In this document: piece after piece, positions 1-64,000 of the stretch
Position numbering within the stretch: position 1 is the first letter of the stretch
Layout: every line of letters starts with the position of its first letter
From: Streptomyces globisporus
GTDB taxonomy: Bacteria; Actinomycetota; Actinomycetes; Streptomycetales; Streptomycetaceae
DNA length: 64,000 nucleotides
Direction: 5' to 3'
NCBI GenBank assembly: GCA_014649555.1
Contig: BMTG01000002.1
Span: 124,001-188,000 of the forward strand
The notes under the pieces: generated by a model
Told to the model about the DNA's origin: nothing
The model's database searches: none
The model's input: only the letters and a program-made list of their open reading frames with translations
Position numbers and translations under genes: made by a program

Positions 1-237
1 ATCCGCGGCACCGAGGACCGGGTGGCCGCCCGGCTGGAGCGGGCGATCGAGGAGACCGGTGCGGACGAGGTGCTCGTCACGACCAGCACGTACGACCGGG
101 AGGCTCTGGTGGACTCGCTGCGGCGGCTCGCCCGGATCGCCCGCCCGCAGGGCCGGTCGGACGAACGGTGCCCGAGCCCTCACCCAGTGGGCCGCACGGC
201 GGGTCCCCACCCGGCCGCCACCGGCGTCGACGCCTAG
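1..237 (+). CDS. C-terminal end of a luciferase-like (LLM class) flavin-dependent oxidoreductase, partial
   Basis: The reading frame is open from the first base of the window and stops at 237, so only the last 78 residues are present. The segment carrying 'ADEVLVTTSTYDREAL' followed by a terminal helix rich in Arg and Leu matches the usual end of bacterial luciferase-like monooxygenases, where the last beta strand is followed by an amphipathic helix. The last 30 or so residues are Pro/Arg-rich and probably disordered. The flavin-binding core lies outside the window, so substrate cannot be judged. The next gene starts 68 bases downstream on the same strand. Confidence 0.6.
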   Translation: MRGTEDRVAARLERAIEETGADEVLVTTSTYDREALVDSLRRLARIARPQGRSDERCPSPHPVGRTAGPHPAATGVDA

Positions 238-305
238 AATCGGACTGTTTGTCCCTCAGGCCGTCCCCCAGCCGTCAGCATCCCACCCGTACGGAGCCGA
301 GCCCC

Positions 306-2732
306 ATGCACTCCCCCCACGATCCGTACGTCCGGGTGCGCGGCGCCCGCGAGCACAACCTCAAGGACGTCCAGGTCGACATCCCGCGCGACACCCTGAC
401 CGTGTTCACGGGTGTGTCGGGGTCGGGGAAGTCCTCGCTCGCCTTCGGGACCCTCTACGCGGAGGCCCAGCGCCGCTACTTCGAGTCCGTGGCCCCCTAC
501 GCCCGGCGGCTGATCCACCAGGTGGGGGCGCCCGCCGTCGGGGAGATCACCGGGCTGCCGCCGGCCGTCTCGCTGGAGCAGCGGCGCTCCGCGCCGGGGG
601 CCCGGTCGTCCGTCGGGACGGTCACCACGCTCTCCAACTCGCTGCGGATGCTCTTCTCCCGGGCCGGGGACTATCCGCCGGGGGCCGAGCGGCTGGACTC
701 CGACTCCTTCTCGCCCAACACCGCCGTCGGGGCGTGCCCGGAGTGCCACGGGCTGGGGCGGATCCACCGGACGGACGAGGAGCTGCTCGTCCCGGATCCC
801 TCGCTGTCGATCCGGGAGGGGGCGATCGCCGCCTGGCCGGGGGCGTGGCAGGGGAAGAATCTGCGGGATGTGCTGGACGCGCTGGGCTACGACGTCGACC
901 GACCGTGGCGGGAGCTGGATCCCAAGGATCGTGAGTGGATCCTGTTCACCGACGAGCAGCCGGTGGTGACGGTGCATCCGGTGCGGGACGCGGGCCGGAT
1001 CCAACGCCCGTACCAGGGAACGTACATGAGCGCGCGGCGCTATGTGCTGCACACCTTCGCCGACACCAGGAGCCGGTCGCTGCGGGCCAAGGCGGAGCGC
1101 TTCCTGACCAGCGCGCCGTGCCCGGTGTGCGGCGGGAGCCGGCTGCGGCCCGAGGCGATGGCGGTGACCTTCACCGGACGGACCATCGCGGAGCTGGCCG
1201 GGCTGCCGCTGTCGGTGCTGGCGGAGGTGCTGGCCGGGGCGGGCGCGGGCGGCGAGGAGACGGCCCGGGTGCTGACGGCGGATCTGCTGGCGCGGATCGG
1301 GACGGTGACGGAGCTGGGGCTCGGCTATCTGAGCCTGGACCGGACGGCCCCGACACTGTCCTCGGGTGAGCTGCAACGGCTCCGGCTGGCCACGCAGTTG
1401 CGGTCGGGTCTCTTCGGTGTCGTGTACGTCCTGGACGAGCCGTCGGCCGGGCTGCATCCGGCGGACACCGAGGCGCTGCTCGGGGTGCTGGGCCGGCTGA
1501 AGGAAGCAGGGAACTCGGTCTTCGTCGTGGAGCACCAGATGGACGTGGTGCGGCGGGCGGACTGGCTGGTGGACGTGGGCCCGCTGGCCGGGGAGCACGG
1601 CGGGCGGGTGCTGCACAGCGGGCCGCCGGAGGGGCTCGCCCAGGTCCCGGAGTCGGCGACCCGCCGCTTCCTGTTCCCCGAGGATGGCCGGGACCCCGCG
1701 CCGGTAAGCGAGCCACGCACGCCGTCCGGGTGGATCCGGCTCACCGGCGTGGAGCGGCACAATGTGCGCGGCGTCGACGCGGCGTTCCCGCTCGGGGTGT
1801 TCACGGCGGTGACCGGGGTGTCCGGCTCGGGCAAGTCGACCCTGGTCGGCCAGGTGCTCGCCGGGGTACTGGCCGACCGGCAGGCAGGTGAGGAGGCGAC
1901 CGGGGCCGGCGAGCGGTTCTGCGCTTCCGTCACCGGTCTTGAGGCGGTGGACCGGCTCGTCCAGGTCGACCAGAAGCCCATCGGGCGGACGCCCCGGTCC
2001 AATCTGGCGACGTACACCGGCCTGTTCGACGCCGTACGGAAGCTGTTCGCGCGGACGGAGACGGCACGGGAGCGCGGCTTCGGCGCGGGGCGGTTCTCGT
2101 TCAACGTGAGCGGCGGGCGGTGCGAGACCTGCCAGGGTGAGGGATTCGTCTCGGTGGAGCTGCTGTTCCTGCCCAGCACCTACGCGCCCTGCCCGGACTG
2201 TCACGGTGCCCGCTACAACCCGGAGACCCTGGACATCACGCTGGACGGCCTGACGATCGCTCAGGTCCTTGATCTGACCGTGGAGTCGGCGGCGTCGTTC
2301 TTCTCCGGGACGCCCGCCGCCGGGCGTGCGCTCAGGACCCTGCTGGACGTGGGGCTCGGCTATCTGCGGCTCGGCCAGCCCGCCACGGAGCTGTCCGGCG
2401 GCGAGGCGCAGCGCATCAAGCTGGCGACGGAGCTCCAGCGCACCCGGCGCGGGCACACGCTGTATCTGCTGGACGAGCCGACGACAGGCCTGCATCCGGC
2501 CGATGTGGAGGTGCTGATGCGGCAGTTGCACGCGCTGGTCGACGGCGGGAGCACGGTGGTGGTCGTGGAGCACGACATGGCCGTCGTGGCGGGCGCGGAC
2601 CATGTCATCGACCTGGGCCCGGAGGGCGGCGACCGGGGCGGCCGGATCGTCGCGGCCGGCACCCCGGCGGAGGTGGCGCGTAGCGCCGGGAGCCGTACGG
2701 CGCCGTATCTGGCGAAGGCGCTGGGAAGCTGA
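306..2732 (+). CDS. UvrA-like ABC-type excinuclease subunit paralogue, short form
   Basis: This 808-residue protein has the two tandem ABC ATPase halves of UvrA. Two Walker A motifs 'GVSGSGKS' are visible, near residues 36 and 510, and two signature-plus-Walker B blocks end in 'LDEP'. Zinc-finger cysteine pairs are seen as CPECHG, CPVCGG, CETCQG and CPDCHG. It is clearly shorter than housekeeping UvrA (roughly 950-1000 residues), which fits the UvrA2/DrrC-like class linked in other actinomycetes to DNA-drug tolerance rather than standard repair. No UvrB or UvrC gene is near. The frame opens further upstream (168), but the ATG at 306 begins the conserved 'VRGAREHNLKDV' region, so it is preferred. 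A perfect 17-bp terminator hairpin follows. Confidence 0.88.
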   Translation: MHSPHDPYVRVRGAREHNLKDVQVDIPRDTLTVFTGVSGSGKSSLAFGTLYAEAQRRYFESVAPYARRLIHQVGAPAVGEITGLPPAVSLEQRRSAPGARSSVGTVTTLSNSLRMLFSRAGDYPPGAERLDSDSFSPNTAVGACPECHGLGRIHRTDEELLVPDPSLSIREGAIAAWPGAWQGKNLRDVLDALGYDVDRPWRELDPKDREWILFTDEQPVVTVHPVRDAGRIQRPYQGTYMSARRYVLHTFADTRSRSLRAKAERFLTSAPCPVCGGSRLRPEAMAVTFTGRTIAELAGLPLSVLAEVLAGAGAGGEETARVLTADLLARIGTVTELGLGYLSLDRTAPTLSSGELQRLRLATQLRSGLFGVVYVLDEPSAGLHPADTEALLGVLGRLKEAGNSVFVVEHQMDVVRRADWLVDVGPLAGEHGGRVLHSGPPEGLAQVPESATRRFLFPEDGRDPAPVSEPRTPSGWIRLTGVERHNVRGVDAAFPLGVFTAVTGVSGSGKSTLVGQVLAGVLADRQAGEEATGAGERFCASVTGLEAVDRLVQVDQKPIGRTPRSNLATYTGLFDAVRKLFARTETARERGFGAGRFSFNVSGGRCETCQGEGFVSVELLFLPSTYAPCPDCHGARYNPETLDITLDGLTIAQVLDLTVESAASFFSGTPAAGRALRTLLDVGLGYLRLGQPATELSGGEAQRIKLATELQRTRRGHTLYLLDEPTTGLHPADVEVLMRQLHALVDGGSTVVVVEHDMAVVAGADHVIDLGPEGGDRGGRIVAAGTPAEVARSAGSRTAPYLAKALGS

Positions 2733-2739
2733 CATCGCC

Positions 2740-2781
2740 GATCCCGTACGGCTCCGGACGTGATCGGAGCCGTACGGGATC
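2740..2781. terminator. Bidirectional terminator between uvrA-like gene and sdhB
   Basis: A perfect 17-base inverted repeat (2740-2756 and 2765-2781, arms beginning GATCCCGTACGG) encloses an 8-base loop. It sits exactly between the convergent ends of the UvrA-like gene (2732) and sdhB (2793), so it can end transcription from both sides. There is no U-run, as is normal in Streptomyces. Confidence 0.85.
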
Positions 2782-2792
2782 AACTCCCCTGG

Positions 2793-3535
2793 TCAGCGGC
2801 GGACTTTACGGGTCGCCCGCAGCCACTCCTTGTTCATCGCGGCGATCGACGGCAGCGGGATGCCCTTCGGGCAGGCCGTGGCGCATTCGCCGGTCAGGGT
2901 GCAGCCGCCGAAGCCCTCCTCGTCCATCTGGGCCACCATGTCCAGGACGCGGGTCTCGCGTTCGGGGGCGCCCTGCGGCAGGACGTTGAGGTGGTTGACC
3001 TTCGCCGAGGTGAAGAGCATCGCCGAGCCGTTGGGGCAGGCCGCGACGCAGGCTCCGCAGCCGATGCACTCGGCGTGCTCGAAGGCGAAGTCGGCGTCCG
3101 GCTTGGGTACCGGGGTGGCATGGGCGTCCGGGGCGGTGCCGGTCGGGGCGGAGATGTAGCCGCCGGACTGGATGATCCGGTCGAACGAGGAGCGGTCGAC
3201 GACCAGGTCCTTGATGACCGGGAAGGCGGAGGCGCGCCAGGGCTCGATGTCGATCGTGTCGCCGTCGGAGAAGGACCGCATGTGGAGCTGGCAGGTGGTG
3301 GTGCGCTCCGGGCCGTGGGCGTCGCCGTTGATGACGAGGCTGCACGCGCCGCAGATGCCCTCGCGGCAGTCGTGGTCGAAGGCGACGGGCTCGTCCCCGG
3401 CGAGGGTGAGTTCCTCGTTGAGGGTGTCGAGCATCTCCAGGAACGACATGTCGGCGGAGATGTTGTCGACTTCGTAGGTGGCCATGGCGCCGGGCTCTTC
3501 GGCGTTGCGCTGACGCCAGACGCGCAGGGTGAGCT

Positions 3536-3539
<4 letters not shown>
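2793..3539 (-). CDS. sdhB: Succinate dehydrogenase/fumarate reductase iron-sulfur subunit
   Basis: This 248-residue subunit carries electrons from the flavoprotein to the membrane quinone site. The N-terminal plant-type ferredoxin domain has the [2Fe-2S] cysteines in '[16 protein letters not shown]' and a fourth Cys shortly after. The C-terminal half has '[12 protein letters not shown]' and 'ECATACPKG' for the [4Fe-4S] and [3Fe-4S] clusters. The ATG at 3539 overlaps the stop of sdhA by four bases (ATGA), so translation is probably coupled. A longer open frame upstream is antisense noise within sdhA. It is last in the sdhC-sdhA-sdhB operon. Confidence 0.95.
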
Positions 3540-5485
<1,946 letters not shown>

Positions 5486-5486
5486 G

Positions 5487-6191
5487 TCAGCTCACCACTC
5501 CGGTCATGACGGCGACGGGTACGGAGATGAAGCCCAGGGTCAGCACCGCAGCGAGGGCGTTGGCGAGGGTCTTCAGGATGCGGTCGCGGGTCGCGTTGCC
5601 GACGCCGAGGGTCTGTGCGGCGCTCCAGAATCCGTGCTGGACGTGCAGACCCATGGCGAGCACCGCGACGATGTAGATGACGTTGCCGTACCAGGTCGAG
5701 AAGGTGTCGATGACGTTCTGGTAGGGGTGCCCGGCCTCGAAGCTCGTGTGCACGGTGCCGGTCGTCAGGTCGAGGATGTGCCAGACGATGAAGAGCGCGA
5801 GGATGATGCCGCCCCAGCGCATCGTCCGGGTGGCGTAGCTCGCGCGGGCCTTCTTGTGGACGTACTTGGCGGGGCGCGCCCTGATGTCGCGGCGGCTCAG
5901 CTGGTACGCCGAGACGCCGTGCAGCACGACGGCGGCGACGAGCCCCACGCGGACGATCCAGAGCGCCCACTCGTAGTGCAGGATCGGTTCGCCCATGGTG
6001 CGCAGCCAGTGGGCGTACCCGTCGAATTCCCCGGGTCCGAAGAAGATCTTCAGGTTGCCCACCATGTGGGCGACGAGATATCCGAGCATGACCAGACCGG
6101 TCACGGCCATGATCGTCTTCTTGCCGACGGTCGAGTCCCAGAGCGTACGCGTCATCGACGGCCGTCGGTCCGTCCGCGTTGCCAATGCCAT
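5487..6191 (-). CDS. sdhC: Succinate dehydrogenase cytochrome b subunit (single-subunit membrane anchor)
   Basis: The 234-residue membrane protein anchors SdhAB and binds haem b and quinone. Five hydrophobic segments can be read, starting with '[20 protein letters not shown]', and histidines suitable as haem ligands lie in helices 1, 2, 4 and 5 (for example in '[10 protein letters not shown]' and '[13 protein letters not shown]'). A fused five-helix anchor replaces the separate SdhC/SdhD of the standard enzyme. It is the first gene of the minus-strand operon. The start '[13 protein letters not shown]' at 6191 lies 96 bases from the divergent LysR gene, which probably controls it. Confidence 0.92.
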
Positions 6192-6250
6192 GGACACGAC
6201 GGTAGGGGCGGAGGGCCTGATCAGTCCAAGACATGGTCCGGCTGATCTCC

Positions 6251-6265
6251 ATAGGCAGAGCCTAT
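6251..6265. promoter_or_regulatory. T-N11-A LysR-type operator palindrome between sdhC and lysR
   Basis: The sequence ATAGGC-AGA-GCCTAT is a perfect 6-bp inverted repeat with a 3-base centre. Read as TAGGCAGAGCCTA (6252-6264) it satisfies the T-N11-A rule for LysR family binding sites. It ends 22 bases before the LysR ATG (6288) and begins 59 bases upstream of the sdhC start (6191), where a shared autoregulatory and activating site would be expected. Confidence 0.55.
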
Positions 6266-6287
6266 CGGTGAGGTCTATCGTCGGCGT

Positions 6288-7184
6288 ATGCACTTCCAGC
6301 AGCTCACCTACTTCGTGGCCGTCGCCGAGACCCGGCACTTCACCCGGGCCGCCGAGGCGGTGCATGTGTCGCAGCCCTCGCTCTCCCAGCAGATCCGGGC
6401 GCTGGAGGCGGAGCTGGGCGCGGATCTGTTCAGCCGGGCCCGGGGCAACATCACCCTCACCGACGCGGGCGAGGCGCTGCTGCCGCTGGCCCGGCGGATC
6501 CTCGCCGACGCGGAGACCGCGCGCCACGAGGTCCAGGAGCTGGTCTCGCTGCGCAGCGGCCGGGTGCGTCTCGGCGCGACGCCCAGCCTGTGCACCGGGC
6601 TGCTGCCGGACCTGCTGCGCGCCTTCCACGACCGGCATCCGGGGGTGCGGCTGCTGCTGGAGGAGGGCGGCTCGCACGACCTCGTACGTCAGCTGGCGCG
6701 CGGGGCGCTCGACCTGGCGCTGGTGGTGCTGCCGCTGCCGGCCGCCTCGCCCGCGCTGACCACGGTGGAGCTGCTGCGGGAGGACCTGGTGGTGGTCTCC
6801 GCGGCGACGGAGCCGCCACCGGGACGGGACGGCTCGATCCGGATCGCGGATCTGGAGGGGGCGCCGCTGGTGATGTTCCGGCACGGGTACAACCTGCGGG
6901 AGCTGACGCTCGCCGCGTGCCGCGCGGAGGGCTTCGAGCCGACGTTCACCGTCGAGGGCGGCGAGATGGACGCGGTGCTCGGTTTCGTACGGGCGGGGCT
7001 CGGCATCGCCGTGGTGCCGAGCATGGTCGCCGCCCGGGCGGGCCACGACCTGCGCAGGACCGCGCTGGCCGGGGGCGGGCTGCGGCGCACGATCGCGCTG
7101 GCGCACCGCAGCGACGTGGACCCGCCCCGGGCCGCGCGCGAACTCCAGCGGATGCTGCTGGAGCACCGGCCGGTGTCCGGCTGA
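6288..7184 (+). CDS. LysR family transcriptional regulator
   Basis: The 298-residue protein has the N-terminal winged helix-turn-helix typical of LysR proteins ('FVAVAETRHFTRAAEAVHVSQ' followed by the 'PSLSQQIRALEAELGADLF' recognition region) and a C-terminal periplasmic-binding-like effector domain. It is transcribed divergently from sdhC with a T-N11-A palindrome between them, so the obvious inferred target is the sdhCAB operon. The effector is unknown; a dicarboxylate or redox-linked metabolite would make sense. It converges with the cyclic-di-GMP gene, with a small hairpin between. Confidence 0.9.
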   Translation: MHFQQLTYFVAVAETRHFTRAAEAVHVSQPSLSQQIRALEAELGADLFSRARGNITLTDAGEALLPLARRILADAETARHEVQELVSLRSGRVRLGATPSLCTGLLPDLLRAFHDRHPGVRLLLEEGGSHDLVRQLARGALDLALVVLPLPAASPALTTVELLREDLVVVSAATEPPPGRDGSIRIADLEGAPLVMFRHGYNLRELTLAACRAEGFEPTFTVEGGEMDAVLGFVRAGLGIAVVPSMVAARAGHDLRRTALAGGGLRRTIALAHRSDVDPPRAARELQRMLLEHRPVSG

Positions 7185-7197
7185 CGTGGGCCCGGCG

Positions 7198-7220
7198 GCC
7201 GGGCGGGGTCCCCGCCCGGC
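7198..7220. terminator. Hairpin between lysR and the convergent PAS-GGDEF-EAL gene
   Basis: GCCGGGCGG (7198-7206) pairs with CCGCCCGGC (7212-7220) across a 5-base centre. It lies in the 42-base gap between two convergent stop codons, so it is a likely bidirectional terminator. Confidence 0.6.
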
Positions 7221-7226
7221 GACCGC

Positions 7227-9401
7227 TCAGACCGCGTCCGCCAGCAGCAGGGAGTGGATGCGGTCCGGGGCCCCGGGGCGGGCGTAGTACCAGCCCTGGG
7301 CGGTGTCGCAGCCGATCCGGCGCAGCTGCTCGGCCTGCGCGCCCGTCTCCACGCCCTCCACCGTGACGGCCAGCTCCAGGCTGTGGGCCAGCGACACGAT
7401 GCCCTCGACGATCTTCAGATCGACCGGGTCCGCCGGATGCTGCTGCATACCCCGGGTGAAGGAACGGTCCAGCTTGAGCACGCTCACCGGCAGCCGGCGC
7501 AGGTTCGCCAGGTTCGAGTAGCCCGTGCCGAAGTCGTCGAGCGCGATGTCGACGCCCATCTCCGCGAGCTGCCGCAGCGGCTTGAGGAGATCGTCGTCGG
7601 CCCCGATCAGCGCGGACTCGGTCACCTCCAGGCAGAGCGCCCCCGGCTCCAGACCGCAACGTTCCAGCACGTCGACCGTCTCCGCGACCAGCCGGGGATG
7701 GTGCAGCTGGGTCGGCGACAGGTTGACGTTGATCCGCAACGGACCGCCGTCGCTGTGCCGCTCCTGCCAGAAGTTCGCCTGCCGTACGGACTCCTCCAGC
7801 ACCCAGCGGCCGAGCGGCACGATGAGGCCGGTGTGCTCGGCGAGCGGGATGAACCGGTCGGGGCCGAGCACCCCGTGCTGCGGATGGCACCACCGTACGA
7901 GCGCCTCCGCGCCGTGCACCGTGCCGTCGCCCAGGTGCACGAGCGGCTGGTACTCGATGAAGAACTCGCCCCGGTCCAGGGCGGCCGGGAGCGCGGTGGT
8001 CAGCCCGTGCCGGGTGATGGCGCGCTCGTCGGCCTCCGCGTCGGCGAGCTGGAAACGGTTGCCGCCCGCCGCCTTGGCCCGGTACATCGTGATGTCGGCG
8101 CTGCGCAGCACCTCGGCGGCGCTGCGCTCTCCGGACGGCCCTTCGACGATGCCGATCGAGCCCCGGACCGAGAGCTCACGCCCGTCGAGGCGGATCGGGG
8201 TGGCGAGCGCATGGAGGATGCGGCCGGCCAGTTCGTGCACCTCTTCGGCCGTGTCCGGCCCGGTGGTCAGGGCGACGAACTCGTCGCCGCCGAGCCGGGC
8301 GACCATCTCGCCGGGCGCGGTGGCGCAGCTCTGGAGCCGGTCGGCGACCTCGACCAACAGGCGGTCGCCGGCGGCGTGGCCGAGGCTGTCGTTGATGGCC
8401 TTGAAGCCGTCGAGGTCGAGGTAGCAGAGACCGAAGCGGACACCGTCCCGGGCGGTGAGGGCCTTCTCCAGGCGCTCGAAGAACAGAGTCCGGTTGGGCA
8501 GGCCGGTGAGCGCGTCGTGGGTGGCCTCGTACCGCAGCCGCAGGTTGAGCAGCCGGCGCTCGGTGGTGTCCTCCATCAGCGCCAGCTGGTACTCGGGGCG
8601 GCCCTCGGAGTCGCGCAGCAGCGAGACGGTGAGGTTGGTCCACAGGACGGTGCCGTCGTTGCGGTAGTACGCCTTCTCGACCCGGTAGTGCTCGCGTTCG
8701 CCGCGTACCAGCTCGTCGTAGTACTTCCACACCTGCGGCGAGTCCTCGGGGTGGACCCACTCGTTCACCTTGTGGCTGCGGACGTGGTGTTCGAGACCGC
8801 CGAACATCCTGGTGAGCGTGTCGTTGATCTCCAGGATGTTGCCGTCCAGGTCGGCGATGCCGATGCCGATGGCGGCGTCCTTGAAGACCGCGCGGAACCG
8901 GGCCTCGGTGGCGTGCAGGGCCTCTTCGGCGTGCGAACGGGCCGTCAGCGCCGAGCGGGCGATGGCCTCCTGCTCGGCGAGCGTGCGCTCGCGCAGGGCC
9001 CCGGTGAACCCGGCGGCCAGCGTGTGCTGGATCCGGGCGCAGCGGGCCCGGCCGTCCTCGGTCGACAGCGGGCCGGGGCCGTTGCCGCCGCAGTAGAGGA
9101 CGAGGTAGGAGTCGACGACGCCGAGCGTGGAGCTGAGGGCGTCCGGATCGGTGCAGTGCGCGTCGATCAGGGCCGCGCCGATCCGCTGGGCGGGCGAGGC
9201 GTCGAAGGGGTGGGCGTGCAGGATGCCGTTCAGCTCGCGTGCCAGGGGCAGCAGATGCTGTTCGAACTCCGGCCGGGTGAGGGAGGTGGCCGTCAGGGGG
9301 AAGATGGCCCGGCTCCAGATTCTGGCGAATCTCCGGAGCCGGCCCTCGGGGCCGTCGGGTTCCGCGTCCGGCTCTCCGGACGCCTGGGCGGGAATGGTCA
9401 C
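7227..9401 (-). CDS. rmdA: PAS-GGDEF-EAL cyclic-di-GMP turnover protein, RmdA type
   Basis: The 724-residue cytosolic protein has an uncharacterised N-terminal region (about 1-160), a PAS/PAC sensor (about 165-290), a GGDEF domain with intact 'RLGGDEF' near residue 370, and an EAL domain with intact 'EALVRW' near 499, 'TESALIG' and 'LDDFGTGYSNLANLRRLPV' near 620. Both the cyclase and the phosphodiesterase sites therefore look competent. In S. coelicolor the protein of this layout beside the second sdh locus is RmdA, a phosphodiesterase affecting development; the symbol rests on domain order and recalled neighbourhood. The GTG start at 9401 overlaps the stop of the methyltransferase gene as GTGA, and an earlier in-frame start would lie inside that gene. 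Confidence 0.85.
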   Translation of the reverse strand: MTIPAQASGEPDAEPDGPEGRLRRFARIWSRAIFPLTATSLTRPEFEQHLLPLARELNGILHAHPFDASPAQRIGAALIDAHCTDPDALSSTLGVVDSYLVLYCGGNGPGPLSTEDGRARCARIQHTLAAGFTGALRERTLAEQEAIARSALTARSHAEEALHATEARFRAVFKDAAIGIGIADLDGNILEINDTLTRMFGGLEHHVRSHKVNEWVHPEDSPQVWKYYDELVRGEREHYRVEKAYYRNDGTVLWTNLTVSLLRDSEGRPEYQLALMEDTTERRLLNLRLRYEATHDALTGLPNRTLFFERLEKALTARDGVRFGLCYLDLDGFKAINDSLGHAAGDRLLVEVADRLQSCATAPGEMVARLGGDEFVALTTGPDTAEEVHELAGRILHALATPIRLDGRELSVRGSIGIVEGPSGERSAAEVLRSADITMYRAKAAGGNRFQLADAEADERAITRHGLTTALPAALDRGEFFIEYQPLVHLGDGTVHGAEALVRWCHPQHGVLGPDRFIPLAEHTGLIVPLGRWVLEESVRQANFWQERHSDGGPLRINVNLSPTQLHHPRLVAETVDVLERCGLEPGALCLEVTESALIGADDDLLKPLRQLAEMGVDIALDDFGTGYSNLANLRRLPVSVLKLDRSFTRGMQQHPADPVDLKIVEGIVSLAHSLELAVTVEGVETGAQAEQLRRIGCDTAQGWYYARPGAPDRIHSLLLADAV

Positions 9402-10216
9402 GCCTTGCGCCCGACCCCGCCGAAGCCCGAGAAGGCGTACGGGTCTTCCTGCTCCGGCGACTGCGGGGTGTCGGGCCGCCATTCGGGCATCGACACGAGT
9501 CCCGGTTCGACCATCTCGTAGCCCTCGAAGAACCGGCCGATCTCCTCGTGCGAGCGCATGATCAGCGGGTTGCGGATGTTCTTGTAGACGCCGACCGTGC
9601 CGGCCGCCTCCTCCTTGGGCAGCGGGATGCCCTCGTACGAGGCGTGGGTGAGGACGAGGAGACTGCCGGGGGCCAGCGCCTCGCGCAGTTCGGCGACCGC
9701 GGCGTACGGCTCGTCGGCGTCCTCGATGAAGTGGAGCACCGCGACGAGCAGCAGGGCCACCGGCCGGTCCAGGTCGAGCAGTCCGGTGATCTCCGGGTTC
9801 GCCAGGATCTCCTTGGGACGGCGCAGGTCGGCGGCGGCGATGACCGCGCGATCGTTGCCCTCCAGGACGGCCTGGCTGTGGGCGACGGCGACCGGGTCGT
9901 GGTCGACGTAGGCCACCTTGGCGCCGGGGTCGGCGGCCTGGGCGACCTCGTGGACGTTGCCGAACGTCGGGATGCCGGAGCCGATGTCCAGGAACTGGTC
10001 GATGCCCGAGTCGACGGCGTGGCGGACGGCCCGGCGCATAAAGGCGCGATTGGCCTGCATGATCTTGGGAAGGCCCGGGAGGAACTCCATGGCCTTGCGC
10101 GCGGCTTCCCGGTCCACCTCGAAATTGTGCGATCCGCCCAGATAGAAGTCGTACATGCGGGACACGCTCGGCACCGAAATGTCTATGCCCTGCGGTGCCC
10201 AGGCGGGACGCTCCAT
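9398..10216 (-). CDS. SAM-dependent methyltransferase (DUF574 / Methyltransf_19 family)
   Basis: The 272-residue protein belongs to the actinomycete family typified by 'SVSRMYDFYLGGSHNFEVDR' near the N-terminus. The SAM-binding motif I appears as 'QFLDIGSGIPTFGNVHEVAQ' and the acidic loop as 'VAYVDHDPVAVAHS'. Substrates are unknown for almost all members. The ATG at 10216 has GGAG a few bases upstream; a GTG at 10240 is possible but has a poorer ribosome site. Its TGA overlaps the GTG of the cyclic-di-GMP gene by four bases, so the two proteins are probably made in a fixed ratio. Confidence 0.88.
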   Translation of the reverse strand: MERPAWAPQGIDISVPSVSRMYDFYLGGSHNFEVDREAARKAMEFLPGLPKIMQANRAFMRRAVRHAVDSGIDQFLDIGSGIPTFGNVHEVAQAADPGAKVAYVDHDPVAVAHSQAVLEGNDRAVIAAADLRRPKEILANPEITGLLDLDRPVALLLVAVLHFIEDADEPYAAVAELREALAPGSLLVLTHASYEGIPLPKEEAAGTVGVYKNIRNPLIMRSHEEIGRFFEGYEMVEPGLVSMPEWRPDTPQSPEQEDPYAFSGFGGVGRKA

Positions 10217-10358
10217 CGATGTCTCCAACAAGTTCGCCACGGCGATCCGGCCATGTTCATGGTCAGTGTTGACCAGAGGCTACTGATCGGCCGCCAAGAG
10301 AGCGAGTGGAAACGGAAATTGGCGATCCGTTATTGGTCACACTCAGGTGGCATACCCG

Positions 10359-10400
10359 GCCGGTCCGTCGCTGCGCGTGTGCGGACAGCGACGGACCGGC
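10359..10400. terminator. Terminator downstream of the repeat lipoprotein gene
   Basis: A perfect 15-bp stem (10359-10373 and 10386-10400, arms starting GCCGGTCCGTCG) with a 12-base loop lies 73 bases beyond the lipoprotein stop, on the minus-strand reading, and upstream of the methyltransferase start. It separates the two minus-strand transcription units. Confidence 0.75.
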
Positions 10401-10472
10401 ACTCCGGGCGCCGTTTCCCGGTGGTTCGGGGCCACTTGGGGCTCCTGGGCGATTGTTCTGCGGAGTCCGTGA

Positions 10473-11456
10473 CTACTTGGTGGCGCCGACGAGTTTGGAA
10501 TCCGGGGAAACGGCGTACCAGGTTCCGCCGACACCCTGCCCGTTGGTGTCTCCGGGCTTCTTGTCGCCCGCGAAGGTGTAGATCGGCCAGCAGTCGATGG
10601 TCTGCTGCTTGATGCCGTCGGGGCGGTCGAAGGTGACGAATCCCTTCGTCGTGACACCGTCCACCGCATTCTTGGCCACGGGTTCGACCACCGGCCACTT
10701 CTTGAGGCACTCGCCGGTGCAGGCCGTCTTCATCGGCCAGGCGGAGTCCTTGGTGAAGCGGTAGACGGTCATGCCCCGGCCGTCCACCACGATGTCGCCG
10801 AGTTCCGGGTCCTTGCGGACGGAGAGTCCCGCGGGATCGGCCGGTTCGGCGCCCCCTTCGCCGTCTTCGGCGACCCCCTCGCTGTCGGCGTTCTTCGCCG
10901 CCTTCTTCCCGTCCGGGGCCGCGGCGAACCAGGTGCCGCCCACTCCCTGTCCGTTGACCTGCCCGGGTGCGGTGTCCTTGGCGTACCGGTACATCGGCCA
11001 GCCGTCGACGGTGAGTTGGCTGGTGCCGTCGGGGCGGCTGACCTCGCCGAGCAGCTCCTCGTCGGTGCCGGCCGCGGCGACGGCGTTGCCCGATGCCACC
11101 ACCGGCCAGGCCGTGGCGCAGTCACCGTCGCAGTTCGACTTCGGCGGGTTCGCGGTGTCCTTGTCGAAGCGGTAGAGCGTGAAGCCCTCGCTGTCGGTGA
11201 GCACCTTTCCGAGCTCCTTGCTTTCCTGCACGGCGAGTTGACCGGCCTCCTTCGGTTCCGCCGCCTCCGCGTCGGCCCCGGAGCCGTATCCCCCGCCGGC
11301 CGATCCGTACCCGCTCTCGGCGGGCTGCTGGGCCGGGGCGGCGTTGCCGACCGCCTGGCCGTTCGGCGACGTGCCCTGCTCCTGACCGCACGCCGTCGTG
11401 AGCGTCAACAGAGCCGCTGCGGTGACCGCGAGCGAGGCGTTGCGCCAGGTGTTCAT
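10473..11456 (-). CDS. Lipoprotein with tandem YxYxxD-type secreted repeats (PF03640 type)
   Basis: The 327-residue protein has a lipobox signal peptide ending 'LTLTTACG', so it should be anchored to the outer face of the membrane. It contains two halves, each with two repeats of the kind seen as 'LYRFDKDTANPPKSNCDGDC' and 'YRYAKDTAPGQVNGQGVGGT', and the conserved tail 'VGGTW(F/Y)A.sPDG' occurs twice. Cys pairs in each half (NCDGDC, ACTGEC) may form disulfides. Function of this repeat family is not established. A well-placed GGGAG precedes the ATG at 11456. A protein of this kind lies in the corresponding S. coelicolor neighbourhood. Confidence 0.85.
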   Translation of the reverse strand: MNTWRNASLAVTAAALLTLTTACGQEQGTSPNGQAVGNAAPAQQPAESGYGSAGGGYGSGADAEAAEPKEAGQLAVQESKELGKVLTDSEGFTLYRFDKDTANPPKSNCDGDCATAWPVVASGNAVAAAGTDEELLGEVSRPDGTSQLTVDGWPMYRYAKDTAPGQVNGQGVGGTWFAAAPDGKKAAKNADSEGVAEDGEGGAEPADPAGLSVRKDPELGDIVVDGRGMTVYRFTKDSAWPMKTACTGECLKKWPVVEPVAKNAVDGVTTKGFVTFDRPDGIKQQTIDCWPIYTFAGDKKPGDTNGQGVGGTWYAVSPDSKLVGATK

Positions 11457-11672
11457 GTCGACTCCCGTGGTGCTTCGTCGTAGCGCTGGTGATTCCGGCG
11501 CGGGACCGCGCCGTTCGTGGCCCTAGGTACGGGACGCCGACGGGGTCGCGTTCAAAGGAACTGCGAGAAGAATGCGGCGGGTCGGGCCGACCCGGTAAAC
11601 ACGGACGGCCTATTGATCCCACGATCAGGCGAATCCCCTGCGTCGACCGCGTGTTCCCCGGACACGTCGATC

Positions 11673-12263
11673 ATGCTGCCCGTCGTGTACGGATCACGCA
11701 TCGCGCGGCTCACGGCAGTCGCGTCACTCCTCTGGCTGACGGCCCTGCCGCCGCCCGCGACCGCCGACAGCTGCGCGGTGGCCTCGATCGGGCAGGACGG
11801 GAGCGTTTCCGCGATCGCCGTGGCGGGCGACGGGGGCTGCGTCGCGGCCTCCGAGCCGGAGCCGCCTCCGCCGCCGCCACCCCCGCCGAAACCGGCTCCT
11901 CCGCCACCCCCTCCACCACCACCGCCACCTCCGCCTCCGCCACCTCCGCCTCCGCCTCCGCCTCCGCCTCCGCCTCCGCCCATGGTGGCGGAACCGCCGC
12001 CTCCACCACCTCCCCCGCTTCCTGCGCCACCACCCCCTCCGCCCCCGGCACCGGCACCGGCACCGGCACCGAAGCCCTCGCCCTCACCGAAGCCCCCGGT
12101 GCGGACCGAGCCGCCCGAACCCCGGCCCGTCGCGCTGCCCACGTACCGCAAACCGGTCCGCAAGGAGCCGCGGAGCGGACCGTCACTGGTGTCGCTGACG
12201 CTGCTCATCACCGCCCCGGCGGTGTTCGCCGTTGCCGTTCTGCGGCCGCGGTCATCCCGCTGA
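11673..12263 (+). CDS. Secreted proline-rich protein with C-terminal membrane helix
   Basis: The 196-residue protein has an N-terminal signal peptide ('RLTAVASLLWLTALPPPATA'), a short globular part with two Cys (DSCAVAS, GGCVAAS), a very long proline region including 28 consecutive Pro codons, then a single hydrophobic helix ('SLVSLTLLITAPAVFAVAVL') and a basic tail RPRSSR. The layout suggests a wall-spanning stalk held in the membrane. The ATG at 11673 has no clear ribosome site, so the start is less certain, but it precedes the signal peptide. It is followed after 13 bases by the DUF4239 gene, probably in one transcript. The large glycine-rich frame on the opposite strand is its shadow. Confidence 0.72.
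   Translation: MLPVVYGSRIARLTAVASLLWLTALPPPATADSCAVASIGQDGSVSAIAVAGDGGCVAASEPEPPPPPPPPPKPAPPPPPPPPPPPPPPPPPPPPPPPPPPPPMVAEPPPPPPPPLPAPPPPPPPAPAPAPAPKPSPSPKPPVRTEPPEPRPVALPTYRKPVRKEPRSGPSLVSLTLLITAPAVFAVAVLRPRSSR
11943..11978 (+). repeat. Hexamer repeat CCTCCG x6 inside the proline-rich gene
   Basis: Six perfect tandem copies of CCTCCG encode twelve Pro residues and sit at the end of the 28-Pro run. Such a tract can expand or contract by replication slippage in steps of two residues without shifting the frame. Confidence 0.9.
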
Positions 12264-12276
12264 CCAGGAGAGATGC

Positions 12277-13041
12277 ATGTCCGAATGGCTCGTACTGAGC
12301 ATTGCCATGGCGTCCGCCTGCGCGGTCGTCCTCATCATCGTCGTCCTGAACAACCGGCGGCTGGGGGATGACGACGATCCCTCCGAGACCCCCGACGTCA
12401 TCGAGTACATGACGATGATGATCGGAGTGGTCTACGCGATCGTCCTGGGGCTCGCCATCGCCGGGGTCTGGGAGGGGCGCAGCGCCGCCCAGGAGTCCGT
12501 ACGCATCGAGGCGCAGGCGCTGCACGAGGTGAAGGCGCGGGCGTCCGTCTACCCGGCGGAGGTCCGCGACCGTATCCGGGCGGACGTCGACGCCTACGTC
12601 AGCCATGTCGTGAACGACGAGTGGAAGGTGATGTCGGAGCGGAACACGCTCACCGAGCGCGGCACCGAACTGCTGAACCAGGTGCGGGCGGACGTCACCG
12701 ACTACGAGCCGAAGACCGATCACGAGGGGCAGGCCTACCAGCCGCTGGTCGACCAGGTGGCGGCGGCGGACGACGCCCGCAGCTCTCGGGGGCAGAACGC
12801 CGGGGCGACGATGCCCGGGGTCGTCTGGTTCGGGCTGATCATCGGGGCGCTGGTGACCGTGGGGCTGATCTTCACGCTCCAGATCCGCAGAACGTTCCGC
12901 GAACTGCTCCTGGCGGGCCTGTTCAGCGCGCTGATCGCCTTCCTGCTCTTCCTGATCTGGGACTTCGACGCGCCCTTCGGCCGGGGTATCTCGGCCACCG
13001 CCGACCCCTTCATCGACATGTTCCCGGGCATCACCCGCTGA
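12277..13041 (+). CDS. DUF4239 (bestrophin-like) integral membrane protein
   Basis: The 254-residue protein has an N-terminal membrane helix (about 5-25, 'VLSIAMASACAVVLIIVVLN'), a second one near 50-68, a soluble helical middle part, and two further helices near 185-205 and 215-230. This is the pattern of the DUF4239 family, described as distantly bestrophin-like; an anion channel role is only a guess. AGGAGAG lies four bases before the ATG at 12277. The gene follows the proline-rich gene after 13 bases and probably shares its transcript. Confidence 0.82.
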   Translation: MSEWLVLSIAMASACAVVLIIVVLNNRRLGDDDDPSETPDVIEYMTMMIGVVYAIVLGLAIAGVWEGRSAAQESVRIEAQALHEVKARASVYPAEVRDRIRADVDAYVSHVVNDEWKVMSERNTLTERGTELLNQVRADVTDYEPKTDHEGQAYQPLVDQVAAADDARSSRGQNAGATMPGVVWFGLIIGALVTVGLIFTLQIRRTFRELLLAGLFSALIAFLLFLIWDFDAPFGRGISATADPFIDMFPGITR

Positions 13042-13212
13042 CCCCGGCTCCCCCGGCCGGTGCGCCGGTCGGGGGACAGCGTGACCCATTCGCCGGACCC
13101 CGATCGCGGGTCGGGGGGACCCCTCCTAGCGTGTCGGGCATCGAGGTGCATTTTTCCTGCTATGTGGAAATTGGTTCCGCAGCTGCCCCTCGGGGAACCC
13201 GGAGGATCCACC

Positions 13213-13782
13213 ATGCGCGCGATACGTGTCGCACCGCTCGCCCTGCTCGGCGCCGGTGCCCTGACGCTCCTCGCCCCGTCCGCCGCCTTCGCCGCGCCGG
13301 ACGGGGCCTCCAGCACGTTCAACCCGACGATCGCCCCCTCGGTCATCGCACCGGGCGGCCGGGTCACCCTCGGCGCCGGTGGCTGCACGGGCGAGACGAC
13401 CGTGAGCTCGGGCATCTTCGACACCACCACCATCCCGAGCGGCAGCACGACGGCCACCGCCACCGTCGACTCCGACGCGCGGCGGGGCGCCGTCTACGCG
13501 GTGACGTTCACGTGCGGCTCCACCGGCACCTCCCGGAACGTCAACCTGACGATCACCGGCGGCGCGACGAGCAGCCCCACGCCCACCCCGACTCCGACGC
13601 CCACCACGGTCCCGACCGCCAGCTCGACGGCGCTCGTCCCGGGCGGGGTGCGCGGTGGCCTCGGCGGCAGCTCCGGCACCACCGACACGGTGGAGGTCGC
13701 CGCCGGCGGGGCCCTGGTGGTCGCGGCGGCCTCGGGTGCCCTCTACTTCGCGCGTCGCCGTAACGCCGACCGCCACCACTGA
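13213..13782 (+). CDS. Secreted small surface protein with GGLGGS motif and C-terminal anchor
   Basis: The 189-residue protein has a signal peptide ('LALLGAGALTLLAPSAAFAAP'), a beta-rich domain of about 90 residues with two Cys, a Thr/Pro linker, the motif 'GGVRGGLGGSSG', one hydrophobic helix and the tail FARRRNADRHH. Its plan and the GGLGGS motif are shared with the convergent gene at 13874-14356, so the two are paralogues. Signal peptide plus helix plus Arg-rich tail is the layout of a sortase substrate, yet there is no LPxTG or LAxTG; a class F sortase gene lies close by. The ATG at 13213 has GGAGG upstream. Confidence 0.75.
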   Translation: MRAIRVAPLALLGAGALTLLAPSAAFAAPDGASSTFNPTIAPSVIAPGGRVTLGAGGCTGETTVSSGIFDTTTIPSGSTTATATVDSDARRGAVYAVTFTCGSTGTSRNVNLTITGGATSSPTPTPTPTPTTVPTASSTALVPGGVRGGLGGSSGTTDTVEVAAGGALVVAAASGALYFARRRNADRHH

Positions 13783-13805
13783 CCGCCAGTATGTGGCGCA
13801 CGGCA

Positions 13806-13840
13806 GTCGCCCCGGGTCCTGATCCAGGACTCGGGGCGAC
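13806..13840. terminator. Bidirectional terminator between the two surface-protein paralogues
   Basis: GTCGCCCCGGGTCCT (13806-13820) pairs with 13826-13840 over a 5-base loop with a single G-U pair. It is centred in the 91-base gap between convergent stops at 13782 and 13874. Confidence 0.75.
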
Positions 13841-13873
13841 GGGCGTATCGGGCCGGGCGGGAGGTTCGACGCC

Positions 13874-14356
13874 TTAGAACGCCGCATGGCCGGTCCGCCG
13901 ACGCCGGACGAGGAAGACCGCGCCGCCGACGGCCGCAGCCGCCACGAGACCGCCGCCGACCTGCATCTCGACGGAGCTCGGGCCCATCGAGCCGCCGAGC
14001 CCGCCCTGCGCGCCGTTACCGGCGAGCACGGTGAACTTCTGCGTGGCGATCCGGTTGTTGTCGTTGCACTTCACGGACAGGTGGTACTGCCCGGGGGTCG
14101 TGTTGTCCCGGACCCGGGCGTGGGCGTAGTTTGTGCCGTCACCCGCGGAGAGGGTGGTCGTCGGGAACGCGTTCGACCAGACCTTGCCGCCGTGGCCGCA
14201 GCCCTGCGCGGTGATCTTCAGCGTGCCACCCTGGTGGACGGACTGAGGGTTGACGGCGACGTTGACCGGACCGTTGGTGGCGGCGGCCATGGGGGCCGCG
14301 AGCCCGACGGCCGCGAAAGCGGTCGCGGTGACCGCGAGAGCGCGTGTAGCACGCAT
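13874..14356 (-). CDS. Secreted small surface protein with GGLGGS motif and C-terminal anchor (paralogue)
   Basis: The 160-residue protein has a signal peptide ('LAVTATAFAAVGLAAPMAAA'), a domain starting 'VNVAVNPQSVHQGGTLKITA' with two Cys, the motif 'GAQGGLGGSMG', a hydrophobic helix ('VGGGLVAAAAVGGAVFLV') and the tail RRRRTGHAAF. It mirrors the neighbour at 13213-13782 in every element except the Thr/Pro linker. The start at 14356 has GGAGG upstream. The DNA upstream of the start (14357-14690) separates it from the sortase gene, which runs divergently. Confidence 0.75.
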   Translation of the reverse strand: MRATRALAVTATAFAAVGLAAPMAAATNGPVNVAVNPQSVHQGGTLKITAQGCGHGGKVWSNAFPTTTLSAGDGTNYAHARVRDNTTPGQYHLSVKCNDNNRIATQKFTVLAGNGAQGGLGGSMGPSSVEMQVGGGLVAAAAVGGAVFLVRRRRTGHAAF

Positions 14357-14690
14357 CGTGTGAACCTCCAGCGGGAAACGCCCCCGGGGGCTGGTCCCCC
14401 GGTGGATCGACGAGAACGTCTCCCATGACGAACACTCACCAGTCGACCGTCGGCTCGCACTTCGGCACTGCTCCACCAGGTGACGCGACACGCCGTGCGG
14501 GAAGCTCCGAATCTGACGGAGTCGCAGGTCACGGGCGTCAGAAGTTTTATCTGCTCATTACTCCGATGGGCAGTCAGCCATCAGGGGCACCCCGCCGGGG
14601 ACCGCCCCGCCGCCACCCGTTCGCCTCTCCCTGATCGCCGACCCGACGCGACGCCCTTAACGTTCACAGCGTCGCGACGAAGGGAGAACC
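14357..14690. other. Divergent 334-bp intergenic region between surface protein and sortase genes
   Basis: No convincing coding frame is seen. Open frames here on both strands have random-looking composition. The centre (about 14535-14580) is clearly less GC-rich than its surroundings, which suits promoter DNA for the two divergent genes. GGGAGAACC just before 14691 is the sortase ribosome site. No palindrome stands out. Confidence 0.5.
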
Positions 14691-15353
14691 ATGGGCCGGG
14701 ACCACACCGGGGGCGAGCGGACCAGACGGGTGCCATGGGGTGCGATCGCTCTGGTGATGCTCAGCGGCCTCGCTCTCATGCGCAACGGCACGGAGTTCTC
14801 GGAGGCGGGCCCGCCGCAGCCCGCGGCAGCCGCCTCGCTGGATCTGAGCAAGGACGCCCCGGGCCCGCCGGTGGAGGGCGAGCCGGTGCAGCCGCTGCCG
14901 TACGCCCCGGCCTCCCGGGTGAAGATCGGCTCCATCGACGTGGACGCGCCGATCATCGACGTCAACCTGGACGCCAACGGGTGGATCGACGCCCCGCCCG
15001 CCGAGGACCCCAACCTCGCCGGCTGGTACCAGAACGGCATCGCCCCCGGCCAGCGGGGCACCGCCGTGGTCGTCGGCCATGTCGACAACATGTCCGGGCC
15101 CGCGGTCTTCTACGGCCTCGGCTCGCTCCAGAAGGGGCACCGCGTCGAGGTCTCCCGCTACGACGGCCGGGTCGGGATCTTCGAGGTGTACGGGGTGGAG
15201 GTCTTCTCCAAGAACGACTTCCCCGGCCCCCGCGTCTACGGCGACACCGGCCACGCGGAGCTGCGCGTGATCACCTGCGGCGGGGGCTACTCCAAGGCGG
15301 GCGGCTACGACGGCAACGTGGTGGTCTTCGCCCGGCTCGTGGACACCCGCTGA
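14691..15353 (+). CDS. Class F sortase
   Basis: The 220-residue extracytoplasmic transpeptidase has an N-terminal membrane helix ('GAIALVMLSGLALMRNG'), a Pro/Ala linker and a sortase beta barrel. The catalytic His is in 'VVVGHVDN', the Cys in 'LRVITCGGGY' and a late Arg in 'VVVFARLVD'. The short 'ITCGG' and lack of extra domains fit the actinobacterial class F group. Candidate partners are the two GGLGGS surface proteins next door, although neither carries a textbook sorting motif. Its end is marked by a perfect hairpin before the convergent deacetylase gene. Confidence 0.88.
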   Translation: MGRDHTGGERTRRVPWGAIALVMLSGLALMRNGTEFSEAGPPQPAAAASLDLSKDAPGPPVEGEPVQPLPYAPASRVKIGSIDVDAPIIDVNLDANGWIDAPPAEDPNLAGWYQNGIAPGQRGTAVVVGHVDNMSGPAVFYGLGSLQKGHRVEVSRYDGRVGIFEVYGVEVFSKNDFPGPRVYGDTGHAELRVITCGGGYSKAGGYDGNVVVFARLVDTR

Positions 15354-15371
15354 CCGAACGCGTCCCGACAC

Positions 15372-15406
15372 GGCTGTGTCCCCGGTGGATCGCCGGGGAC
15401 ACAGCC
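15372..15406. terminator. Bidirectional terminator between sortase and deacetylase genes
   Basis: A perfect 14-bp stem (GGCTGTGTCCCCGG at 15372-15385 with 15393-15406) and a 7-base loop fill the short gap between two convergent stop codons. Confidence 0.85.
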
Positions 15407-15420
15407 ATACGCGTGCGCGC

Positions 15421-16272
15421 TCAGACGCGTTGCGGCACCGTGATGCGGTAGCCCGCCTCCAGCAGCCGGGGCAGATAGCGGCGCAGGGCGGCGACGCTCT
15501 GCGAGCGGTCGCCTCCCGCGTCGTGCGAGAGGACGACGACACCGGGCGCCGCACCGTCCAGCACCCTCCGGACGATGGTGCCGGTTCCGGGCTCCTTCCA
15601 GTCGAGGGTGTCCACCGTCCAGGCCATCGGCTCCATGCCCAACTCGGCACCGATCTCGAAGGAGTTGCGGTTCCACGCGCCGTAGGGGGCGCGGTACCAC
15701 AGCGGCGGGGCGCCGAGCACCCGCTCCACCACGTCGCTGGTACGGCCCAGCTCGTCGCGGATCGCGGGGCGGGAGAGCTTCGGGATCAGCGGGTGGGACC
15801 AGGAGTGGTTGCCCACCACATGCCCCTCGTCGGCCATCTCGCGCAGCAGGTCCGGGTTGCCGTCGGTCATCTCGCCGCAGACGAAGAACATCGCGCGGAC
15901 CTGGTGTTCGCGCAGGGTGGCCAGGATGTCCGGGGTGTACTTCGGGTCGGGGCCGTCGTCGAAGCTGAGGACCATCGAGTGCCCGAGGTCGGGAAGGTGC
16001 TCGAAGGGCCGGGTGCGCACGGGCGGCCTGGCCGGCCTGAACCGGGCCGGGGCGCCCGCGGTCATGGGGTCGAGCCGGTACGGGGAGGGCCGGCCCCGCA
16101 CGTTCGCCGGAGGCCCGGCAGCCCCCGGGGGCGGAGTGCCCGCGGCCCGGGCGGGGCGGCTGGGTGTCGACGCCGGATCGGCGACGGCCAGGTGCACGGC
16201 GGCGGCGGTTCCGAGGCCGAGGGCGATCCTCAGCAGGGCACGGCGCTCGGGTCCGGTGTGATCACGTGTCAT
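15421..16272 (-). CDS. Secreted polysaccharide deacetylase (NodB-like, CE4)
   Basis: The 283-residue protein removes N- or O-acetyl groups from wall or environmental polysaccharide. A twin-Arg-like N-terminus ('ERRALLRIALGLGTAAAV') and Pro/Ala-rich linker suggest export. The NodB motifs are intact: 'VLSFDDGPDPKYTP' (catalytic and metal Asp), 'GNHSWSHPLIPKL' (metal His pair), 'RAPYG' (motif 3) and 'VVVLSHDAG' (motif 5 His). The ATG at 16272 precedes the signal; an earlier in-frame ATG (16371) would add a random Ser/Val-rich stretch. It is divergent from the universal stress protein gene. Confidence 0.88.
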   Translation of the reverse strand: MTRDHTGPERRALLRIALGLGTAAAVHLAVADPASTPSRPARAAGTPPPGAAGPPANVRGRPSPYRLDPMTAGAPARFRPARPPVRTRPFEHLPDLGHSMVLSFDDGPDPKYTPDILATLREHQVRAMFFVCGEMTDGNPDLLREMADEGHVVGNHSWSHPLIPKLSRPAIRDELGRTSDVVERVLGAPPLWYRAPYGAWNRNSFEIGAELGMEPMAWTVDTLDWKEPGTGTIVRRVLDGAAPGVVVLSHDAGGDRSQSVAALRRYLPRLLEAGYRITVPQRV

Positions 16273-16435
16273 GGCCAACTGCTCGCACGGCCGGACGCCC
16301 GCTCCGGCCGTCGACACGGAGGCCGACACGGACGCCGACCGTTTTGTACCCGATCGACGCAGTATGTTCATATTCGGCGAGGTCAGTCGACCGCCCGGCC
16401 ACCCCCTCTCCGGACGAGCCGATAGCCTCGGAGCC

Positions 16436-16897
16436 GTGACAGAGCAGCAGCCTCATCAGTTCGAACGCGGCACGGACGGCCCCAAGGTGATCGTCGCGGG
16501 GCTCGACGGCTCCGATTCGTCGATGCGCGCGGCGGCCTACGCCGCCGGTCTGGCCCGTCGGCAGAACGCCATGCTGGCCCTGGTGTACGTCCAGCCGGTC
16601 ATGACGGCGGGCGCCGCCCTGGGCGTACCGGTCGGCGATGCGACGGGGGAGGTCGCGGACGCCCTGGTCTCCGAGATCCGGGAGGCGACGGAGCGCTTCA
16701 GGGACGCGTGGGACGTGCGGTGGGAGTTCCACACCTTCCGGGGCGACCCCTACAACGGGCTGGTGACGGCGGCCGACGAGCTGAAGGCGGACGCGGTGGT
16801 GGTCGGGGCCTCGGAGTCGGCGGGGCACCGCTTCATCGGTTCGGTGGCCGTCCGTCTGGTGAAGGCGGGGCGCTGGCCGGTCACCGTGGTGCCGTAG
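16436..16897 (+). CDS. Universal stress protein (UspA family), single domain
   Basis: The 153-residue cytosolic protein has the Usp fold, opening with 'KVIVAGLDGSDSSMRAAAYA' and closing with 'DAVVVGASESAGHRFIGSVA'. The ATP-binding loop G-x2-G-x9-G-S/T is only partly kept (Gly-Ala-Ser-Glu then Ile-Gly-Ser), so nucleotide binding is uncertain. The GTG at 16436 is chosen because it directly precedes the conserved start; the frame is open further upstream through the divergent promoter region. It converges with the CapA-like gene, 27 bases apart. Confidence 0.85.
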   Translation: MTEQQPHQFERGTDGPKVIVAGLDGSDSSMRAAAYAAGLARRQNAMLALVYVQPVMTAGAALGVPVGDATGEVADALVSEIREATERFRDAWDVRWEFHTFRGDPYNGLVTAADELKADAVVVGASESAGHRFIGSVAVRLVKAGRWPVTVVP

Positions 16898-16924
16898 GGC
16901 CCCGCCGACGACCGCTTCTTGCCG

Positions 16925-18127
16925 CTACTTGCCCATGAGGAGCCCGTCCTCGTCCGCGCCCCGGCCGAGGACGACGGTACGGATCCGGTCGCGGACCTCG
17001 CGCAGATGCTCGGCCCCTTCGTCTCCGTCGAGCGAGGCGTTGAGGTTGACGGCGCGTCCGGTGACGGTGTCGTACCACTGCGGGACGAACTCCGCCTTCT
17101 TCACCTTCCAGCGCTCGCCGGGTTTCGCGGGCGGCGCGAAGGTGAAGCGGCCCATCGAACTCTGGTTGCCGCGCGGGTCCTGGGCGCCCTCGTAGTTGAT
17201 CATCGCTCCGGCGATCTGGTCGCCCATGCCGTAGACGACCCAGGTGCCGTTGACCTTCTCGTACGCCTGGGGCACATGGGCGTGGGTGCCGATGATCAGA
17301 TCGATGTCGGGGCGGCCCTGGTCCGTGGAGGCGGTGAGCCGCTCGGCGAGCTCCTGTTGCTGCGCGTCGGGCTCGTCCTGCCATTCGGTGCCCCAGTGGG
17401 CGGAGAGCACGACGACGTCGGCACCGGCCCGGCGGGCGGCCCTGGCCTCCTCGACGATCTTCCGCTCGTCGGTGACGTTCACCGTCCAGGGCCGGCCGGT
17501 GGGCAGCGGGATGTCGTTGGTGCCGTAGGTGTACGCGAGGTGGGCGACCTTGGCCGCGCCCTTCCCCGGTCCGGCGGGCAGGATCGTGGGCCGGGCCGCC
17601 TCTGCGGCGGTGCGGGCGGATCCGGCGTGCCGGATGCCCGCCCCGTCCAGGGCGTCGAGCGTGCGCCGGACCCCCTCGGCCCCGTCGTCGAGGGTGTGGT
17701 TGGAGGCGGTGGAGCAGGAGTCGAACCCGGTGGTGCGCAGGGCGGTGGCGATCTCGGGGGGCGACTTGAAGCTCGGGTAGCCGGTGTAGGGGCCGCCCTC
17801 CTTCCCGTACACGGTCTCCATATGACAGAACGCCAGGTCCGCACCGGAGACGACCGGGGCGACACCGGCCAGCATCGGGGCGAAGTCGTAACCGGCGCCG
17901 CCCGCGTCGGCGGCGGCCTGGTCGATGACGGAGGAGTGCGGCAGGACGTCGCCCGCGGCGAGGAGCGTGAACGGGCGGGGCCCGTCGGCGCCCTGGCCGC
18001 CCGCGCCCCGGGCGGCGGGCGGTCCGCTCGGCGCGGGGGTCGTGGGCTGCTGCCCGGTGCAGCCGGTGGCCGCGGCGAGCAGGAGGGCGATGGCGGCCAC
18101 GGTGCCCGGTCGGATGCGCTGCGTCAT
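16925..18127 (-). CDS. CapA-family lipoprotein (PgsA-like, calcineurin-like phosphoesterase fold)
   Basis: The 400-residue protein has a lipobox ('LLLAAATGCTG'), a Pro/Gly-rich linker and a CapA domain. Metal-site type motifs are visible: 'LLAAGDVLPHS', 'STASNHTLDDGAEGVRRTLD', 'VVLSAHWGTEW' and 'IGTHAHVPQAYEKVN'. Members include poly-gamma-glutamate export or anchoring proteins, but many stand-alone actinomycete members have no known polymer. No pgsB/pgsC partner is present, so a general surface hydrolase role is as likely. It is divergent from the ECF sigma gene across a 267-bp gap. Confidence 0.82.
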   Translation of the reverse strand: MTQRIRPGTVAAIALLLAAATGCTGQQPTTPAPSGPPAARGAGGQGADGPRPFTLLAAGDVLPHSSVIDQAAADAGGAGYDFAPMLAGVAPVVSGADLAFCHMETVYGKEGGPYTGYPSFKSPPEIATALRTTGFDSCSTASNHTLDDGAEGVRRTLDALDGAGIRHAGSARTAAEAARPTILPAGPGKGAAKVAHLAYTYGTNDIPLPTGRPWTVNVTDERKIVEEARAARRAGADVVVLSAHWGTEWQDEPDAQQQELAERLTASTDQGRPDIDLIIGTHAHVPQAYEKVNGTWVVYGMGDQIAGAMINYEGAQDPRGNQSSMGRFTFAPPAKPGERWKVKKAEFVPQWYDTVTGRAVNLNASLDGDEGAEHLREVRDRIRTVVLGRGADEDGLLMGK

Positions 18128-18143
18128 CTGCTCGACTCCATGT

Positions 18144-18165
18144 TCGGATGATTACGACCATCCGA
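18144..18165. promoter_or_regulatory. Inverted repeat upstream of the CapA-like gene
   Basis: TCGGATG (18144-18150) and CATCCGA (18159-18165) are exact inverted arms with an 8-base centre. The repeat lies 17 bases before the CapA-like start, inside an unusually AT-rich stretch for this window (18140-18215). It could be an operator or a leader hairpin. The rest of the 18128-18394 gap holds no credible frame. Confidence 0.35.
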
Positions 18166-18394
18166 CTACACAGATTTTCATATCGCATAAGCAAGGAGCA
18201 TTGCCGCATACCTAGCTGAACTGGTCGTACCGGCCGACCCCGACGGCCCCTCGACCGTTCACCGCACCATTCGCCGCACTGAGCGACCGCTCGTCGCACG
18301 CCTCGGTGCACCGCCTGTTCCCGCGCCGTCGAATGCGTTCGTATACGCCAGTCGGCAACGCGGCCGTCAGGGGCCTCGGCGGGAGAGGACGTTC

Positions 18395-18967
18395 ATGAAG
18401 ACCACCACGACGACCGACGAACGGACCCTGGCGGAGTTGCAGCGGGAACACGGCCCCGCCCTGTTCCACTTCCTCCTCGGCCTCACCTTCGGGGACCGGC
18501 AGCGGGCCGAGGACCTGGTGCAGGAGACCCTCGTACGCGCCTGGCAGCATCCCGAGGCGTTCGACGCGCCCTACGACTCGATGCGGCCGTGGCTGTTCAC
18601 CGTCGGCCGGCGCCTCGCCATCGACGCGCGGCGCTCCCGCCAGGCCCGCCCCGTCGAGGTGAGCGACACGGTGCTGGAGAGCACCCCGGACGCCCTGGAC
18701 ACCGCGGACCGCGCGGTGCGCACCCTGGACGTACGGGAGGCGGTCCGCACGCTGAGCCCCCAGCACCGCGCGGTGCTGGTGCAGATCTACTTCCGCGGGC
18801 TGAGCGTCGGCGAGACGGCGGAGGTGCTCGGGATCCCGGCGGGGACCGTCAAGTCCCGTTCGTACTACGCCCTGCGGGTCCTCGCGCGCACCCTGCCCGG
18901 CTACTCCCGCAGGTCCTCCGCCCGGAGCAGCGCCAGCAGGGCAGAGGCCTCGGCCACCTCCACATAG
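18395..18967 (+). CDS. ECF-family RNA polymerase sigma factor
   Basis: The 190-residue protein has sigma region 2 ('RAEDLVQETLVRAWQHPEAF' then 'PWLFTVGRRLAIDARR') and region 4 ('LSPQHRAVLVQIYFRGLSVG' then 'GIPAGTVKSRSYYALRVLAR'). The fold ends near residue 169. The last 22 residues, a Ser/Ala/Arg-rich tail, are encoded by DNA that is also the 3' end of the convergent anti-sigma gene, so that tail is probably non-functional. Most relatives are followed by a co-directional anti-sigma gene; here the anti-sigma gene is on the opposite strand and overlaps by 67 bases. Confidence 0.9.
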   Translation: MKTTTTTDERTLAELQREHGPALFHFLLGLTFGDRQRAEDLVQETLVRAWQHPEAFDAPYDSMRPWLFTVGRRLAIDARRSRQARPVEVSDTVLESTPDALDTADRAVRTLDVREAVRTLSPQHRAVLVQIYFRGLSVGETAEVLGIPAGTVKSRSYYALRVLARTLPGYSRRSSARSSASRAEASATST

Positions 18968-19098
18968 ACCCGGGCGCAGCCGTCGCAGCCCTGGAGGTGG
19001 CGGGCGACCCGGCAGGTCTCCTCGGCGTCCAGGGCGTCCAGGACGTACGCCCCCAGCAGCAGGCGCACATGCGGGTCGTCGCCGGGGTCGGCACTCAT
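18901..19098 (-). CDS. Short zinc-finger (zf-HC2) anti-sigma factor domain protein
   Basis: This 65-residue protein is little more than an anti-sigma domain. It contains 'LLLGAYVLDALDAEETCRVA' then His-x3-Cys-x2-Cys in 'RHLQGCDGC', the zinc anti-sigma signature. There is no membrane helix or sensor part. It stops just after the domain (AEDLRE), so it may be a natural minimal inhibitor or a shortened one. It is antisense to, and overlaps 67 bases of, the ECF sigma gene, which is its presumed partner. A second, full-length homologue is at 23676-24311. Confidence 0.75.
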   Translation of the reverse strand: MSADPGDDPHVRLLLGAYVLDALDAEETCRVARHLQGCDGCARVYVEVAEASALLALLRAEDLRE

Positions 19099-19210
19099 TC
19101 GCAGCCTCGCATCTCCTGGGCGATCCTCCCCTTCTGCCCACGCGGGGCGTCCGCCCCCGGTTCAATGCTGCGTGAAGCCCGGTACCGAGCAAGGAAAGAG
19201 GCGAGACGGG

Positions 19211-19729
19211 ATGCGTCCCGAGGATACGGATGAGGCCGGTGGGAACGGGCTCCGGGTGCCGATGACCTGGCTGACCACCGAGTATCTGGCCGACGAGCTG
19301 TTACGGACCGGCGATCTGATGGAGCCGACGACGCTGGAGTTCCGGGCGGGGCGTGACGCCCTCGCGCTGACGATGTTCCTGTGCGAGTTCCCCCGCGACG
19401 CGCCCGCCCCGCGCGCCCTGCCCGAGCCGCGGGTCGACGAACTGCGCGTGCTCACGGCGTACGAGGGAACCTGGCGCAGCTGGATCTGCGAGCGGCTGGC
19501 GGAGTCGGAGCGGTGCGCCGAGCCCGGCGACCCCGATATGGCGCTGGCCCGGTCTGCCTGGCGCTGGCTGGAGGAGACCGAACTGCTCGCGGCGGACCTG
19601 GACGCGATCGGCCCCGGCCCCTGGGAGGCCGCGGCCGACGCGGCGGGCGGCGACCAGGAGGTCCGCGTCTGGACACCCGCCTGGCAGCTGGGGCTGCCGC
19701 TGGGCCATCTGGCCGTCCATCTGTGCTGA
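19211..19729 (+). CDS. Unrecognised 172-residue protein with a TTA codon
   Basis: I do not recognise the family. The protein is acidic, Trp-rich and apparently soluble, with no signal peptide or membrane helix. Notable segments are 'MTWLTTEYLADELLRTGDLM' and 'RSWICERLAESERCAEPGDP'. The leucine codon at 19301-19303 is TTA, which is rare in Streptomyces and read by the bldA tRNA, so translation may be restricted to late growth. The ATG at 19211 follows AAGGAAAGAGG at good spacing; a GTG at 19172 is an alternative. It converges on the LytS-type kinase gene with a 9-base gap. Confidence 0.65.
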   Translation: MRPEDTDEAGGNGLRVPMTWLTTEYLADELLRTGDLMEPTTLEFRAGRDALALTMFLCEFPRDAPAPRALPEPRVDELRVLTAYEGTWRSWICERLAESERCAEPGDPDMALARSAWRWLEETELLAADLDAIGPGPWEAAADAAGGDQEVRVWTPAWQLGLPLGHLAVHLC

Positions 19730-19738
19730 CGGCCGTCT

Positions 19739-20929
19739 TCAGGAACCGTGCACGCCCGCACGGTACTTGGGCAGCCGCAGCGTGATCTTCATGCCCGCCC
19801 CGACCCCGGTCTCGATGACGAGCCCGTAGTCGTCCCCGTAGACCTGGCGCAGCCGCTCGTCCACGTTGAGCAGGCCGATGCCGGTGGACGTGCCGCCCTC
19901 GCCGCGCAGGATCTGCCGCAGCCGCTCGGGGTCCATCCCGGTCCCGTCGTCCTCGATGACCACCTCGGCCTCCGAACCGGCGTCCAGGGCGCTGATGGTG
20001 ATCCGGCTGCGGGTGACCGCCCCTTCGAGGCCGTGCTTGACGGCGTTCTCCACCAGCGGCTGGAGACACAGGAACGGCAGCGCGACCGGCAGCACCTCGG
20101 GCGCGACCTGGAGGGTCACGGCGAGGCGTTCACCGAAACGGGCGCGGACGAGGGCCAAGTACTGGTCGATGGAGTGCAGTTCGTCCGCCAGGGTGGTGAA
20201 CTCCCCGTGCCGGCGGAACGAGTAGCGGGTGAAGTCGGCGAATTCCAGGAGCAGTTCACGGGCCTGCTCGGGATCGGTGCGGACGAACGAGGCGATGGCG
20301 GCGAGCGAGTTGAAGATGAAGTGCGGGGAGATCTGCGCCCGCAGGGCCTTGATCTCGGCCTCGATCAGCTGCGTACGGGAGCGGTCGAGCTCGGCCAGTT
20401 CCAGCTGGACGCAGACCCAGCGCGCCACCTCCCCCGCCGCCCGGGCCAGCACCGCCGACTCGCGCGGGGCGTAGGCGACGAGCGCGCCCAGGACCCGGTT
20501 CTCGACGGTGAGCGGGACGGCGACGGCCCAGCGCAGCGGGCAGTCGAGGTCGCCGCAGCCGCTGTCGAAGGCGGTGTCGCGGCCGTTGCCGAGGAGCACC
20601 TTCAGATGCTCCATCACGTCCTTGCCGTGGTGGTGCCCGGCCCCGTCCCAGACCAGCACCCGCTCCCGGTCGGTGAGGCAGAGGGCGTCGGTGCCGAGGA
20701 GGGAGCGCAGCCTGCGGGCGGCCCGCCGGGCGCTCTCCTCGGTGAGCCCGGCCCGCAGCGGCGGGGCGGCCAGCGACGCGGTGTGCAGGGTCTCGAAGGT
20801 GGCGTGTTCGACGGGCGTGCCGACGTCGCTGGGGCGCACGGGGCGGACGGTGCGGCGGCCCAGCAGACAGCCGGCGCCGAGCAGCAGCGCGGCGAGGACG
20901 ACGACCACGGCGACGGCGGCCCCGGTCAT
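19739..20929 (-). CDS. LytS/YehU-type sensor histidine kinase
   Basis: The 396-residue kinase has one N-terminal membrane helix ('GAAVAVVVVLAALLLGAGCL'), a GAF-like region (about 60-180), the His_kinase box with phospho-acceptor His in 'QISPHFIFNSLAAIASFVR' near residue 205, and a C-terminal HATPase ('LVENAVKHGLEG', 'IEDDGTGMDPERL'). It lacks the multi-helix receptor domain of classical LytS, so the signal is probably read inside or via the coupled transporter. Its ATG overlaps the stop of the symporter gene (ATGA at 20926-20929). The partner is the LytTR regulator at the head of the same operon. Confidence 0.9.
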   Translation of the reverse strand: MTGAAVAVVVVLAALLLGAGCLLGRRTVRPVRPSDVGTPVEHATFETLHTASLAAPPLRAGLTEESARRAARRLRSLLGTDALCLTDRERVLVWDGAGHHHGKDVMEHLKVLLGNGRDTAFDSGCGDLDCPLRWAVAVPLTVENRVLGALVAYAPRESAVLARAAGEVARWVCVQLELAELDRSRTQLIEAEIKALRAQISPHFIFNSLAAIASFVRTDPEQARELLLEFADFTRYSFRRHGEFTTLADELHSIDQYLALVRARFGERLAVTLQVAPEVLPVALPFLCLQPLVENAVKHGLEGAVTRSRITISALDAGSEAEVVIEDDGTGMDPERLRQILRGEGGTSTGIGLLNVDERLRQVYGDDYGLVIETGVGAGMKITLRLPKYRAGVHGS

Positions 20930-22431
20930 CGTTCCCTCCCCGCGGCGGCCCGGGCCGAGGAGAGGGCTTCGGGGAGGTGGAAGCGGGTCATGGCGGCGTT
21001 GGTGCCCGGGGGGATGCGCCCCGGGGTGGCGAGCGAGACGAGGATCATCGCGAGGAAGCCGACGGGGACGGACCAGACGGCGGGCCAGGCGAGCAGGGCG
21101 TGCGGCCAGCCCGGGGGGCGTACGGCGCCGCTGACGGTGATGGCCACGGCGAGGAGCGCGGAGCCGCCGCCGAGCAGGAGCCCCGCGACGGCTCCGGGCG
21201 GGGTGAGCCGCCGCCACCAGATGCCGAGGACGAGCAGCGGGCAGAAGGAGGAGGCGGAGACGGCGAAGGCCATGCCGACCGCGTCGGCCACCGGCACCCG
21301 GCTCACCAGCAGGGAGCCGACGAGCGGCACGGCGATGGCCAGGACGGTGGCGAGCCGGAAGTGGCGTACCCCGCGTGCGGGCAGGACGTCCTGGGTGATG
21401 ACCCCGGCGACGGCCATGGTGAGCCCGGAGGCGGTGGACAGGAACGCGGCGAACGCCCCGCCGGCGATCAGGGCCCCGAGGAAGTCGCCGCCGAGTCCGC
21501 CGATGACCCGGGCGGGCAGCAGCAGGACGGCGGCGTCCGCGTCTCCCCCGTACCGCAGTTCGGGGGTGTAGAGCCGGCCGAGCGCCCCGTAGATCGGCGG
21601 CAGCAGGTAGAAGAGGCCGACCAGGGCGAGAACGGCGACGGTGGTGCGGCGGGCGTCGCGGCCGTTGGGGCTGGTGTAGAAGCGGACGACGACGTGCGGC
21701 AGGCCCATGGTGCCGAGGAAGGTCGCCACGATCAGCCCGTACGTCGCGTACAGCGGGTGGTCGGCGCGGAAGACGGCGAGCTGGTCGTCGAAGCTGACCC
21801 GGGGGCGGCCGTCGCCCTGCCAGGCGAGGACCAGGAAGAGGGCGGGGACGAGGAGGGCGGTGAGCTTCAGCCAGTACTGGAAGACCTGGACGAAGGTGAT
21901 GGAGCGCATGCCACCGGCGGCGACGGCGGCGGCCACGACGGTGGCGACGAGGACGTCACCGAGCCAGCCGGGGGCGCCGGTGAGGATCTTCAGCGTCAGC
22001 CCGGCGCCCTGGAGCTGCGGTACGAGGTAGAGCCAGCCCGCCCCGACGACCAGGGCGCTGACCAGGCGGCGGACCTGCCGTGATTCGAGCCGGCCCTCGG
22101 CGAAGTCGGGCAGGGTGTACGCCCCGGAGCGGCGCAGCGGTGCGGCGACGAAGACCAGGAGCACCAGATATCCGGCGGTGTAGCCGACCGGGTACCAGAG
22201 CATGTCGGGGCCGTGGACGAGGACGAGCCCGGCGACACCGAGGAAGGAGGCGGCCGAGAGGTATTCGCCGCTGATCGCGGCGGCGTTGAGGCGGGGCCGC
22301 ACGGTGCGGGAGGCGACGTAGAAGTCGGAGGTCGTACGGGAGATGCGCAGGCCGAAGCCGCCGACGAGGACGGTGGCGAGGACGACGAGGGCGACCGCCA
22401 CCCAGGACGCCATGTGGTCGGGGGCGCTCAC
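20926..22431 (-). CDS. Sodium:solute symporter family permease (cation/monocarboxylate type)
   Basis: The 501-residue membrane protein has the sodium:solute symporter fold, with about 13 hydrophobic helices and the conserved 'SRTTSDFYVASRTVRPRLNA' start. 'AISGEYLSAASFLGVAGLVL' and 'GALIAGGAFAAFLSTASGLT' match the acetate/pyruvate symporter (ActP/MctP) branch. The small DUF485 gene directly upstream is the usual companion of that branch. The GTG at 22431 overlaps the DUF485 stop (GTGA at 22428-22431). The exact substrate cannot be read from sequence; a short carboxylate is the best guess. Confidence 0.87.
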   Translation of the reverse strand: MSAPDHMASWVAVALVVLATVLVGGFGLRISRTTSDFYVASRTVRPRLNAAAISGEYLSAASFLGVAGLVLVHGPDMLWYPVGYTAGYLVLLVFVAAPLRRSGAYTLPDFAEGRLESRQVRRLVSALVVGAGWLYLVPQLQGAGLTLKILTGAPGWLGDVLVATVVAAAVAAGGMRSITFVQVFQYWLKLTALLVPALFLVLAWQGDGRPRVSFDDQLAVFRADHPLYATYGLIVATFLGTMGLPHVVVRFYTSPNGRDARRTTVAVLALVGLFYLLPPIYGALGRLYTPELRYGGDADAAVLLLPARVIGGLGGDFLGALIAGGAFAAFLSTASGLTMAVAGVITQDVLPARGVRHFRLATVLAIAVPLVGSLLVSRVPVADAVGMAFAVSASSFCPLLVLGIWWRRLTPPGAVAGLLLGGGSALLAVAITVSGAVRPPGWPHALLAWPAVWSVPVGFLAMILVSLATPGRIPPGTNAAMTRFHLPEALSSARAAAGRER

Positions 22432-22790
22432 GGGGCGGGGCGGCCCTCCACCAGCCGGGCGAAGTCGCGTTCGTTGCGCTCGGCCCGGCGGACGTACCAC
22501 CAGGCGGCGAGGGTGAGCGGCGGGTAGGTGGCGAAGCCGAGGACCGCCCACACCAGGGCGGAGCTGTTCAGTGCGGCGAACAGGAGGGGCAGGGTGCCCG
22601 CGACGAGGGCGAGGACGCCGAAGACGGTGAGCCCGGCGCGCAGCTGGCCGCGCATCAGCGAGCGTACGTAGGCACCGCCGAGGGCGGTCTGCTCGTCGAT
22701 CTCCGACTGGGTGCGGTAGCGGGGCAGCGGGCGCACCCGACGCGGCTCTCCCGTGACCACTTCGCGCCGAGGGGTTGGCTCTGCGGACAT
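22428..22790 (-). CDS. DUF485 family small membrane protein
   Basis: The 120-residue protein has two membrane helices ('LTVFGVLALVAGTLPLLFAAL' region and 'LVWAVLGFATYPPLTLAAWW') flanked by charged ends, and the family-type end 'YVRRAERNERDFARLV'. DUF485 proteins are almost always encoded just before acetate-type symporters, as here, and are presumed to help assemble or tune them. It is coupled by a GTGA overlap to the symporter gene and lies 62 bases downstream of the LytTR gene. Confidence 0.8.
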   Translation of the reverse strand: MSAEPTPRREVVTGEPRRVRPLPRYRTQSEIDEQTALGGAYVRSLMRGQLRAGLTVFGVLALVAGTLPLLFAALNSSALVWAVLGFATYPPLTLAAWWYVRRAERNERDFARLVEGRPAP

Positions 22791-22852
22791 GGGCTCGGAG
22801 TGTAGGCGTCGCCGGGTGGTGCTGGGAAGGCCTCCCGGAGGATCCCCCCAGG

Positions 22853-23605
22853 TCAGCGGCCGCCCTGGCGCATCAGGAGGTCGCGCAGGGCGCGGGTGTG
22901 GCGGCGGCTGACGGCGAGTTCGGCCTCGCCGATGCGCACGCTCATGCTGCCCGCGTCCAGGCGCAGCTCGTCGATCCGGCCCAGCGCCACGAGGTGGCGG
23001 CGGTGGATCCGGACGAAGCCGCGCGAGCGCCACCGCTCCTCCAGGGTGGTGAGCGGGATGCGGACGAGATGGCTGCCGCCGGCGGTGTGCAGGCGGGCGT
23101 AGTCGCCCTGGGCCTCGGCGTAGGCGATCTCGTCGATGGGGATGAAGCGGATGACGCCGCCGAGCTCGACCGGGATCTGGTCGCCCGCGGTGTCGTGGAC
23201 GGGTGCGGACCGGTCCCCCACCTGTTCGGCGGCCCGGCGGACGGCTTCGGCCAGGCGTTCGCGGCGGACCGGTTTGAGGACGTAGTCGACGGCCTTGAGG
23301 TCGAAGGCGTGGACGGCGAAGCCTTCGTGCGCGGTGACGAAGACGATCAGCGGGGGCGCGGCGAATCCGGCGAGGAGCTGGGCGACGTCGAGCCCGGTGA
23401 GACCGGCCATGTGGATGTCGAGGAAGACCACGTCGATCGCGGACGGGTCGTCGGGGCCCGCGTCCACGGCGCTGCCGATGCGGCGCAGTGCCTCGGTCGC
23501 GCCGGTGGCGCCCTCGGCGCTGCGGACACGGGGGTCGGCGCGCAGGAGGTAGAGGAGCTCCTCCAGGGCGGGTTGTTCGTCGTCGACGGCGAGTACGCGC
23601 AGCAT
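22853..23605 (-). CDS. LytTR-family response regulator
   Basis: The 250-residue regulator has an N-terminal receiver with Asp pair 'AVDDEQPALEEL', phospho-acceptor Asp in 'DVVFLDIHMAGLTG' and Lys in 'YVLKPVRRERLAEA', followed by a LytTR DNA-binding domain ('IDEIAYAEAQGDYARLHTAG' and 'FVRIHRRHLVALGRID'). It heads the operon with DUF485, symporter and LytS-type kinase. This gene order resembles enterobacterial BtsSR or YpdAB systems, in which the pair controls a carboxylate transporter; the comparison is by analogy. Divergent to an anti-sigma gene 70 bases away. Confidence 0.9.
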   Translation of the reverse strand: MLRVLAVDDEQPALEELLYLLRADPRVRSAEGATGATEALRRIGSAVDAGPDDPSAIDVVFLDIHMAGLTGLDVAQLLAGFAAPPLIVFVTAHEGFAVHAFDLKAVDYVLKPVRRERLAEAVRRAAEQVGDRSAPVHDTAGDQIPVELGGVIRFIPIDEIAYAEAQGDYARLHTAGGSHLVRIPLTTLEERWRSRGFVRIHRRHLVALGRIDELRLDAGSMSVRIGEAELAVSRRHTRALRDLLMRQGGR

Positions 23606-23675
23606 GCGCCGGAGTTTAGGACCTGTGGCGGCCGATGGCGTGAGTGATGCGTGGCTTGTTCCCGTACCGCAGTAC

Positions 23676-24311
23676 ATGCAGACGACCGAACCCCACGTCC
23701 GGGTGGGGGCCTATGCGCTGGGTGTGCTCGGGAGCGCCGACACCTTCCGCTTCGAGGAGCATCTGGCGGACTGTCCCGGGTGCCGGGTGCGGGCCGGTGA
23801 GTTCGCCGGGGTGCGGGACGGTCTGGCCGTGGTGGGGCCGCCGGTTGTCCCGCGGCCGGGGCTCGCGGAACGTCTGACGGCCGCGGTGGCGGCGGGGCGG
23901 CGCAGGGCGGGCCGGCGGCGGCTCGCGCTGGTGGCGGCCGCGGTGGTGCTGGCGGTGGGCGGCCCGGTGGTGGTGGCCGGGCTGTCGGGCGGGCCGGCGG
24001 AGGGGGCGGGCACACAGCGGTGGTCCGGGACGGACGGGGCGTCGGGGGTGGCCGCGGTGGTGACGGCGGCGGGGCGCGAGTGGGGGACGGCGGTCGCGCT
24101 GGAGGTGGCGCGGGTTCCGGTGGTGGGGGTGTGCGCGCTGGTCGCGGTGGGCCGGGACGGCAGCGAGGAGACGGTGGGCAGCTGGTCGGCCGGGGGCGCT
24201 GGGGACGGTCCGGTGGAGGTGTCGGGCGGGGCGGCACTGCGACCGGAGGGCATCGACCACTTCGAGGTGCGCACGGCGGACGGGCGGCGGCTCGTGACGG
24301 TAAGGCGGTGA
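23676..24311 (+). CDS. Membrane zinc-finger anti-sigma factor without an adjacent sigma gene
   Basis: The 211-residue protein has an N-terminal anti-sigma domain ('HVRVGAYALGVLGSADTF' then His-x3-Cys-x2-Cys in 'EHLADCPGC'), a Pro/Arg linker, one membrane helix ('LALVAAAVVLAVGGPVVVAG') and an external domain of about 90 residues, the RskA/RsgI-like plan. Its partner would be an ECF sigma factor, yet the nearest one is 5 kb away (18395), beside a different short anti-sigma gene. The ATG at 23676 has a weak ribosome site; a GTG at 23640 is possible. It converges on the Fpg/Nei gene. Confidence 0.78.
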   Translation: MQTTEPHVRVGAYALGVLGSADTFRFEEHLADCPGCRVRAGEFAGVRDGLAVVGPPVVPRPGLAERLTAAVAAGRRRAGRRRLALVAAAVVLAVGGPVVVAGLSGGPAEGAGTQRWSGTDGASGVAAVVTAAGREWGTAVALEVARVPVVGVCALVAVGRDGSEETVGSWSAGGAGDGPVEVSGGAALRPEGIDHFEVRTADGRRLVTVRR

Positions 24312-24345
24312 ACCGGTGGATCACTTCAGGGATGCGGGTCGGCCG

Positions 24346-25206
24346 CTACTTGAGGAACTTGGAGAGCCTGCGGTCGGCCAGCGGCTTCCCGCCCGTCTGG
24401 CAGGTGGGGCAGTACTGGAGCGAGGAGTCGCTGAAGGAGACCTCCAGGATGGTGTCCCCGCAGACCGGACAGGCCTCGCCGGTCCGTCCGTGGACCCGCA
24501 TCCCGGTCTTCTTCTCCGCCTTCAGCTTTCCCGCCTCCACCCCGCTGGAGCGGTCCACGGCGTCCCGCAGGGTGGTGCGCAGCGCCGTGTACAGCCGGGT
24601 GACGTCGTCCTCGGTCAGGTCGGCGGTCCGTTTGAACGGGGACATCTTCGCGACGTGCAGGATCTCGTCGCTGTAGGCGTTGCCGATGCCCGCGATCAGC
24701 GACTGGTCGCGCAGCGCGCCCTTGATCTGGCGGCGTTCCCCGGCGAGCAGCGCGGCGAACGCGGCGCGGTCGAAGGTGTCGGCGAGGGGGTCGGGGCCGA
24801 GGGTCGCGATACGGGGGACGTCCATGGGGTCGCGGACGAGGTGGACCGACAGGCTCTTCTTGGTGCCCATCTCGGTCAGGTCGAAGCCGTCGCCGTCCGT
24901 GGTCACCAGGCGCAGGGCGAGCGGCCCCTTGCCGGGTCGGGGCGGGACCGCGGGGAAGGAGTCCTTCCAGCGGAGCCAGCCGGCCCGGGCGAGGTGGGTG
25001 CACAGGTGGAGTCCGCCCGCCTCGATGTCGAGGAACTTGCCGTGCCGGGCGACCGAGGTGACCCTCGTGCCCTCCAGGGCGGTCAGCGGCGGGTCGTACG
25101 TCTTCAGAACGCTGATCGCCAGGGGCAGCACACGGGCGATCTCCTTGCCGACCAGGTGGTCGTCGAGGAAGACCCGCAGGGCTTCGACTTCGGGCAGTTC
25201 GGGCAT
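24346..25206 (-). CDS. Fpg/Nei family DNA glycosylase
   Basis: The 286-residue base-excision repair enzyme starts 'MPELPEVEALRVFLDDHLVG', giving the Pro nucleophile and catalytic Glu after Met removal. The beta-elimination Lys is in 'RHGKFLDIE', the helix-two-turn-helix Asn in 'SLIAGIGNAYSDEIL', and the C-terminal zinc finger is formed by 'CPVCGDTI' and 'CPTCQTGG'. The finger end 'ADRRLSKFL' differs from the usual Arg-x-Thr-x-x-C-x-x-Gln core, which suggests a non-housekeeping paralogue rather than MutM itself. A single-gene unit upstream of the DGAT gene start is likely, 36 bases away. Confidence 0.9.
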   Translation of the reverse strand: MPELPEVEALRVFLDDHLVGKEIARVLPLAISVLKTYDPPLTALEGTRVTSVARHGKFLDIEAGGLHLCTHLARAGWLRWKDSFPAVPPRPGKGPLALRLVTTDGDGFDLTEMGTKKSLSVHLVRDPMDVPRIATLGPDPLADTFDRAAFAALLAGERRQIKGALRDQSLIAGIGNAYSDEILHVAKMSPFKRTADLTEDDVTRLYTALRTTLRDAVDRSSGVEAGKLKAEKKTGMRVHGRTGEACPVCGDTILEVSFSDSSLQYCPTCQTGGKPLADRRLSKFLK

Positions 25207-25242
25207 GGCTCAAGCCTGCCGCAGCCGGTGCGCCGCTGCCTG

Positions 25243-26622
25243 TCAGGACACCGGTGCGCGGTCCGAGCCGGCGACGAGGGCGTACAGCTCCGTGAACTCG
25301 TCCTCGACCGCCGCGGCGAGCCGGTCCAGGTCGGGCAGCGCCTTGCCGTCGGCCACCAGACCCACGTGCACCCGCCCGCCGTAGGTGGACAGGGCGACCG
25401 CCAGGGACTGGCCCCGGGCCAGCGGCGCCATGGGGTAGAGGGCGGTCAGCGGGCAGCCGCCCAGCGAGAGCGCGGAGCGGGGCAGCGGCACGCTGGTGAC
25501 CAGCACGTCGAAGAGCACGCGGGCGGCGTTGGCCGCCAGCGGTGCGCCGAACCGGTGCGCCAGCGGCGGCAGTTGGTCGGCGAGTACGGCAACGGCTCCG
25601 GCGCCCTTCAGGGGGCCCGCAGCCTTGTTGCGGTCCATCGCGGTCCGGACCGCCCGGAGCCGGCTGCGCGGGTCGGCCGCGGTGACCGGCAGGCCCAGCA
25701 GATAGGCGGAGAGCCGGTTGCCGGAGGCGGCGGCCCCGCCGGGGCGGCGCCGGGAGACGGGCACCAGGGCGCGTGGGTCGGCGGCGGGCAGGGACTCGCC
25801 GCGCTCGGTCATCCAGCGGCGCAGCGCCCCGGCGACGACGGCCAGGAGGATGTCGTTGGCCGTGCCGCCCTCGGCGCGCCGGATCCGCTGGAGGTCCCCG
25901 GCGTCGAGGTCGGCGGTGGCCAGGCGCCGGGTGCCGCTGGAGGGTGCGGTGAGGGCGGAGGGGCCCCACAGGTCGAGGCGGCCGGCGCGGACGACGGAGG
26001 CCCCCACGCCGAGCGCCCGGCCGACCTCGCCGATCCGGCCGAGCGCCATGCCCGCCATCTCGCGGGGGTCGGGCAGCCAGGAGCGGGGCGGGACGGCGGT
26101 GCGGCCCCGGGCGGTGGTGCGGGCGCTGGTGACGGCGGCGATCTCGTCGAAGATCCCGGCCCCGATGGCGACCGCCCGCATCCCGTCGGCCAGGGCGTGG
26201 TGCAGCTTGACGAGGACGGCGAAGGGCCCGCCGTCGGCGCCGCAGATGAGGTACATCCGCCAGGGCGGCAGCCCGCGCCCGAGTGGCCGCTCCATCAGTT
26301 CGCCGGCCAGCCGGGTGGCCCCGGCCATGAAGTCGCCGTCGGCCACGACGACCCGCTCGACGTGCCGGTGCACGTCGAAGTCCTTGTCCACCGTCCAGGC
26401 CTTGCCGCCGACCGGCAGCAGGACGTCCCGTACGACCATGCGCAGCCGGGGGATCGCGGCGGCGCGGCTCCCGAGCAGGTCGAGGATCCGCTCCGGGCCG
26501 ACGCCGGGGGCCGGGGCGAAGACGGCGAGCGCGCCCAGGTGCATCGGATGGGCGTCCGATTCGAGGTGCCAGAAAGCAAGGTCGAGCGGGGCGAGAAGCT
26601 CGGTACTCAACGGGGGCCTCAT
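25243..26622 (-). CDS. WS/DGAT family acyltransferase (wax ester synthase / diacylglycerol acyltransferase)
   Basis: The 459-residue enzyme transfers fatty acyl groups from acyl-CoA to diacylglycerol or long-chain alcohols, giving storage triacylglycerol or wax. The catalytic motif HHxxxDG is present as 'LHHALADGMRA' near residue 142, and 'NDILLAVVAGALRRWMTERG' and the C-terminal 'VTSVPLPRS' region match the family. Streptomycetes store triacylglycerol with enzymes of this type. The start at 26622 begins the conserved 'LAPLDLAFWHLESDAHPMHLG' block. Confidence 0.9.
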   Translation of the reverse strand: MRPPLSTELLAPLDLAFWHLESDAHPMHLGALAVFAPAPGVGPERILDLLGSRAAAIPRLRMVVRDVLLPVGGKAWTVDKDFDVHRHVERVVVADGDFMAGATRLAGELMERPLGRGLPPWRMYLICGADGGPFAVLVKLHHALADGMRAVAIGAGIFDEIAAVTSARTTARGRTAVPPRSWLPDPREMAGMALGRIGEVGRALGVGASVVRAGRLDLWGPSALTAPSSGTRRLATADLDAGDLQRIRRAEGGTANDILLAVVAGALRRWMTERGESLPAADPRALVPVSRRRPGGAAASGNRLSAYLLGLPVTAADPRSRLRAVRTAMDRNKAAGPLKGAGAVAVLADQLPPLAHRFGAPLAANAARVLFDVLVTSVPLPRSALSLGGCPLTALYPMAPLARGQSLAVALSTYGGRVHVGLVADGKALPDLDRLAAAVEDEFTELYALVAGSDRAPVS

Positions 26623-26762
26623 GTCGTCGGAGCGGCGGGGCCGGGGTGGGCGGGCCCCTCGCAGTCAATCGTTTGCGGTCGGTCACGGTCAAGCACGGAC
26701 ATATTACGTACGGTTACATCGGTGCGTCGGTCACGCGCGTACGGAATGCCCGGGGCCGGCCT

Positions 26763-28826
26763 TCAGCGGGTCGGGATGAGGAACTCGCACCACACGCATT
26801 TGCCGCTGCCCCGGGACTCCACGCCCCAGACGTCGGCCAGCCGGTCGACCAGCATCAGGCCGCGCCCCGACACCCCGTCCTCCCCCGCGTCGCGGCGCCG
26901 GGGAAGAGCGCTGGAGCGGTCCTCGACGTCGACGCGCAGCCGTCGCTCGGTCCCGGCGAGCACCCGGATCGTCACGACGGCCCCGCCGTCGGTGTGCATG
27001 AGCGCGTTGGTGATCAGTTCGTCGGCCGCGAGCTCGATCTCGTCGGCCCGGTCCTTCGCGCCCCAGGCCCGGACCGCGGCCCGGATCATGTGCCGGGACG
27101 AGCTCAGCGCCTCGGGGTCGTTCTGGGCGACGTGCTGCTGGAGCCGGCCGCCCGGCTGCGGGGCGTGCGCGGCCCGGCGGCGCAGCAGCAGGACCGCGAC
27201 ATCGTCCTGGCCGCCGCGCCCGTCGACCGCGTCGCAGAGCTGGTCGGCCAGTTTCTGCAGGTCCTGGGGACCGTTGGCGACGAGGGAGGTGAGCCGCTGC
27301 ATGCCTTCGTCCAGGTCGGAGCCCGGCAGTTCGACGAGGCCGTCGGTGAACAGGATCATCGTCTGGCCGGGGTCCAGTTCGACCGTGGAGACCGGATACT
27401 CCAGCCGGCCGAACTCCGCCGAGAGGCCGAGCGGCAGACCGCCCTCGGACACCACGCGGCGGCAGCTCCCGTCCACGTCCCGCACCACCGGGTCCACATG
27501 CCCGGCCCGGACCACCTGCACGACCCCGGTGGTGAGGTCGACCTCGGCGTAGGTGCAGGTGGCGAAGCGGTCGGTGTCCAGTTCGTGCAGGAAGACGGAG
27601 GCGCGCGCCATGACCGTGGCGGGGCTGTGCCCCTCGGCGGCGTACGCGCGCAGCACGATCCTGAGCTGCCCCATGACGGCGGCGGCGTGGGTGTCGTGCC
27701 CCTGGACGTCCCCGATGACGGCGCCGACCCGGCCGCCGGGCAGCGGGATCAGGTCGTACCAGTCACCGCCGATGTCCCGGCCGAGGCGGGCCGAGCGGTA
27801 GCGGACGGCGACCTGAGCCCCCGGCACGGACGGGATCCGGCGGGGCAGCATGGCCTGCTGGAGGCCCTCGGCGAGGTCGTGCTCCTGTTCGTAGAGCATC
27901 GCGCGCTGGAGGCTCTGGGCGATCGAGGTGCCGAGCGCCATCAGCAGATTGCGTTCGTCGGCGGTGAAGCCGCCCTTGTCCCGGTAGAGCAGGCCGAGCG
28001 CGCCGATCGGGCGGGCCTGGGCGATCAGCGGCATGTAGGCGGCGGAGGTGATCCCGAGGTGGCTGATGTTGGGCCACAGGATCGGATAGGAGGCGGCGAA
28101 GTCCTCGGCGGACTCGATGAAGCGCGGGGACAGCGTGCGGACCACTTCGCTCATCGGGTACTGCTCGTCCACCCGGGTGTACCGGGTGCCGGGGACGTAC
28201 GCGCCTTCGGGGCCGTCGGCCACCAGGTGGATGCGGCCGGACTCCAGCAGGCCCATGACGAGGCTGGTGGCTCCCAGGTGGGCGAGGCCCTGGGAGTTCT
28301 TGAGGACGGCGATGACGTCCTTGACCGTACGGGCGTGGGCCAGGGCGGCGGTGGTGCCCTCGACCAGGCTGGTGCGCTGGCGGCGCTCCTCGTCCAGTTC
28401 GCGGCGGGCGGTGGAGTCGGCCAGTTCCTGGGTGGCGTCGCGGACGATCCCGATGATGCGGCGGGGGCGTCCGGTCCCGTCCCGGCGGACGAAGCCCTGG
28501 GTGTGCGTCCAGCGCAGGGTGCCGTCGCGCCGCTGGATGCGGAAATACGCGCCGTAGTTGGTGCGCCCGCTCTTCAGGGCGTGCGAGACCAGCCCGTCCA
28601 GGCGCTGGGCCTCGTCCGTCGGCACGCGCGGGGCCAGCGAGGCCGGCCGGTCGTCGTATTCGTCCGGGGTCAGGTCGAACACGTCCAGGGCGGTCCGGTC
28701 CATGTGCATGAGGCCGGTGTCGAGGTCCCAGTCGAAGCTGCCCATACGGTTCAGGGCGAGGCTGAGGTCCGGGTGGGCGGGCCAGTCTTCGGGGAGCGAC
28801 AGGGCACCCGCTACCCGATCATCCAT
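26763..28826 (-). CDS. PAS-GAF-PP2C (SpoIIE) phosphatase with C-terminal RsbW-like ATPase
   Basis: The 687-residue soluble regulator has a PAS domain (about 25-145), a GAF domain (about 170-320), a SpoIIE/RsbU phosphatase domain with metal Asp residues in 'DIGGDWYDLI' near 354, 'AVIGDVQGHD', 'LFTDGLVE' and 'GQDDVAVLLL', and a C-terminal HATPase_c_2 ('AADELITNALMHTDGGAV', 'SGRGLMLVDRLADVWGV'). It therefore joins a phosphatase for STAS antagonists and an anti-sigma-like kinase in one chain, a common streptomycete layout. The ATG at 28826 is preferred over GTG 28835. No sigma gene is adjacent. Confidence 0.88.
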   Translation of the reverse strand: MDDRVAGALSLPEDWPAHPDLSLALNRMGSFDWDLDTGLMHMDRTALDVFDLTPDEYDDRPASLAPRVPTDEAQRLDGLVSHALKSGRTNYGAYFRIQRRDGTLRWTHTQGFVRRDGTGRPRRIIGIVRDATQELADSTARRELDEERRQRTSLVEGTTAALAHARTVKDVIAVLKNSQGLAHLGATSLVMGLLESGRIHLVADGPEGAYVPGTRYTRVDEQYPMSEVVRTLSPRFIESAEDFAASYPILWPNISHLGITSAAYMPLIAQARPIGALGLLYRDKGGFTADERNLLMALGTSIAQSLQRAMLYEQEHDLAEGLQQAMLPRRIPSVPGAQVAVRYRSARLGRDIGGDWYDLIPLPGGRVGAVIGDVQGHDTHAAAVMGQLRIVLRAYAAEGHSPATVMARASVFLHELDTDRFATCTYAEVDLTTGVVQVVRAGHVDPVVRDVDGSCRRVVSEGGLPLGLSAEFGRLEYPVSTVELDPGQTMILFTDGLVELPGSDLDEGMQRLTSLVANGPQDLQKLADQLCDAVDGRGGQDDVAVLLLRRRAAHAPQPGGRLQQHVAQNDPEALSSSRHMIRAAVRAWGAKDRADEIELAADELITNALMHTDGGAVVTIRVLAGTERRLRVDVEDRSSALPRRRDAGEDGVSGRGLMLVDRLADVWGVESRGSGKCVWCEFLIPTR

Positions 28827-28891
28827 GTGGGCCACTCTGCCACCATTTTTCCTATTCCTCTTGTCCGATTCCGCCGCTCGGACCGCGACCG

Positions 28892-30001
28892 TCAGCCCGC
28901 GAACACGTCGCCGAGGTCCGCCTCCATGGGCGCGTCAGGCTCCGCGGGCGCGTCCGGCCCGTCCGGCTCCTCCGGCTCACCGGGGAAGACCTGGGTCGGC
29001 TCCGGCGCCACCTCCTCCGGGACGCCCTCCTCGTACTCCCACGGCTCCTCGGGCGGCGGGTCGCCGAAGTCGTCGGACGACTCGTCGGGGCCGGGGTCCG
29101 TCGGCGCTTGCGGTTCGGATGGGGCCGGGTCGGACGGGGTGGGGTCCGGGGACGGGGGCTCGGAGGGGCGGCCCGGGGACGGGAAGAGCAGGTCGGCGTC
29201 GGGCTCGAAGGGCGGCGGGTCGTCCGGGTCCCGGTCACGGCCGCCGCTGTCGCCCATGGCCCGCTCGATCCAGCTGTTGTCGTCGGTGTTCACGATGATC
29301 AGGCTCGTGGCCGCCTTGACGCCGGGCTCGACGGCCACGATGCGCGCGGGGTCGTAGCCGGGCCAGCGCTCGCCCCGGTGAGCGACCTTCCCGTCGGCGA
29401 CCACGGGCGGGCCCAGCGGGTTGCCGCAGGCGCAGCGAACCCGGGGCATTCCGCGGCTGTCGACGAGGACGGCGGTGCCCGCTTGGAGGACGGCCTGGAA
29501 GGCGGTGGCCGATCCGGCGCTGTAGCCGTGGTTGGTGACCTGGGCGTCGGCGCGCAGGACGACCGGGGTGAGGGACTTCAGATAGCCCGGGATCTGTACG
29601 GCCTCGATGCCGGCCGCCTCGGCGAAGGCGCTCGCCTTCTTCTTGTCGTCCGTCAGGAGGGTGGTCTGCTTCTCGACATCGCAGGCGGCGACCGATCGGG
29701 TGCCGCCGTAGAGCCCGGGGACAGCGCCGGAGACCGGATGGACCGTACGGGTGCCGGAGTCCGGTTCGTCGTCCGGCGCGCCGGAGGGGTACGGGGAGTC
29801 CGCCGCCCGCGCCGTGGACGCGGTGAACGGTCCGGGGCCGGGGGACGCGATCGGCTGGAGGAGGACGTCCTTGGCCTCCGCGGTGCCCGTGGTGCCCTTC
29901 GCCGTACGGTCGCCGCCCTCGCCGCAGCCGGCGACGGCGAGCAGCACCCCGGCGGACAGCGCGGCGAGCGCGGTACGCCGGAAACGTCCTTGTGAGCGCA
30001 C
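28892..30001 (-). CDS. Lipoprotein with Pro/Glu/Asp-rich tail (DUF6777-like)
   Basis: The 369-residue protein has a lipobox ('SAGVLLAVAGCGEGG'), then a domain beginning 'DVLLQPIASPGPGPFTAST', which resembles what I recall as DUF6777, with a Cys pair 'VRCACGNPLG'. The last 110 residues are disordered and very acidic, dominated by Pro, Asp and Glu. Function is unknown. The GTG at 30001 is preceded by AGGAGAG at good spacing, and the signal peptide begins right after it; the upstream open frame has no such site. Confidence 0.72.
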   Translation of the reverse strand: MRSQGRFRRTALAALSAGVLLAVAGCGEGGDRTAKGTTGTAEAKDVLLQPIASPGPGPFTASTARAADSPYPSGAPDDEPDSGTRTVHPVSGAVPGLYGGTRSVAACDVEKQTTLLTDDKKKASAFAEAAGIEAVQIPGYLKSLTPVVLRADAQVTNHGYSAGSATAFQAVLQAGTAVLVDSRGMPRVRCACGNPLGPPVVADGKVAHRGERWPGYDPARIVAVEPGVKAATSLIIVNTDDNSWIERAMGDSGGRDRDPDDPPPFEPDADLLFPSPGRPSEPPSPDPTPSDPAPSEPQAPTDPGPDESSDDFGDPPPEEPWEYEEGVPEEVAPEPTQVFPGEPEEPDGPDAPAEPDAPMEADLGDVFAG

Positions 30002-30099
30002 AGAGCTCTCCTGCCTGTCCCGGGGGAACGGTTCGGTGTCACCATCTGTGCCGCACCGGGCACGGACCCGCAAGCGGACGGGCGGCCGCCACCCCCGTC

Positions 30100-30154
30100 T
30101 TGAACGCGTTCAATTGATCCTCTACGCTCACACCAGCGAGTTGAACACGTTCAA
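30100..30154 (+). promoter_or_regulatory. Promoter with two TTGAAC-N2-GTTCAA operators upstream of the YndJ-like gene
   Basis: Two inverted repeats are seen: TTGAACGCGTTCAA (30100-30113, a perfect palindrome) and TTGAACACGTTCAA (30141-30154, same arms). The first overlaps a possible -35 (TTGAAC, 30100-30105) that is 17 bases from a -10 (TACGCT, 30123-30128). The second would cover the first transcribed bases. This is a classic two-operator repression layout; the site type suits a TetR-family repressor, but no such gene is in the window. AAGGGGGGAAG then precedes the ATG at 30170. Confidence 0.6.
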
Positions 30155-30169
30155 ACAAGGGGGGAAGTC

Positions 30170-31030
30170 ATGTCCGCACTGGTCAACGCCATCGTCATGC
30201 TGGGCATGCTCGTCGTCGTGCCGGCGGGTCTGCGGCTGACCGGGCAACCGGAGCTGGAGCGGATCCGCCGGCTCTGGCCGCTCTTCGCCGCGCCGGGCGC
30301 GCTCGCCCTCTGGCTGCCACGCGGCGCCACGGCCACGGTGCTCGCCTGCGTCTACGCGGCGGGAACCGTCCTGCTCGCCCTGCACGCCCCGCGCCGGGCG
30401 ACCCCGGGCCGGAGCCTCGACCCGGCCGGGATCGCCCTGCTCACCGCGCTGGTCACCCCGGCCGTCGCCGCGACCGCTCTGGTCGCCGAGCGTTCGGGGC
30501 ACGAGCTGTTCGGGTTCGATATAGGCATCCTGGCGCTGACCGTGCCGCACTTCCACTTCGCCGGATTCGCCGCCGCCCTGATCGCCGGGCTGGTCTGCCG
30601 GGTCTCCGACGGTCCGGCGGGCCGCTTCGCCGCGCTGAGCGTGCCGCTGGGCACCCTCCTCGTCCTCGTCGGGTACTTCATCGGCGACTGGGCGGAGCTG
30701 GCCGGGGCCGTCGTCCTGACAGCCGGAATGTGGACCGTGGGCCTGCTGACCTGGCGGATGGGGCATGAGGAGGGACGCGACCGGACGACACGGCTCCTGC
30801 TGCTCTCCTCCGCCGCCGTCCTGGTGGCGACGATGCTGCTCGCGCTGAGCTGGGCGCTCGGCGAGGCGACCGGGCTCCCCCACCCGACCCTGACCTGGAT
30901 GGCGGCCACCCATGGCCTCGGCAACGCGCTGGGCTTCGCGCTCTGCTCCCTGCTGGCCTGGCGGCGCATCCGGACCGACGATGCCGTCCGCACCGCCGTC
31001 CGCACCCCCACCGAAAGCAGGACCGCATGA
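30170..31030 (+). CDS. YndJ-like integral membrane protein
   Basis: The 286-residue protein is almost wholly hydrophobic, with about eight membrane helices. The segment 'LALTVPHFHFAGFAAALIAG' with two His in 'HFHFAGF' matches the YndJ family of Bacillus and actinomycetes, whose function is unknown. It is coupled by an ATGA overlap to a DUF1990 gene, an association also seen in Bacillus, so the two probably work together. Twin operators lie in its promoter. Confidence 0.78.
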   Translation: MSALVNAIVMLGMLVVVPAGLRLTGQPELERIRRLWPLFAAPGALALWLPRGATATVLACVYAAGTVLLALHAPRRATPGRSLDPAGIALLTALVTPAVAATALVAERSGHELFGFDIGILALTVPHFHFAGFAAALIAGLVCRVSDGPAGRFAALSVPLGTLLVLVGYFIGDWAELAGAVVLTAGMWTVGLLTWRMGHEEGRDRTTRLLLLSSAAVLVATMLLALSWALGEATGLPHPTLTWMAATHGLGNALGFALCSLLAWRRIRTDDAVRTAVRTPTESRTA

Positions 31031-31539
31031 GCACCCTCACCTACCCGGAGGTCGGCGCGACCCGGCTGGGCCCGCTCCCCCGGGGCTACCACCACCTCCA
31101 CCACCGCAGCCGGGTCGGCCGGGGCGCGGCGGACTTCGCGGCGGCCGGCGCGGCGATCACCGAGTGGCGGATGCACCGTGCGTCGGGCGCCCGGCTGGAG
31201 GCTTCGGCCCGGCGCGCGGAGCCCGGCGGGGACGTCCGGGTCTCCCTGGGCCTGGGCCCTCTGCGCTTCACCGCCCCCTGCGAGGTGATCTGGACGGCAT
31301 ACGGGGAGGACGGCCGCACGGGCTTCGGCTACGGCACCCTGGCCGGGCATCCGGAGCGCGGCGAGGAGTGCTTCGTGGTGGACCTCGCGGACGACGGCAC
31401 GGTGTGGTTCACCGTCCTGGCGTTCTCGCGCCCCGCCTCCTGGTACACCCGGCTCGCCGGGCCGCTGGTCCCGGTCGTGCAGCACTGGTACGCGCGCAGG
31501 CTCGGCCGTACGCTCCGCCGGATCGTCGCCGCGGGCTGA
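31027..31539 (+). CDS. DUF1990 family protein
   Basis: The 170-residue soluble protein begins 'LTYPEVGATRLGPLPRGYHH' and contains 'TGFGYGTLAGHPERGEECFV', which are landmarks of DUF1990. The family resembles small lipid- or ligand-binding barrels, but no activity is proven. Its ATG overlaps the YndJ-like stop by four bases, so both are made from one transcript. The next gene starts 89 bases on. Confidence 0.82.
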   Translation: MSTLTYPEVGATRLGPLPRGYHHLHHRSRVGRGAADFAAAGAAITEWRMHRASGARLEASARRAEPGGDVRVSLGLGPLRFTAPCEVIWTAYGEDGRTGFGYGTLAGHPERGEECFVVDLADDGTVWFTVLAFSRPASWYTRLAGPLVPVVQHWYARRLGRTLRRIVAAG

Positions 31540-31628
31540 GCCGCCCGAGCCGGAGACCGAAGGCCCGGGACCGCCCGGTCCTCACCTGCGGGGAGCCCCA
31601 GGCCACCCCCGGGCCGATACTGGCAGGG

Positions 31629-33083
31629 ATGGAATGGTTCACCGCGGACGGCTACTGGCTGAGCCGGCTGATCTTCCAGCGGGCCCTGGCCGTGGTCTAT
31701 CTGGTCGCCTTCCTCTCCGCCGCGCTCCAGTTCCGGGCGCTCATCGGCGAGCGCGGCATGCTGCCCGTCCCCGACCTGCTGCGGCGTACCCCGTGGCGAG
31801 CCGCTCCGGGGCTCTTCCGGCTGCACTACTCGGACCGCCTCTTTGCCGCCGTCGCCTGGACCGGCTGCGCCGTCTCGGTGGCGCTGATCGCCGGTCTCGA
31901 CGGTCTGCTGCCGCTGTGGGGAGGGATGCTGCTCTGGGCGCTGCCGTGGGTGCTGTATCTGTCGATCGTCCAGGTGGGGCAGGTCTGGTACGGGTTCGGC
32001 TGGGAGTCGCTGCTGCTGGAGACGGGATTCATGGCGATCTTCCTCGGCACCGGGGACACCGCCGCTCCGGTCCTGGTGCTGTGGCTGCTGCGGTGGCTGC
32101 TGTTCCGGGTGGAGTTCGGCGCGGGGCTGATCAAGATGCGGGGCGACGCGTGCTGGCGGGAGCTGACCTGCCTGGACTTCCACCACGAGACCCAGCCGAT
32201 GCCGGGGCCGCTGAGCTGGTTCTTCCACCATCTGCCCCGGCCGGTGCACCGGGTGGAGGTGGCGGCCAACCATGTCACCCAGCTCCTCGTGCCCTTCCTG
32301 CTGTTCACCCCGCAGCCGGTGGCGAGCGCGGCGGCCGGGCTGATGGTCCTCACCCAGCTCTGGCTGGTCCTGTCGGGGAACTTCGCCTGGCTGAACTGGC
32401 TCACGATCGCGCTGGCGCTCTCCGTGATCGACTGGACTCCCCTGGCCGGGCCGCCGCCCGCCCAGGCCGCCCCGCCCCTCTGGTACGAGGTGGCCGTCAT
32501 CGCCGTGACCGCCCTGGTGCTGGTGCTCAGCTACCGCCCGGCCCGCAATCTGGTCTCGCGACGGCAGGCGATGAACCGGTCCTACGATCCCCTGCACCTG
32601 GTCAACACCTATGGCGCGTTCGGTTCGATCAGCCGGATGCGGCTGGAGGTCGTGGTGGAGGGCTGCGCCGATCCGGTGGCGCACGAGGGCGCCGAGTGGC
32701 GGGAGTACGGCTTCCGGGGCAAGCCGGGCGATCCGCGCAGGCTGCCGCGCCTGTTCGCCCCGTACCACCTGCGGCTCGACTGGATGATGTGGTTCGCGGC
32801 GCTCTCCCCCGCGTACGCGCGCTCCTGGTTCGGGCCCTTCGTCGACCGGCTGCTGGAGGGCGACCGGGACACGCTCCGGCTGCTCGGCCACAACCCGTTC
32901 CCCGACGGGCCGCCCCGGCAGGTGCGCGCCCGGGTGTTCCGCTACCGGTTCACCGGAGTCCGGGAGCTGCGGGCGACGGGATGCTGGTGGCACCGCACCT
33001 ACGTCCGGGAATTCCTGCGGCCCGTCTCCCGGCCGCTGCCGCCGGAGCGGAAGAGCGGGGGGACGGGCCGCGGGCCGCGCTAG
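31629..33083 (+). CDS. Lipase maturation factor (LMF1/DUF1222) family membrane protein
   Basis: The 484-residue protein has the N-terminal multi-helix region of LMF proteins with landmarks 'FIFQRALAVVYLVAF'-like start, 'VGQVWYGFGWESLLLETGFM' and 'LLRWLLFRVEFGAGLIKMRG', followed by 'CWRELTCLDFHHETQPMPGP'. The C-terminal soluble part includes 'LVNTYGAFGSISRMRLEVVV' and 'APYHLRLDWMMWFAALSP'. In animals LMF1 helps lipases fold; the bacterial role is unknown, though an envelope folding or lipid role is plausible. The ATG at 31629 follows GCAGGG. It may be read through from the YndJ-DUF1990 pair. Confidence 0.86.
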   Translation: MEWFTADGYWLSRLIFQRALAVVYLVAFLSAALQFRALIGERGMLPVPDLLRRTPWRAAPGLFRLHYSDRLFAAVAWTGCAVSVALIAGLDGLLPLWGGMLLWALPWVLYLSIVQVGQVWYGFGWESLLLETGFMAIFLGTGDTAAPVLVLWLLRWLLFRVEFGAGLIKMRGDACWRELTCLDFHHETQPMPGPLSWFFHHLPRPVHRVEVAANHVTQLLVPFLLFTPQPVASAAAGLMVLTQLWLVLSGNFAWLNWLTIALALSVIDWTPLAGPPPAQAAPPLWYEVAVIAVTALVLVLSYRPARNLVSRRQAMNRSYDPLHLVNTYGAFGSISRMRLEVVVEGCADPVAHEGAEWREYGFRGKPGDPRRLPRLFAPYHLRLDWMMWFAALSPAYARSWFGPFVDRLLEGDRDTLRLLGHNPFPDGPPRQVRARVFRYRFTGVRELRATGCWWHRTYVREFLRPVSRPLPPERKSGGTGRGPR

Positions 33084-33096
33084 AGAGCCTCGGGGG

Positions 33097-33273
33097 TCAG
33101 TCGATGCCGGGCAGGATGTGCGGCTCGGCGAGGTCGTCCTCGTATCCGGCGAGCCGGATGGGGGCGGACCTGGCCCAGACCTCGATGTTCCGCAGCTTCT
33201 CGGGGCGGCCGGGCCGCCCCGAGGTCCGTTCGGCGGGGCGCATTTCGCGTTCGGTCAGTTCCGGTGTCGTCAC
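33097..33273 (-). CDS. Unrecognised 58-residue protein, possible peptide precursor
   Basis: A GTG start at 33273 is preceded by GAGGAG at ideal spacing, which is the main support that this short frame is real. The peptide has a charged N-terminal half ('TPELTEREMRPAERTSGRPG'), then 'RNIEVWARSAPIRLAGYEDD' and an acidic end 'LAEPHILPGID'. It has no signal peptide, membrane helix or Cys. I do not recognise it with certainty; a leader-plus-tail plan could suit a ribosomally made peptide, but no modification enzyme is adjacent. A strong 9-bp hairpin sits 42 bases upstream in its leader. It converges on the LMF-like gene, 13 bases apart. Confidence 0.6.
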   Translation of the reverse strand: MTTPELTEREMRPAERTSGRPGRPEKLRNIEVWARSAPIRLAGYEDDLAEPHILPGID

Positions 33274-33314
33274 CGCGCACTCCTCTGTGTCGCGTCACCC
33301 AGGGCGTCGCCGAC

Positions 33315-33336
33315 GCTCCGGCACCGATGCCGGAGC
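33315..33336 (-). promoter_or_regulatory. Leader hairpin upstream of the 58-residue gene
   Basis: GCTCCGGCA (33315-33323) and TGCCGGAGC (33328-33336) form a perfect 9-bp stem with a tetraloop. It lies 42 bases upstream of the GTG start, far enough not to block the ribosome site. It may stabilise the leader or act as an attenuator. Confidence 0.4.
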
Positions 33337-33554
33337 GCGACCGCCCCGAGCGGGGCAGGGATGGTGATATATCGGTCGCGGTGGCGCCGGTTCGGGGCGG
33401 AACAGCGGCCGGGTTACCGACCGTGTCCCAGGACGGTCGAGGAACCTTCGTGGGCTCCTCGATGGCGTCCGTTCGCATCAGCGTAACCAAATGAGCGCCG
33501 CCGCGCTCGATAGAATGTGTGCGGTAGGTCACTTTCGGCCACCGGATAAGCGAA

Positions 33555-33586
33555 AACCCGGCCCAGGAATCATCCTGGGCCGGGTT
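33555..33586. terminator. Terminator downstream of the SDR gene
   Basis: A perfect 14-bp stem (AACCCGGCCCAGGA at 33555-33568 with 33573-33586) and a 4-base loop lies 46 bases beyond the SDR stop codon on the minus strand. Confidence 0.85.
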
Positions 33587-33631
33587 CCCGGCCGCCACGC
33601 GGAGACCGTCGGGCCGGTTGGGCCGTCGGGG

Positions 33632-35116
33632 TTACCAGTTCGCCGGGGCGTAGTCCTTGAGGAAGCAGCCGTAGAGGGCCACTCCGCCCTCACCGCGCAC
33701 GATCGGGTCGTAGACCCTGGCCGCCCCGTCGACCAGGTCGAGGGGGGCGTGGAAGCCCTCCTCGGCGAGGCGCATCTTGTCCGGGTGCGGGCGCTCGTCG
33801 GTGATCCAGCCGGTGTCCACGGCCGTCATCAGGATGCCGTCCTTCTCGAACATCTCCTGGGCGCTGGTACGGGTCAGCATGTTGAGCGCGGCCTTGGCCA
33901 TGTTGGTGTGCGGGTGGCCCGCACCCTTGTAGCCACGGCCGAAGACGCCCTCCATCGCCGAGACGTTGACCACGTACGCGTGCTTCGCCGCGGTCGCCGC
34001 CATCGCCGGGCGCAGCCGGCTGATCAGGATGAACGGCGCGGTGGAGTTGCAGAGCTGGACTTCGAGGAGCTCGATCGGCTCGACCTCGTCGACCGTCTGG
34101 ATCCAGCTGTTGGTGTCGTGCAGGTCGGGGACGAGACCGCCCGCGTCGATCGCGGTGCCCGCGGCGATCCGGGCCGGCGATGCGGAGCCGGTGACCAGGG
34201 CGAGGTCGGTGACCTCCTGGGCGCTCAGGCCCTCCTTGCGGGCGCTGGGCAGGGCGGCGACCCGGTCGACCGAACCGCTGTTGAAGGTGCCGATGACCTC
34301 AGCGGCGGGCAGCTCGCCCGCGGGCAGCGGTGCCGACTCCGCGCTCACCAGCTCGCTGTAGGCCCCCGGGGAGCGGCGCACGGTCTGGGCGGCGTTGTTG
34401 ATCAGGATGTCCAGCGGCCCCTCGGCGGCGACGGAGTCGGCCAGCGCGACGACCTGGGCCGGGTCGCGGAGGTCGATGCCGACGATCTTCAGCCGGTGGA
34501 TCCACTCGTCGCTGTCCTCCATCGCCTTGAAGCGGCGGATCGCGTCGTTGGGGAAGCGGGTGGTGATGGTGGTGTGCGCACCGTCGCGCAGCAGCCGCAG
34601 CGCGATGTACATGCCGATCTTCGCCCGGCCGCCGGTGAGGAGCGCCCGGCGTCCGGTCAGGTCGGTACGGGCGTCGCGGCGGGCGCGGTTCTCCGTGGCG
34701 CAGGCCTGGCAGAGCTGGTGGTAGAACGCGTCGACCTCGACGTAACGCGTCTTGCAGATGTAGCAGGACCTGGGCCGCTGGAGGATGCCCGCGATCTCGG
34801 CCTGGGCGGAGGAGGAAGGCAGCACGCCCTGCGTCTCGTCGTCGATACGGTCGGCCGAGCCGGTCGCCGTGGCCTCGGTGACGGCCCGGTCGTGGGCGGT
34901 CTTCGCGGCGCGGCGCTCTTGGCGGCGGCGCTGCTTCACGGTGCGGTAGATCCCGGCGGTGGCGCGGCGGACGAGGATCGCGTCCGGGTGGTCCACCTCG
35001 ATCTTGTCGAGCTCGTCGAGCACGCTCAGGCAGACGGCCAGCCGCTCCGGGTCGATTCCGGGACCGAAATCCTCGATTCCGGGAGCGAACTCCGGGCTGT
35101 CCTCTGTCACCGTCAT
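33632..35116 (-). CDS. Large SDR-like protein with N-terminal Cys cluster and altered active site
   Basis: The 494-residue protein has an N-terminal region of about 150 residues with a likely zinc site ('SCYICKTRYVEVDAFYHQLC' then 'QACATENR'), followed by a short-chain dehydrogenase fold. 'LLTGGRAKIGMYIALRLLRD' replaces the usual TGxxxGIG glycine motif, 'LINNAAQT' matches the NNAG motif, and 'VVNVSAMEG' keeps the Ser. The catalytic YxxxK reads T-N-M-A-K, so the Tyr is absent. A normal NAD(P)H oxidoreductase role is therefore doubtful. AGAGGAA precedes the ATG at 35116. It is divergent from the SigB-type sigma gene and ends at a strong terminator. Confidence 0.8.
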   Translation of the reverse strand: MTVTEDSPEFAPGIEDFGPGIDPERLAVCLSVLDELDKIEVDHPDAILVRRATAGIYRTVKQRRRQERRAAKTAHDRAVTEATATGSADRIDDETQGVLPSSSAQAEIAGILQRPRSCYICKTRYVEVDAFYHQLCQACATENRARRDARTDLTGRRALLTGGRAKIGMYIALRLLRDGAHTTITTRFPNDAIRRFKAMEDSDEWIHRLKIVGIDLRDPAQVVALADSVAAEGPLDILINNAAQTVRRSPGAYSELVSAESAPLPAGELPAAEVIGTFNSGSVDRVAALPSARKEGLSAQEVTDLALVTGSASPARIAAGTAIDAGGLVPDLHDTNSWIQTVDEVEPIELLEVQLCNSTAPFILISRLRPAMAATAAKHAYVVNVSAMEGVFGRGYKGAGHPHTNMAKAALNMLTRTSAQEMFEKDGILMTAVDTGWITDERPHPDKMRLAEEGFHAPLDLVDGAARVYDPIVRGEGGVALYGCFLKDYAPANW

Positions 35117-35346
35117 TGCCGTTCCTCTGTCATCTTCTCGCCGCGGGTCGTGGGTCACCGCAGGCCGAAACACCCCGCCCAAGTTTGCCATGCGCGGGCC
35201 ACTGCTCCGTTCGGGCGAACGGGTGCCGCAGGAGGGGCGTCCGGAGGGCGATCGAAGAAATCTCAAAAAAGATGTGCATGACTTCGCGAAGGCGGGGCAG
35301 GCGCTGATCCGACACACATGCATTGGTCAACAGGGAGGGCGTCACC

Positions 35347-36243
35347 ATGACGACGATGTCGGCGCGAGCCACCGGAACCACGACGCCGTTGAGCGACGGC
35401 CGGATCGGCACGCAGGCAACGGACGTCACGGGGGAGCTGCCCTGGATCGAGGACGCCGGGAAGGTGGCCCCGCAGGACGCCCGCGCCCTCTCCAAGATCT
35501 TCTTCGACCGCCTCCAGACACTGGAGGAGGGCACGCACGAGCACCAGTACGCGCGCAACACCCTCATCGAGATGAACCTCTCCCTGGTGCGCTTCGCCGC
35601 GTCCCGGTTCCGCAACCGCGGCGGCGACGACACCGAGGACATCATCCAGGTCGGCACGATCGGCCTGATCAAGGCGATCGACCGGTTCGACCTCTCCCGC
35701 GAGGTCGAGTTCGCCACCTTCGCCGTGCCCTACATCGTCGGGGAGATCAAGCGGTTCTTCCGCGACACGACCTGGTCGGTGCACGTGCCGCGGCGCCTCC
35801 AGGAGCTGCGCGTGGACCTCGCCAAGGCGAAGGAGCAGCTCTCCGCCAAGCTCGACCGCGACCCCACCGTCAAGGAACTCGCCGCCCACCTCGACCTCCC
35901 CGAGGAGGAGATCATCGAGGGGCTCGTGGCCGCCAACGGCTACTCGGCCGGTTCGCTCGACACCCCGTCCGCGGACAGCGACTCCGGCCAGGAGCAGCGG
36001 GCGTACGCCGATGTGCTCGGCGAGGCGGATCCGGGCATGGAGACCGTCGAGAACCTGCACACCCTGGCCCCGCTGCTGGAGCAGCTCGACGACCGGGAGC
36101 GCCGGATCGTGCAGATGCGCTTCGGGGCGGAGATGACGCAGTCGCAGATCGGCGCCGAGCTGGGCGTGTCCCAGATGCACGTGTCGCGGCTGCTCAGCCG
36201 GATCGTCCAGCAGTTGCGCAAGGGTATGAGCGTCGAGGCGTGA
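35347..36243 (+). CDS. SigB/SigF-type (group 3) RNA polymerase sigma factor
   Basis: The 298-residue sigma factor has region 2 ('NRGGDDTEDIIQVGTIGLIK' then 'AIDRFDLSREVEFATFAVPY'), region 3 and region 4 ('MTQSQIGAELGVSQMHVSRL'). It belongs to the SigB-like stress and development subfamily that Streptomyces carries in many copies, so a specific symbol is not given. Members are held by RsbW-type anti-sigma kinases and freed by STAS antagonists; genes for all these partners follow within 8 kb. GGGAGG before the ATG at 35347 decides the start. A terminator-like hairpin follows the stop. Confidence 0.9.
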   Translation: MTTMSARATGTTTPLSDGRIGTQATDVTGELPWIEDAGKVAPQDARALSKIFFDRLQTLEEGTHEHQYARNTLIEMNLSLVRFAASRFRNRGGDDTEDIIQVGTIGLIKAIDRFDLSREVEFATFAVPYIVGEIKRFFRDTTWSVHVPRRLQELRVDLAKAKEQLSAKLDRDPTVKELAAHLDLPEEEIIEGLVAANGYSAGSLDTPSADSDSGQEQRAYADVLGEADPGMETVENLHTLAPLLEQLDDRERRIVQMRFGAEMTQSQIGAELGVSQMHVSRLLSRIVQQLRKGMSVEA

Positions 36244-36278
36244 GATCCCGCACACCGTTCGGGTCCCGTCCCGTGTCC

Positions 36279-36310
36279 GAAGCCGTCCGCCCCTCCGGGC
36301 GGGCGGCTTC
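36279..36310 (+). terminator. Terminator after the sigma factor gene
   Basis: GAAGCCGTCCGCCC (36279-36292) pairs with 36297-36310 through one G-U pair across a CTCC loop. It lies 36 bases after the sigma stop and separates that gene from the following signalling operon. Confidence 0.7.
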
Positions 36311-36415
36311 GTGCCGTCCGCTCCTCCGGGCGGGGGCCGGCGAGGCGTATGCCTCGCATATGCTTGGCGATGATCAGGCCGGACGCACCGTGCCGTCGCA
36401 CGAGAGGGTGAAGGC

Positions 36416-37681
36416 TTGACCGAGTCACCCGTGGGCACAACGCAGATCTCTGCGGGCGCGCCCGGTATCCCCACCCAGCAGGTCGGCATCCCCCACCACC
36501 CCGAGTCTGCGCTGTGGACCGCGACGATCCTGCTGGTGGAGGACGACGCCGGCGACGCGCTGCTCGTCGAGGAGATGCTCTCGGACAGCGAGCTGGACTC
36601 CGCCCTCACCTGGTGCAAGACACTCGGCGAGGCCCGCACGTTCCTGCGCGCCTCGACCGCACCGGTGTGCGTGCTGCTCGATCTTCATCTTCCCGACGTC
36701 CACGGCCTGGACGCCGTGCGCCAGATCCTGGAAACGGACAGCGAGGCCGCGATCGTCGTCCTCACCGGCTTGGAGGACTCGGGCACCGGGCTCCGCGCGG
36801 TCGCGGGAGGCGCCCAGGACTACCTGGTGAAAGGCCGTCTGGGCCCCGAGATCCTCTCGCGCGCGATCCGCTACGCCCTCCAGCGCAAGGAGGTCGAGCG
36901 GGCCGCCGCGGCGTTGCGCGCCAACCAGCTCATGGCCCAGGAGAACGCCCGGCTGGAGCGCGGTCTGCTGCCCGTACCGCTGTTGCGGGACGACTTGTTC
37001 CGGGCCCGCGCCCGCTACGAGCCGGGGCGAGTCCACGGGCTGCTGAGCGGTGACTTCTACGATGTCGTGCAGACGGCGGACGGCACGGTGCACGCGGTGA
37101 TCGGCGATGTCTCCGGGCACGGTGCGGCCGAGGCGGCGCTCGGCGTGTGCCTGCGGGTGGCCTGGCGTACCGCTGTACTGTGCGGCACGTCCCACGTCGA
37201 GCAGATCGCCCTGCTGGAGGAGATCCTGGTCGCCGAGCGCTCGGACGCGCATGTGTTCGCCACGGTCACCTCCCTGGTGTTCCCGCCGGACCGGCGAAGC
37301 GTCCAGATCCTGCGGGCCGGTCACCCCGGCCTGCTGCTGCGCCAGGGCACCGGTGTGACGTGGGTCGAGCCCGAAGGCGGCATGGCGCTCGGGCTGCTGC
37401 CCGGAATGGGCCGATGGCCGACGGTGGACATCCCGCTGCCGCCCGGGGCGGGCCTGGTGCTCTTCACCGACGGCCTCTTCGAGGGACGCGACGGACCGGA
37501 AAGCCGCCTGGGCGAGGAAGGGCTGCTGGCGATGGCGCAGGACAACGGGCATCTGCCGGCGTCCGCGTTCGTCGACGCCCTGGTGGCGGGAGCCGCCGAG
37601 GGGGCCGCGCCGTACGGCGGGCTCGCGGACGATGTGGCCGTACTGCACCTGGGCTGGGGATCGGAAGACGATGAGCACTGA
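36416..37681 (+). CDS. Receiver-PP2C response regulator phosphatase
   Basis: The 421-residue protein joins an N-terminal receiver domain ('ATILLVEDDAGDALLVEEML', phospho-Asp in 'VLLDLHLPDVHG', Lys in 'DYLVKGRLG') to a SpoIIE/RsbU phosphatase domain with all metal Asp residues ('LLSGDFYDVV', 'VIGDVSGHGAAEA', 'LFTDGLFEG', 'LADDVAVLHL'). A short coiled linker lies between. Phosphorylation, probably by the next-door CHASE3 kinase, would switch dephosphorylation of a STAS antagonist. The TTG at 36416 follows GAGAGGGTGAAGG and is the best start. A palindrome CGAGGC-GTAT-GCCTCG (36341-36356) lies in the promoter region. It overlaps the kinase gene by 11 bases. Confidence 0.87.
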   Translation: MTESPVGTTQISAGAPGIPTQQVGIPHHPESALWTATILLVEDDAGDALLVEEMLSDSELDSALTWCKTLGEARTFLRASTAPVCVLLDLHLPDVHGLDAVRQILETDSEAAIVVLTGLEDSGTGLRAVAGGAQDYLVKGRLGPEILSRAIRYALQRKEVERAAAALRANQLMAQENARLERGLLPVPLLRDDLFRARARYEPGRVHGLLSGDFYDVVQTADGTVHAVIGDVSGHGAAEAALGVCLRVAWRTAVLCGTSHVEQIALLEEILVAERSDAHVFATVTSLVFPPDRRSVQILRAGHPGLLLRQGTGVTWVEPEGGMALGLLPGMGRWPTVDIPLPPGAGLVLFTDGLFEGRDGPESRLGEEGLLAMAQDNGHLPASAFVDALVAGAAEGAAPYGGLADDVAVLHLGWGSEDDEH

Positions 37682-39302
37682 CAGCACCAAGGGGATACCG
37701 GGAACGAGCCTCGCCGCTCGGCTGCCGGTGCAGTCCTGGGTCCACCTGATACTCGGCGGTTTCGTCGTGGTCGTCTGCGGCTGCCTGGTGGTCGGCGGCC
37801 TGGTGCTGTCCCGGATGTCGGAGCGCACCGACGAGCTGGTGGACCGTATCCAGCCGGCGCGATCGGTCTCCTTCCAGCTGCAGAACGCCCTGCTCGACCA
37901 GGAGACGGGGGTCCGGGGGTTCGCCCTGACCGGTGACCGCTCCTTCCTGGAGCCGTACGAGGCAGGGAAGAGCGCAGAGCTGGAGCGGCTGGCTCAGGCC
38001 CGGGAGCTGGTCGGCGACGACGAGCGACTCGCGAATGACCTCGACGCCATCGAGGCCGCAGCCACCCGGTGGCGGCGTGACAAGGCCGAGCCATTGATCG
38101 CGGCGGTGCGGGAGGGCGGTCCCAGCCGCTCCGGCACCACCGCGCAGCTCCAGAGCAGCAAGACGGAGTTCGACACCCTGCGGCGCGCCTACACCGCCCA
38201 GCAGGGACGTCTGGCCGAGGCCCGGGACCAGGCGCGGGCCGATCTGAACGCCGCGCGCTCCACCCGCGACTGGGTGGTGGGCATCCTCCTCGGCGTTCTC
38301 GTGCTGACCATCGTGGCGCTGAGCGTGCTGCTCCACCGGGTGGTGGGCGTGCCGCTGAGCCGGCTCCGCGCCGCCTCCGAAGCGGTGCGCTCGGGCACCT
38401 TCGACCAACGGATCGAGATCCAGGGCCCTTCCGACGTTCAGGCCGTGGCCGGTGCGGTGGAGAACATGCGCCAACGGCTCTCCGACGAACTGGCCGAGAC
38501 GCAGAAGCGCGAGGGCCTGCTCGCGGACCAGACGCAGGAACTGCGCCGCTCCAACTCCGAACTGGAGCAGTTCGCGTACGTCGCATCGCACGACCTCCAG
38601 GAGCCTTTGCGCAAGGTCGCCTCGTTCTGCCAGCTGCTGGAGAAGCGGTACGGGACGGAGCTGGACGACCGGGGCAAGCAGTACATCGCCTTCGCGGTGG
38701 ACGGCGCCAAGCGCATGCAGGTGCTCATCAACGACCTGCTGACCTTCTCGCGAGTGGGCCGGGTCCACGAGGGCTGGAAGCCCGTCGACCTGGGACGGTC
38801 ACTCGACCGCGCCCTGGGCAATCTGGCCGCGGCGGTCGAGGAGTCGGGGGCGGTCGTCGAGCGGTCCGAAGAGCTGCCGGAGCTCGTCGGGGACGCCACC
38901 GCCCTCACCATGGTCTGGCAGAACCTCGTCGGCAACGCCGTGAAGTTCCGCCACCCCGACCGTCCGCCCCGGATCACCGTCGACTGCGAGCGCGAGGACG
39001 AGAACTGGCACCTGACCGTGTCGGACAACGGGATCGGGATCGCTCCCGAGTTCGCGGACAAGGTGTTCGTCATCTTCCAGCGGCTGCACGCTCGCGACGA
39101 GTACGACGGCACGGGTATCGGTCTGGCACTCTGCCGGAAGATCATCGAGTTCCACGGTGGCCGGATCTGGCTGGAGCCCGAACCGGGCGAAGGCACCCGG
39201 ATCCACTTCACCCTGCCGGTCGCGCCCGAGGCGCCCACCCACACCACGGCGGAGCTGCTCGCTCACGCCCAGCTCACCAGCCAGTCGGGAGACGCTTCGT
39301 GA
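37671..39302 (+). CDS. CHASE3-HAMP sensor histidine kinase
   Basis: The 543-residue membrane kinase has a helix near 25-48, a CHASE3 extracytoplasmic domain ('[20 protein letters not shown]'), a second helix ('[20 protein letters not shown]'), a HAMP linker, a HisKA domain with His in '[19 protein letters not shown]' and a full HATPase ('[13 protein letters not shown]', '[15 protein letters not shown]', '[18 protein letters not shown]'). The phytochrome-like 'SHDLQEPLR' box usually pairs with small Rcp1-type receivers, and one follows directly. It overlaps the phosphatase gene by 11 bases and the receiver gene by four. Confidence 0.9.
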
Positions 39303-39742
39303 ACACCCCTGTGCAGCCCATCGAGGTCCTGCTCGTCGAGGACGATCCCGGCGACGAGCTGATGACCCGTGAGGCCTTCGAGGACAACAAGATCCGCAAC
39401 ACCCTGCACGTCGTGCGCGACGGGCAGGAGGCGCTGGACTTCCTCTACCGGCGCGGCGAGTACACCGAGGCCCCCCGCCCCGACCTGGTGCTGCTGGACC
39501 TGAACCTGCCCAAGTACGACGGCCGGCAGGTGCTGGAGCAGATCAAGGGCGACCCCGAACTCGCCCTCATCCCCGTGGTCGTCCTCACCACCTCCTCGGC
39601 CGAGGAGGACATCCTGCGCAGTTACAAGCTGCACGCCAACGCCTACGTGACGAAGCCGGTGGACCTCGACCAGTTCATCGCGGCCGTCCGCCAGATCGAC
39701 GAGTTCTTTGTGACCGTGGTGCGGCTGCCCGGACGTGCGTAG
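39299..39742 (+). CDS. Stand-alone Rcp1-type response regulator receiver
   Basis: The 147-residue protein is a receiver domain only: acidic pair in '[20 protein letters not shown]', phospho-Asp in '[14 protein letters not shown]', Thr-Thr-Ser in '[11 protein letters not shown]' and Lys in '[10 protein letters not shown]'. The insert around '[17 protein letters not shown]' is typical of Rcp1 partners of phytochrome-like kinases. Its GTG overlaps the kinase stop (GTGA). With no output domain, it probably relays phosphate or competes with the receiver of the upstream phosphatase. Confidence 0.92.
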
Positions 39743-39761
39743 GATCGGTCCGGATCTCCTG

Positions 39762-39786
39762 GAGTGGGATCGTTCGCCACGGGTAG
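39762..39786 (+). promoter_or_regulatory. Possible SigB-type promoter upstream of the RsbW-like gene
   Basis: GAGT (39762-39765), 15 bases, then GGGTAG (39781-39786) fits the streptomycete SigB-like pattern GNNT-N14-16-GGGTA(C/T) except for the final base. It begins 20 bases after the receiver gene stop and 78 bases before the RsbW-like ATG (39840). Confidence 0.35.
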
Positions 39787-39839
39787 ACGATTGGCGGAAA
39801 AGGTCTCCGACCCTCACTGCGGCGCCCTGGCTGGAGCAC

Positions 39840-40313
39840 ATGAACGAACAGGTCACCTCCTCACCGGAAGAAACGGTTCAGGTGCCGGCTTCCGTCGAGG
39901 TACCCCCCTCCGCCGAGGTACTGCTCAGCGCCGAGGTCTTCGACGGCGAGCCGGGCTGCATCGCGCAGGCCCGTGCGCTCGCCGACCGCTTCCTGACGAG
40001 GCTCACGGTGGAGTGCCTCGCCCGGATCGGGGAACACACGCGCAGCGATCTGATGCTGGCCGTCAGTGAGCTGGTGACCAACGCCGACCGCTACAGCCAC
40101 GGTCCCTACATGCTGGAACTGGAAGGCAACGCGGAGCGCATCAGCGTCACCGTGTACGACAGCAGCACCGCGATGCCCGTGCTGTACGCCCCGGACCCGT
40201 CCCGCCTCGGCGGCCACGGCATGGAGATCGTCGTGGCGCTGTGCGACCGGCTCACGGCCGAGCGGGTGCCGGTGGGCAAGCGGATCCGCGCGGAGTTCCA
40301 GCTCAGCACCTGA
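39840..40313 (+). CDS. RsbW-like anti-sigma serine kinase / ATP-binding protein
   Basis: The 157-residue protein is a HATPase_c_2 domain with the N box 'DLMLAVSELVTNADRYSHGP' and a glycine segment 'PSRLGGHGMEIVVALCDRL'. In partner switching such a protein binds a SigB-type sigma factor and phosphorylates a STAS antagonist. About 40 N-terminal residues are low-complexity with repeats of Val-Pro-Ser-Ala-Glu-Val. GGAG lies five bases before the ATG at 39840. A possible SigB-type promoter lies upstream, which would give feedback. The sigma factor at 35347 is the nearest candidate partner. Confidence 0.85.
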   Translation: MNEQVTSSPEETVQVPASVEVPPSAEVLLSAEVFDGEPGCIAQARALADRFLTRLTVECLARIGEHTRSDLMLAVSELVTNADRYSHGPYMLELEGNAERISVTVYDSSTAMPVLYAPDPSRLGGHGMEIVVALCDRLTAERVPVGKRIRAEFQLST

Positions 40314-40349
40314 GCCCGCCGGGCTCCCCTCTCCCGGCCGGTTTTCCTC

Positions 40350-40760
40350 TCAGGAGTCGAGCACGGCGGTGGCCTCGACCTCGACCAGGTGGTCGGGGAC
40401 GTCCAGAGCCGCGACGCCCACCAGCGTGCCGGGCGGTACGGGAGTGGTCCCAAGGCGCGCGGCGGCCCGGGCCACGCCCTCCAGGAACAGCGGCAGCTTC
40501 TCGGGCGTCCAGTCAACGACGTACACGGTCAGCTTCGCCACGTCCTCGAAGGTGCCGCCGACCGCGGTGAGGGCCGTGCCGATGTTGACGTAACACTGCT
40601 CGACCTGCGCGGCGAGATCGCCGGCACCGACGGTGGCACCGTCCGCGTCCCAGGCGACCTGCCCGGCGATGAAGACCAGCTTCGATCCGGTCGCGACCGA
40701 CACCTGCCGGTAGGCGCCTATCTCCGGCAGTCCGCTCGGGTTCACCAGGGTGATGGCCAT
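40350..40760 (-). CDS. RidA/YjgF-YER057c-UK114 family protein without the catalytic Arg
   Basis: The 136-residue protein has the RidA fold ('VNPSGLPEIGAYRQVSVATG', 'VFIAGQVAWDADGATVGAGD', 'LTKVTVYVVD'-like strand). True RidA enzymes use an Arg in a Pro-x-Arg-x-x-Val-Gly-Val motif to bind the imine carboxylate; here the motif reads 'VPPGTLVGVAALDVPDHLVE', with no Arg. It is thus a non-canonical Rid member and probably not a standard 2-iminoacid deaminase. It is divergent from an HxlR regulator gene, which may control it. Confidence 0.85.
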   Translation of the reverse strand: MAITLVNPSGLPEIGAYRQVSVATGSKLVFIAGQVAWDADGATVGAGDLAAQVEQCYVNIGTALTAVGGTFEDVAKLTVYVVDWTPEKLPLFLEGVARAAARLGTTPVPPGTLVGVAALDVPDHLVEVEATAVLDS

Positions 40761-40856
40761 ACCTCTCGCCTCCTCGTCCTGGGGGCCGTGCCCCCATTCT
40801 CCACCGGACCGGACGGCTGCCGGTCACTTGTGGTTACTCAGGAACCGTAGGAGAGT

Positions 40857-40880
40857 GTGCGTCGACATGGAAGAACGCAC
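40857..40880. promoter_or_regulatory. Inverted repeat between RidA and HxlR genes
   Basis: GTGCGT (40857-40862) and ACGCAC (40875-40880) are exact inverted arms with a 12-base centre, 22 bases before the HxlR ATG. Position and symmetry suit an HxlR autoregulatory operator also serving the divergent ridA-like gene. Confidence 0.4.
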
Positions 40881-40902
40881 TTTTCGGTGACAGGGGAACC
40901 TC

Positions 40903-41286
40903 ATGGTGACCAAGCAGTTCAGCGGCTCGCCCGAGGACGCGGATCTGCGGCGCGCGGACTCGTTGGCGCGCGAGATCTTCTCCGACGTCGCCAACAAGTG
41001 GGCGCTCCTGATCATCGAGGCCCTGGGCGAGGGCACCCTCCGCTTCAGCGAGCTGCGGGGCGAGGTCGAGGGCATCAGCCACAAGATGCTCACCCAGAAC
41101 CTGCGGATGCTGGAGCGGTACGGACTCGTCGAGCGGTGCGTCCACCCCACCGTGCCCCCGCGGGTGGAGTACACGCTCACCGAGCCGGGGCAGGGCCTGC
41201 GCCGGACAGTCCACGTGCTGTGCGACTGGACCCATGAGCACATCGGCCACATCGAGGCCTCCCGCCGCACCTTCGACGCGTCCTGA
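40903..41286 (+). CDS. HxlR-family winged-helix transcriptional regulator
   Basis: The 127-residue protein has the HxlR fold: 'VANKWALLIIEALGEGTLRF', then 'LRGEVEGISHKMLTQNLRML' as recognition region and 'VPPRVEYTLTEPGQGLRRTV' in the wing. Family members usually repress the gene transcribed divergently and respond to electrophiles or metabolites. Here the divergent gene is the RidA-like one. There is no Cys in the sequence, so a thiol-based switch as in HypR or QorR is unlikely. AGGGGAA precedes the ATG. Confidence 0.9.
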   Translation: MVTKQFSGSPEDADLRRADSLAREIFSDVANKWALLIIEALGEGTLRFSELRGEVEGISHKMLTQNLRMLERYGLVERCVHPTVPPRVEYTLTEPGQGLRRTVHVLCDWTHEHIGHIEASRRTFDAS

Positions 41287-41328
41287 CCGTCCGGCCGGTC
41301 GGCCCTGTCTCCCGGTCAGCCCTCCCGG

Positions 41329-42498
41329 TCAGTTCTTCTGCCGGCCGAACCAGTCCAGGCACAGGACCAGCGCGTCGTCGAGCGTGTCCGTGACCCGGTA
41401 CTCCGCCAGCTCGCCGAGGATCGCGCGCGGGACGGTGGCGGCGGGCAGGAGCCGGGTCGACTGGATGGCGCGGGCCAGCATGCGGTCCCCGTACACCTCG
41501 CCGAGCGGGGACGCCGCGTCGTACACGCCGTCGCTCAACAGAAGCAGCCGGTCGCCGGGCTCGACGTGGAACTCCTGGACCGTGTACTGCGACTCCTCGA
41601 ACATGCCGAGCGGCAGCTGCGCCTCCAGCTCCATCCGGTGGACCGAGCGGCCGCGCTGTATCCACAGTTGGGGCGATCCCGCGTCGACTACGCCGACCCG
41701 CCCGGTCGCGAGCTCGAAGCGGAGCAGCAGGGTGGAGACGTGGGAGGCGCCGCGGTGCTGGTCGTAGATGGCCTGGTCGGCGAGGGCCGCCTGGTCCGCG
41801 ATGCCGATACCGGCCCGGCGGGCGTTGCGCAGGGCGTTGACGGCGAGGTTGGTGAGGAGGGAGGCCTGTATGCCCTCGCCCATGCCGTTGGTCACCGCGA
41901 GGGTCAGCTCGTCGCCGTCGGCGGCCCAGTCGAAGTTGTCGCCGTGTATGGCGTACGCGGGCTCCAGCTGGGCCCCGATGGCGAACTCGGCGGCGGTGCA
42001 GGCGCGGGCGGGCAGCAGCTGCCACTGCATCTCGGCGGCGAGGGTGAGGCGGCTGGTGCGCCGGGCGCGCTGATAGAGGTCGGTGTCCCGCTCGGCGACC
42101 AGGATCTCGTGTCCCAGCAGGTCGGCGACGTGGGTCAGCTCGCCGACCAGCTCCGGGGTGGACAGCGTCTGGGGCAGCCGGACGGTGAGGATGCCGAGCC
42201 GTTCGCCCCGGACGGTCACGGGCAGGTGGTGATCGACGGCGTCGTCGTGCCGGACCTGCTGTTCGCGGGGTTCCTGGCTGCCGAACGCCCGGCCCTCGGG
42301 GGTGTTGTGGAGAGACAGCGGCTCGCTCTCGCCGTCGGGCCCGTCGAGCGAGGTGAGGACCCGCAGACCGTAGTCGGCGAGGTGGAGCTCCACCGCGAGG
42401 GCGCCGTAGGCGCTGATGAGCTCGGCGCGCAGGGCGGCCAGCAGGGCGTGCGGCGCGGCGGCCCGCACTGCCGCCTCGATGTGGGTTCGTCTGTTCAC
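41329..42498 (-). CDS. PP2C/SpoIIE-like protein with altered metal-binding motif
   Basis: The 389-residue protein has a GAF-like N-terminal half (about 10-150) and a SpoIIE-type phosphatase domain. 'AIHGDNFDWAADGDEL' keeps the first metal Asp and 'LLLLSDGVYDAAS' and 'DTLDDALVLCLDW' keep later ones, but the GDVxGHG motif reads 'AVTNGMGEGIQ', with Asn in place of Asp and Glu in place of His. It may therefore be weakly active or a pseudo-phosphatase. GTG at 42498 is chosen; the longer frame would need a TTG inside the intergenic region. It is divergent from the MarR gene. Confidence 0.8.
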   Translation of the reverse strand: MNRRTHIEAAVRAAAPHALLAALRAELISAYGALAVELHLADYGLRVLTSLDGPDGESEPLSLHNTPEGRAFGSQEPREQQVRHDDAVDHHLPVTVRGERLGILTVRLPQTLSTPELVGELTHVADLLGHEILVAERDTDLYQRARRTSRLTLAAEMQWQLLPARACTAAEFAIGAQLEPAYAIHGDNFDWAADGDELTLAVTNGMGEGIQASLLTNLAVNALRNARRAGIGIADQAALADQAIYDQHRGASHVSTLLLRFELATGRVGVVDAGSPQLWIQRGRSVHRMELEAQLPLGMFEESQYTVQEFHVEPGDRLLLLSDGVYDAASPLGEVYGDRMLARAIQSTRLLPAATVPRAILGELAEYRVTDTLDDALVLCLDWFGRQKN

Positions 42499-42584
42499 GG
42501 TCTCTCGCGCATTCTTCGTCCTGCGGTGTGGTAAGGGCCGGGCCCGGGCTGACAAGTGGGGCTGACGGGTGACACAGTGGCTGA

Positions 42585-43100
42585 ATGCCCCTCCGAGGAT
42601 TTGGCCCCCGCAGTAGCGAACAGACGTCCGCCTACGCCGTCGCCGCCTCGGAGCTGCTGGAGGTGCTGTGGGGCCGGGGCCAGGAATCCGCCGCTTCGGG
42701 AAGCGTATCGCCCTCCCAGCTGCGCGCCCTGCTCGTGATCGAGAAGCACGAAGGCGCCAATCTGCGGGCCCTGGGGGAAGCCCTGGGCTCGCGCGCCCCC
42801 TCCGTCAGCCGGCTCTGCGACCGGATGGAAGCGATGGGGCTCGTGCTGCGTGCACCCAGCCCGACCAGCCGACGCGAAGTGGAACTGCGTCTGAGCATGC
42901 GCGGACGCGCCCTTCTCGAAGAGTACCGGGCCCTGCGCGCCGCCGAGCTGAACGCCGTGCTGGAGCGGATGGCTCCCGCCGACCTCGCCGCGCTCACGGA
43001 CGGACTCGCGGCCTTCCATGCCGCGGCTTCGGAGCGCCTTTCCCCGGAACGGGGTACGGACGCCTCCCCGCTCCGCGATGATGTCGCCGACAGCGCCTAG
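42585..43100 (+). CDS. MarR-family transcriptional regulator
   Basis: The 171-residue protein has a MarR winged helix-turn-helix: 'SPSQLRALLVIEKHEGANLR' then 'ALGSRAPSVSRLCDRMEAMG' and wing 'PSPTSRREVELRLSMRGRAL'. Its C-terminal 25 residues are probably disordered. It lies between the altered PP2C gene (divergent) and the STAS gene (same direction), so it may control either. The ATG at 42585 has no strong ribosome site, and the exact start is uncertain. Confidence 0.83.
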   Translation: MPLRGFGPRSSEQTSAYAVAASELLEVLWGRGQESAASGSVSPSQLRALLVIEKHEGANLRALGEALGSRAPSVSRLCDRMEAMGLVLRAPSPTSRREVELRLSMRGRALLEEYRALRAAELNAVLERMAPADLAALTDGLAAFHAAASERLSPERGTDASPLRDDVADSA

Positions 43101-43150
43101 CCTCATCCAGCCCCTGCTTCCGCATCCATCGGCACTCCGCCGTCGGCAGC

Positions 43151-43168
43151 CCGACGATCAATCGTCGG
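43151..43168. promoter_or_regulatory. Palindrome upstream of the STAS gene
   Basis: CCGACGAT-CA-ATCGTCGG (43151-43168) is a perfect 18-base palindrome, 50 bases after the MarR stop. A weaker one, GTTGTC-AAAT-GGCAAC (43196-43211, one mismatch), follows in an AT-rich promoter-like stretch. They could be MarR operators; the first could also fold as a 7-bp hairpin. Confidence 0.4.
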
Positions 43169-43323
43169 GGTTCAGATTGTTACCCGATGGAGAATGTTGT
43201 CAAATGGCAACTGTTACTTCTATCGTTATCCCGATATCCCGCCGCGACCAGGGACGGAGCGCTGCCGGCCCTTCCGGCGGCACGGCTCTCCGCTCCCTTC
43301 CGATCCCGCCCGAGGTGCCTTCC

Positions 43324-43686
43324 GTGCTTTCATCGCCCAACGAGGACAGAGCCGTCAGAATCACCACCCGGCGGGAGCGGGGCGCTCTGGTCCTCACCGT
43401 CTCGGGCGACCTCGACATCGACAGTGTGTCCCCCCTGGGCCTGGCTCTGACCTCAGCGGCCGACGACGGCTCGGGCCCGGTCGTCGTGGATCTCTCCGGC
43501 GTCGGATTCGCGGACTCGACGACGGTGAACGTGCTCCTCCAGGGTCACACCGCGCTCGGCGACCGGCTGCGTCTCGCGGCCCCGTCCCCGTTCATGCGGC
43601 GCCTGATCGGCATGATCGGCCTCGACAGCGCCCTGCCCGTCCTGCCTTCGGTGGACGACGCCATAGACGCCGTGCTGCCTTCCTGA
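43324..43686 (+). CDS. STAS-domain anti-sigma factor antagonist
   Basis: The 120-residue protein is a STAS domain: 'ALVLTVSGDLDIDSVSPLGL', then 'VVDLSGVGFADSTTVNVLLQ', where the Ser after Asp is the normal phosphorylation site. The usual Asp-Ser-Ser/Thr-Gly reads Asp-Ser-Thr-Thr. Unphosphorylated STAS proteins bind RsbW-like kinases and release the sigma factor. The GTG at 43324 follows GAGGTG and gives a normal family length; an ATG at 43204 would add 40 low-complexity residues. It completes the set of partner-switching genes in this region. Confidence 0.82.
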   Translation: MLSSPNEDRAVRITTRRERGALVLTVSGDLDIDSVSPLGLALTSAADDGSGPVVVDLSGVGFADSTTVNVLLQGHTALGDRLRLAAPSPFMRRLIGMIGLDSALPVLPSVDDAIDAVLPS

Positions 43687-43712
43687 CCTTCTTCCCGCCT
43701 GTCTTCCTGACG

Positions 43713-44417
43713 TCACGCCCCGGCCCGAGCGGAGCCGGGCGCCCGGTCGAACACGCAGTCGCCGCACAGCCCGCCGCCGGGACAGCGCCAGTACAGACAG
43801 CAGCTGCGCCGCCGGAACGCCGGACCGTGCGGGGACCCGGTGTCGCGCAGCGTCTCGTCGTCGAAGAGCTCGGCCGCCAGCGCGCGGGCCCGTGCGGCCA
43901 CGTCCGGCCGGTCCTGAGCGCGTGCGAAGGCGACCAGCTCGCGTACGGCCCCGGCGAGCGCGGATCCCGCGTTGCCCCGCAGCAGTTGCGGGGAGATGTT
44001 CCCGTCGCGCCGGAACGCGTCGGCCAGCGGGACCAGATGCCCGTGCTGGACCTCCTCGCGGATCCGGTCCGCCGTGCCGGGCAGCTCGGCCGTCCCCGCG
44101 AGCCACAGGTCGTCCGGCGAGGTGGACGACGGGTCCCAGTGCAGATCGCCGGGGGCCAGGGCGGGGATCCGCCCGAACAGCGCGGCCGGGCCCAGGGCGA
44201 TGGACCAGAGCCGCGCGGCGAGACCGAGATGGGCGATGGAGGCGGCGACCCGGCGCTCGGGGGCCTGAAGCCGCTCCGCGACCCGGTCGACACGCGCGGC
44301 GAGCGGAGCGTTCTCGCCCGCGTACAGCCGCTCCAGCGGCCGGTGCCCGCCGCCCGCCACCGGGGTGGCCCGCAGTGCGAAGAACCCCCCGACCGATGCC
44401 AGTAGTGCCAGGTCCAT
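43713..44417 (-). CDS. FhuF-like (2Fe-2S) ferric iron reductase domain protein
   Basis: The 234-residue cytosolic protein ends with the FhuF cluster pattern Cys-Cys-x10-Cys-x2-Cys, seen in 'RSCCLYWRCPGGGLCGDC'. The upstream helical part ('AARLWSIALGPAALFGRIPA') matches the ferric reductase-like fold. Relatives release iron from siderophores, but no siderophore genes are near. GGGGGAG precedes the ATG at 44417. A longer frame to 44483 lacks a comparable site. It is divergent from the DMT-type gene. Confidence 0.8.
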   Translation of the reverse strand: MDLALLASVGGFFALRATPVAGGGHRPLERLYAGENAPLAARVDRVAERLQAPERRVAASIAHLGLAARLWSIALGPAALFGRIPALAPGDLHWDPSSTSPDDLWLAGTAELPGTADRIREEVQHGHLVPLADAFRRDGNISPQLLRGNAGSALAGAVRELVAFARAQDRPDVAARARALAAELFDDETLRDTGSPHGPAFRRRSCCLYWRCPGGGLCGDCVFDRAPGSARAGA

Positions 44418-44654
44418 GGCGCGCTCCCCCTCCGTCTCCGGTCCGTCCGCGGTCCCGCTCCCCGTGACCGGTCCGGCGGCCACCGACTGTGCCGCCCCGG
44501 CGGCTCACCGTATCCGCCGGGCGCCAACTTCTGTGGGCCGGGGGCGGCAGGACTACCGTCAGGAGGAGGACGTCGGTCCGACGGGCGTACTACTGGGGCA
44601 GTACGCCGAAGTGGAGACTCAAGGACGACGACGTGCGGCCCCGGACGGGACATC

Positions 44655-45824
44655 GTGGTGTACATGAGCTCCCTTGCGTTGTCCGTGCTGCTGTCACTGA
44701 TCTCCGCGGTCGCCTACGCGGCCGGGGCGATCATCCAGGAGCGCGTGGCCGCGACCGATGACAACGCCTGGCACGCCCTGCTGCGCAACGGCGTGTGGTG
44801 GGTCGCCGTCGTCCTCAACGGGGTCGGCGCGGTCCTGCACGTGGTGGCGCTCGCCTACGGTCCGCTCAGCCTGGTCCAGCCCCTCGGGGCATTGACGATC
44901 GTCTTCGCCCTGCCGATGGCGGCTCTGTTCGTCGGGCGGCGGGCGGGGGCGACGGCGTGGCGCGGGGCGCTGATGGCGACGGCGGGCCTCGGCGGACTGC
45001 TGGCGCTCACGGGGAACGCCGAACCGCACACCCTGAACGGCCCGGAGCAGGCGCTGCTGGCCGCGGTGACGTTCGGGGCCGTGGGCGCGCTCGTCGTCCT
45101 CTCCCGTACGCTGCACCGGCCGGTCCTGCGCAGCATCGTCCTGGCCACGGGCGCGGGTGCGGCGTTCGGGATGGCCTCGGTGTTCACCAAGACCGTGGCC
45201 GTGGAGTGGACGTCCGGTTCGGTGCGCTCGGGTGCGTTGCCGCTGCTGGTGATCGCCGGGCTCGCCGCGGCGGGCCTGTTCCTGTCCCAGGCCGCGTACC
45301 GGGGCGCCGGGCTCACCGCTCCGCTGGCCACGGTGACGGTGGTCAACCCCGTGGTGGCCGCCGCGATCGGCCTCACCCTGTTCGGCGAGCATTTCCGTCT
45401 CGGCGTCCCCGGCACCGTCCTCGCCCTCTCCTGCGGGGCGTTGGCCGCCGCCGGCCTCATCATGCTGACGCGGGAGCGGATGAATCGGGAGCACGCCGAG
45501 GAGGCGTTGGCGAACCCGGAGCAGGGAGGGCCCGGAGTCCGGCGCGCGGTCCCGGGCGAGGGAGACGGGGTCCCTGACGCGGAGGGGCAGGAGGACGGGC
45601 GTCCTTCGACATCATCTGATCTGCCTGCCGTGCCGGGACCGGCATCGGGTCAGCGGGCCGCGGCCGGCAAGTCGTCGCCCCTGCCGCCGGGGCTTGCCGT
45701 GCCGCAGGTGGAGTTCGGCACGCCGGGGCCGCTCGGGGAGCAGCAGCGGCGCGGCGGAGCCACCCTGCGGCGCCCCCGCTCCGAGCGGAGGATGCACACC
45801 TTCATGCCGCCTGCCCGCAGGTAG
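44655..45824 (+). CDS. DMT/EamA-like multi-helix membrane protein with disordered tail
   Basis: The 389-residue protein has nine or ten membrane helices over its first 280 residues ('VLLSLISAVAYAAGAIIQER' is the first), resembling EamA-type drug/metabolite transporters and the NIPA-like magnesium group. The last 105 residues are hydrophilic, rich in Gly, Pro and Glu. The final codons and following DNA repeat the 3' end of the convergent Rpf-M23 gene over 22 bases. Starts at 44655, 44658 and 44664 are all possible. Substrate unknown. Confidence 0.78.
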   Translation: MVYMSSLALSVLLSLISAVAYAAGAIIQERVAATDDNAWHALLRNGVWWVAVVLNGVGAVLHVVALAYGPLSLVQPLGALTIVFALPMAALFVGRRAGATAWRGALMATAGLGGLLALTGNAEPHTLNGPEQALLAAVTFGAVGALVVLSRTLHRPVLRSIVLATGAGAAFGMASVFTKTVAVEWTSGSVRSGALPLLVIAGLAAAGLFLSQAAYRGAGLTAPLATVTVVNPVVAAAIGLTLFGEHFRLGVPGTVLALSCGALAAAGLIMLTRERMNREHAEEALANPEQGGPGVRRAVPGEGDGVPDAEGQEDGRPSTSSDLPAVPGPASGQRAAAGKSSPLPPGLAVPQVEFGTPGPLGEQQRRGGATLRRPRSERRMHTFMPPARR

Positions 45825-45827
45825 GCG
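45806..45827. repeat. 22-bp direct repeat at two convergent gene ends (second copy 45883-45904)
   Basis: The 22 bases at 45806-45827 match 45883-45904 at 21 of 22 positions. The second copy encodes, on the minus strand, the 'YLRAGG' end of the M23 domain of the Rpf protein. The first copy, overlapping the last codons of the DMT-type gene, would read the same six residues in the minus direction, suggesting a partial duplication of that gene end. Confidence 0.6.
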
Positions 45828-45870
45828 GACGGTCGGACCCGACGCCGCTCGCTCGCGGGTATGCCGATGC

Positions 45871-47430
<1,560 letters not shown>

Positions 47431-47434
47431 TCAT

Positions 47435-47448
47435 GGAGAGCGCTCTCC
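47435..47448. promoter_or_regulatory. LacI-type operator GGAGAGCGCTCTCC in the lacI promoter
   Basis: A perfect 14-base palindrome lies 21 bases before the LacI-family ATG (47470). It overlaps a -35-like TGGAGA, with a TATAAA -10 at 47457-47462, so the repressor would block its own promoter. Three more copies of the GAGAGCGCTCTC core lie at 58008, 59321 and 60737. Confidence 0.75.
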
Positions 47449-47469
47449 TCCAGTGCTATAAAGGCGCTC

Positions 47470-48558
47470 ATGACGGATGATCTGCGGTCGGCCGGAGCAC
47501 CCACCCTGGAGGACGTGGCCCGTGCGGCGGGCGTCTCACGCGCTACCGTTTCCCGGGTCGTCAACGGGGTGCGCAATGTCGACCCGGCGATCCAGGAGGC
47601 GGTGCGCCGGGCGGTCTCCGTGACGGGCTACACCCCCAACCGGGCGGCCAGGTCCCTGGTCACCCGGCGGGCCGACGCCATCGCGCTGGTGGTGTCGGGC
47701 GCGGGCGTCGAGCCGGAGGCGGCAGAAGAGTCCGAAGGCCCCACCCCGTCCGGGCACGGGAGCTCGTTCACCGCGCAGGTCTTCGCCGACCCGTTCTTCG
47801 GCCGGGTGGTGACCGGGGTGGTCAACTACCTGCGGCCGCGCGGCATGCACCCGGTGCTGATGTTCGCGGAGTCGTCGCGGGCGCGCGAAGAGGTGGTGGC
47901 GTACCTCCGGCAGGGCCGCGCGGACGGCGCCCTGGTGGTCTCGACGCACGCCGAGGACCCGCTGCCCGCCCTGATCGCCGAAGCCGGCCTGGCGGCCGTC
48001 CTGTTCGCCCGCCCGGCGCGGCCGGTCCCGGTCAGCTATGTCGATCTCGCGCACCAGGACGGTGCGCGGCTGGCGGCGGAGCATCTGCTCGGCCGGGGCT
48101 GCCGCCGGATCGCGACGATCAGCGGCCCGCTGGACGTACCGGCGGGGCAGGCGCGTCTGACAGGGTTCCGGGACACCATGGCGCGCCACGGGCACCCGTA
48201 CATCCCCATCGTCGAGGGGCAGTTCACCCAGGAGAGCGGCGAGGCGGCGATGGAACGGCTACTGGCGGAGCACCCCGACCTGGACGGGGTGTTCGCCGCC
48301 AACGACCTGATGGCGCTGGGAGCCTGCCACGTCCTGCGGGAGCGCGGCCGCTCGGTCCCGGGGGACGTGGCGGTGGTCGGCTTCGACGACAGCAGCGCGG
48401 CCCTGGCCTGCCGCCCGCCGCTGACCACGGTCCGTCAGCCGGTGGAGGGGATGGCCGCGGAGATGACGCGCCTGCTCCTGGACCGGCTGTCCCGGCCGGA
48501 CGGCCCGGTGACCTCGGTGATCTTCGAGCCGGAGCTGGTGGTACGGGGGTCGGCCTGA
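47470..48558 (+). CDS. LacI-family transcriptional repressor
   Basis: The 362-residue repressor has the LacI headpiece ('PTLEDVARAAGVSRATVSRV' with hinge 'YTPNRAARSLV') and a periplasmic-binding-like sugar domain ('ANDLMALGACHVLRERGRSV', 'VVGFDDSSAALACRPPLTTV'). The recognition helix resembles that of CebR, whose site TGGGAGCGCTCCCA shares the AGCGCT centre with the palindrome found here. Inferred targets are itself and three secreted hydrolase-type genes at 56-60.7 kb. An insertion of about 20 residues ('PEAAEESEGPTPSGHG') follows the headpiece. The transcript is probably nearly leaderless. Confidence 0.92.
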   Translation: MTDDLRSAGAPTLEDVARAAGVSRATVSRVVNGVRNVDPAIQEAVRRAVSVTGYTPNRAARSLVTRRADAIALVVSGAGVEPEAAEESEGPTPSGHGSSFTAQVFADPFFGRVVTGVVNYLRPRGMHPVLMFAESSRAREEVVAYLRQGRADGALVVSTHAEDPLPALIAEAGLAAVLFARPARPVPVSYVDLAHQDGARLAAEHLLGRGCRRIATISGPLDVPAGQARLTGFRDTMARHGHPYIPIVEGQFTQESGEAAMERLLAEHPDLDGVFAANDLMALGACHVLRERGRSVPGDVAVVGFDDSSAALACRPPLTTVRQPVEGMAAEMTRLLLDRLSRPDGPVTSVIFEPELVVRGSA

Positions 48559-48631
48559 GGACTCATGGCGTGCGGGGGCGGCCCAGGCTCCGCCGGGCGG
48601 AGGCTCATCGGCGTACGCGAGGATGACGTTC

Positions 48632-49123
48632 ATGACCTCTCCCCCGCCACGCGTCCGGGTCGCCGCCTATGTGATCCGGCGTCACCCTTCCCCCGCCCTG
48701 CTGGTGTTCGACCAGCAGGCCTTCCCCGAGGCCGGCACCCAGGTGCCGGCGGGCGGTGTCGCGCCCGGCGAGGATCCGGAGCGGGCCGTCCTGCGCGAGG
48801 TCGCCGAGGAGACCGGGCTGCGGGGAGCGCGTGTCGTCCGGCGGATCGCGGTGGACGGACGGCCGCACCCCGAGACCGGGCAGCCCCGGCTGACCACTTA
48901 TCTCCTGCTCGACGCCCCGCCGGACGGCCCCGCGGAGTGGGAGCACCGGGTCCGCGGCGACGGGGGCGACGCCGGAATGCGGTTCGCCTGCCGGTTCGCG
49001 CCGCTGCCCCTGGCGTACCCGCTCGCCGACGCCCAGGACGCGCACCTGCGCCGGGTGGACCCGCACTGGGCCGCGCCGGGCGAGGCGGCAGGCCGACCCG
49101 ACGAGGTGTGTCCTCTCAGTTGA
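48632..49123 (+). CDS. NUDIX hydrolase
   Basis: The 163-residue protein has a complete Nudix box G-x5-E-x7-REUxEExGU in 'GGVAPGEDPERAVLREVAEE' followed by TGL, so it should cleave a nucleoside diphosphate linked to some other group with magnesium. The substrate is not clear. ATG 48632 is preferred over 48623 because GAGG lies 8 bases before it. The gene end overlaps the end of the ROK gene by eight bases, tail to tail. Confidence 0.88.
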   Translation: MTSPPPRVRVAAYVIRRHPSPALLVFDQQAFPEAGTQVPAGGVAPGEDPERAVLREVAEETGLRGARVVRRIAVDGRPHPETGQPRLTTYLLLDAPPDGPAEWEHRVRGDGGDAGMRFACRFAPLPLAYPLADAQDAHLRRVDPHWAAPGEAAGRPDEVCPLS

Positions 49124-50447
49124 CCGGGGTCCGGTGCCGTTCCCGTACCGCGTGGACGGCCGTACGCGGTGGCGCGCCGGTTGCGCCCGGCGCCGGGCGG
49201 CTGCCGCCCCGGGTCAGGAAGTCCGCGAGCGGGAGCGTCGCCGCCCCCACGGTGACCGCGTCCGGGCCGAGGCGGCCCATCTCGATGGTGGTGCGGGCCG
49301 CCGCGTGGCTCAGGGCGTACTCGTTCGCGTACCGGCGGATCTCCGGCAGCAGGCGGGGGCCGAGGAGCAGGCCCGCCCAGCCGCCGATCAGGATCCGCTC
49401 GGGCAGGAAGAGGTTCACCAGGTCGGCGAGGGCCGCGCCGAGGCACTCGGCCGTCTCGTCGAGCAGCGCGAGGGCCACCGGGTCCGGGGTGCCACGGCGC
49501 CCCGGATAGGCGGCGGCGAGCAGGGCGGCGAGCGCGGTCTCGTCGTCGGCGTCCTCGGGCAGCGGGCCGCCCGCCTCCCGCCAGCGCTCGCGCAGGGCTT
49601 CCGCGCCCGCGTACGCCTCCAGGCAGCCGATGGATCCGCAGCGGCACCGGCGGCCGCGGAGCTGGACGGTCGTGTGGCCCCATTCGAGGGCGAGGCTGGT
49701 GCGGTCCTCGTCGAGGATGTCGCCGTGGTCGACGCAGGCGCCCACACCCGAGCCGATCAGGGCGATGGCGGCGGCGCCCGCGCCCCGGCCGCCGCCGAAC
49801 CACATCTCGGCCTGGCCGAGCGTCTTGGCGCCGTTGTCGATGAAGAGCGGCACCTCGGGCGGTACGTCGACCGCCTCGCGCAGCAGCTGCTCGAAGGGGA
49901 CCGCGCGCCAGCCGATCGTCTGGCCGTGCACCACCGCGCCGCGGGTGCCGTCGGGGCCTTCGGGGCCGTCGCGCTCGATGATGCCGGGTACGCCGATCCC
50001 GATGCCGAGGAGCCGGCGCGGATCGGCGCCCGCGTCGCGCAGCACGTCCGCGACGCCGGTGCGGACATGGGCGACGATGCGCTCGACGTCGTAACCGTGC
50101 TGGGCCAACAGCCTCTCCGTGCGGGCCAGTTCGGTCAGGGAGAGGTCGAACAGCTCGACGCGGACGCGGGTCTCGCCGATGTCGATGCCGACGAGGAGGC
50201 CGCCGTCCGGAGCGACGCGCAGCAGCGTACGGGGGCGGCCGCCGTCGGAGTCGACGACACCGGCCTCCTCCAGCAGGCCCTCGGCGGAGAGCTCCGCGAC
50301 GACGTTGCTGATGGAACCTGAACTCAGGCCCGTGACCGGGCCGAGCTCCTGACGGCTCAGCGGGCCGTCGAAATACAACCGTTGCAATACGCGCGCCCGG
50401 TTGCCCCGCCGCAGGTCACGCACGGTTCGTCTGTTGCGCTCGGCCAT
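49116..50447 (-). CDS. ROK-family repressor/sugar kinase-like regulator
   Basis: The 443-residue protein has an N-terminal winged helix ('LYFDGPLSRQELGPVTGLSS' then 'GSISNVVAELSAEGLLEEAG') and a ROK sugar-kinase fold ('LLVGIDIGETRVRVELFDLS'). The ROK signature zinc motif is visible as 'GRRCRCGSIGCLEAYAG'. The usual kinase Asp region reads 'FIDNGAKTLGQAEM'. It is divergent from an oligosaccharide ABC importer and GH1 operon with an ATTAAG/CTTAA inverted repeat between, so it most likely represses that operon until the sugar appears. AAGGAG precedes the ATG. Confidence 0.9.
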   Translation of the reverse strand: MAERNRRTVRDLRRGNRARVLQRLYFDGPLSRQELGPVTGLSSGSISNVVAELSAEGLLEEAGVVDSDGGRPRTLLRVAPDGGLLVGIDIGETRVRVELFDLSLTELARTERLLAQHGYDVERIVAHVRTGVADVLRDAGADPRRLLGIGIGVPGIIERDGPEGPDGTRGAVVHGQTIGWRAVPFEQLLREAVDVPPEVPLFIDNGAKTLGQAEMWFGGGRGAGAAAIALIGSGVGACVDHGDILDEDRTSLALEWGHTTVQLRGRRCRCGSIGCLEAYAGAEALRERWREAGGPLPEDADDETALAALLAAAYPGRRGTPDPVALALLDETAECLGAALADLVNLFLPERILIGGWAGLLLGPRLLPEIRRYANEYALSHAAARTTIEMGRLGPDAVTVGAATLPLADFLTRGGSRPAPGATGAPPRTAVHAVRERHRTPVN

Positions 50448-50510
50448 GGTGCTCCTTCCCGTCCAGGAACATACCCCGGCCCAAGGCCTTGACGCGACCT
50501 TCTCTCACCT

Positions 50511-50533
50511 CTTAAATCACGGCATAAATTAAG
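50511..50533. promoter_or_regulatory. Likely ROK operator upstream of the ABC importer operon
   Basis: CTTAAATCACG and GCATAAATTAAG form an imperfect inverted repeat (outer arms CTTAA/TTAAG exact) spanning 50511-50533, in a strikingly AT-rich patch. It lies 63 bases from the ROK start and 56 bases from the binding-protein start. AT-rich TTAA arms are typical of NagC/XylR-type ROK sites. Confidence 0.5.
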
Positions 50534-50589
50534 TCATGGAGGCCGTTCGGTTCCCGAACGCAGCCATCCCCGGAAAGGGGCCACCTCTC

Positions 50590-51900
50590 ATGCGTCATCT
50601 CAGAGCCGCAAGCGCCGTCACCCTCGCCCTCTCCATCGCCTTGGCCGCCACCGGCTGTGGTGGGGGAACCACGTCGGGCGGCAGCAACGAGTCGCCGAAG
50701 ACCCTCACCTACTGGGCGTCCAACCAGGGCCCCAGCATCGAGGCCGACAAGAAGATCCTCACTCCCGAGCTGAAGAAGTTCGAGAAGGAGACCGGGATCA
50801 AGGTGAAGCTGGAGGTCGTGCCGTGGGCCGACCTGCTGAACCGGATCCTCGCCGCCACCACCTCCGGTCAGGGCCCGGACGTGCTGAACATCGGCAACAC
50901 CTGGTCGGCCTCGCTCCAGGCGACCGGCGCGCTCCTGCCGTGGGACGACAAGAACTTCGAGGCGATCGGCGGCCGGGACCGCTTCGTCGACTCGGCGGTC
51001 GCCTCGGCCGGCAAGGAGGGTGAACCGCCCGCCGCCGTGCCGCTGTACTCGCTGGCGTACGCCCTCTACTACAACAAGAAGATGTTCGCCGAGGCGGGCG
51101 TCGAGAAGCCGCCGGCCACCTGGGACGAGCTGGTCGAGACCGGCAAGAAGATATCCAAGGACGGCAAGTGGGGTCTTGGCGCCGAGGGCGGCAACCTCTC
51201 CAACAACATCCACCAGACCTTCGTCCTGGGCCAGCAGCACGGCGCCGACTTCTTCGACAAGGACGGCAAGGCGACCTTCACCTCGGACGGTGCGGTCGCG
51301 GCGGTGAAGCAGTACATCGACTTCATGGCCCAGGACAAGATCATCGCCCCGGGCAACGCCGAGTACGCCCAGAACCAGTCGCTCACCGACTTCGCCAAGG
51401 GCAAGACCGCGATGGTGCTGTGGCAGGCGGCCGCCTCCACCTTCGCCGCGCAGGGCATGAAGCCGGAGGACTGGGGCGCGGCCCCGGTGCCGGTCCCCTC
51501 GGGCGCCCCGGGCACCGGCAAGCAGGTCAACTCCATGGTCGCGGGCATCAACATGGCGGTGTTCAAGAACACCAAGAACATCGACGGCGCGAAGAAGTTC
51601 GTGAAGTTCATGACGAGCGACGCCGAGCAGAAGCTGCTCAACAAGACCTACGGCTCCATCCCGCCGGTCAAGGCCGCCCAGGCCGACGCCGCGTTCGGGG
51701 CCCCCGACCTCAAGGTCCTGCGCGACACCCTCGCCACCAGCGCCGCCCCGCTCCCCCAGGTCCCCAACGAGTCGCAGTTCGAGACGGCAGTCGGCACGGC
51801 CGTCAAGGAGCTGTGGGCGGACGCGGCTGCCGGACGCCCCGTGACCGAGGCGTCGGTCAAGGAGCGCCTGGAAAAGGCCCAGCAGACGATGCAGCAGTGA
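50590..51900 (+). CDS. ABC transporter sugar-binding lipoprotein
   Basis: The 436-residue extracellular binding protein has a lipobox ('LSIALAATGCGGG') and a family 1 solute-binding fold: 'TLTYWASNQGPSIEADKKIL', 'FEKETGIKVKLEVVPWADLL' and 'GPDVLNIGNTWSASLQATGA'. Such proteins bind oligosaccharides. With two permeases and a beta-glucosidase in the same operon, a beta-glucoside such as cellobiose or laminaribiose is the best guess. A strong AAAGGGG site lies before the ATG at 50590. Confidence 0.92.
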   Translation: MRHLRAASAVTLALSIALAATGCGGGTTSGGSNESPKTLTYWASNQGPSIEADKKILTPELKKFEKETGIKVKLEVVPWADLLNRILAATTSGQGPDVLNIGNTWSASLQATGALLPWDDKNFEAIGGRDRFVDSAVASAGKEGEPPAAVPLYSLAYALYYNKKMFAEAGVEKPPATWDELVETGKKISKDGKWGLGAEGGNLSNNIHQTFVLGQQHGADFFDKDGKATFTSDGAVAAVKQYIDFMAQDKIIAPGNAEYAQNQSLTDFAKGKTAMVLWQAAASTFAAQGMKPEDWGAAPVPVPSGAPGTGKQVNSMVAGINMAVFKNTKNIDGAKKFVKFMTSDAEQKLLNKTYGSIPPVKAAQADAAFGAPDLKVLRDTLATSAAPLPQVPNESQFETAVGTAVKELWADAAAGRPVTEASVKERLEKAQQTMQQ

Positions 51901-51911
51901 GGCCCTGATCC

Positions 51912-52925
51912 ATGACCGTCACCGCCACCACGGACCCCGAGGTCGACAAGTCGACCGGCAGGGGTACGAACCGGGGCGCCGGGGGTGCGCGCAGGAGACT
52001 GCCGCGCATCCCCGACCGGATCCGCCAAGGCGGACTGCCCTATCTCCTGCTGCTGCCCGCCGTCCTGCTGGAACTCCTCATCCACATCATCCCGATGGTC
52101 ATCGGGATCGTGATGAGCTTCCGTCAGCTCACACAGTTCTTCATCAACAACTGGGGCGCCGCTCCCTGGTCCGGTCTCGACAACTACAAGATCGCCGTCG
52201 ACATCGACGCGCCGATCGGTGAGGCCCTGCTCCACTCGTTCTTCGTCACCTGCGTCTTCACGTTCTTCTCCGTCGGCCTGGCCTGGCTGCTCGGCACAGC
52301 GGCGGCGATCCTGCTCCAGGAGAGCTTCCGGGGCCGGGGCGTCCTGCGGACGATCTTCCTGGTCCCGTACGCCCTGCCGGTCTACGCGGCCGTCATCACC
52401 TGGGCGTTCATGTTCCAGCGGGACAACGGGATGATCAACCATGTCCTGCACGACCAGCTCGGCATCACGGACGAGCCGTCGTTCTGGCTGATCGGCGACA
52501 ACAGTCTCTACACCCTGATCATCGTCTCGGTGTGGAAGGGCTGGCCGTTCGCCTTCCTCATGCTGATGGCCGGACTCCAGAACATCCCGCGCGAACTGTA
52601 CGAGGCCGCCTCGATCGACGGCGCGGGCATCTGGCAGCAGATCCGCCGGATCACGCTGCCCTCGCTGCGCCCGGTCAACCAGGTGCTGGTCCTGGTGCTC
52701 TTCCTGTGGACGTTCAACGACTTCAACACGCCGTTCGTGCTGTTCGGGAAATCGGCGCCGGAGAACGCGGACCTGATCTCGATCCACATCTACCAGTCGT
52801 CGTTCGTCACCTGGAACTTCGGCACCGGGTCGGCGATGTCCGTCCTGCTGCTGCTCTTCCTGCTGATCGTGACGGCCGTCTATCTGTTCCTCACCTCGCG
52901 CGGAAGGAAGGGCGCCGATGTCTAG
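51912..52925 (+). CDS. ABC transporter permease, MalF type
   Basis: The 337-residue membrane protein has six main membrane helices and the ATPase-contact EAA loop 'ELYEAASIDGAGIWQQIRRI'. The first helix is 'LPYLLLLPAVLLELLIHIIP'. It pairs with the next permease to form the channel of the sugar importer. It starts 11 bases after the binding-protein gene and overlaps the next gene by eight bases. Confidence 0.93.
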   Translation: MTVTATTDPEVDKSTGRGTNRGAGGARRRLPRIPDRIRQGGLPYLLLLPAVLLELLIHIIPMVIGIVMSFRQLTQFFINNWGAAPWSGLDNYKIAVDIDAPIGEALLHSFFVTCVFTFFSVGLAWLLGTAAAILLQESFRGRGVLRTIFLVPYALPVYAAVITWAFMFQRDNGMINHVLHDQLGITDEPSFWLIGDNSLYTLIIVSVWKGWPFAFLMLMAGLQNIPRELYEAASIDGAGIWQQIRRITLPSLRPVNQVLVLVLFLWTFNDFNTPFVLFGKSAPENADLISIHIYQSSFVTWNFGTGSAMSVLLLLFLLIVTAVYLFLTSRGRKGADV

Positions 52926-53811
52926 CCTCACGCGGCCGACCCGCACCGCCCGGTCGCGGGCCCGCTCGCCGATGGCAGCCCCGCAGTCCTTCCTGTGGAC
53001 CCGGCGCATCATCCTGACCCTGCTCGCCGCCTTCGTCCTGCTGCCGGTCTACGTCATGGTCAGCAGCTCGCTGAAGCCGCTCCAGGACGTGTCGGGGAAG
53101 TTCCAGTGGCTCCCGTCCACGCTGACGATCCAGCCGTACTTCGACATCTGGGAGACCGTCCCGCTCGCCAAGTACTTCGTCAACTCGCTGATCGTGGCGG
53201 GCTCGGCGACGGTGCTGTCGGTGACCATCGCGGTGTTCTCGGCGTACGCGGTGAGCCGCTACCGGTTCCGGGGGAAGCGGGTCTTCACCGTCACGGTGCT
53301 CTCCACGCAGATGTTCCCGGGGATCCTCTTCCTGCTCCCGCTGTTCCTCATCTTCGTCAACATCGGCAACAGCACCGGCGTCGCCCTGTACGGCTCGCGC
53401 GGCGGGCTCATCCTCACCTACCTCACGTTCTCGCTGCCCTTCTCCATCTGGATGCTGATCGGCTACTTCGACTCCATCCCCCGCGACCTCGACGAAGCGG
53501 CCCTGGTCGACGGCTGCGGTCCCGTCCGCGCCCTCTTCCAGGTGGTCGTGCCGGCGGCCGTGCCGGGGATCGTCGCGGTGTCCGTCTACTCCTTCATGAC
53601 GGCCTGGGGCGAAGTCCTCTTCGCCTCCGTCATGACGAACGACGCCACCCGGACCCTCTCCGTCGGCCTCCAGGGCTACGCCACGCAGAACGACGTGTAC
53701 TGGAACCAGGTCATGGCCGCGTCCCTCGTCGTCAGCGTCCCGATCGTCGTGGGCTTCCTGCTGCTCCAGCGCTACCTGGTCGCCGGTCTCACCGCCGGAG
53801 CCGTCAAGTGA
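52918..53811 (+). CDS. ABC transporter permease, MalG type
   Basis: The 297-residue membrane protein has six membrane helices and the EAA loop '[20 protein letters not shown]'. It is the second half of the importer channel. No ATPase gene follows; in Streptomyces such importers commonly share the general ATPase MsiK encoded elsewhere. Its end overlaps a possible GTG start of the glucosidase gene. Confidence 0.93.
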
Positions 53812-53831
53812 CCTTCACAGAAAGGCAGTAC

Positions 53832-55193
53832 GTGTCCGACCTCACCGCACTCCCGGCCGACTTCACCTGGGGGGTCGCCACCGCCGCGTACCAGATCGAG
53901 GGAGCCGTGGCCGAGGACGGCCGCTCCCCCTCCATCTGGGACACGTTCTCGCACACCCCGGGCAAGGTCGACGGCGGCGACACCGGCGACATCGCCTGCG
54001 ACCACTACCACCGGGTCCCTGAGGACATCGGCCTGATCAAGCAACTCGGCGCGGACGCCTATCGGTTCTCGATCGCCTGGCCGCGCGTCGTGCCCGGCGG
54101 CGACGGGCCCGTCAACAAAGCGGGCCTCGACTTCTACGACCGGCTCGTGGACGGCCTGCTGGAGGCGGGCGTCACCCCGTTCGCCACGCTCTACCACTGG
54201 GACCTGCCGCAGGTGCTCCAGGACCGGGGCGGCTGGACCGTACGGGAGACCTCGGAGCACTTCGCGGCGTACGCCTCCCAGGTGGTGGAGCGCCTGGGCG
54301 ACCGGGTCAAGGACTGGGCGACGCTCAACGAGCCCCTGTGCTCGGCCTGGATCGGGCACCTGGAGGGCCGGATGGCACCGGGTATCACCGACCTGACCGC
54401 CGCCGTGCGCGCCTCGTACCACCTGCACCTGGGCCACGGTCTCGCTGTCCAGGCGATCCGGGCGGCCTCCTCGGACGCCCGGGTCGGCATCGTCAACAAC
54501 CTCAGCCCGATCGAGCCGGCGAGCGCGAGCGAGGCCGACCTCGCAGCCGCCCGCCGCGCCGACGGCCACATCAACCGCTGGTGGCTGGACCCGATCCTGG
54601 GGCGCGGCCACCCGCAGGACATGGTGGAGGAGTACGGCGTCGAACTCCCGGTACAGCCAGGTGACTTGGAGACGATCGCGGCCCCGCTGGACTGGCTGGG
54701 GCTCAACTACTACTTCCGGCAGATCGTCACCGCCGATCCCGACGGGACCGCACCGCATGCCCGGCAGGTCTCCGTCCCCGGCGCCCGGCTCACCCACATG
54801 GACTGGGAGGTCCACGCGGAGGGCCTGGAGCAGCTGTTGCTGCGGCTGACCGAGGAGTACGGCGTCCAGCGGATCTACGTCACCGAGAACGGTTCCGCGT
54901 ACGAGGACGTCGTCGCGGCGGACGGTTCGGTGCACGACCCGGAGCGCGTCCGCTATCTGGAGGAGCACCTGGCCGCCTGCGCCCGCGCGGTCGCAAAGGG
55001 CGCCCCGCTGGCCGGGTACTTCGCCTGGTCCCTGATGGACAACTTCGAGTGGGCGTACGGCTACGACAAGCGGTTCGGCCTGGTCCACGTGGACTACGCG
55101 ACCCAGCGCCGTACGGTCAAGAGCAGCGGGCTCCGGTACGCGGAGCTGGTCCGGGAACACGCGGGGCGCCACGATGGCCGGACGGCCGCCTGA
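53832..55193 (+). CDS. GH1 family beta-glucosidase
   Basis: The 453-residue cytosolic enzyme splits imported beta-glucosides. GH1 landmarks are '[20 protein letters not shown]', the acid/base Glu in '[13 protein letters not shown]' near residue 165 and the nucleophile Glu in '[13 protein letters not shown]' near 351, plus '[20 protein letters not shown]'. No signal peptide is present. The GTG at 53832 follows AAAGG and directly precedes the conserved start; a GTG at 53808 overlapping the permease stop is the alternative. The order resembles the cebEFG-bglC locus of streptomycetes, but the adjacent regulator is ROK rather than CebR. Confidence 0.93.
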
Positions 55194-55210
55194 TCCCGCT
55201 TCTCCCCGGC

Positions 55211-55252
55211 AGCCCTCCGGCCGCGGCGATCGCTCGCCGCGGCCGGAGGGCT
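55211..55252. terminator. Strong bidirectional terminator after the glucosidase operon
   Basis: A perfect 19-bp stem (AGCCCTCCGGCCGCGGCGA at 55211-55229 with 55234-55252) and a tetraloop lies between the convergent glucosidase (55193) and PEP-mutase-family (55273) stops, followed by TT on the plus strand. Confidence 0.9.
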
Positions 55253-55272
55253 TTCGCATCGCCGGGCAGCCT

Positions 55273-56040
55273 CTAGGAGGAGGGCGCCCACGGCTTCAGC
55301 ATGTCCTTCATCGCGTCCGCCAGCGCGAACTGCAGCAGCGGACCGTAGGTGATGCGGCCGACGCCGAGGCGGCGGAAGCGCTCGAGGTCGTGCTTCACGG
55401 GATGCGCCGTGGTATTCACCGGAACGGCGACGGCCGCGGTCACCGCCGCGAGCAGTTCGTCGTTGTCCTGGATCTTCACCGGGTAGACGCTGTCGGCGCC
55501 GGCCTGTTCCAGGGCTCGCAGTCGCTCGATCACCTCGTCGAGGACGGCGGAGGGGTTCTCCGCGTGCGCGAAGAGATCGGTGCGCCCGTTGACCCAGACC
55601 GGGACCCCCGCGTCGTCGGCCGCCGCGCGCAGACCCGCGACGTAGCTCGCGTGCTCCTGCGTGCTGCGCACGCGTCCGCCCTCCGAGTGGACGGTGTCCT
55701 CGATGTTGAGACCGACACCGCCGGCCTCGACGAGACCGGCGACGAGGTCCGCTGGCTTCTGGCCGTAGCCGGACTCCAGGTCCACGGAGACGGGGACGTC
55801 GACCGCCGCGATGATCGGCCTGACGGCGGCGAGCACCTCCTCGAAGGTCTGGCCCTCCTGGTCCTCGGCCCCGCGGGAGTCGGCGAGCGGATGGCTGCCG
55901 ATGGTCAGCGCGGGGAAGCCCGCGGCGGCCGCGGTCCGCGCGGACCAGACGTCCCAGACGGTGGGCAGTACGAGCGGCTTGTGTTCGGCGTGCAGGTGCT
56001 TGAGGCGCTCAGCGCGCTCGACAGTGGTTCGAAAGTCCAT
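55273..56040 (-). CDS. Isocitrate lyase/PEP mutase family protein
   Basis: The 255-residue protein has the phosphoenolpyruvate mutase/isocitrate lyase barrel: 'LVLPTVWDVWSARTAAAAGF', 'VPVSVDLESGYGQKPADLVA' and 'GGVGLNIEDTVHSEGGRVRS', with Asp/Glu for the metal. It lacks the Lys-Lys-Cys-Gly-His motif of isocitrate lyase, so it is closer to PEP mutase or methylisocitrate/oxaloacetate-cleaving relatives. No phosphonate genes are nearby. It stands alone, with strong hairpins on both sides. Confidence 0.87.
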   Translation of the reverse strand: MDFRTTVERAERLKHLHAEHKPLVLPTVWDVWSARTAAAAGFPALTIGSHPLADSRGAEDQEGQTFEEVLAAVRPIIAAVDVPVSVDLESGYGQKPADLVAGLVEAGGVGLNIEDTVHSEGGRVRSTQEHASYVAGLRAAADDAGVPVWVNGRTDLFAHAENPSAVLDEVIERLRALEQAGADSVYPVKIQDNDELLAAVTAAVAVPVNTTAHPVKHDLERFRRLGVGRITYGPLLQFALADAMKDMLKPWAPSS

Positions 56041-56080
56041 GACGACGACGCTACCCCGCATCGCCCGGGAACCACGTGAC

Positions 56081-56122
56081 GAGCCCGCGGCGGCCACGGA
56101 TGTCCGTGGCCGCCGCGGGCTC
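56081..56122. terminator. Terminator after the secreted glycosidase gene
   Basis: A 19-bp perfect stem (56081-56099 with 56104-56122, arms starting GAGCCCGCGGCGG) closes on a 4-base loop, 57 bases beyond the stop of the minus-strand glycosidase gene. Confidence 0.88.
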
Positions 56123-56178
56123 CCGCCGCGCCGTCGGCGGGGACGGGACGGCGCGGAGGTCCTGCGGGCCCCGCCGGA

Positions 56179-57945
56179 TCAGCGCCGGTAGACGCCGAAC
56201 TCGTAGAGCGAGTAACCCCACGGGGTGCCGCGCTCGGAGGCGCTCACGCGGACGTAGCGCGCGTTGCCGGTGACCTGGATGTCATCGATGCCGCCGTTGC
56301 CCGCCGTCTCGGTGTGGACGGTGTTCCAGTCCTGGCCGTTGTCCGAGGTCTGGACCGTGTACGCCTTGGCGTAGGCGGCCTCCCAGGCCAGCTGGACGTG
56401 GTCGAAGGAGGTGGTCGCGCCCAGGTCGACCTGGATCCACTGCTGGTCGGCCCACTCGCTGGCCCAGCGGGTGTCGAAGGAGCCGTCGACGGCGTTGGCC
56501 GCCGGGCAGGGGCAGCCGACGCTGTCCGGCTGGAACGACGAGGCCTCGGCGGGCTTGCCCGAAGCCAGGTTCACCCCGTCGACCTTCGGCGGAACCACCG
56601 TGAAGGACTTCGTCTCGATGCCGACGTTGCCCTTCCCGTCGGTCGACTTGAGGTAGACCTTCCAGGCGCCGAGCTTGTCCGGCGCGGTGACCTCGAAGGT
56701 GCCGTCACCCCGGTCGGTGAATTCGGCGTCCGTCAACTGGCCGCTGTCGTCGATGTACTTGGAGTTCACCAGCACCTGGTGGGTGAGCGCGTCGCCGTCC
56801 GGGTCGGAGACGGACGCCCGGAACGTGAACGGCTTGCCCGCCTCGACGGCCGAGGCGTTGTCGACGGTCATGCCGCTGATGACCGGCGGGGTGTTGTCGC
56901 CGGAGGTGTCCGCCCCGTACGCCTCCTTCACCGCGTAGTACGAGAGCCGCTTCTGGCCCGCCGGGAGCAGGTTGAACCAGACGCCGCCGAAGTCGTACTC
57001 GGTGCCGTAGTGGAACAACGTGGCCCCGAGCGAGACCCCCTGATGCCCATTCACGCAGTCCCAGGCCCGCTGGTAGCCCTCCGCCTTCGCCACGTCGGTG
57101 GGTTCGTCCGGGATGCCGTTGGCGTCGTCCGGGACCTCCCACTCGCCTGCGGGTCCGCCCTCGGTGACGATGTAGGGCTTGTCGTAGCCGCCGCTCTCCC
57201 AGGTGGCGCGGATGTCGCAGACGGCGTCGTAGGAGTTGACGGCGTACAGGTCGAGGTCGGGCGCGTTCTTCTTGTAGTACGGCCAGGCCCCGGTCCAGGC
57301 GTCGGTGGAGGTGACCGGGTGGTTCGGGTCGATCGCGTGGATCTTCTTGGCGATCTCGTTGACGAACGTGGTGTACGCGTCGCGCTGCCGCTCCAGCTCG
57401 TCGCCGTTGTAGCAGTTCTGCAGGCCGAGCACCGACTCGTTGCCGACGTTCCACATGAGGACGCCCTCATGGTCCTTGTAGGCCTCCACCCACTTCGGGA
57501 ACTCGGCGAGCATGTCGTTCTTGTACGCGGTGTCCGTCAGGTAGTTCACACAGCCGCCGCTGCCGGGGCCGCCGCCCGGCTGCAGCCAGAACCCGGCAAT
57601 CACCTTGATGCCGTTCTCGGCCGCGCTGTCCAGCAGGGGCTTCGTGGTGGCGTCGGTGCCCCACGTGCGGATCGTGTTGACGCCCATCGACTTCACATCG
57701 GGCATGTACCGCCCGGCGTCCGCGACGGACGGACCCCAGGTCAGACCCTTCACGGTGTACGGTGCGCCGTCCACGGTCAGCTGCCAGGCCCCCTGGGAGC
57801 CGGTCACCTTCACCACGCTTCCGGCGGCCTGGGCGGTCGGGACCGGGAGGGCGGCCGCCGCGGCGGCCAGGACTCCGGCGACGGCGAGGCGTGCGGTGGT
57901 ACGGCCACGGGGGCGGGCCGGTCGTCGGGAACGGGACGTGATCAT
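56179..57945 (-). CDS. Secreted clan GH-A glycoside hydrolase with Ig-like and discoidin (F5/8C) domains
   Basis: The 588-residue exported enzyme has an Arg-rich signal peptide ending 'VPTAQAAG', a TIM-barrel hydrolase of about 300 residues ('VKGLTWGPSVADAGRYMPDV'), with the acid/base Glu in 'LMWNVGNESVLGL' near 167 and the nucleophile Glu in 'YIVTEGGPAGEW' near 263. A Cadherin/Ig-like domain follows ('TPPVISGMTVDN'), then a CBM32-like discoidin domain from about 450. The barrel resembles GH2 C-terminal or GH72-like beta-glucan enzymes, so a fungal or plant beta-glucan is a plausible target. A LacI-type palindrome lies 63 bases upstream. The ATG at 57945 is the first to precede the signal. 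Confidence 0.82.
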   Translation of the reverse strand: MITSRSRRPARPRGRTTARLAVAGVLAAAAAALPVPTAQAAGSVVKVTGSQGAWQLTVDGAPYTVKGLTWGPSVADAGRYMPDVKSMGVNTIRTWGTDATTKPLLDSAAENGIKVIAGFWLQPGGGPGSGGCVNYLTDTAYKNDMLAEFPKWVEAYKDHEGVLMWNVGNESVLGLQNCYNGDELERQRDAYTTFVNEIAKKIHAIDPNHPVTSTDAWTGAWPYYKKNAPDLDLYAVNSYDAVCDIRATWESGGYDKPYIVTEGGPAGEWEVPDDANGIPDEPTDVAKAEGYQRAWDCVNGHQGVSLGATLFHYGTEYDFGGVWFNLLPAGQKRLSYYAVKEAYGADTSGDNTPPVISGMTVDNASAVEAGKPFTFRASVSDPDGDALTHQVLVNSKYIDDSGQLTDAEFTDRGDGTFEVTAPDKLGAWKVYLKSTDGKGNVGIETKSFTVVPPKVDGVNLASGKPAEASSFQPDSVGCPCPAANAVDGSFDTRWASEWADQQWIQVDLGATTSFDHVQLAWEAAYAKAYTVQTSDNGQDWNTVHTETAGNGGIDDIQVTGNARYVRVSASERGTPWGYSLYEFGVYRR

Positions 57946-58007
57946 GGGGGAGAAGCTCCTCACGGGAGTCGCGGTGCGGGTGGGGTTACCGGAGTACGGG
58001 ATAGCTT

Positions 58008-58021
58008 GGAGAGCGCTCTCC
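58008..58021. promoter_or_regulatory. LacI-type operator GGAGAGCGCTCTCC upstream of the glycosidase gene
   Basis: The perfect 14-base palindrome is identical to that in the lacI promoter (47435). It lies 62 bases upstream of the glycosidase ATG. Its right end overlaps the stem of the terminator of the preceding DUF1996 gene. Confidence 0.72.
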
Positions 58022-58051
58022 CTCATGGGTGCGGTGCACCCATGAGGGAGA
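58017..58051 (-). terminator. Terminator after the DUF1996 gene, overlapping an operator
   Basis: A perfect 16-bp stem (58017-58032 with 58036-58051) with a 3-base loop GGT starts 15 bases past the DUF1996 stop. Its distal arm shares five bases with the operator at 58008-58021. Confidence 0.8.
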
Positions 58052-58066
58052 CGCGACGGGGAGGGG

Positions 58067-59188
58067 TCAGGGTCGGGGCAGTTCGTAGTTCTCGTCGAGG
58101 GCCGCGCCCTCGCCCGGGTTGTTCTCGTCGTAGCCACGGGCGTTGCACTGGAGAGCGCCGACGATGCAGTGGTCGACCAGGGCGTCGAGCGTGGCGTCGT
58201 CCCAGGCGTTGAAGAAGTCGTAGTGGAAGGAGTGGCCGGTGCCGCTGGCCAGCCTCACCTGCGACATGTCACCGTTGACCGGCCACGCCATCTTGAACTC
58301 GATCATCGGCAGGGCGACCGGGTGGCTCGGCGGGCAGACGTCCTGGTTGGCCCCCATCACGACCGGGTAGGCCATGTGGGCCTTGTGGTCGGGAGTGTCC
58401 AGATACTTGCCGTCCCAGCAACTGGGCGCCTGCATGCGCAGGTTGAGCTGGGTGTCCTGGCTGGTCGGGCAGGCGGCCGGGAAGTCGTAGTTGTGGTAGC
58501 TCTCGCCGCACTCGTACCCCTCGACCATGCCGGGATGGTTGCGGAACTCCTCGGCGGTCTGCGTGGGGCTCCCGACGACGAACCGGAGCCCCTTGGGGAA
58601 GGACCGCACCGTGCGGTAGTCGGTGACTCCGGCCTTGTAGTAGATGGTCTGGGGGCCGACCGGGCGGACCTCCTCGTTCCCGTTGTAGAGGGTCGGCATC
58701 CAGTACGCGGACCGGTCACCGGGCGCCAGGCACTTGGTGCCGCCCGCACTCAGGGACGCGGTGGTGCTGTTCGCGTTCGTGGTGTCGTTGCCCATGAACG
58801 TGTGGTCGTGCGAGGCGCCGGCCTGGCCCGGATAGACGATCGGGTCGTCCGGGGCGGTGTGGTTGACCGAGCAGTTGGCCTGGAACTCGTGGAAGTAGCG
58901 GTGCGGCGGGATCTCGTCGGACGGCTCCACGCCCGTGACCGGCGGTTCCGCGGGTATGTAGCCGTCGCCGTCGGGGTCGTCCCCGAAGGCCACGGGCTTG
59001 GCCGGCGCCATCTTGTGCCCCTGCATGACGTGCGAGGCCGCGGCGGGCTTGCCGGCCGCCTCCGGGGCCGTGCCGGCGGCGCCCGGACCGGCGTTCGCGA
59101 TCGCGGACAGCCCGAGCGCGACGAGCGCCAGGGCGGTGGCCACGACCAGCACGGACACCAGGGTTGATCGGTTGAGTCTTGTCACCAT
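58067..59188 (-). CDS. Secreted DUF1996 domain protein
   Basis: The 373-residue protein has a signal peptide ('VVATALALVALGLSAIANAG') and a DUF1996 domain: 'DEIPPHRYFHEFQANCSVNH', 'QAGASHDHTFMGNDTTNANS' and 'HYDFFNAWDDATLDALVDHC'. His/Asp-rich segments and several Cys pairs suggest a metal-binding, disulfide-stabilised fold. DUF1996 is common in fungal wall-associated proteins; its function is unknown. GGAGG five bases before the ATG at 59188 decides the start over two earlier ATGs. A LacI-type palindrome lies 132 bases upstream. Confidence 0.85.
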   Translation of the reverse strand: MVTRLNRSTLVSVLVVATALALVALGLSAIANAGPGAAGTAPEAAGKPAAASHVMQGHKMAPAKPVAFGDDPDGDGYIPAEPPVTGVEPSDEIPPHRYFHEFQANCSVNHTAPDDPIVYPGQAGASHDHTFMGNDTTNANSTTASLSAGGTKCLAPGDRSAYWMPTLYNGNEEVRPVGPQTIYYKAGVTDYRTVRSFPKGLRFVVGSPTQTAEEFRNHPGMVEGYECGESYHNYDFPAACPTSQDTQLNLRMQAPSCWDGKYLDTPDHKAHMAYPVVMGANQDVCPPSHPVALPMIEFKMAWPVNGDMSQVRLASGTGHSFHYDFFNAWDDATLDALVDHCIVGALQCNARGYDENNPGEGAALDENYELPRP

Positions 59189-59320
59189 AGGGACCTCCAT
59201 GCCGCTCTTCATCCCTGCACTTCGGGTGCACGGTGGGGGGAAAGGGTGAGCTGGACGGTGCAGCCGGGAAGAGACTCCACCCTGCGCGTCACGAGGCCGG
59301 CGGACCGCGGGATCTCTCTG

Positions 59321-59334
59321 GGAGAGCGCTCTCC
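59321..59334. promoter_or_regulatory. LacI-type operator GGAGAGCGCTCTCC upstream of the DUF1996 gene
   Basis: Third copy of the identical 14-base palindrome, 132 bases before the DUF1996 start and after the protease terminator (59420-59447). Confidence 0.72.
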
Positions 59335-59419
59335 AAAGCGGTGCCAGTGTTGCGCCGAGGCTGAGAGGGTGTCAATAGCTTGTGAACGATGCGCCGCCCA
59401 AAGGCTGTTGACGCAAGGA

Positions 59420-59447
59420 AGCGGCCCCGCACACCGGCGGGGCCGCT
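59420..59447. terminator. Terminator after the serine protease gene
   Basis: AGCGGCCCCGC (59420-59430) pairs exactly with 59437-59447 over a 6-base loop, 67 bases beyond the protease stop on the minus strand. Confidence 0.75.
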
Positions 59448-59514
59448 CATCGGTCCTACGTCGTACTGCCGGGGCCCGCTCCGCCGGGGAGGACGGCGGG
59501 ACGGCTCCCCCGGA

Positions 59515-60657
59515 TCACGCGGTGTGCAGCCTCAGTCCGTACCGGTTGAGGATCTCGTTGATCGGCTGGTACCAGGTCTCGCCGCCGCTGGTGCAGTTGC
59601 CCCAGCCGCCCGAGGTGACACCCTGGGCCTGGTCGCCGCTGATGAACGAGCCGCCGGAGTCACCGCCCTGGGCGCAGACGCTCGTCTTGGTCATCTGGTG
59701 GACGGCGCCCTGGCTGTAGTTGACGGTCTCGTTCTTGGCGAGGACGCGGCCGCAGTGCCAGCGCGTGGTGGAGCCGGAGCGGCAGATCGAGGCGCCGATC
59801 GGAGCCTCGTTCGAGCCACGGACGAGCTGGTCCGGAACGGTGCCCCAGCCGAGCACGACCGGGACGGTCCACCAGCCGCTGCCGACGTTCACCCAGGCGT
59901 AGTCGTCACCGGGGAAGGACGATCCCTGGAAGTTGCCGATGTAGGAGTTGTCCCAGCCGCGGACCTGCTGACCGGTACCGCCGCAGTGCCCGGCGGTGAC
60001 GAAGCCGCCGTGCACCGAGAAGCCGATGGAGCAGCGGACGTTGCCCGTGTAGTACGGGTCGCCGCCGACCGTTCCGGCGGCGAAGGTCTGCGGAGCCTCG
60101 GCGGTCGCCTTCACCGTGACGGGACCGGCCTTGCGGGCCTTGGCGACGAAGGCCCGGACATCGTTGTCAGTCTGCTCTGCGGCGACGACGTTCACGACGA
60201 CGCGACTGGTGGCCGGGTCGACGTGCCAGCTGCTCACCCCGGACGGAGCTTTCAGGGCGTCGATCCGCGCCTTGGCGGCATCGAGGCTCTTGGCCGAGTG
60301 CTCGACGAGCCGGGTGTCGGCACCGGTCGCCCGCACGGCTTCGGCCTTCTCGGCGGTGGTGACCGCGATGGTCAGCCTGCCGGTCTTCGCGTCGAGCCAG
60401 GAGCCCCCGAAGGAGGAGCCCGCGGCGCGCTCCGCCTTCTTCTCCAGGGCGGTGGCGGCCTTCTCGTCGGCGAGCCGGGTGAGGGCCTGCTTCTCGGTGA
60501 GGCCGAGGTCGCGCTGCATGGCGGAGAGCAGGGCGGCGGAGGCGGGAGGTTCGGCGGGGGCGGGCGCGGCGGAGGCGGACACCGGACCGGCGGCGGTCCA
60601 GGCTCCGATCACCAGGAGCGCGGACAGACCGGTCCGCAGCAGGGTTGCGTGTCTCAA
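59515..60657 (-). CDS. Secreted S1E-type serine protease (streptogrisin/alpha-lytic family) with propeptide
   Basis: The 380-residue preproprotein has a signal peptide, a propeptide of about 165 residues ending near 'AEAPQTFAAGTVGGDPYYTG', and a chymotrypsin-fold protease with the triad in 'GFVTAGHCGGTG' (His, about 223), 'SSFPGDDYAWVNV' (Asp, about 250) and 'CAQGGDSGGSFISG' (Ser, about 334). The prodomain 'LGLTEKQALTRLADEKAATA' is the alpha-lytic type foldase. The only start that keeps the signal peptide is a TTG at 60657 with GGAAGG upstream. A TGAGAGCGCTCTCA palindrome lies 79 bases before the start. Confidence 0.92.
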   Translation of the reverse strand: MRHATLLRTGLSALLVIGAWTAAGPVSASAAPAPAEPPASAALLSAMQRDLGLTEKQALTRLADEKAATALEKKAERAAGSSFGGSWLDAKTGRLTIAVTTAEKAEAVRATGADTRLVEHSAKSLDAAKARIDALKAPSGVSSWHVDPATSRVVVNVVAAEQTDNDVRAFVAKARKAGPVTVKATAEAPQTFAAGTVGGDPYYTGNVRCSIGFSVHGGFVTAGHCGGTGQQVRGWDNSYIGNFQGSSFPGDDYAWVNVGSGWWTVPVVLGWGTVPDQLVRGSNEAPIGASICRSGSTTRWHCGRVLAKNETVNYSQGAVHQMTKTSVCAQGGDSGGSFISGDQAQGVTSGGWGNCTSGGETWYQPINEILNRYGLRLHTA

Positions 60658-60736
60658 GGGAGTGACCCTTCCTGTTGTTCCAACGACGTGGGGGTGGAAC
60701 GGGAGGCGTCCGGGAGCGCGATCCGATCGTGCCTTT

Positions 60737-60750
60737 TGAGAGCGCTCTCA
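60737..60750. promoter_or_regulatory. LacI-type operator TGAGAGCGCTCTCA upstream of the protease gene
   Basis: Fourth palindrome with the GAGAGCGCTCTC core; the outer pair is T/A instead of G/C. It ends 79 bases before the protease start. Confidence 0.68.
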
Positions 60751-60945
60751 GATGTGCCGTTCCCGGACTGTAGCGGAGTTCAAGAGTCAGGTCCATGCCA
60801 ATGACAGGAGGTGCGCGGGAGGGGTCCGGGGCGCTGTGCGCACCGGGGTTGAGTAGGCGTACTCATCCGCCCCGCGGAGACTGGTCCTACGGTCACAGGA
60901 ACACGGGGCAGCACCCGATGGCAGAACCAGGTGGAGGAGCAGATC

Positions 60946-61986
60946 ATGGCCGGATCACGCCGCAGACGGTGGAGAGCCGGGCTCACCGGCGCGCTGGCGG
61001 GTTCGCTGGTCGTGCTGCTGGGCGCGTGCGGCGTGGTGGACACGAAGGACGACCGCCGGGCGGCGGAGGAACTGGCCGAGAAGCACTTCCCCGGGAAGCT
61101 CAAGGCGATCGGGGCGCGCACGCTCTTCCCGGGTTCCGGCGGCTCGGAGGTCACGTTCGCGGTGACCGACGACCGCGACGCCGTGGTCCGGCTCCGCATC
61201 GACACGGACGAGGCGGACCGGGGCCTGTGCGACCGGAAGGAGTGCGCGGGCGTGCTGGCCGAGGCCGTGCAGCGCGGGCGGCAGCAGGCCGAGGACTTCC
61301 GTACACTCCGGGACGCCTTCGACGCCTGCGGCTACGAGGTCGTCGCCCTGGGCACGACCGGCACTCCGCCCTACGTGGTGGCCGAGCTGACGAACGGCAC
61401 CGTGACAAAGGTGCTCGGTGAGATCGGGGAGTGCGTCCAGCGGTGGGTCACGGCGAGCGGGGCCGACAGCGCGTTGGCGAAGGCGCAGGCCTCGTACGTG
61501 AACGTGGTCTCCCCGTCGGTCGCCGACCGGCGCGACCGGGGCAAGGATTCCTGGCCGACGATGATGCGGCTGACCCGGTCGGGCCTGCTGGCCTCGCTCA
61601 CCAAGCACGCCTACTTCTCGGCGAGTTACGAGATCGATGGGGGCCGGGTCGACACGACGGGCAGCGCCAGGATCGTCCGCCCGTTCCGGGAGCGGCAGGA
61701 GTTCGGCGAGGCCGTGCAGAACGCGGTGAAGGAGCAGCTGCGCGCCACCTACCCCCGGTTGGTCGTGAGCGACTACCAGTGGATCTGGCGGCTGGAGCCG
61801 GGCCGGGTGGACCGGCAGACCGGTTACGTCCTGTTCTGCCCCGAGCCGGGGGCGCGCGGGCGGTGCGTCAACCCCGACGACGCGGCCCTGGTGACGACGG
61901 ACGAGCGTGGCAACCCGGTGGGGAAGATCCGGCTCGTCCATGACGTCCGCGAGGGCACGGGGGCGCTGCGGCTGCCGCCGTACTGA
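60946..61986 (+). CDS. Lipoprotein of unknown function
   Basis: The 346-residue protein has a basic N-terminus and lipobox ('AGSLVVLLGACGVVD'), so it is membrane-anchored on the outside. The body starts with 'KDDRRAAEELAEKHFPGKLK' and has a Cys set 'GLCDRKECAG' that may form a disulfide. I recognise no family; similar SCO7657-like or other exported proteins of this size are common in Streptomyces, without known role. GGAGGAG precedes the ATG at 60946. It is divergent from the protease gene. Confidence 0.7.
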   Translation: MAGSRRRRWRAGLTGALAGSLVVLLGACGVVDTKDDRRAAEELAEKHFPGKLKAIGARTLFPGSGGSEVTFAVTDDRDAVVRLRIDTDEADRGLCDRKECAGVLAEAVQRGRQQAEDFRTLRDAFDACGYEVVALGTTGTPPYVVAELTNGTVTKVLGEIGECVQRWVTASGADSALAKAQASYVNVVSPSVADRRDRGKDSWPTMMRLTRSGLLASLTKHAYFSASYEIDGGRVDTTGSARIVRPFRERQEFGEAVQNAVKEQLRATYPRLVVSDYQWIWRLEPGRVDRQTGYVLFCPEPGARGRCVNPDDAALVTTDERGNPVGKIRLVHDVREGTGALRLPPY

Positions 61987-62041
61987 CCGGCCGGACGTGC
62001 CCCGCCGGCCCGGATCGACACCCCCTATTAGGGTCACAGGC

Positions 62042-62701
62042 ATGACGACACCCCTTGCAGGCAGCGCTTTCGACTCGCTCCACCTCGACGCCGTGACCGA
62101 CCAGGAGGCGCTGCGCCGCGCCTACGAACTGCCCGGGGCCGCGGCCATCCGCAAGCAGATGACCGAACTCACCGAGCAGACACAGCGGTTGATCGGGTGC
62201 TCGTCACTGGTCCTGGTCGCCAGCGCGGACGCCGAGGGCAACTGCGACGTCTCGCCGCGTGGCGGCCCGGCCGGGTTCGTCTCCGTCCTGGACGCACGGA
62301 CGGTGGCGATACCGGACGCGACCGGCAACAAGCGGCTGGACACCCTGCAGAACGTCATCGCCACCGGACGGGCCGGTCTGCTGTTCTTCATTCCCGGGCG
62401 CACCACGACGCTCCGGGTGAACGGCCGGGCCTGCGTCTCCACCCGCCCGGATCTTCTGTCGCAGCTCACCGCCGTGGGCAAGCCGCCGGCCAGCGCCCTG
62501 GTGATCGGGATCGAGGAGGTCTACCCGCACTGCCCCAAGTCGCTGCTGCGCAGTGGGGCCTGGAAGCCGGAGCAGTGGCTGCCGGCGGACGCCCAGCCGA
62601 CCTCGGCCGAGGTGACCCTGGCGCAGCTGCGGATGCCGGAGCTGTCGATCGCCGACATCGAGCAGCGGGAGGCGGAATCGCTCAAGTACCGGTACGAGTA
62701 G
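62042..62701 (+). CDS. PPOX-class FMN-dependent flavoprotein (MSMEG_1061-like)
   Basis: The 219-residue protein has a split-barrel pyridoxamine-phosphate-oxidase fold: 'LVLVASADAEGNCDVSPRGG', 'IPDATGNKRLDTLQNVIATG' and 'LLFFIPGRTTTLRVNGRACV'. Relatives bind FMN or F420 and reduce diverse substrates, and the 'YPHCPKSLLRSGAWKPEQW' end fits that subfamily. No Shine-Dalgarno site is seen just before the ATG at 62042, and TAGGGT 8 bases upstream could be a -10, so translation may be leaderless. Confidence 0.85.
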   Translation: MTTPLAGSAFDSLHLDAVTDQEALRRAYELPGAAAIRKQMTELTEQTQRLIGCSSLVLVASADAEGNCDVSPRGGPAGFVSVLDARTVAIPDATGNKRLDTLQNVIATGRAGLLFFIPGRTTTLRVNGRACVSTRPDLLSQLTAVGKPPASALVIGIEEVYPHCPKSLLRSGAWKPEQWLPADAQPTSAEVTLAQLRMPELSIADIEQREAESLKYRYE

Positions 62702-62728
62702 GAGGGCCCCTGTGCCGCCGGACACTCC

Positions 62729-63028
62729 CTAGGACAGGTCATGGCGGGCCCACGGCCGCAGCTTCTCCGGATTGCGGACCGCCCAGATCCGGGTGACGCG
62801 GCCGTCGGTGACGTCGAACGAGGCCACGGTCATGACGACGCCGGCGCGCCGGGCCACCAGGCCCGGCGCGCCGTTGACCGACCGCTCCAGGAGTTCGAGC
62901 CCGGGAGCCTTGTCGGCGATGGCGACCCTGTACTGGGCGATGCGCGCGCCGCCCTCGATCGGCCGCAGGACGGCTCCGACCAGGCCGCCGCCGTCGGCGG
63001 TCGTCACCGCGCGGGGTCCCGATTCCAC
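62729..63028 (-). pseudogene. C-terminal fragment of an ECF41/SigJ-type sigma factor (SnoaL-like domain only)
   Basis: The frame encodes about 99 residues resembling only the SnoaL-like extension of ECF41 sigma factors: 'TADGGGLVGAVLRPIEGGAR' at the start, 'VNGAPGLVARRAGVVMTVAS' in the middle and 'RIWAVRNPEKLRPWA' at the end, close to the conserved Asn-Pro-Asp-Lys-Leu motif. Sigma regions 2 and 4 are absent; the DNA upstream is the promoter of the divergent ABC ATPase gene. A GTG at 63028 has no good ribosome site. It may be a decayed sigma gene or, less likely, a stand-alone NTF2-like protein. Confidence 0.6.
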
Positions 63029-63079
63029 GATGCAGTCACCCGCAACAGGTAAATGCCGTCTACAGCTACCCTTCGTGCG

Positions 63080-63931
63080 GTGAACACCGACGCGAAGGGG
63101 CCGACCGACGCCATGGACGGGAACACCGGCATCAGTCACGGGCGTGTGGTCGCCGCCCTCGACGGCGTGAGCATGCGCCGCCACACCAGCGGGCCGGTCA
63201 TCCTCGACGCCGTCGACTGGACCGTCCGGGCCGGCGAGCACTGGGCGCTGCTCGGACCCAACGGGGCCGGAAAGACCAGCGTCCTGCGTCTCGTCGGCGC
63301 CACCGCTTTCCCGACGGCCGGCACGGTCGAGGTCCTCGGCCACCGGCTCGGCCGGGTCGACGTGCGGGACCTGCGCGCCCTGATCGGACACGTCTCCACC
63401 TCCCAGCGCGTCCCGGGCGACCTGACGGGCCACGGCGTCGTCCTGACCGGCCACACCGGCACGGTCCAGCCGCTGTGGCGGAAGTACGACGGCGAGGTGC
63501 GGGACCGGGCCCACGCGCTGCTCGCCGAACTCCAGATCAAGGACCTCGCCGACCGTGAGTACGGCGTCTGCTCGGGCGGCCAGCGCGCCCGGATCCTCAT
63601 CGCCCGCGCCCTCATGGCGGATCCGGCACTGCTGCTGCTCGACGAGCCGTTCAACGCACTCGACCTGCCCTCGCGCGAGGACCTCATCGACACCATGCGC
63701 CATCTCGCCTCGGCCCGGCCCGAGTTGTCGACGGTGACCGTCACCCACCACCTGGAGGAGCTCTCTCCGGCGATCGGCCACGCCCTGCTCCTGCGCGAGG
63801 GGCGCGTTCTGGCGCGCGGGGCGATCGCGGGCGTTCTCACGGCCGAGCGCATGACTGCCTGCTTCGGCCGCCCCATCGAGGTGACCCGGCACGCCGGCCG
63901 CTGGCTGGCACGCGCCGACGGGCCCGCGTAG
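63080..63931 (+). CDS. ABC transporter ATP-binding protein
   Basis: The 283-residue ATPase has Walker A 'LLGPNGAGKTSVLRLVG', signature 'YGVCSGGQRARILIARAL', Walker B 'ALLLLDEPFNALDLPSRE' and the switch His in 'TVTVTHHLEELSP'. The sequence is closest to stand-alone ModF/YlmA-like ATPases. No permease is next to it within the window. GTG 63080 follows a TACCCT -10-like element by 7 bases, so a leaderless transcript is possible; ATG 63053 and 63112 are alternatives. Confidence 0.85.
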   Translation: MNTDAKGPTDAMDGNTGISHGRVVAALDGVSMRRHTSGPVILDAVDWTVRAGEHWALLGPNGAGKTSVLRLVGATAFPTAGTVEVLGHRLGRVDVRDLRALIGHVSTSQRVPGDLTGHGVVLTGHTGTVQPLWRKYDGEVRDRAHALLAELQIKDLADREYGVCSGGQRARILIARALMADPALLLLDEPFNALDLPSREDLIDTMRHLASARPELSTVTVTHHLEELSPAIGHALLLREGRVLARGAIAGVLTAERMTACFGRPIEVTRHAGRWLARADGPA

Positions 63932-64000
63932 ACCGCGGCACGGACGGGCCACGCGTGGGCACGACCACGCCTGGCCCGGGCGTAGGGGCACGGCCCCGCC

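Follow-up and report, generated by a model that had tools for sequence, protein, structure and literature searches.

Among the closest described systems is the cellobiose regulon of Streptomyces and Thermobifida, which is governed by CebR or CelR and uses the palindrome TGGGAGCGCTCCCA (PMC4898821, PMC3377646). In 2012, CelR-like palindromes were also reported in Catenulispora acidiphila, Streptosporangium roseum, and Thermobispora bispora; those of C. acidiphila lie near two GH16 enzymes, possibly endo-1,3-beta-glucanases, and those of S. roseum near a LacI gene, two CBM32 proteins, and a GH3 protein (PMC3377646). For the LacI family, a recognition code has been described as a set of residue-to-base half-site rules, pairing LacI residues 17 and 18 with positions 4 and 5, and residue 22 with position 6; the main text of that work holds no terms for position 7 (NT-7) or residue 29 (AA-27) (PMC2978694).

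The locus analyzed here resembles the CebR/CelR regulon in its LacI-family clade, its AGCGCT-centred 14-bp palindrome, its secreted glycoside hydrolases, and an ABC/GH1 uptake operon. It differs in that the half-site carries GAG in place of GGG, the sites stand beside β-1,3-glucanase genes, the repressors are separate, and a CebR-like gene with sites of its own is found in the same genome. The 14-mers TGAGAGCGCTCTCA, GGAGAGCGCTCTCC, and AGAGAGCGCTCTCT, placed near LacI genes in the actinobacteria mentioned above, are identical to the present ones, but in the available text of PMC3377646 the outer pairs are not assigned to separate paralogs, nor is a Streptomyces regulon described. Among the literature matches listed, with most subscription journals outside their coverage, there was no β-1,3-glucan LacI regulon of Streptomyces, and neither Streptomyces nor glucan occurs in the main text of PMC4052901; for residue 29 and the operator, the one match listed was a metabolic review.

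Palindromes and their neighbouring genes

We searched the window, i.e., the whole 64,000-nucleotide stretch of Streptomyces globisporus DNA, for exact copies of the 12-mer GAGAGCGCTCTC, and four were found, at positions 47436, 58009, 59322, and 60738, so that one perfect 12-bp core is common to sites spanning 13.3 kb. Only 0.01 exact copies are expected per window, and none of 100 dinucleotide shuffles reached four. The 14-mers at 47435, 58008, and 59321 are all GGAGAGCGCTCTCC, with the outer pair G..C, and that at 60737 is TGAGAGCGCTCTCA, with T..A. When two mismatches were allowed, there was no excess in the window (5 seen against 7.66 expected), indicating that it is the exact palindrome that carries the signal. 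The initial annotation had described these four perfect palindromes, three of them identical and the last with a T/A outer pair, as the only copies in the window, each just upstream of a gene, and this description held throughout: from our reading of the sequence and its open reading frames, the distances to the likely start codons are 21–132 bp. The four palindromes are probable switch sites for enzymes digesting β-1,3-glucan, which is one of the main polymers in the walls of fungi.

The first operator, GGAGAGCGCTCTCC (47435..47448; no strand is assigned to the operators), lies 8 bp before a TATAAA sequence (47457..47462, plus strand) that is the likely −10 box of lacI_W and is unchanged in the five site-bearing relatives of at least 80% identity. 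The likely start of lacI_W (47470..48558, plus strand) is at 47470, 21 bp from the operator; since this is only 7 bp past TATAAA, the mRNA may be leaderless. The product is a predicted CebR-clade repressor in which residues 17, 18, and 29 (E. coli LacI numbering) are R, A, and N; it belongs to the LacI/GalR family, matching PF00356 for the LacI HTH (52.9 bits, cut-off 27) and PF13377 for the periplasmic-binding-protein-like effector domain (131.7 bits). The second operator, G..C (58008..58021), stands beside a strong hairpin located after the DUF1996 gene and 62 bp from the likely start, 57945, of a secreted GH158-like enzyme (56179..57945, minus strand) that carries an F5/8 type C (CBM32-like) domain at its C-terminus. 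Over the catalytic domain, this enzyme matched 9oro (1e-30) and 6pal (4.7e-23), and both putative catalytic glutamates, in NE and TE motifs, were aligned; in Pfam, only a weak GH2_C match was obtained, and in NCBIfam, none.

The secreted DUF1996 protein (58067..59212, minus strand) may start at 59212 or, more likely, at 59188, which has the better ribosome site; its G..C operator (59321..59334) is 108 or 132 bp away, respectively. The likely −35 box TTGACA (59370..59375, minus strand) lies 35 bp before the operator, and its TTGAC is retained in most of 14 compared relatives. The best of five structural models reached a pLDDT of 90.7 (the others, 62.6–83.5), but despite this confident model the top PDB match had an E value as high as 0.16, and phmmer against PDB gave nothing up to E 1. 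An assignment from the fold was thus rejected, and we claim no function for this protein. The fourth operator, TGAGAGCGCTCTCA (60737..60750), is 79 bp from the likely TTG start, 60657, of a secreted alpha-lytic-type serine protease with a prodomain (59515..60657, minus strand), identified by the prodomain profile PF02983 (43.1 bits) and PDB matches to 2ea3 (1.7e-53) and alpha-lytic protease (4.7e-34). By comparison with relatives, this is a putative site of LacI_3, a paralog of LacI_W.

A β-1,3-glucan gene set across the genome

The genome contained 12 exact GAGAGCGCTCTC sites, 8 of them outside the window, and no copy of a reversed control. All 12 adjoin β-1,3-glucanase, DUF1996, LacI, ABC/GH1 operon, or protease genes, and the glucanases comprise a GH158-like enzyme, two of GH64, two of GH55, one of GH16, and one of GH81; no cellulase family was named beside these 12 sites. 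Because all of them adjoin such genes, the set is, as far as gene content goes, a predicted β-1,3-glucan network and not a three-gene regulon. The regulon of three exported proteins put forward in the initial annotation was thus an understatement. One-mismatch sites numbered 27, against 13 for the control, and the surroundings of four were examined. The promoter of the second DUF1996 gene (DUF1996_2) carries G..C and A..T sites side by side, 108 bp apart. A secreted protein that accompanies two of the T..A sites (L174 and L184) gave no Pfam match, and L184 had no PDB match either.

The motif was conserved, with 135 exact sites against none of the reversed control in 80 related loci, and 313 against 9 in 61 Streptomyces genomes. 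The ABC/GH1 operon and ROK gene of the window were rejected as targets, as no site accompanies them in the window; in agreement, among matches with enough upstream DNA, no site was found within 450 bp upstream of the SBP (0/28), ROK (0/27), or GH1 (0/36) relatives. Matches that lacked a site were left out of these upstream counts if under 400 bp of upstream DNA was available (LacI 2/46, GHA 6/80, SBP 8/36, NUDIX 2/4), as were protease matches below 60% identity, i.e., L067 (49%, no site close upstream) and L109 (38%). One exact site each was also observed at L142, L143, and L154 (C..G, G..G, and C..G, respectively), with no neighbour among the query genes, and these may be due to chance.

Repressor paralogs, outer base pair, and residue 29

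Three CebR-like LacI paralogs with the same recognition helix were found: LacI_W; LacI_2, which adjoins DUF1996_2 and to which LacI_W is 59% identical; and LacI_3, encoded on another contig beside the GH81 gene and an ABC/GH1 operon. LacI matches below the set identity limits were left out of the association, helix, and residue-29 counts. Among the 61 genomes, where species are not independent and counts are given without tree correction, G..C palindromes occurred in 25/28 genomes with LacI_W and 3/33 without it, T..A in 49/51 with LacI_3 and 1/10 without, and A..T in all 9 with LacI_2 and 1/52 without. A cross pairing was weak, with G..C in 25/51 genomes with LacI_3 and 3/10 without; within the LacI_3 genomes, G..C was present in 22/24 that also have LacI_W and in 3/27 that lack it. 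In the 11 genomes with LacI_3 alone, each of the 39 sites carries T in one or both halves, with no G..C among them. LacI_2 accompanies more sites of every type in the 61 genomes, and G..C was also more frequent with it (8/9 vs. 20/52, p 0.009). The exceptions were LacI_W with no perfect G..C in G010, G032, and G040; G..C with no LacI_W found in G025, G028, and G041; LacI_3 with no perfect T..A in G008 and G045; and A..T without LacI_2 in G055. These comparisons suggest that the outermost base pair tells the three sibling repressors apart.

Residue 29 of the DNA-binding domain co-varied with the outer pair. When compared with the site at the repressor's own promoter, N went with G in 54/55 cases, S or T with A in 4/4, and G with T in 16/18; the nearest site to the gene of one N29 protein, L263, is A..T. 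No site of this form was found at the own promoter of 7/9 LacI_2 proteins, and most LacI_3 own-promoter sites have one imperfect half. Moreover, two LacI_W orthologs nested inside N29/G clades, those of Streptomyces longispororuber (S29) and genome G040 (T29), changed residue 29 and the outer base jointly, and in S. longispororuber the operator change was seen at both the lacI and DUF1996 sites. The partial half-site 'A' in the CebR-like row of this analysis appears because the filter is loose. A rule whereby A or G at residue 18 would dictate A or G at position 5 was dropped, since L271 and L272 combine G18 with half-sites of the form GAGAGC. On balance, we favour the view that residue 29, with residue 28, reads the outermost pair (N29 with G, T29 or S29 with A, G29 with T), so that, with the recognition helix constant, one or two residue changes plus one base-pair change per half-site would separate three paralogs that share one core, and genes such as GH55 would pass from one regulon to another through changes of a single base.

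A predicted network of three repressors

We consider it likely that the palindromes are LacI-type operators of a β-1,3-glucan (laminarin, fungal cell wall) network, in which three CebR-clade paralogs share the core GAGAGCGCTCTC and are distinguished by its outermost pair. Because G..C palindromes follow LacI_W across genomes, LacI_W is the probable regulator of lacI_W itself and of the DUF1996 and GH-A (GH158-like) genes. The T..A operators would answer to LacI_3 and cover, besides the ABC operon and the protease of the window, the enzymes of GH64 and GH81, whereas the A..T operators, with GH55 and GH16 genes, would answer to LacI_2, which is encoded beside the second DUF1996 gene. We infer that, without inducer, a repressor dimer would bind at the promoter or just past the transcription start and block expression, and that an oligosaccharide freed from β-1,3-glucan, presumably a β-1,3-gluco-oligosaccharide, would relieve repression. 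Cross-binding between operators of the paralogs is possible, because the sites at the DUF1996_2 promoter differ in their outer pair.

The initial annotation had taken LacI_W for the one repressor of three exported proteins; on that reading, LacI_W would bind all four sites regardless of the outer pair. The core shared by these sites, the recognition helix common to all three repressor types, and the mixed outer pairs (G..T, A..C) in some sites beside LacI_W and DUF1996 are consistent with this, but we regard it as unlikely. Protease sites were T..A in 12/12 counted relatives, whereas GH158-like sites were G..C in 27/27 and DUF1996 sites in 50/55; in genomes with LacI_3 and without LacI_W, T..A palindromes were found, including at six protease genes; and T..A presence was independent of LacI_W (24/28 genomes with it vs. 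26/33 without). The protease site is thus probably controlled by the unlinked LacI_3 and not by the LacI of the window, and the earlier claim is supported for lacI_W itself and for the DUF1996 and GH-A genes, but not for the protease.

Alternatively, the three repressors might bind all operators, with the outer pair reflecting descent of gene neighbourhoods and not repressor identity. The frequent synteny of the LacI_W, DUF1996, and GH158-like genes, the presence of LacI_2 in only 9/61 genomes, and the adjacent sites of DUF1996_2 would fit such overlap; this seems quite improbable, however, as T..A follows LacI_3 at genes that are not linked to it (GH64, GH16-like, and protease), the sites of GH55 genes vary from place to place (G..C, A..T, or T..T), and the two nested orthologs switched residue and base together. 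That the palindromes serve CebR, the cellobiose regulator, is very hard to sustain, even with the AGCGCT centre and protein clade in common and with such sites given to CelR or CelR-like regulators in 2012 (PMC3377646): the genome contains four perfect copies of TGGGAGCGCTCCCA, one of them at the promoter of the gene for a separate protein, L033, and it is β-1,3-glucanases, with no cellulase family named, that adjoin the GAGAGCGCTCTC sites. L033, to which LacI_W is 47% identical, was called CebR-like from this site and its HTH, and not from comparison with a reference CebR; with it in the genome, LacI_W was rejected as the CebR ortholog.

Yeast-lytic sets of the Cellulosimicrobium/Oerskovia type combine β-1,3-glucanases with an alpha-lytic-type protease; compared with these, the link here is a shared operator core, perhaps under different repressors. 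With the three-repressor network, Streptomyces gains a predicted β-1,3-glucan (fungal wall, laminarin) regulon with named targets, to which a secreted protease and the DUF1996 family are tied. The clustering of near-identical operators need not mean that they obey the nearest regulator gene, and the paralogs provide a natural example of a way in which repressors may escape cross-talk after duplication, with a residue-29 rule that is simple to test.

Exact copies of the putative operator in the window and across the genome

The initial annotation placed four palindromes in the window, and they were located where expected, with GGAGAGCGCTCTCC at 47435, 58008, and 59321 and TGAGAGCGCTCTCA at 60737. 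Shuffled windows contained on average 0.01 copies of the exact 12-bp core, and none of 100 shuffles reached the observed four; this enrichment was limited to the exact 12-mer, and no excess was found in the window when two mismatches were allowed. The genome scan suggested with the annotation (8.25 Mb, 58 contigs, with the window at 124001-188000 of contig 2) detected 12 exact copies, and the reversed control none. Outside the window, the sites lie upstream of a GH64 β-1,3-glucanase gene (C1:6471), a GH55 enzyme gene (C1:546103) whose product matched the PDB 4pew series (the SirexAA-E laminarinase) with an E-value of 0, and a second GH64 gene (C2:341195). Two copies (C2:533438 and 533546) precede a second DUF1996 gene, which has a second LacI gene (LacI_2) behind it; a DNA ligase gene flanks the opposite side. 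Another (C6:148333) separates GH55 and GH16 genes that encode, respectively, an F5/8 type C domain and two such domains, and a further two (C18:23288 and 23452) are flanked by a GH81 gene and an SBP/ABC/GH1 operon, the gene for a third LacI (LacI_3) lying beyond GH81. Gene calls were mechanical, and a few sites lie inside the longest open frame, yet upstream of a likelier start codon. Thus read, all 12 sites neighbor a β-1,3-glucanase, DUF1996, LacI, ABC/GH1, or protease gene. The glycosidase annotated as GH-A gave GH158 structure matches, with both putative catalytic glutamates aligned. There were 27 one-mismatch sites genome-wide, and the four with inspected surroundings lie upstream of LacI_3 (C18:19049), upstream of a GH3 gene adjoining a GH1 gene (C1:34264), at the GH55/GH16 pair (C6:148569), and upstream of an SBP gene (C6:294351).

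The site is conserved among relatives: 135 exact copies against 0 reversed controls were found around the GH158-like gene in 80 loci of named genomes (1.46 Mb), with at least one in 74 of the 80. Moreover, 57 of 61 Streptomyces genomes contain the 12-mer (313 copies versus 9 controls).

Outer base pair and repressor type

A single clade (support 1.00) unites five of the 30 LacI proteins found in the genome: a CebR-like protein, a LacI on contig C4, LacI_3, and the sister pair of LacI_2 and LacI_W, the window's own repressor, which are 59% identical. The recognition helix SRAT[V/A]SRV[V/I]N is common to LacI_W, LacI_2, and LacI_3 (33, 7, and 19 distinct HTH sequences), and the CebR-like gene has a perfect TGGGAGCGCTCCCA upstream. 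Two CebR-like proteins with R17 G18 K29 outside Streptomyces (L271, L272) have AGAGAGCGCTCTCT or GGAGAGCGCTCTCT upstream, different from CebR sites.

The outer pair was G..C in 27/27 sites upstream of GH158-like relatives (74 loci examined), in 50/55 upstream of DUF1996 relatives (70 loci; the others three G..T and two A..T), and in 17/19 upstream of LacI relatives (44 examined; one A..C, one G..T). Protease relatives, matched at 60% identity or more, had T..A in 12/12. The three pairs were surveyed against the three repressors in the same 61 genomes, LacI_W being scored present at 60% identity or more when nearer to W than to LacI_2, and LacI_2 and LacI_3 at 70% and 63% identity. G..C occurred in 25/28 genomes with LacI_W versus 3/33 without (Fisher p 1e-10), and T..A in 49/51 with LacI_3 versus 1/10 without (Fisher p 3e-8), p-values that overstate the evidence because the species are related; A..T, counted by hand, occurred in 9/9 with LacI_2 versus 1/52 without. 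Those of the 61 genomes that have LacI_2 were also richer in G..C, T..A, and other sites. Among genomes with LacI_3, G..C was found in 22/24 with LacI_W versus 3/27 without, and T..A in 23/24 and 26/27, respectively. Copies of the 12-mer numbered 0, 0, 1, 1, 1, and 0 in the six genomes that gave no hit for any of the three repressors.

These data bear on the proposal that the window's LacI co-represses the DUF1996 protein, the glycosidase, and the protease. For the protease, the T..A pair of its relatives and the tracking of T..A with LacI_3 speak against this. In the 11 of 26 LacI_3-only genomes with site positions listed, all 39 sites were inspected: 31 were T..A, 8 had T on one half, and none was G..C. 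Their neighbors included LacI_3, GH64, GH16-like, GH81, and GH55 genes, and six of the sites adjoined a protease gene. Given such T..A sites at proteases where LacI_3 is the only one of the three, the window's protease site most likely answers to LacI_3, encoded on another contig.

The pairing has exceptions. LacI_W without a perfect G..C was found in genomes G010 and G032, whose own lacI site has G on one half, and in G040, which is one of the cases of covariation at residue 29 described below. LacI_W was not found in G025 and G041, with G..C upstream of GH55, or in G028, a 1300-contig draft with G..C at DUF1996; nor was LacI_2 in G055, with A..T upstream of a relative of the second DUF1996 gene. 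LacI_3 was present without a perfect T..A in G008 and G045, and the sole T..A genome scored without LacI_3 (G050, 82% complete) contains a fragment of it. GH55 operators were G..C, A..T, or T..T in different genomes or copies (L215, L216, L222-L224, L229, L233, L158, L162, L202, L232, L234), as if these genes moved between regulons through single-base changes.

Covariation with residue 29

Position 29 (E. coli LacI numbering) is occupied by N in 32 of 33 distinct LacI_W HTH sequences (S in one), by T in 7/7 of LacI_2, and by G in 19/19 of LacI_3. In an enlarged protein set, each repressor was then paired with the closest site in its own promoter. Such a site was found for 55 of 67 N29 proteins; 54 of these sites have G on one or both halves, four of them with A on the other half, and the remaining one, that of L263, is A..T. 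A was present in 4/4 sites of the 11 S29/T29 proteins, and T in 16 of the 18 sites of the 20 G29 proteins. Two LacI_W orthologs, L091 (S. longispororuber) and L273 (G040), have R28 N29 replaced by P S and P T, and A replaces G in their own operators; the DUF1996 operator of L091 is likewise A..T. In a tree of 97 proteins, each is nested within an N29/G clade (L091 with sister L092, support 0.858; L273 with its sister group, 0.964), and they therefore look like two separate joint switches of residue and operator. Residue 29 need not be the sole determinant, since residue 28 changes along with it and LacI_3 also differs at residue 31. The N29-G pairing also occurs in another family of this class, f17 (L240, L241, L242, L244, L246).

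Promoter layout, secreted proteins, and known systems

The lacI operator lies 8 bp upstream of a TATAAA, identical in the five relatives compared, that is itself 7 bp upstream of the start codon; the DUF1996 operator starts 35 bp downstream of TTGACA, and the protease operator follows TACAGT. A dimer bound at these predicted promoter positions could obstruct RNA polymerase. By analogy with cellobiose for CebR, a short β-1,3-gluco-oligosaccharide is the probable inducer. Of the 74 loci examined, 47 lack an exact site at the GH158-like gene itself; in many of these, the gene sits closely behind DUF1996, an arrangement consistent with an operon. The window has a strong, perfect-looking hairpin (58008-58050; z -7.5) between DUF1996 and the GH158-like gene, which has its own operator here. 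The hairpin runs into this operator, and similar inverted repeats precede the GH158-like operator in the relatives compared. The stretch between lacI and the targets (49116-55193) encodes a ROK regulator and contains an SBP/permease/GH1 β-glucosidase operon, both without the palindrome, which remain linked to LacI_W or GH158-like genes in several relatives, and a transglycosylase-like/LysM/M23 cell-wall hydrolase gene (45871-47280) is divergent from lacI.

The DUF1996 domain (58070-58987), which has His, Asp, Cys, and Trp residues that are invariant, gave a confident model (pLDDT 90.7) and no convincing PDB match (best E 0.16); it is possibly an undescribed fold that may act on the fungal wall. 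T..A operators of two genomes adjoin the gene for a secreted protein (L174:2604-4016, L184:2744-4123) that carries a Tat-like signal and has no Pfam match nor, for L184, a PDB match; it is a candidate new β-glucan or fungal-wall protein. A small secreted double-psi β-barrel protein (PF03330; L163:4171-4587) is encoded downstream of another T..A operator.

CebR and its site are already known (PMC4898821). A 2012 paper (PMC3377646) gave 14-mers identical to those of S. globisporus in three other actinobacteria, those of C. acidiphila near two GH16 enzymes, maybe endo-1,3-β-glucanases, and assigned them to CelR or CelR-like regulators. In the published LacI code (PMC2978694), positions 4-6 are linked with LacI residues 17/18 and 22, and terms for position 7 or residue 29 are absent from its main text. 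Literature searches found no publication on this β-1,3-glucan LacI regulon in Streptomyces. If they hold, the genome-wide β-1,3-glucan content of the site set in Streptomyces, the covariation of the outer pair with residue 29, and the way a single base pair divides the predicted operators among three paralogs would each be new.
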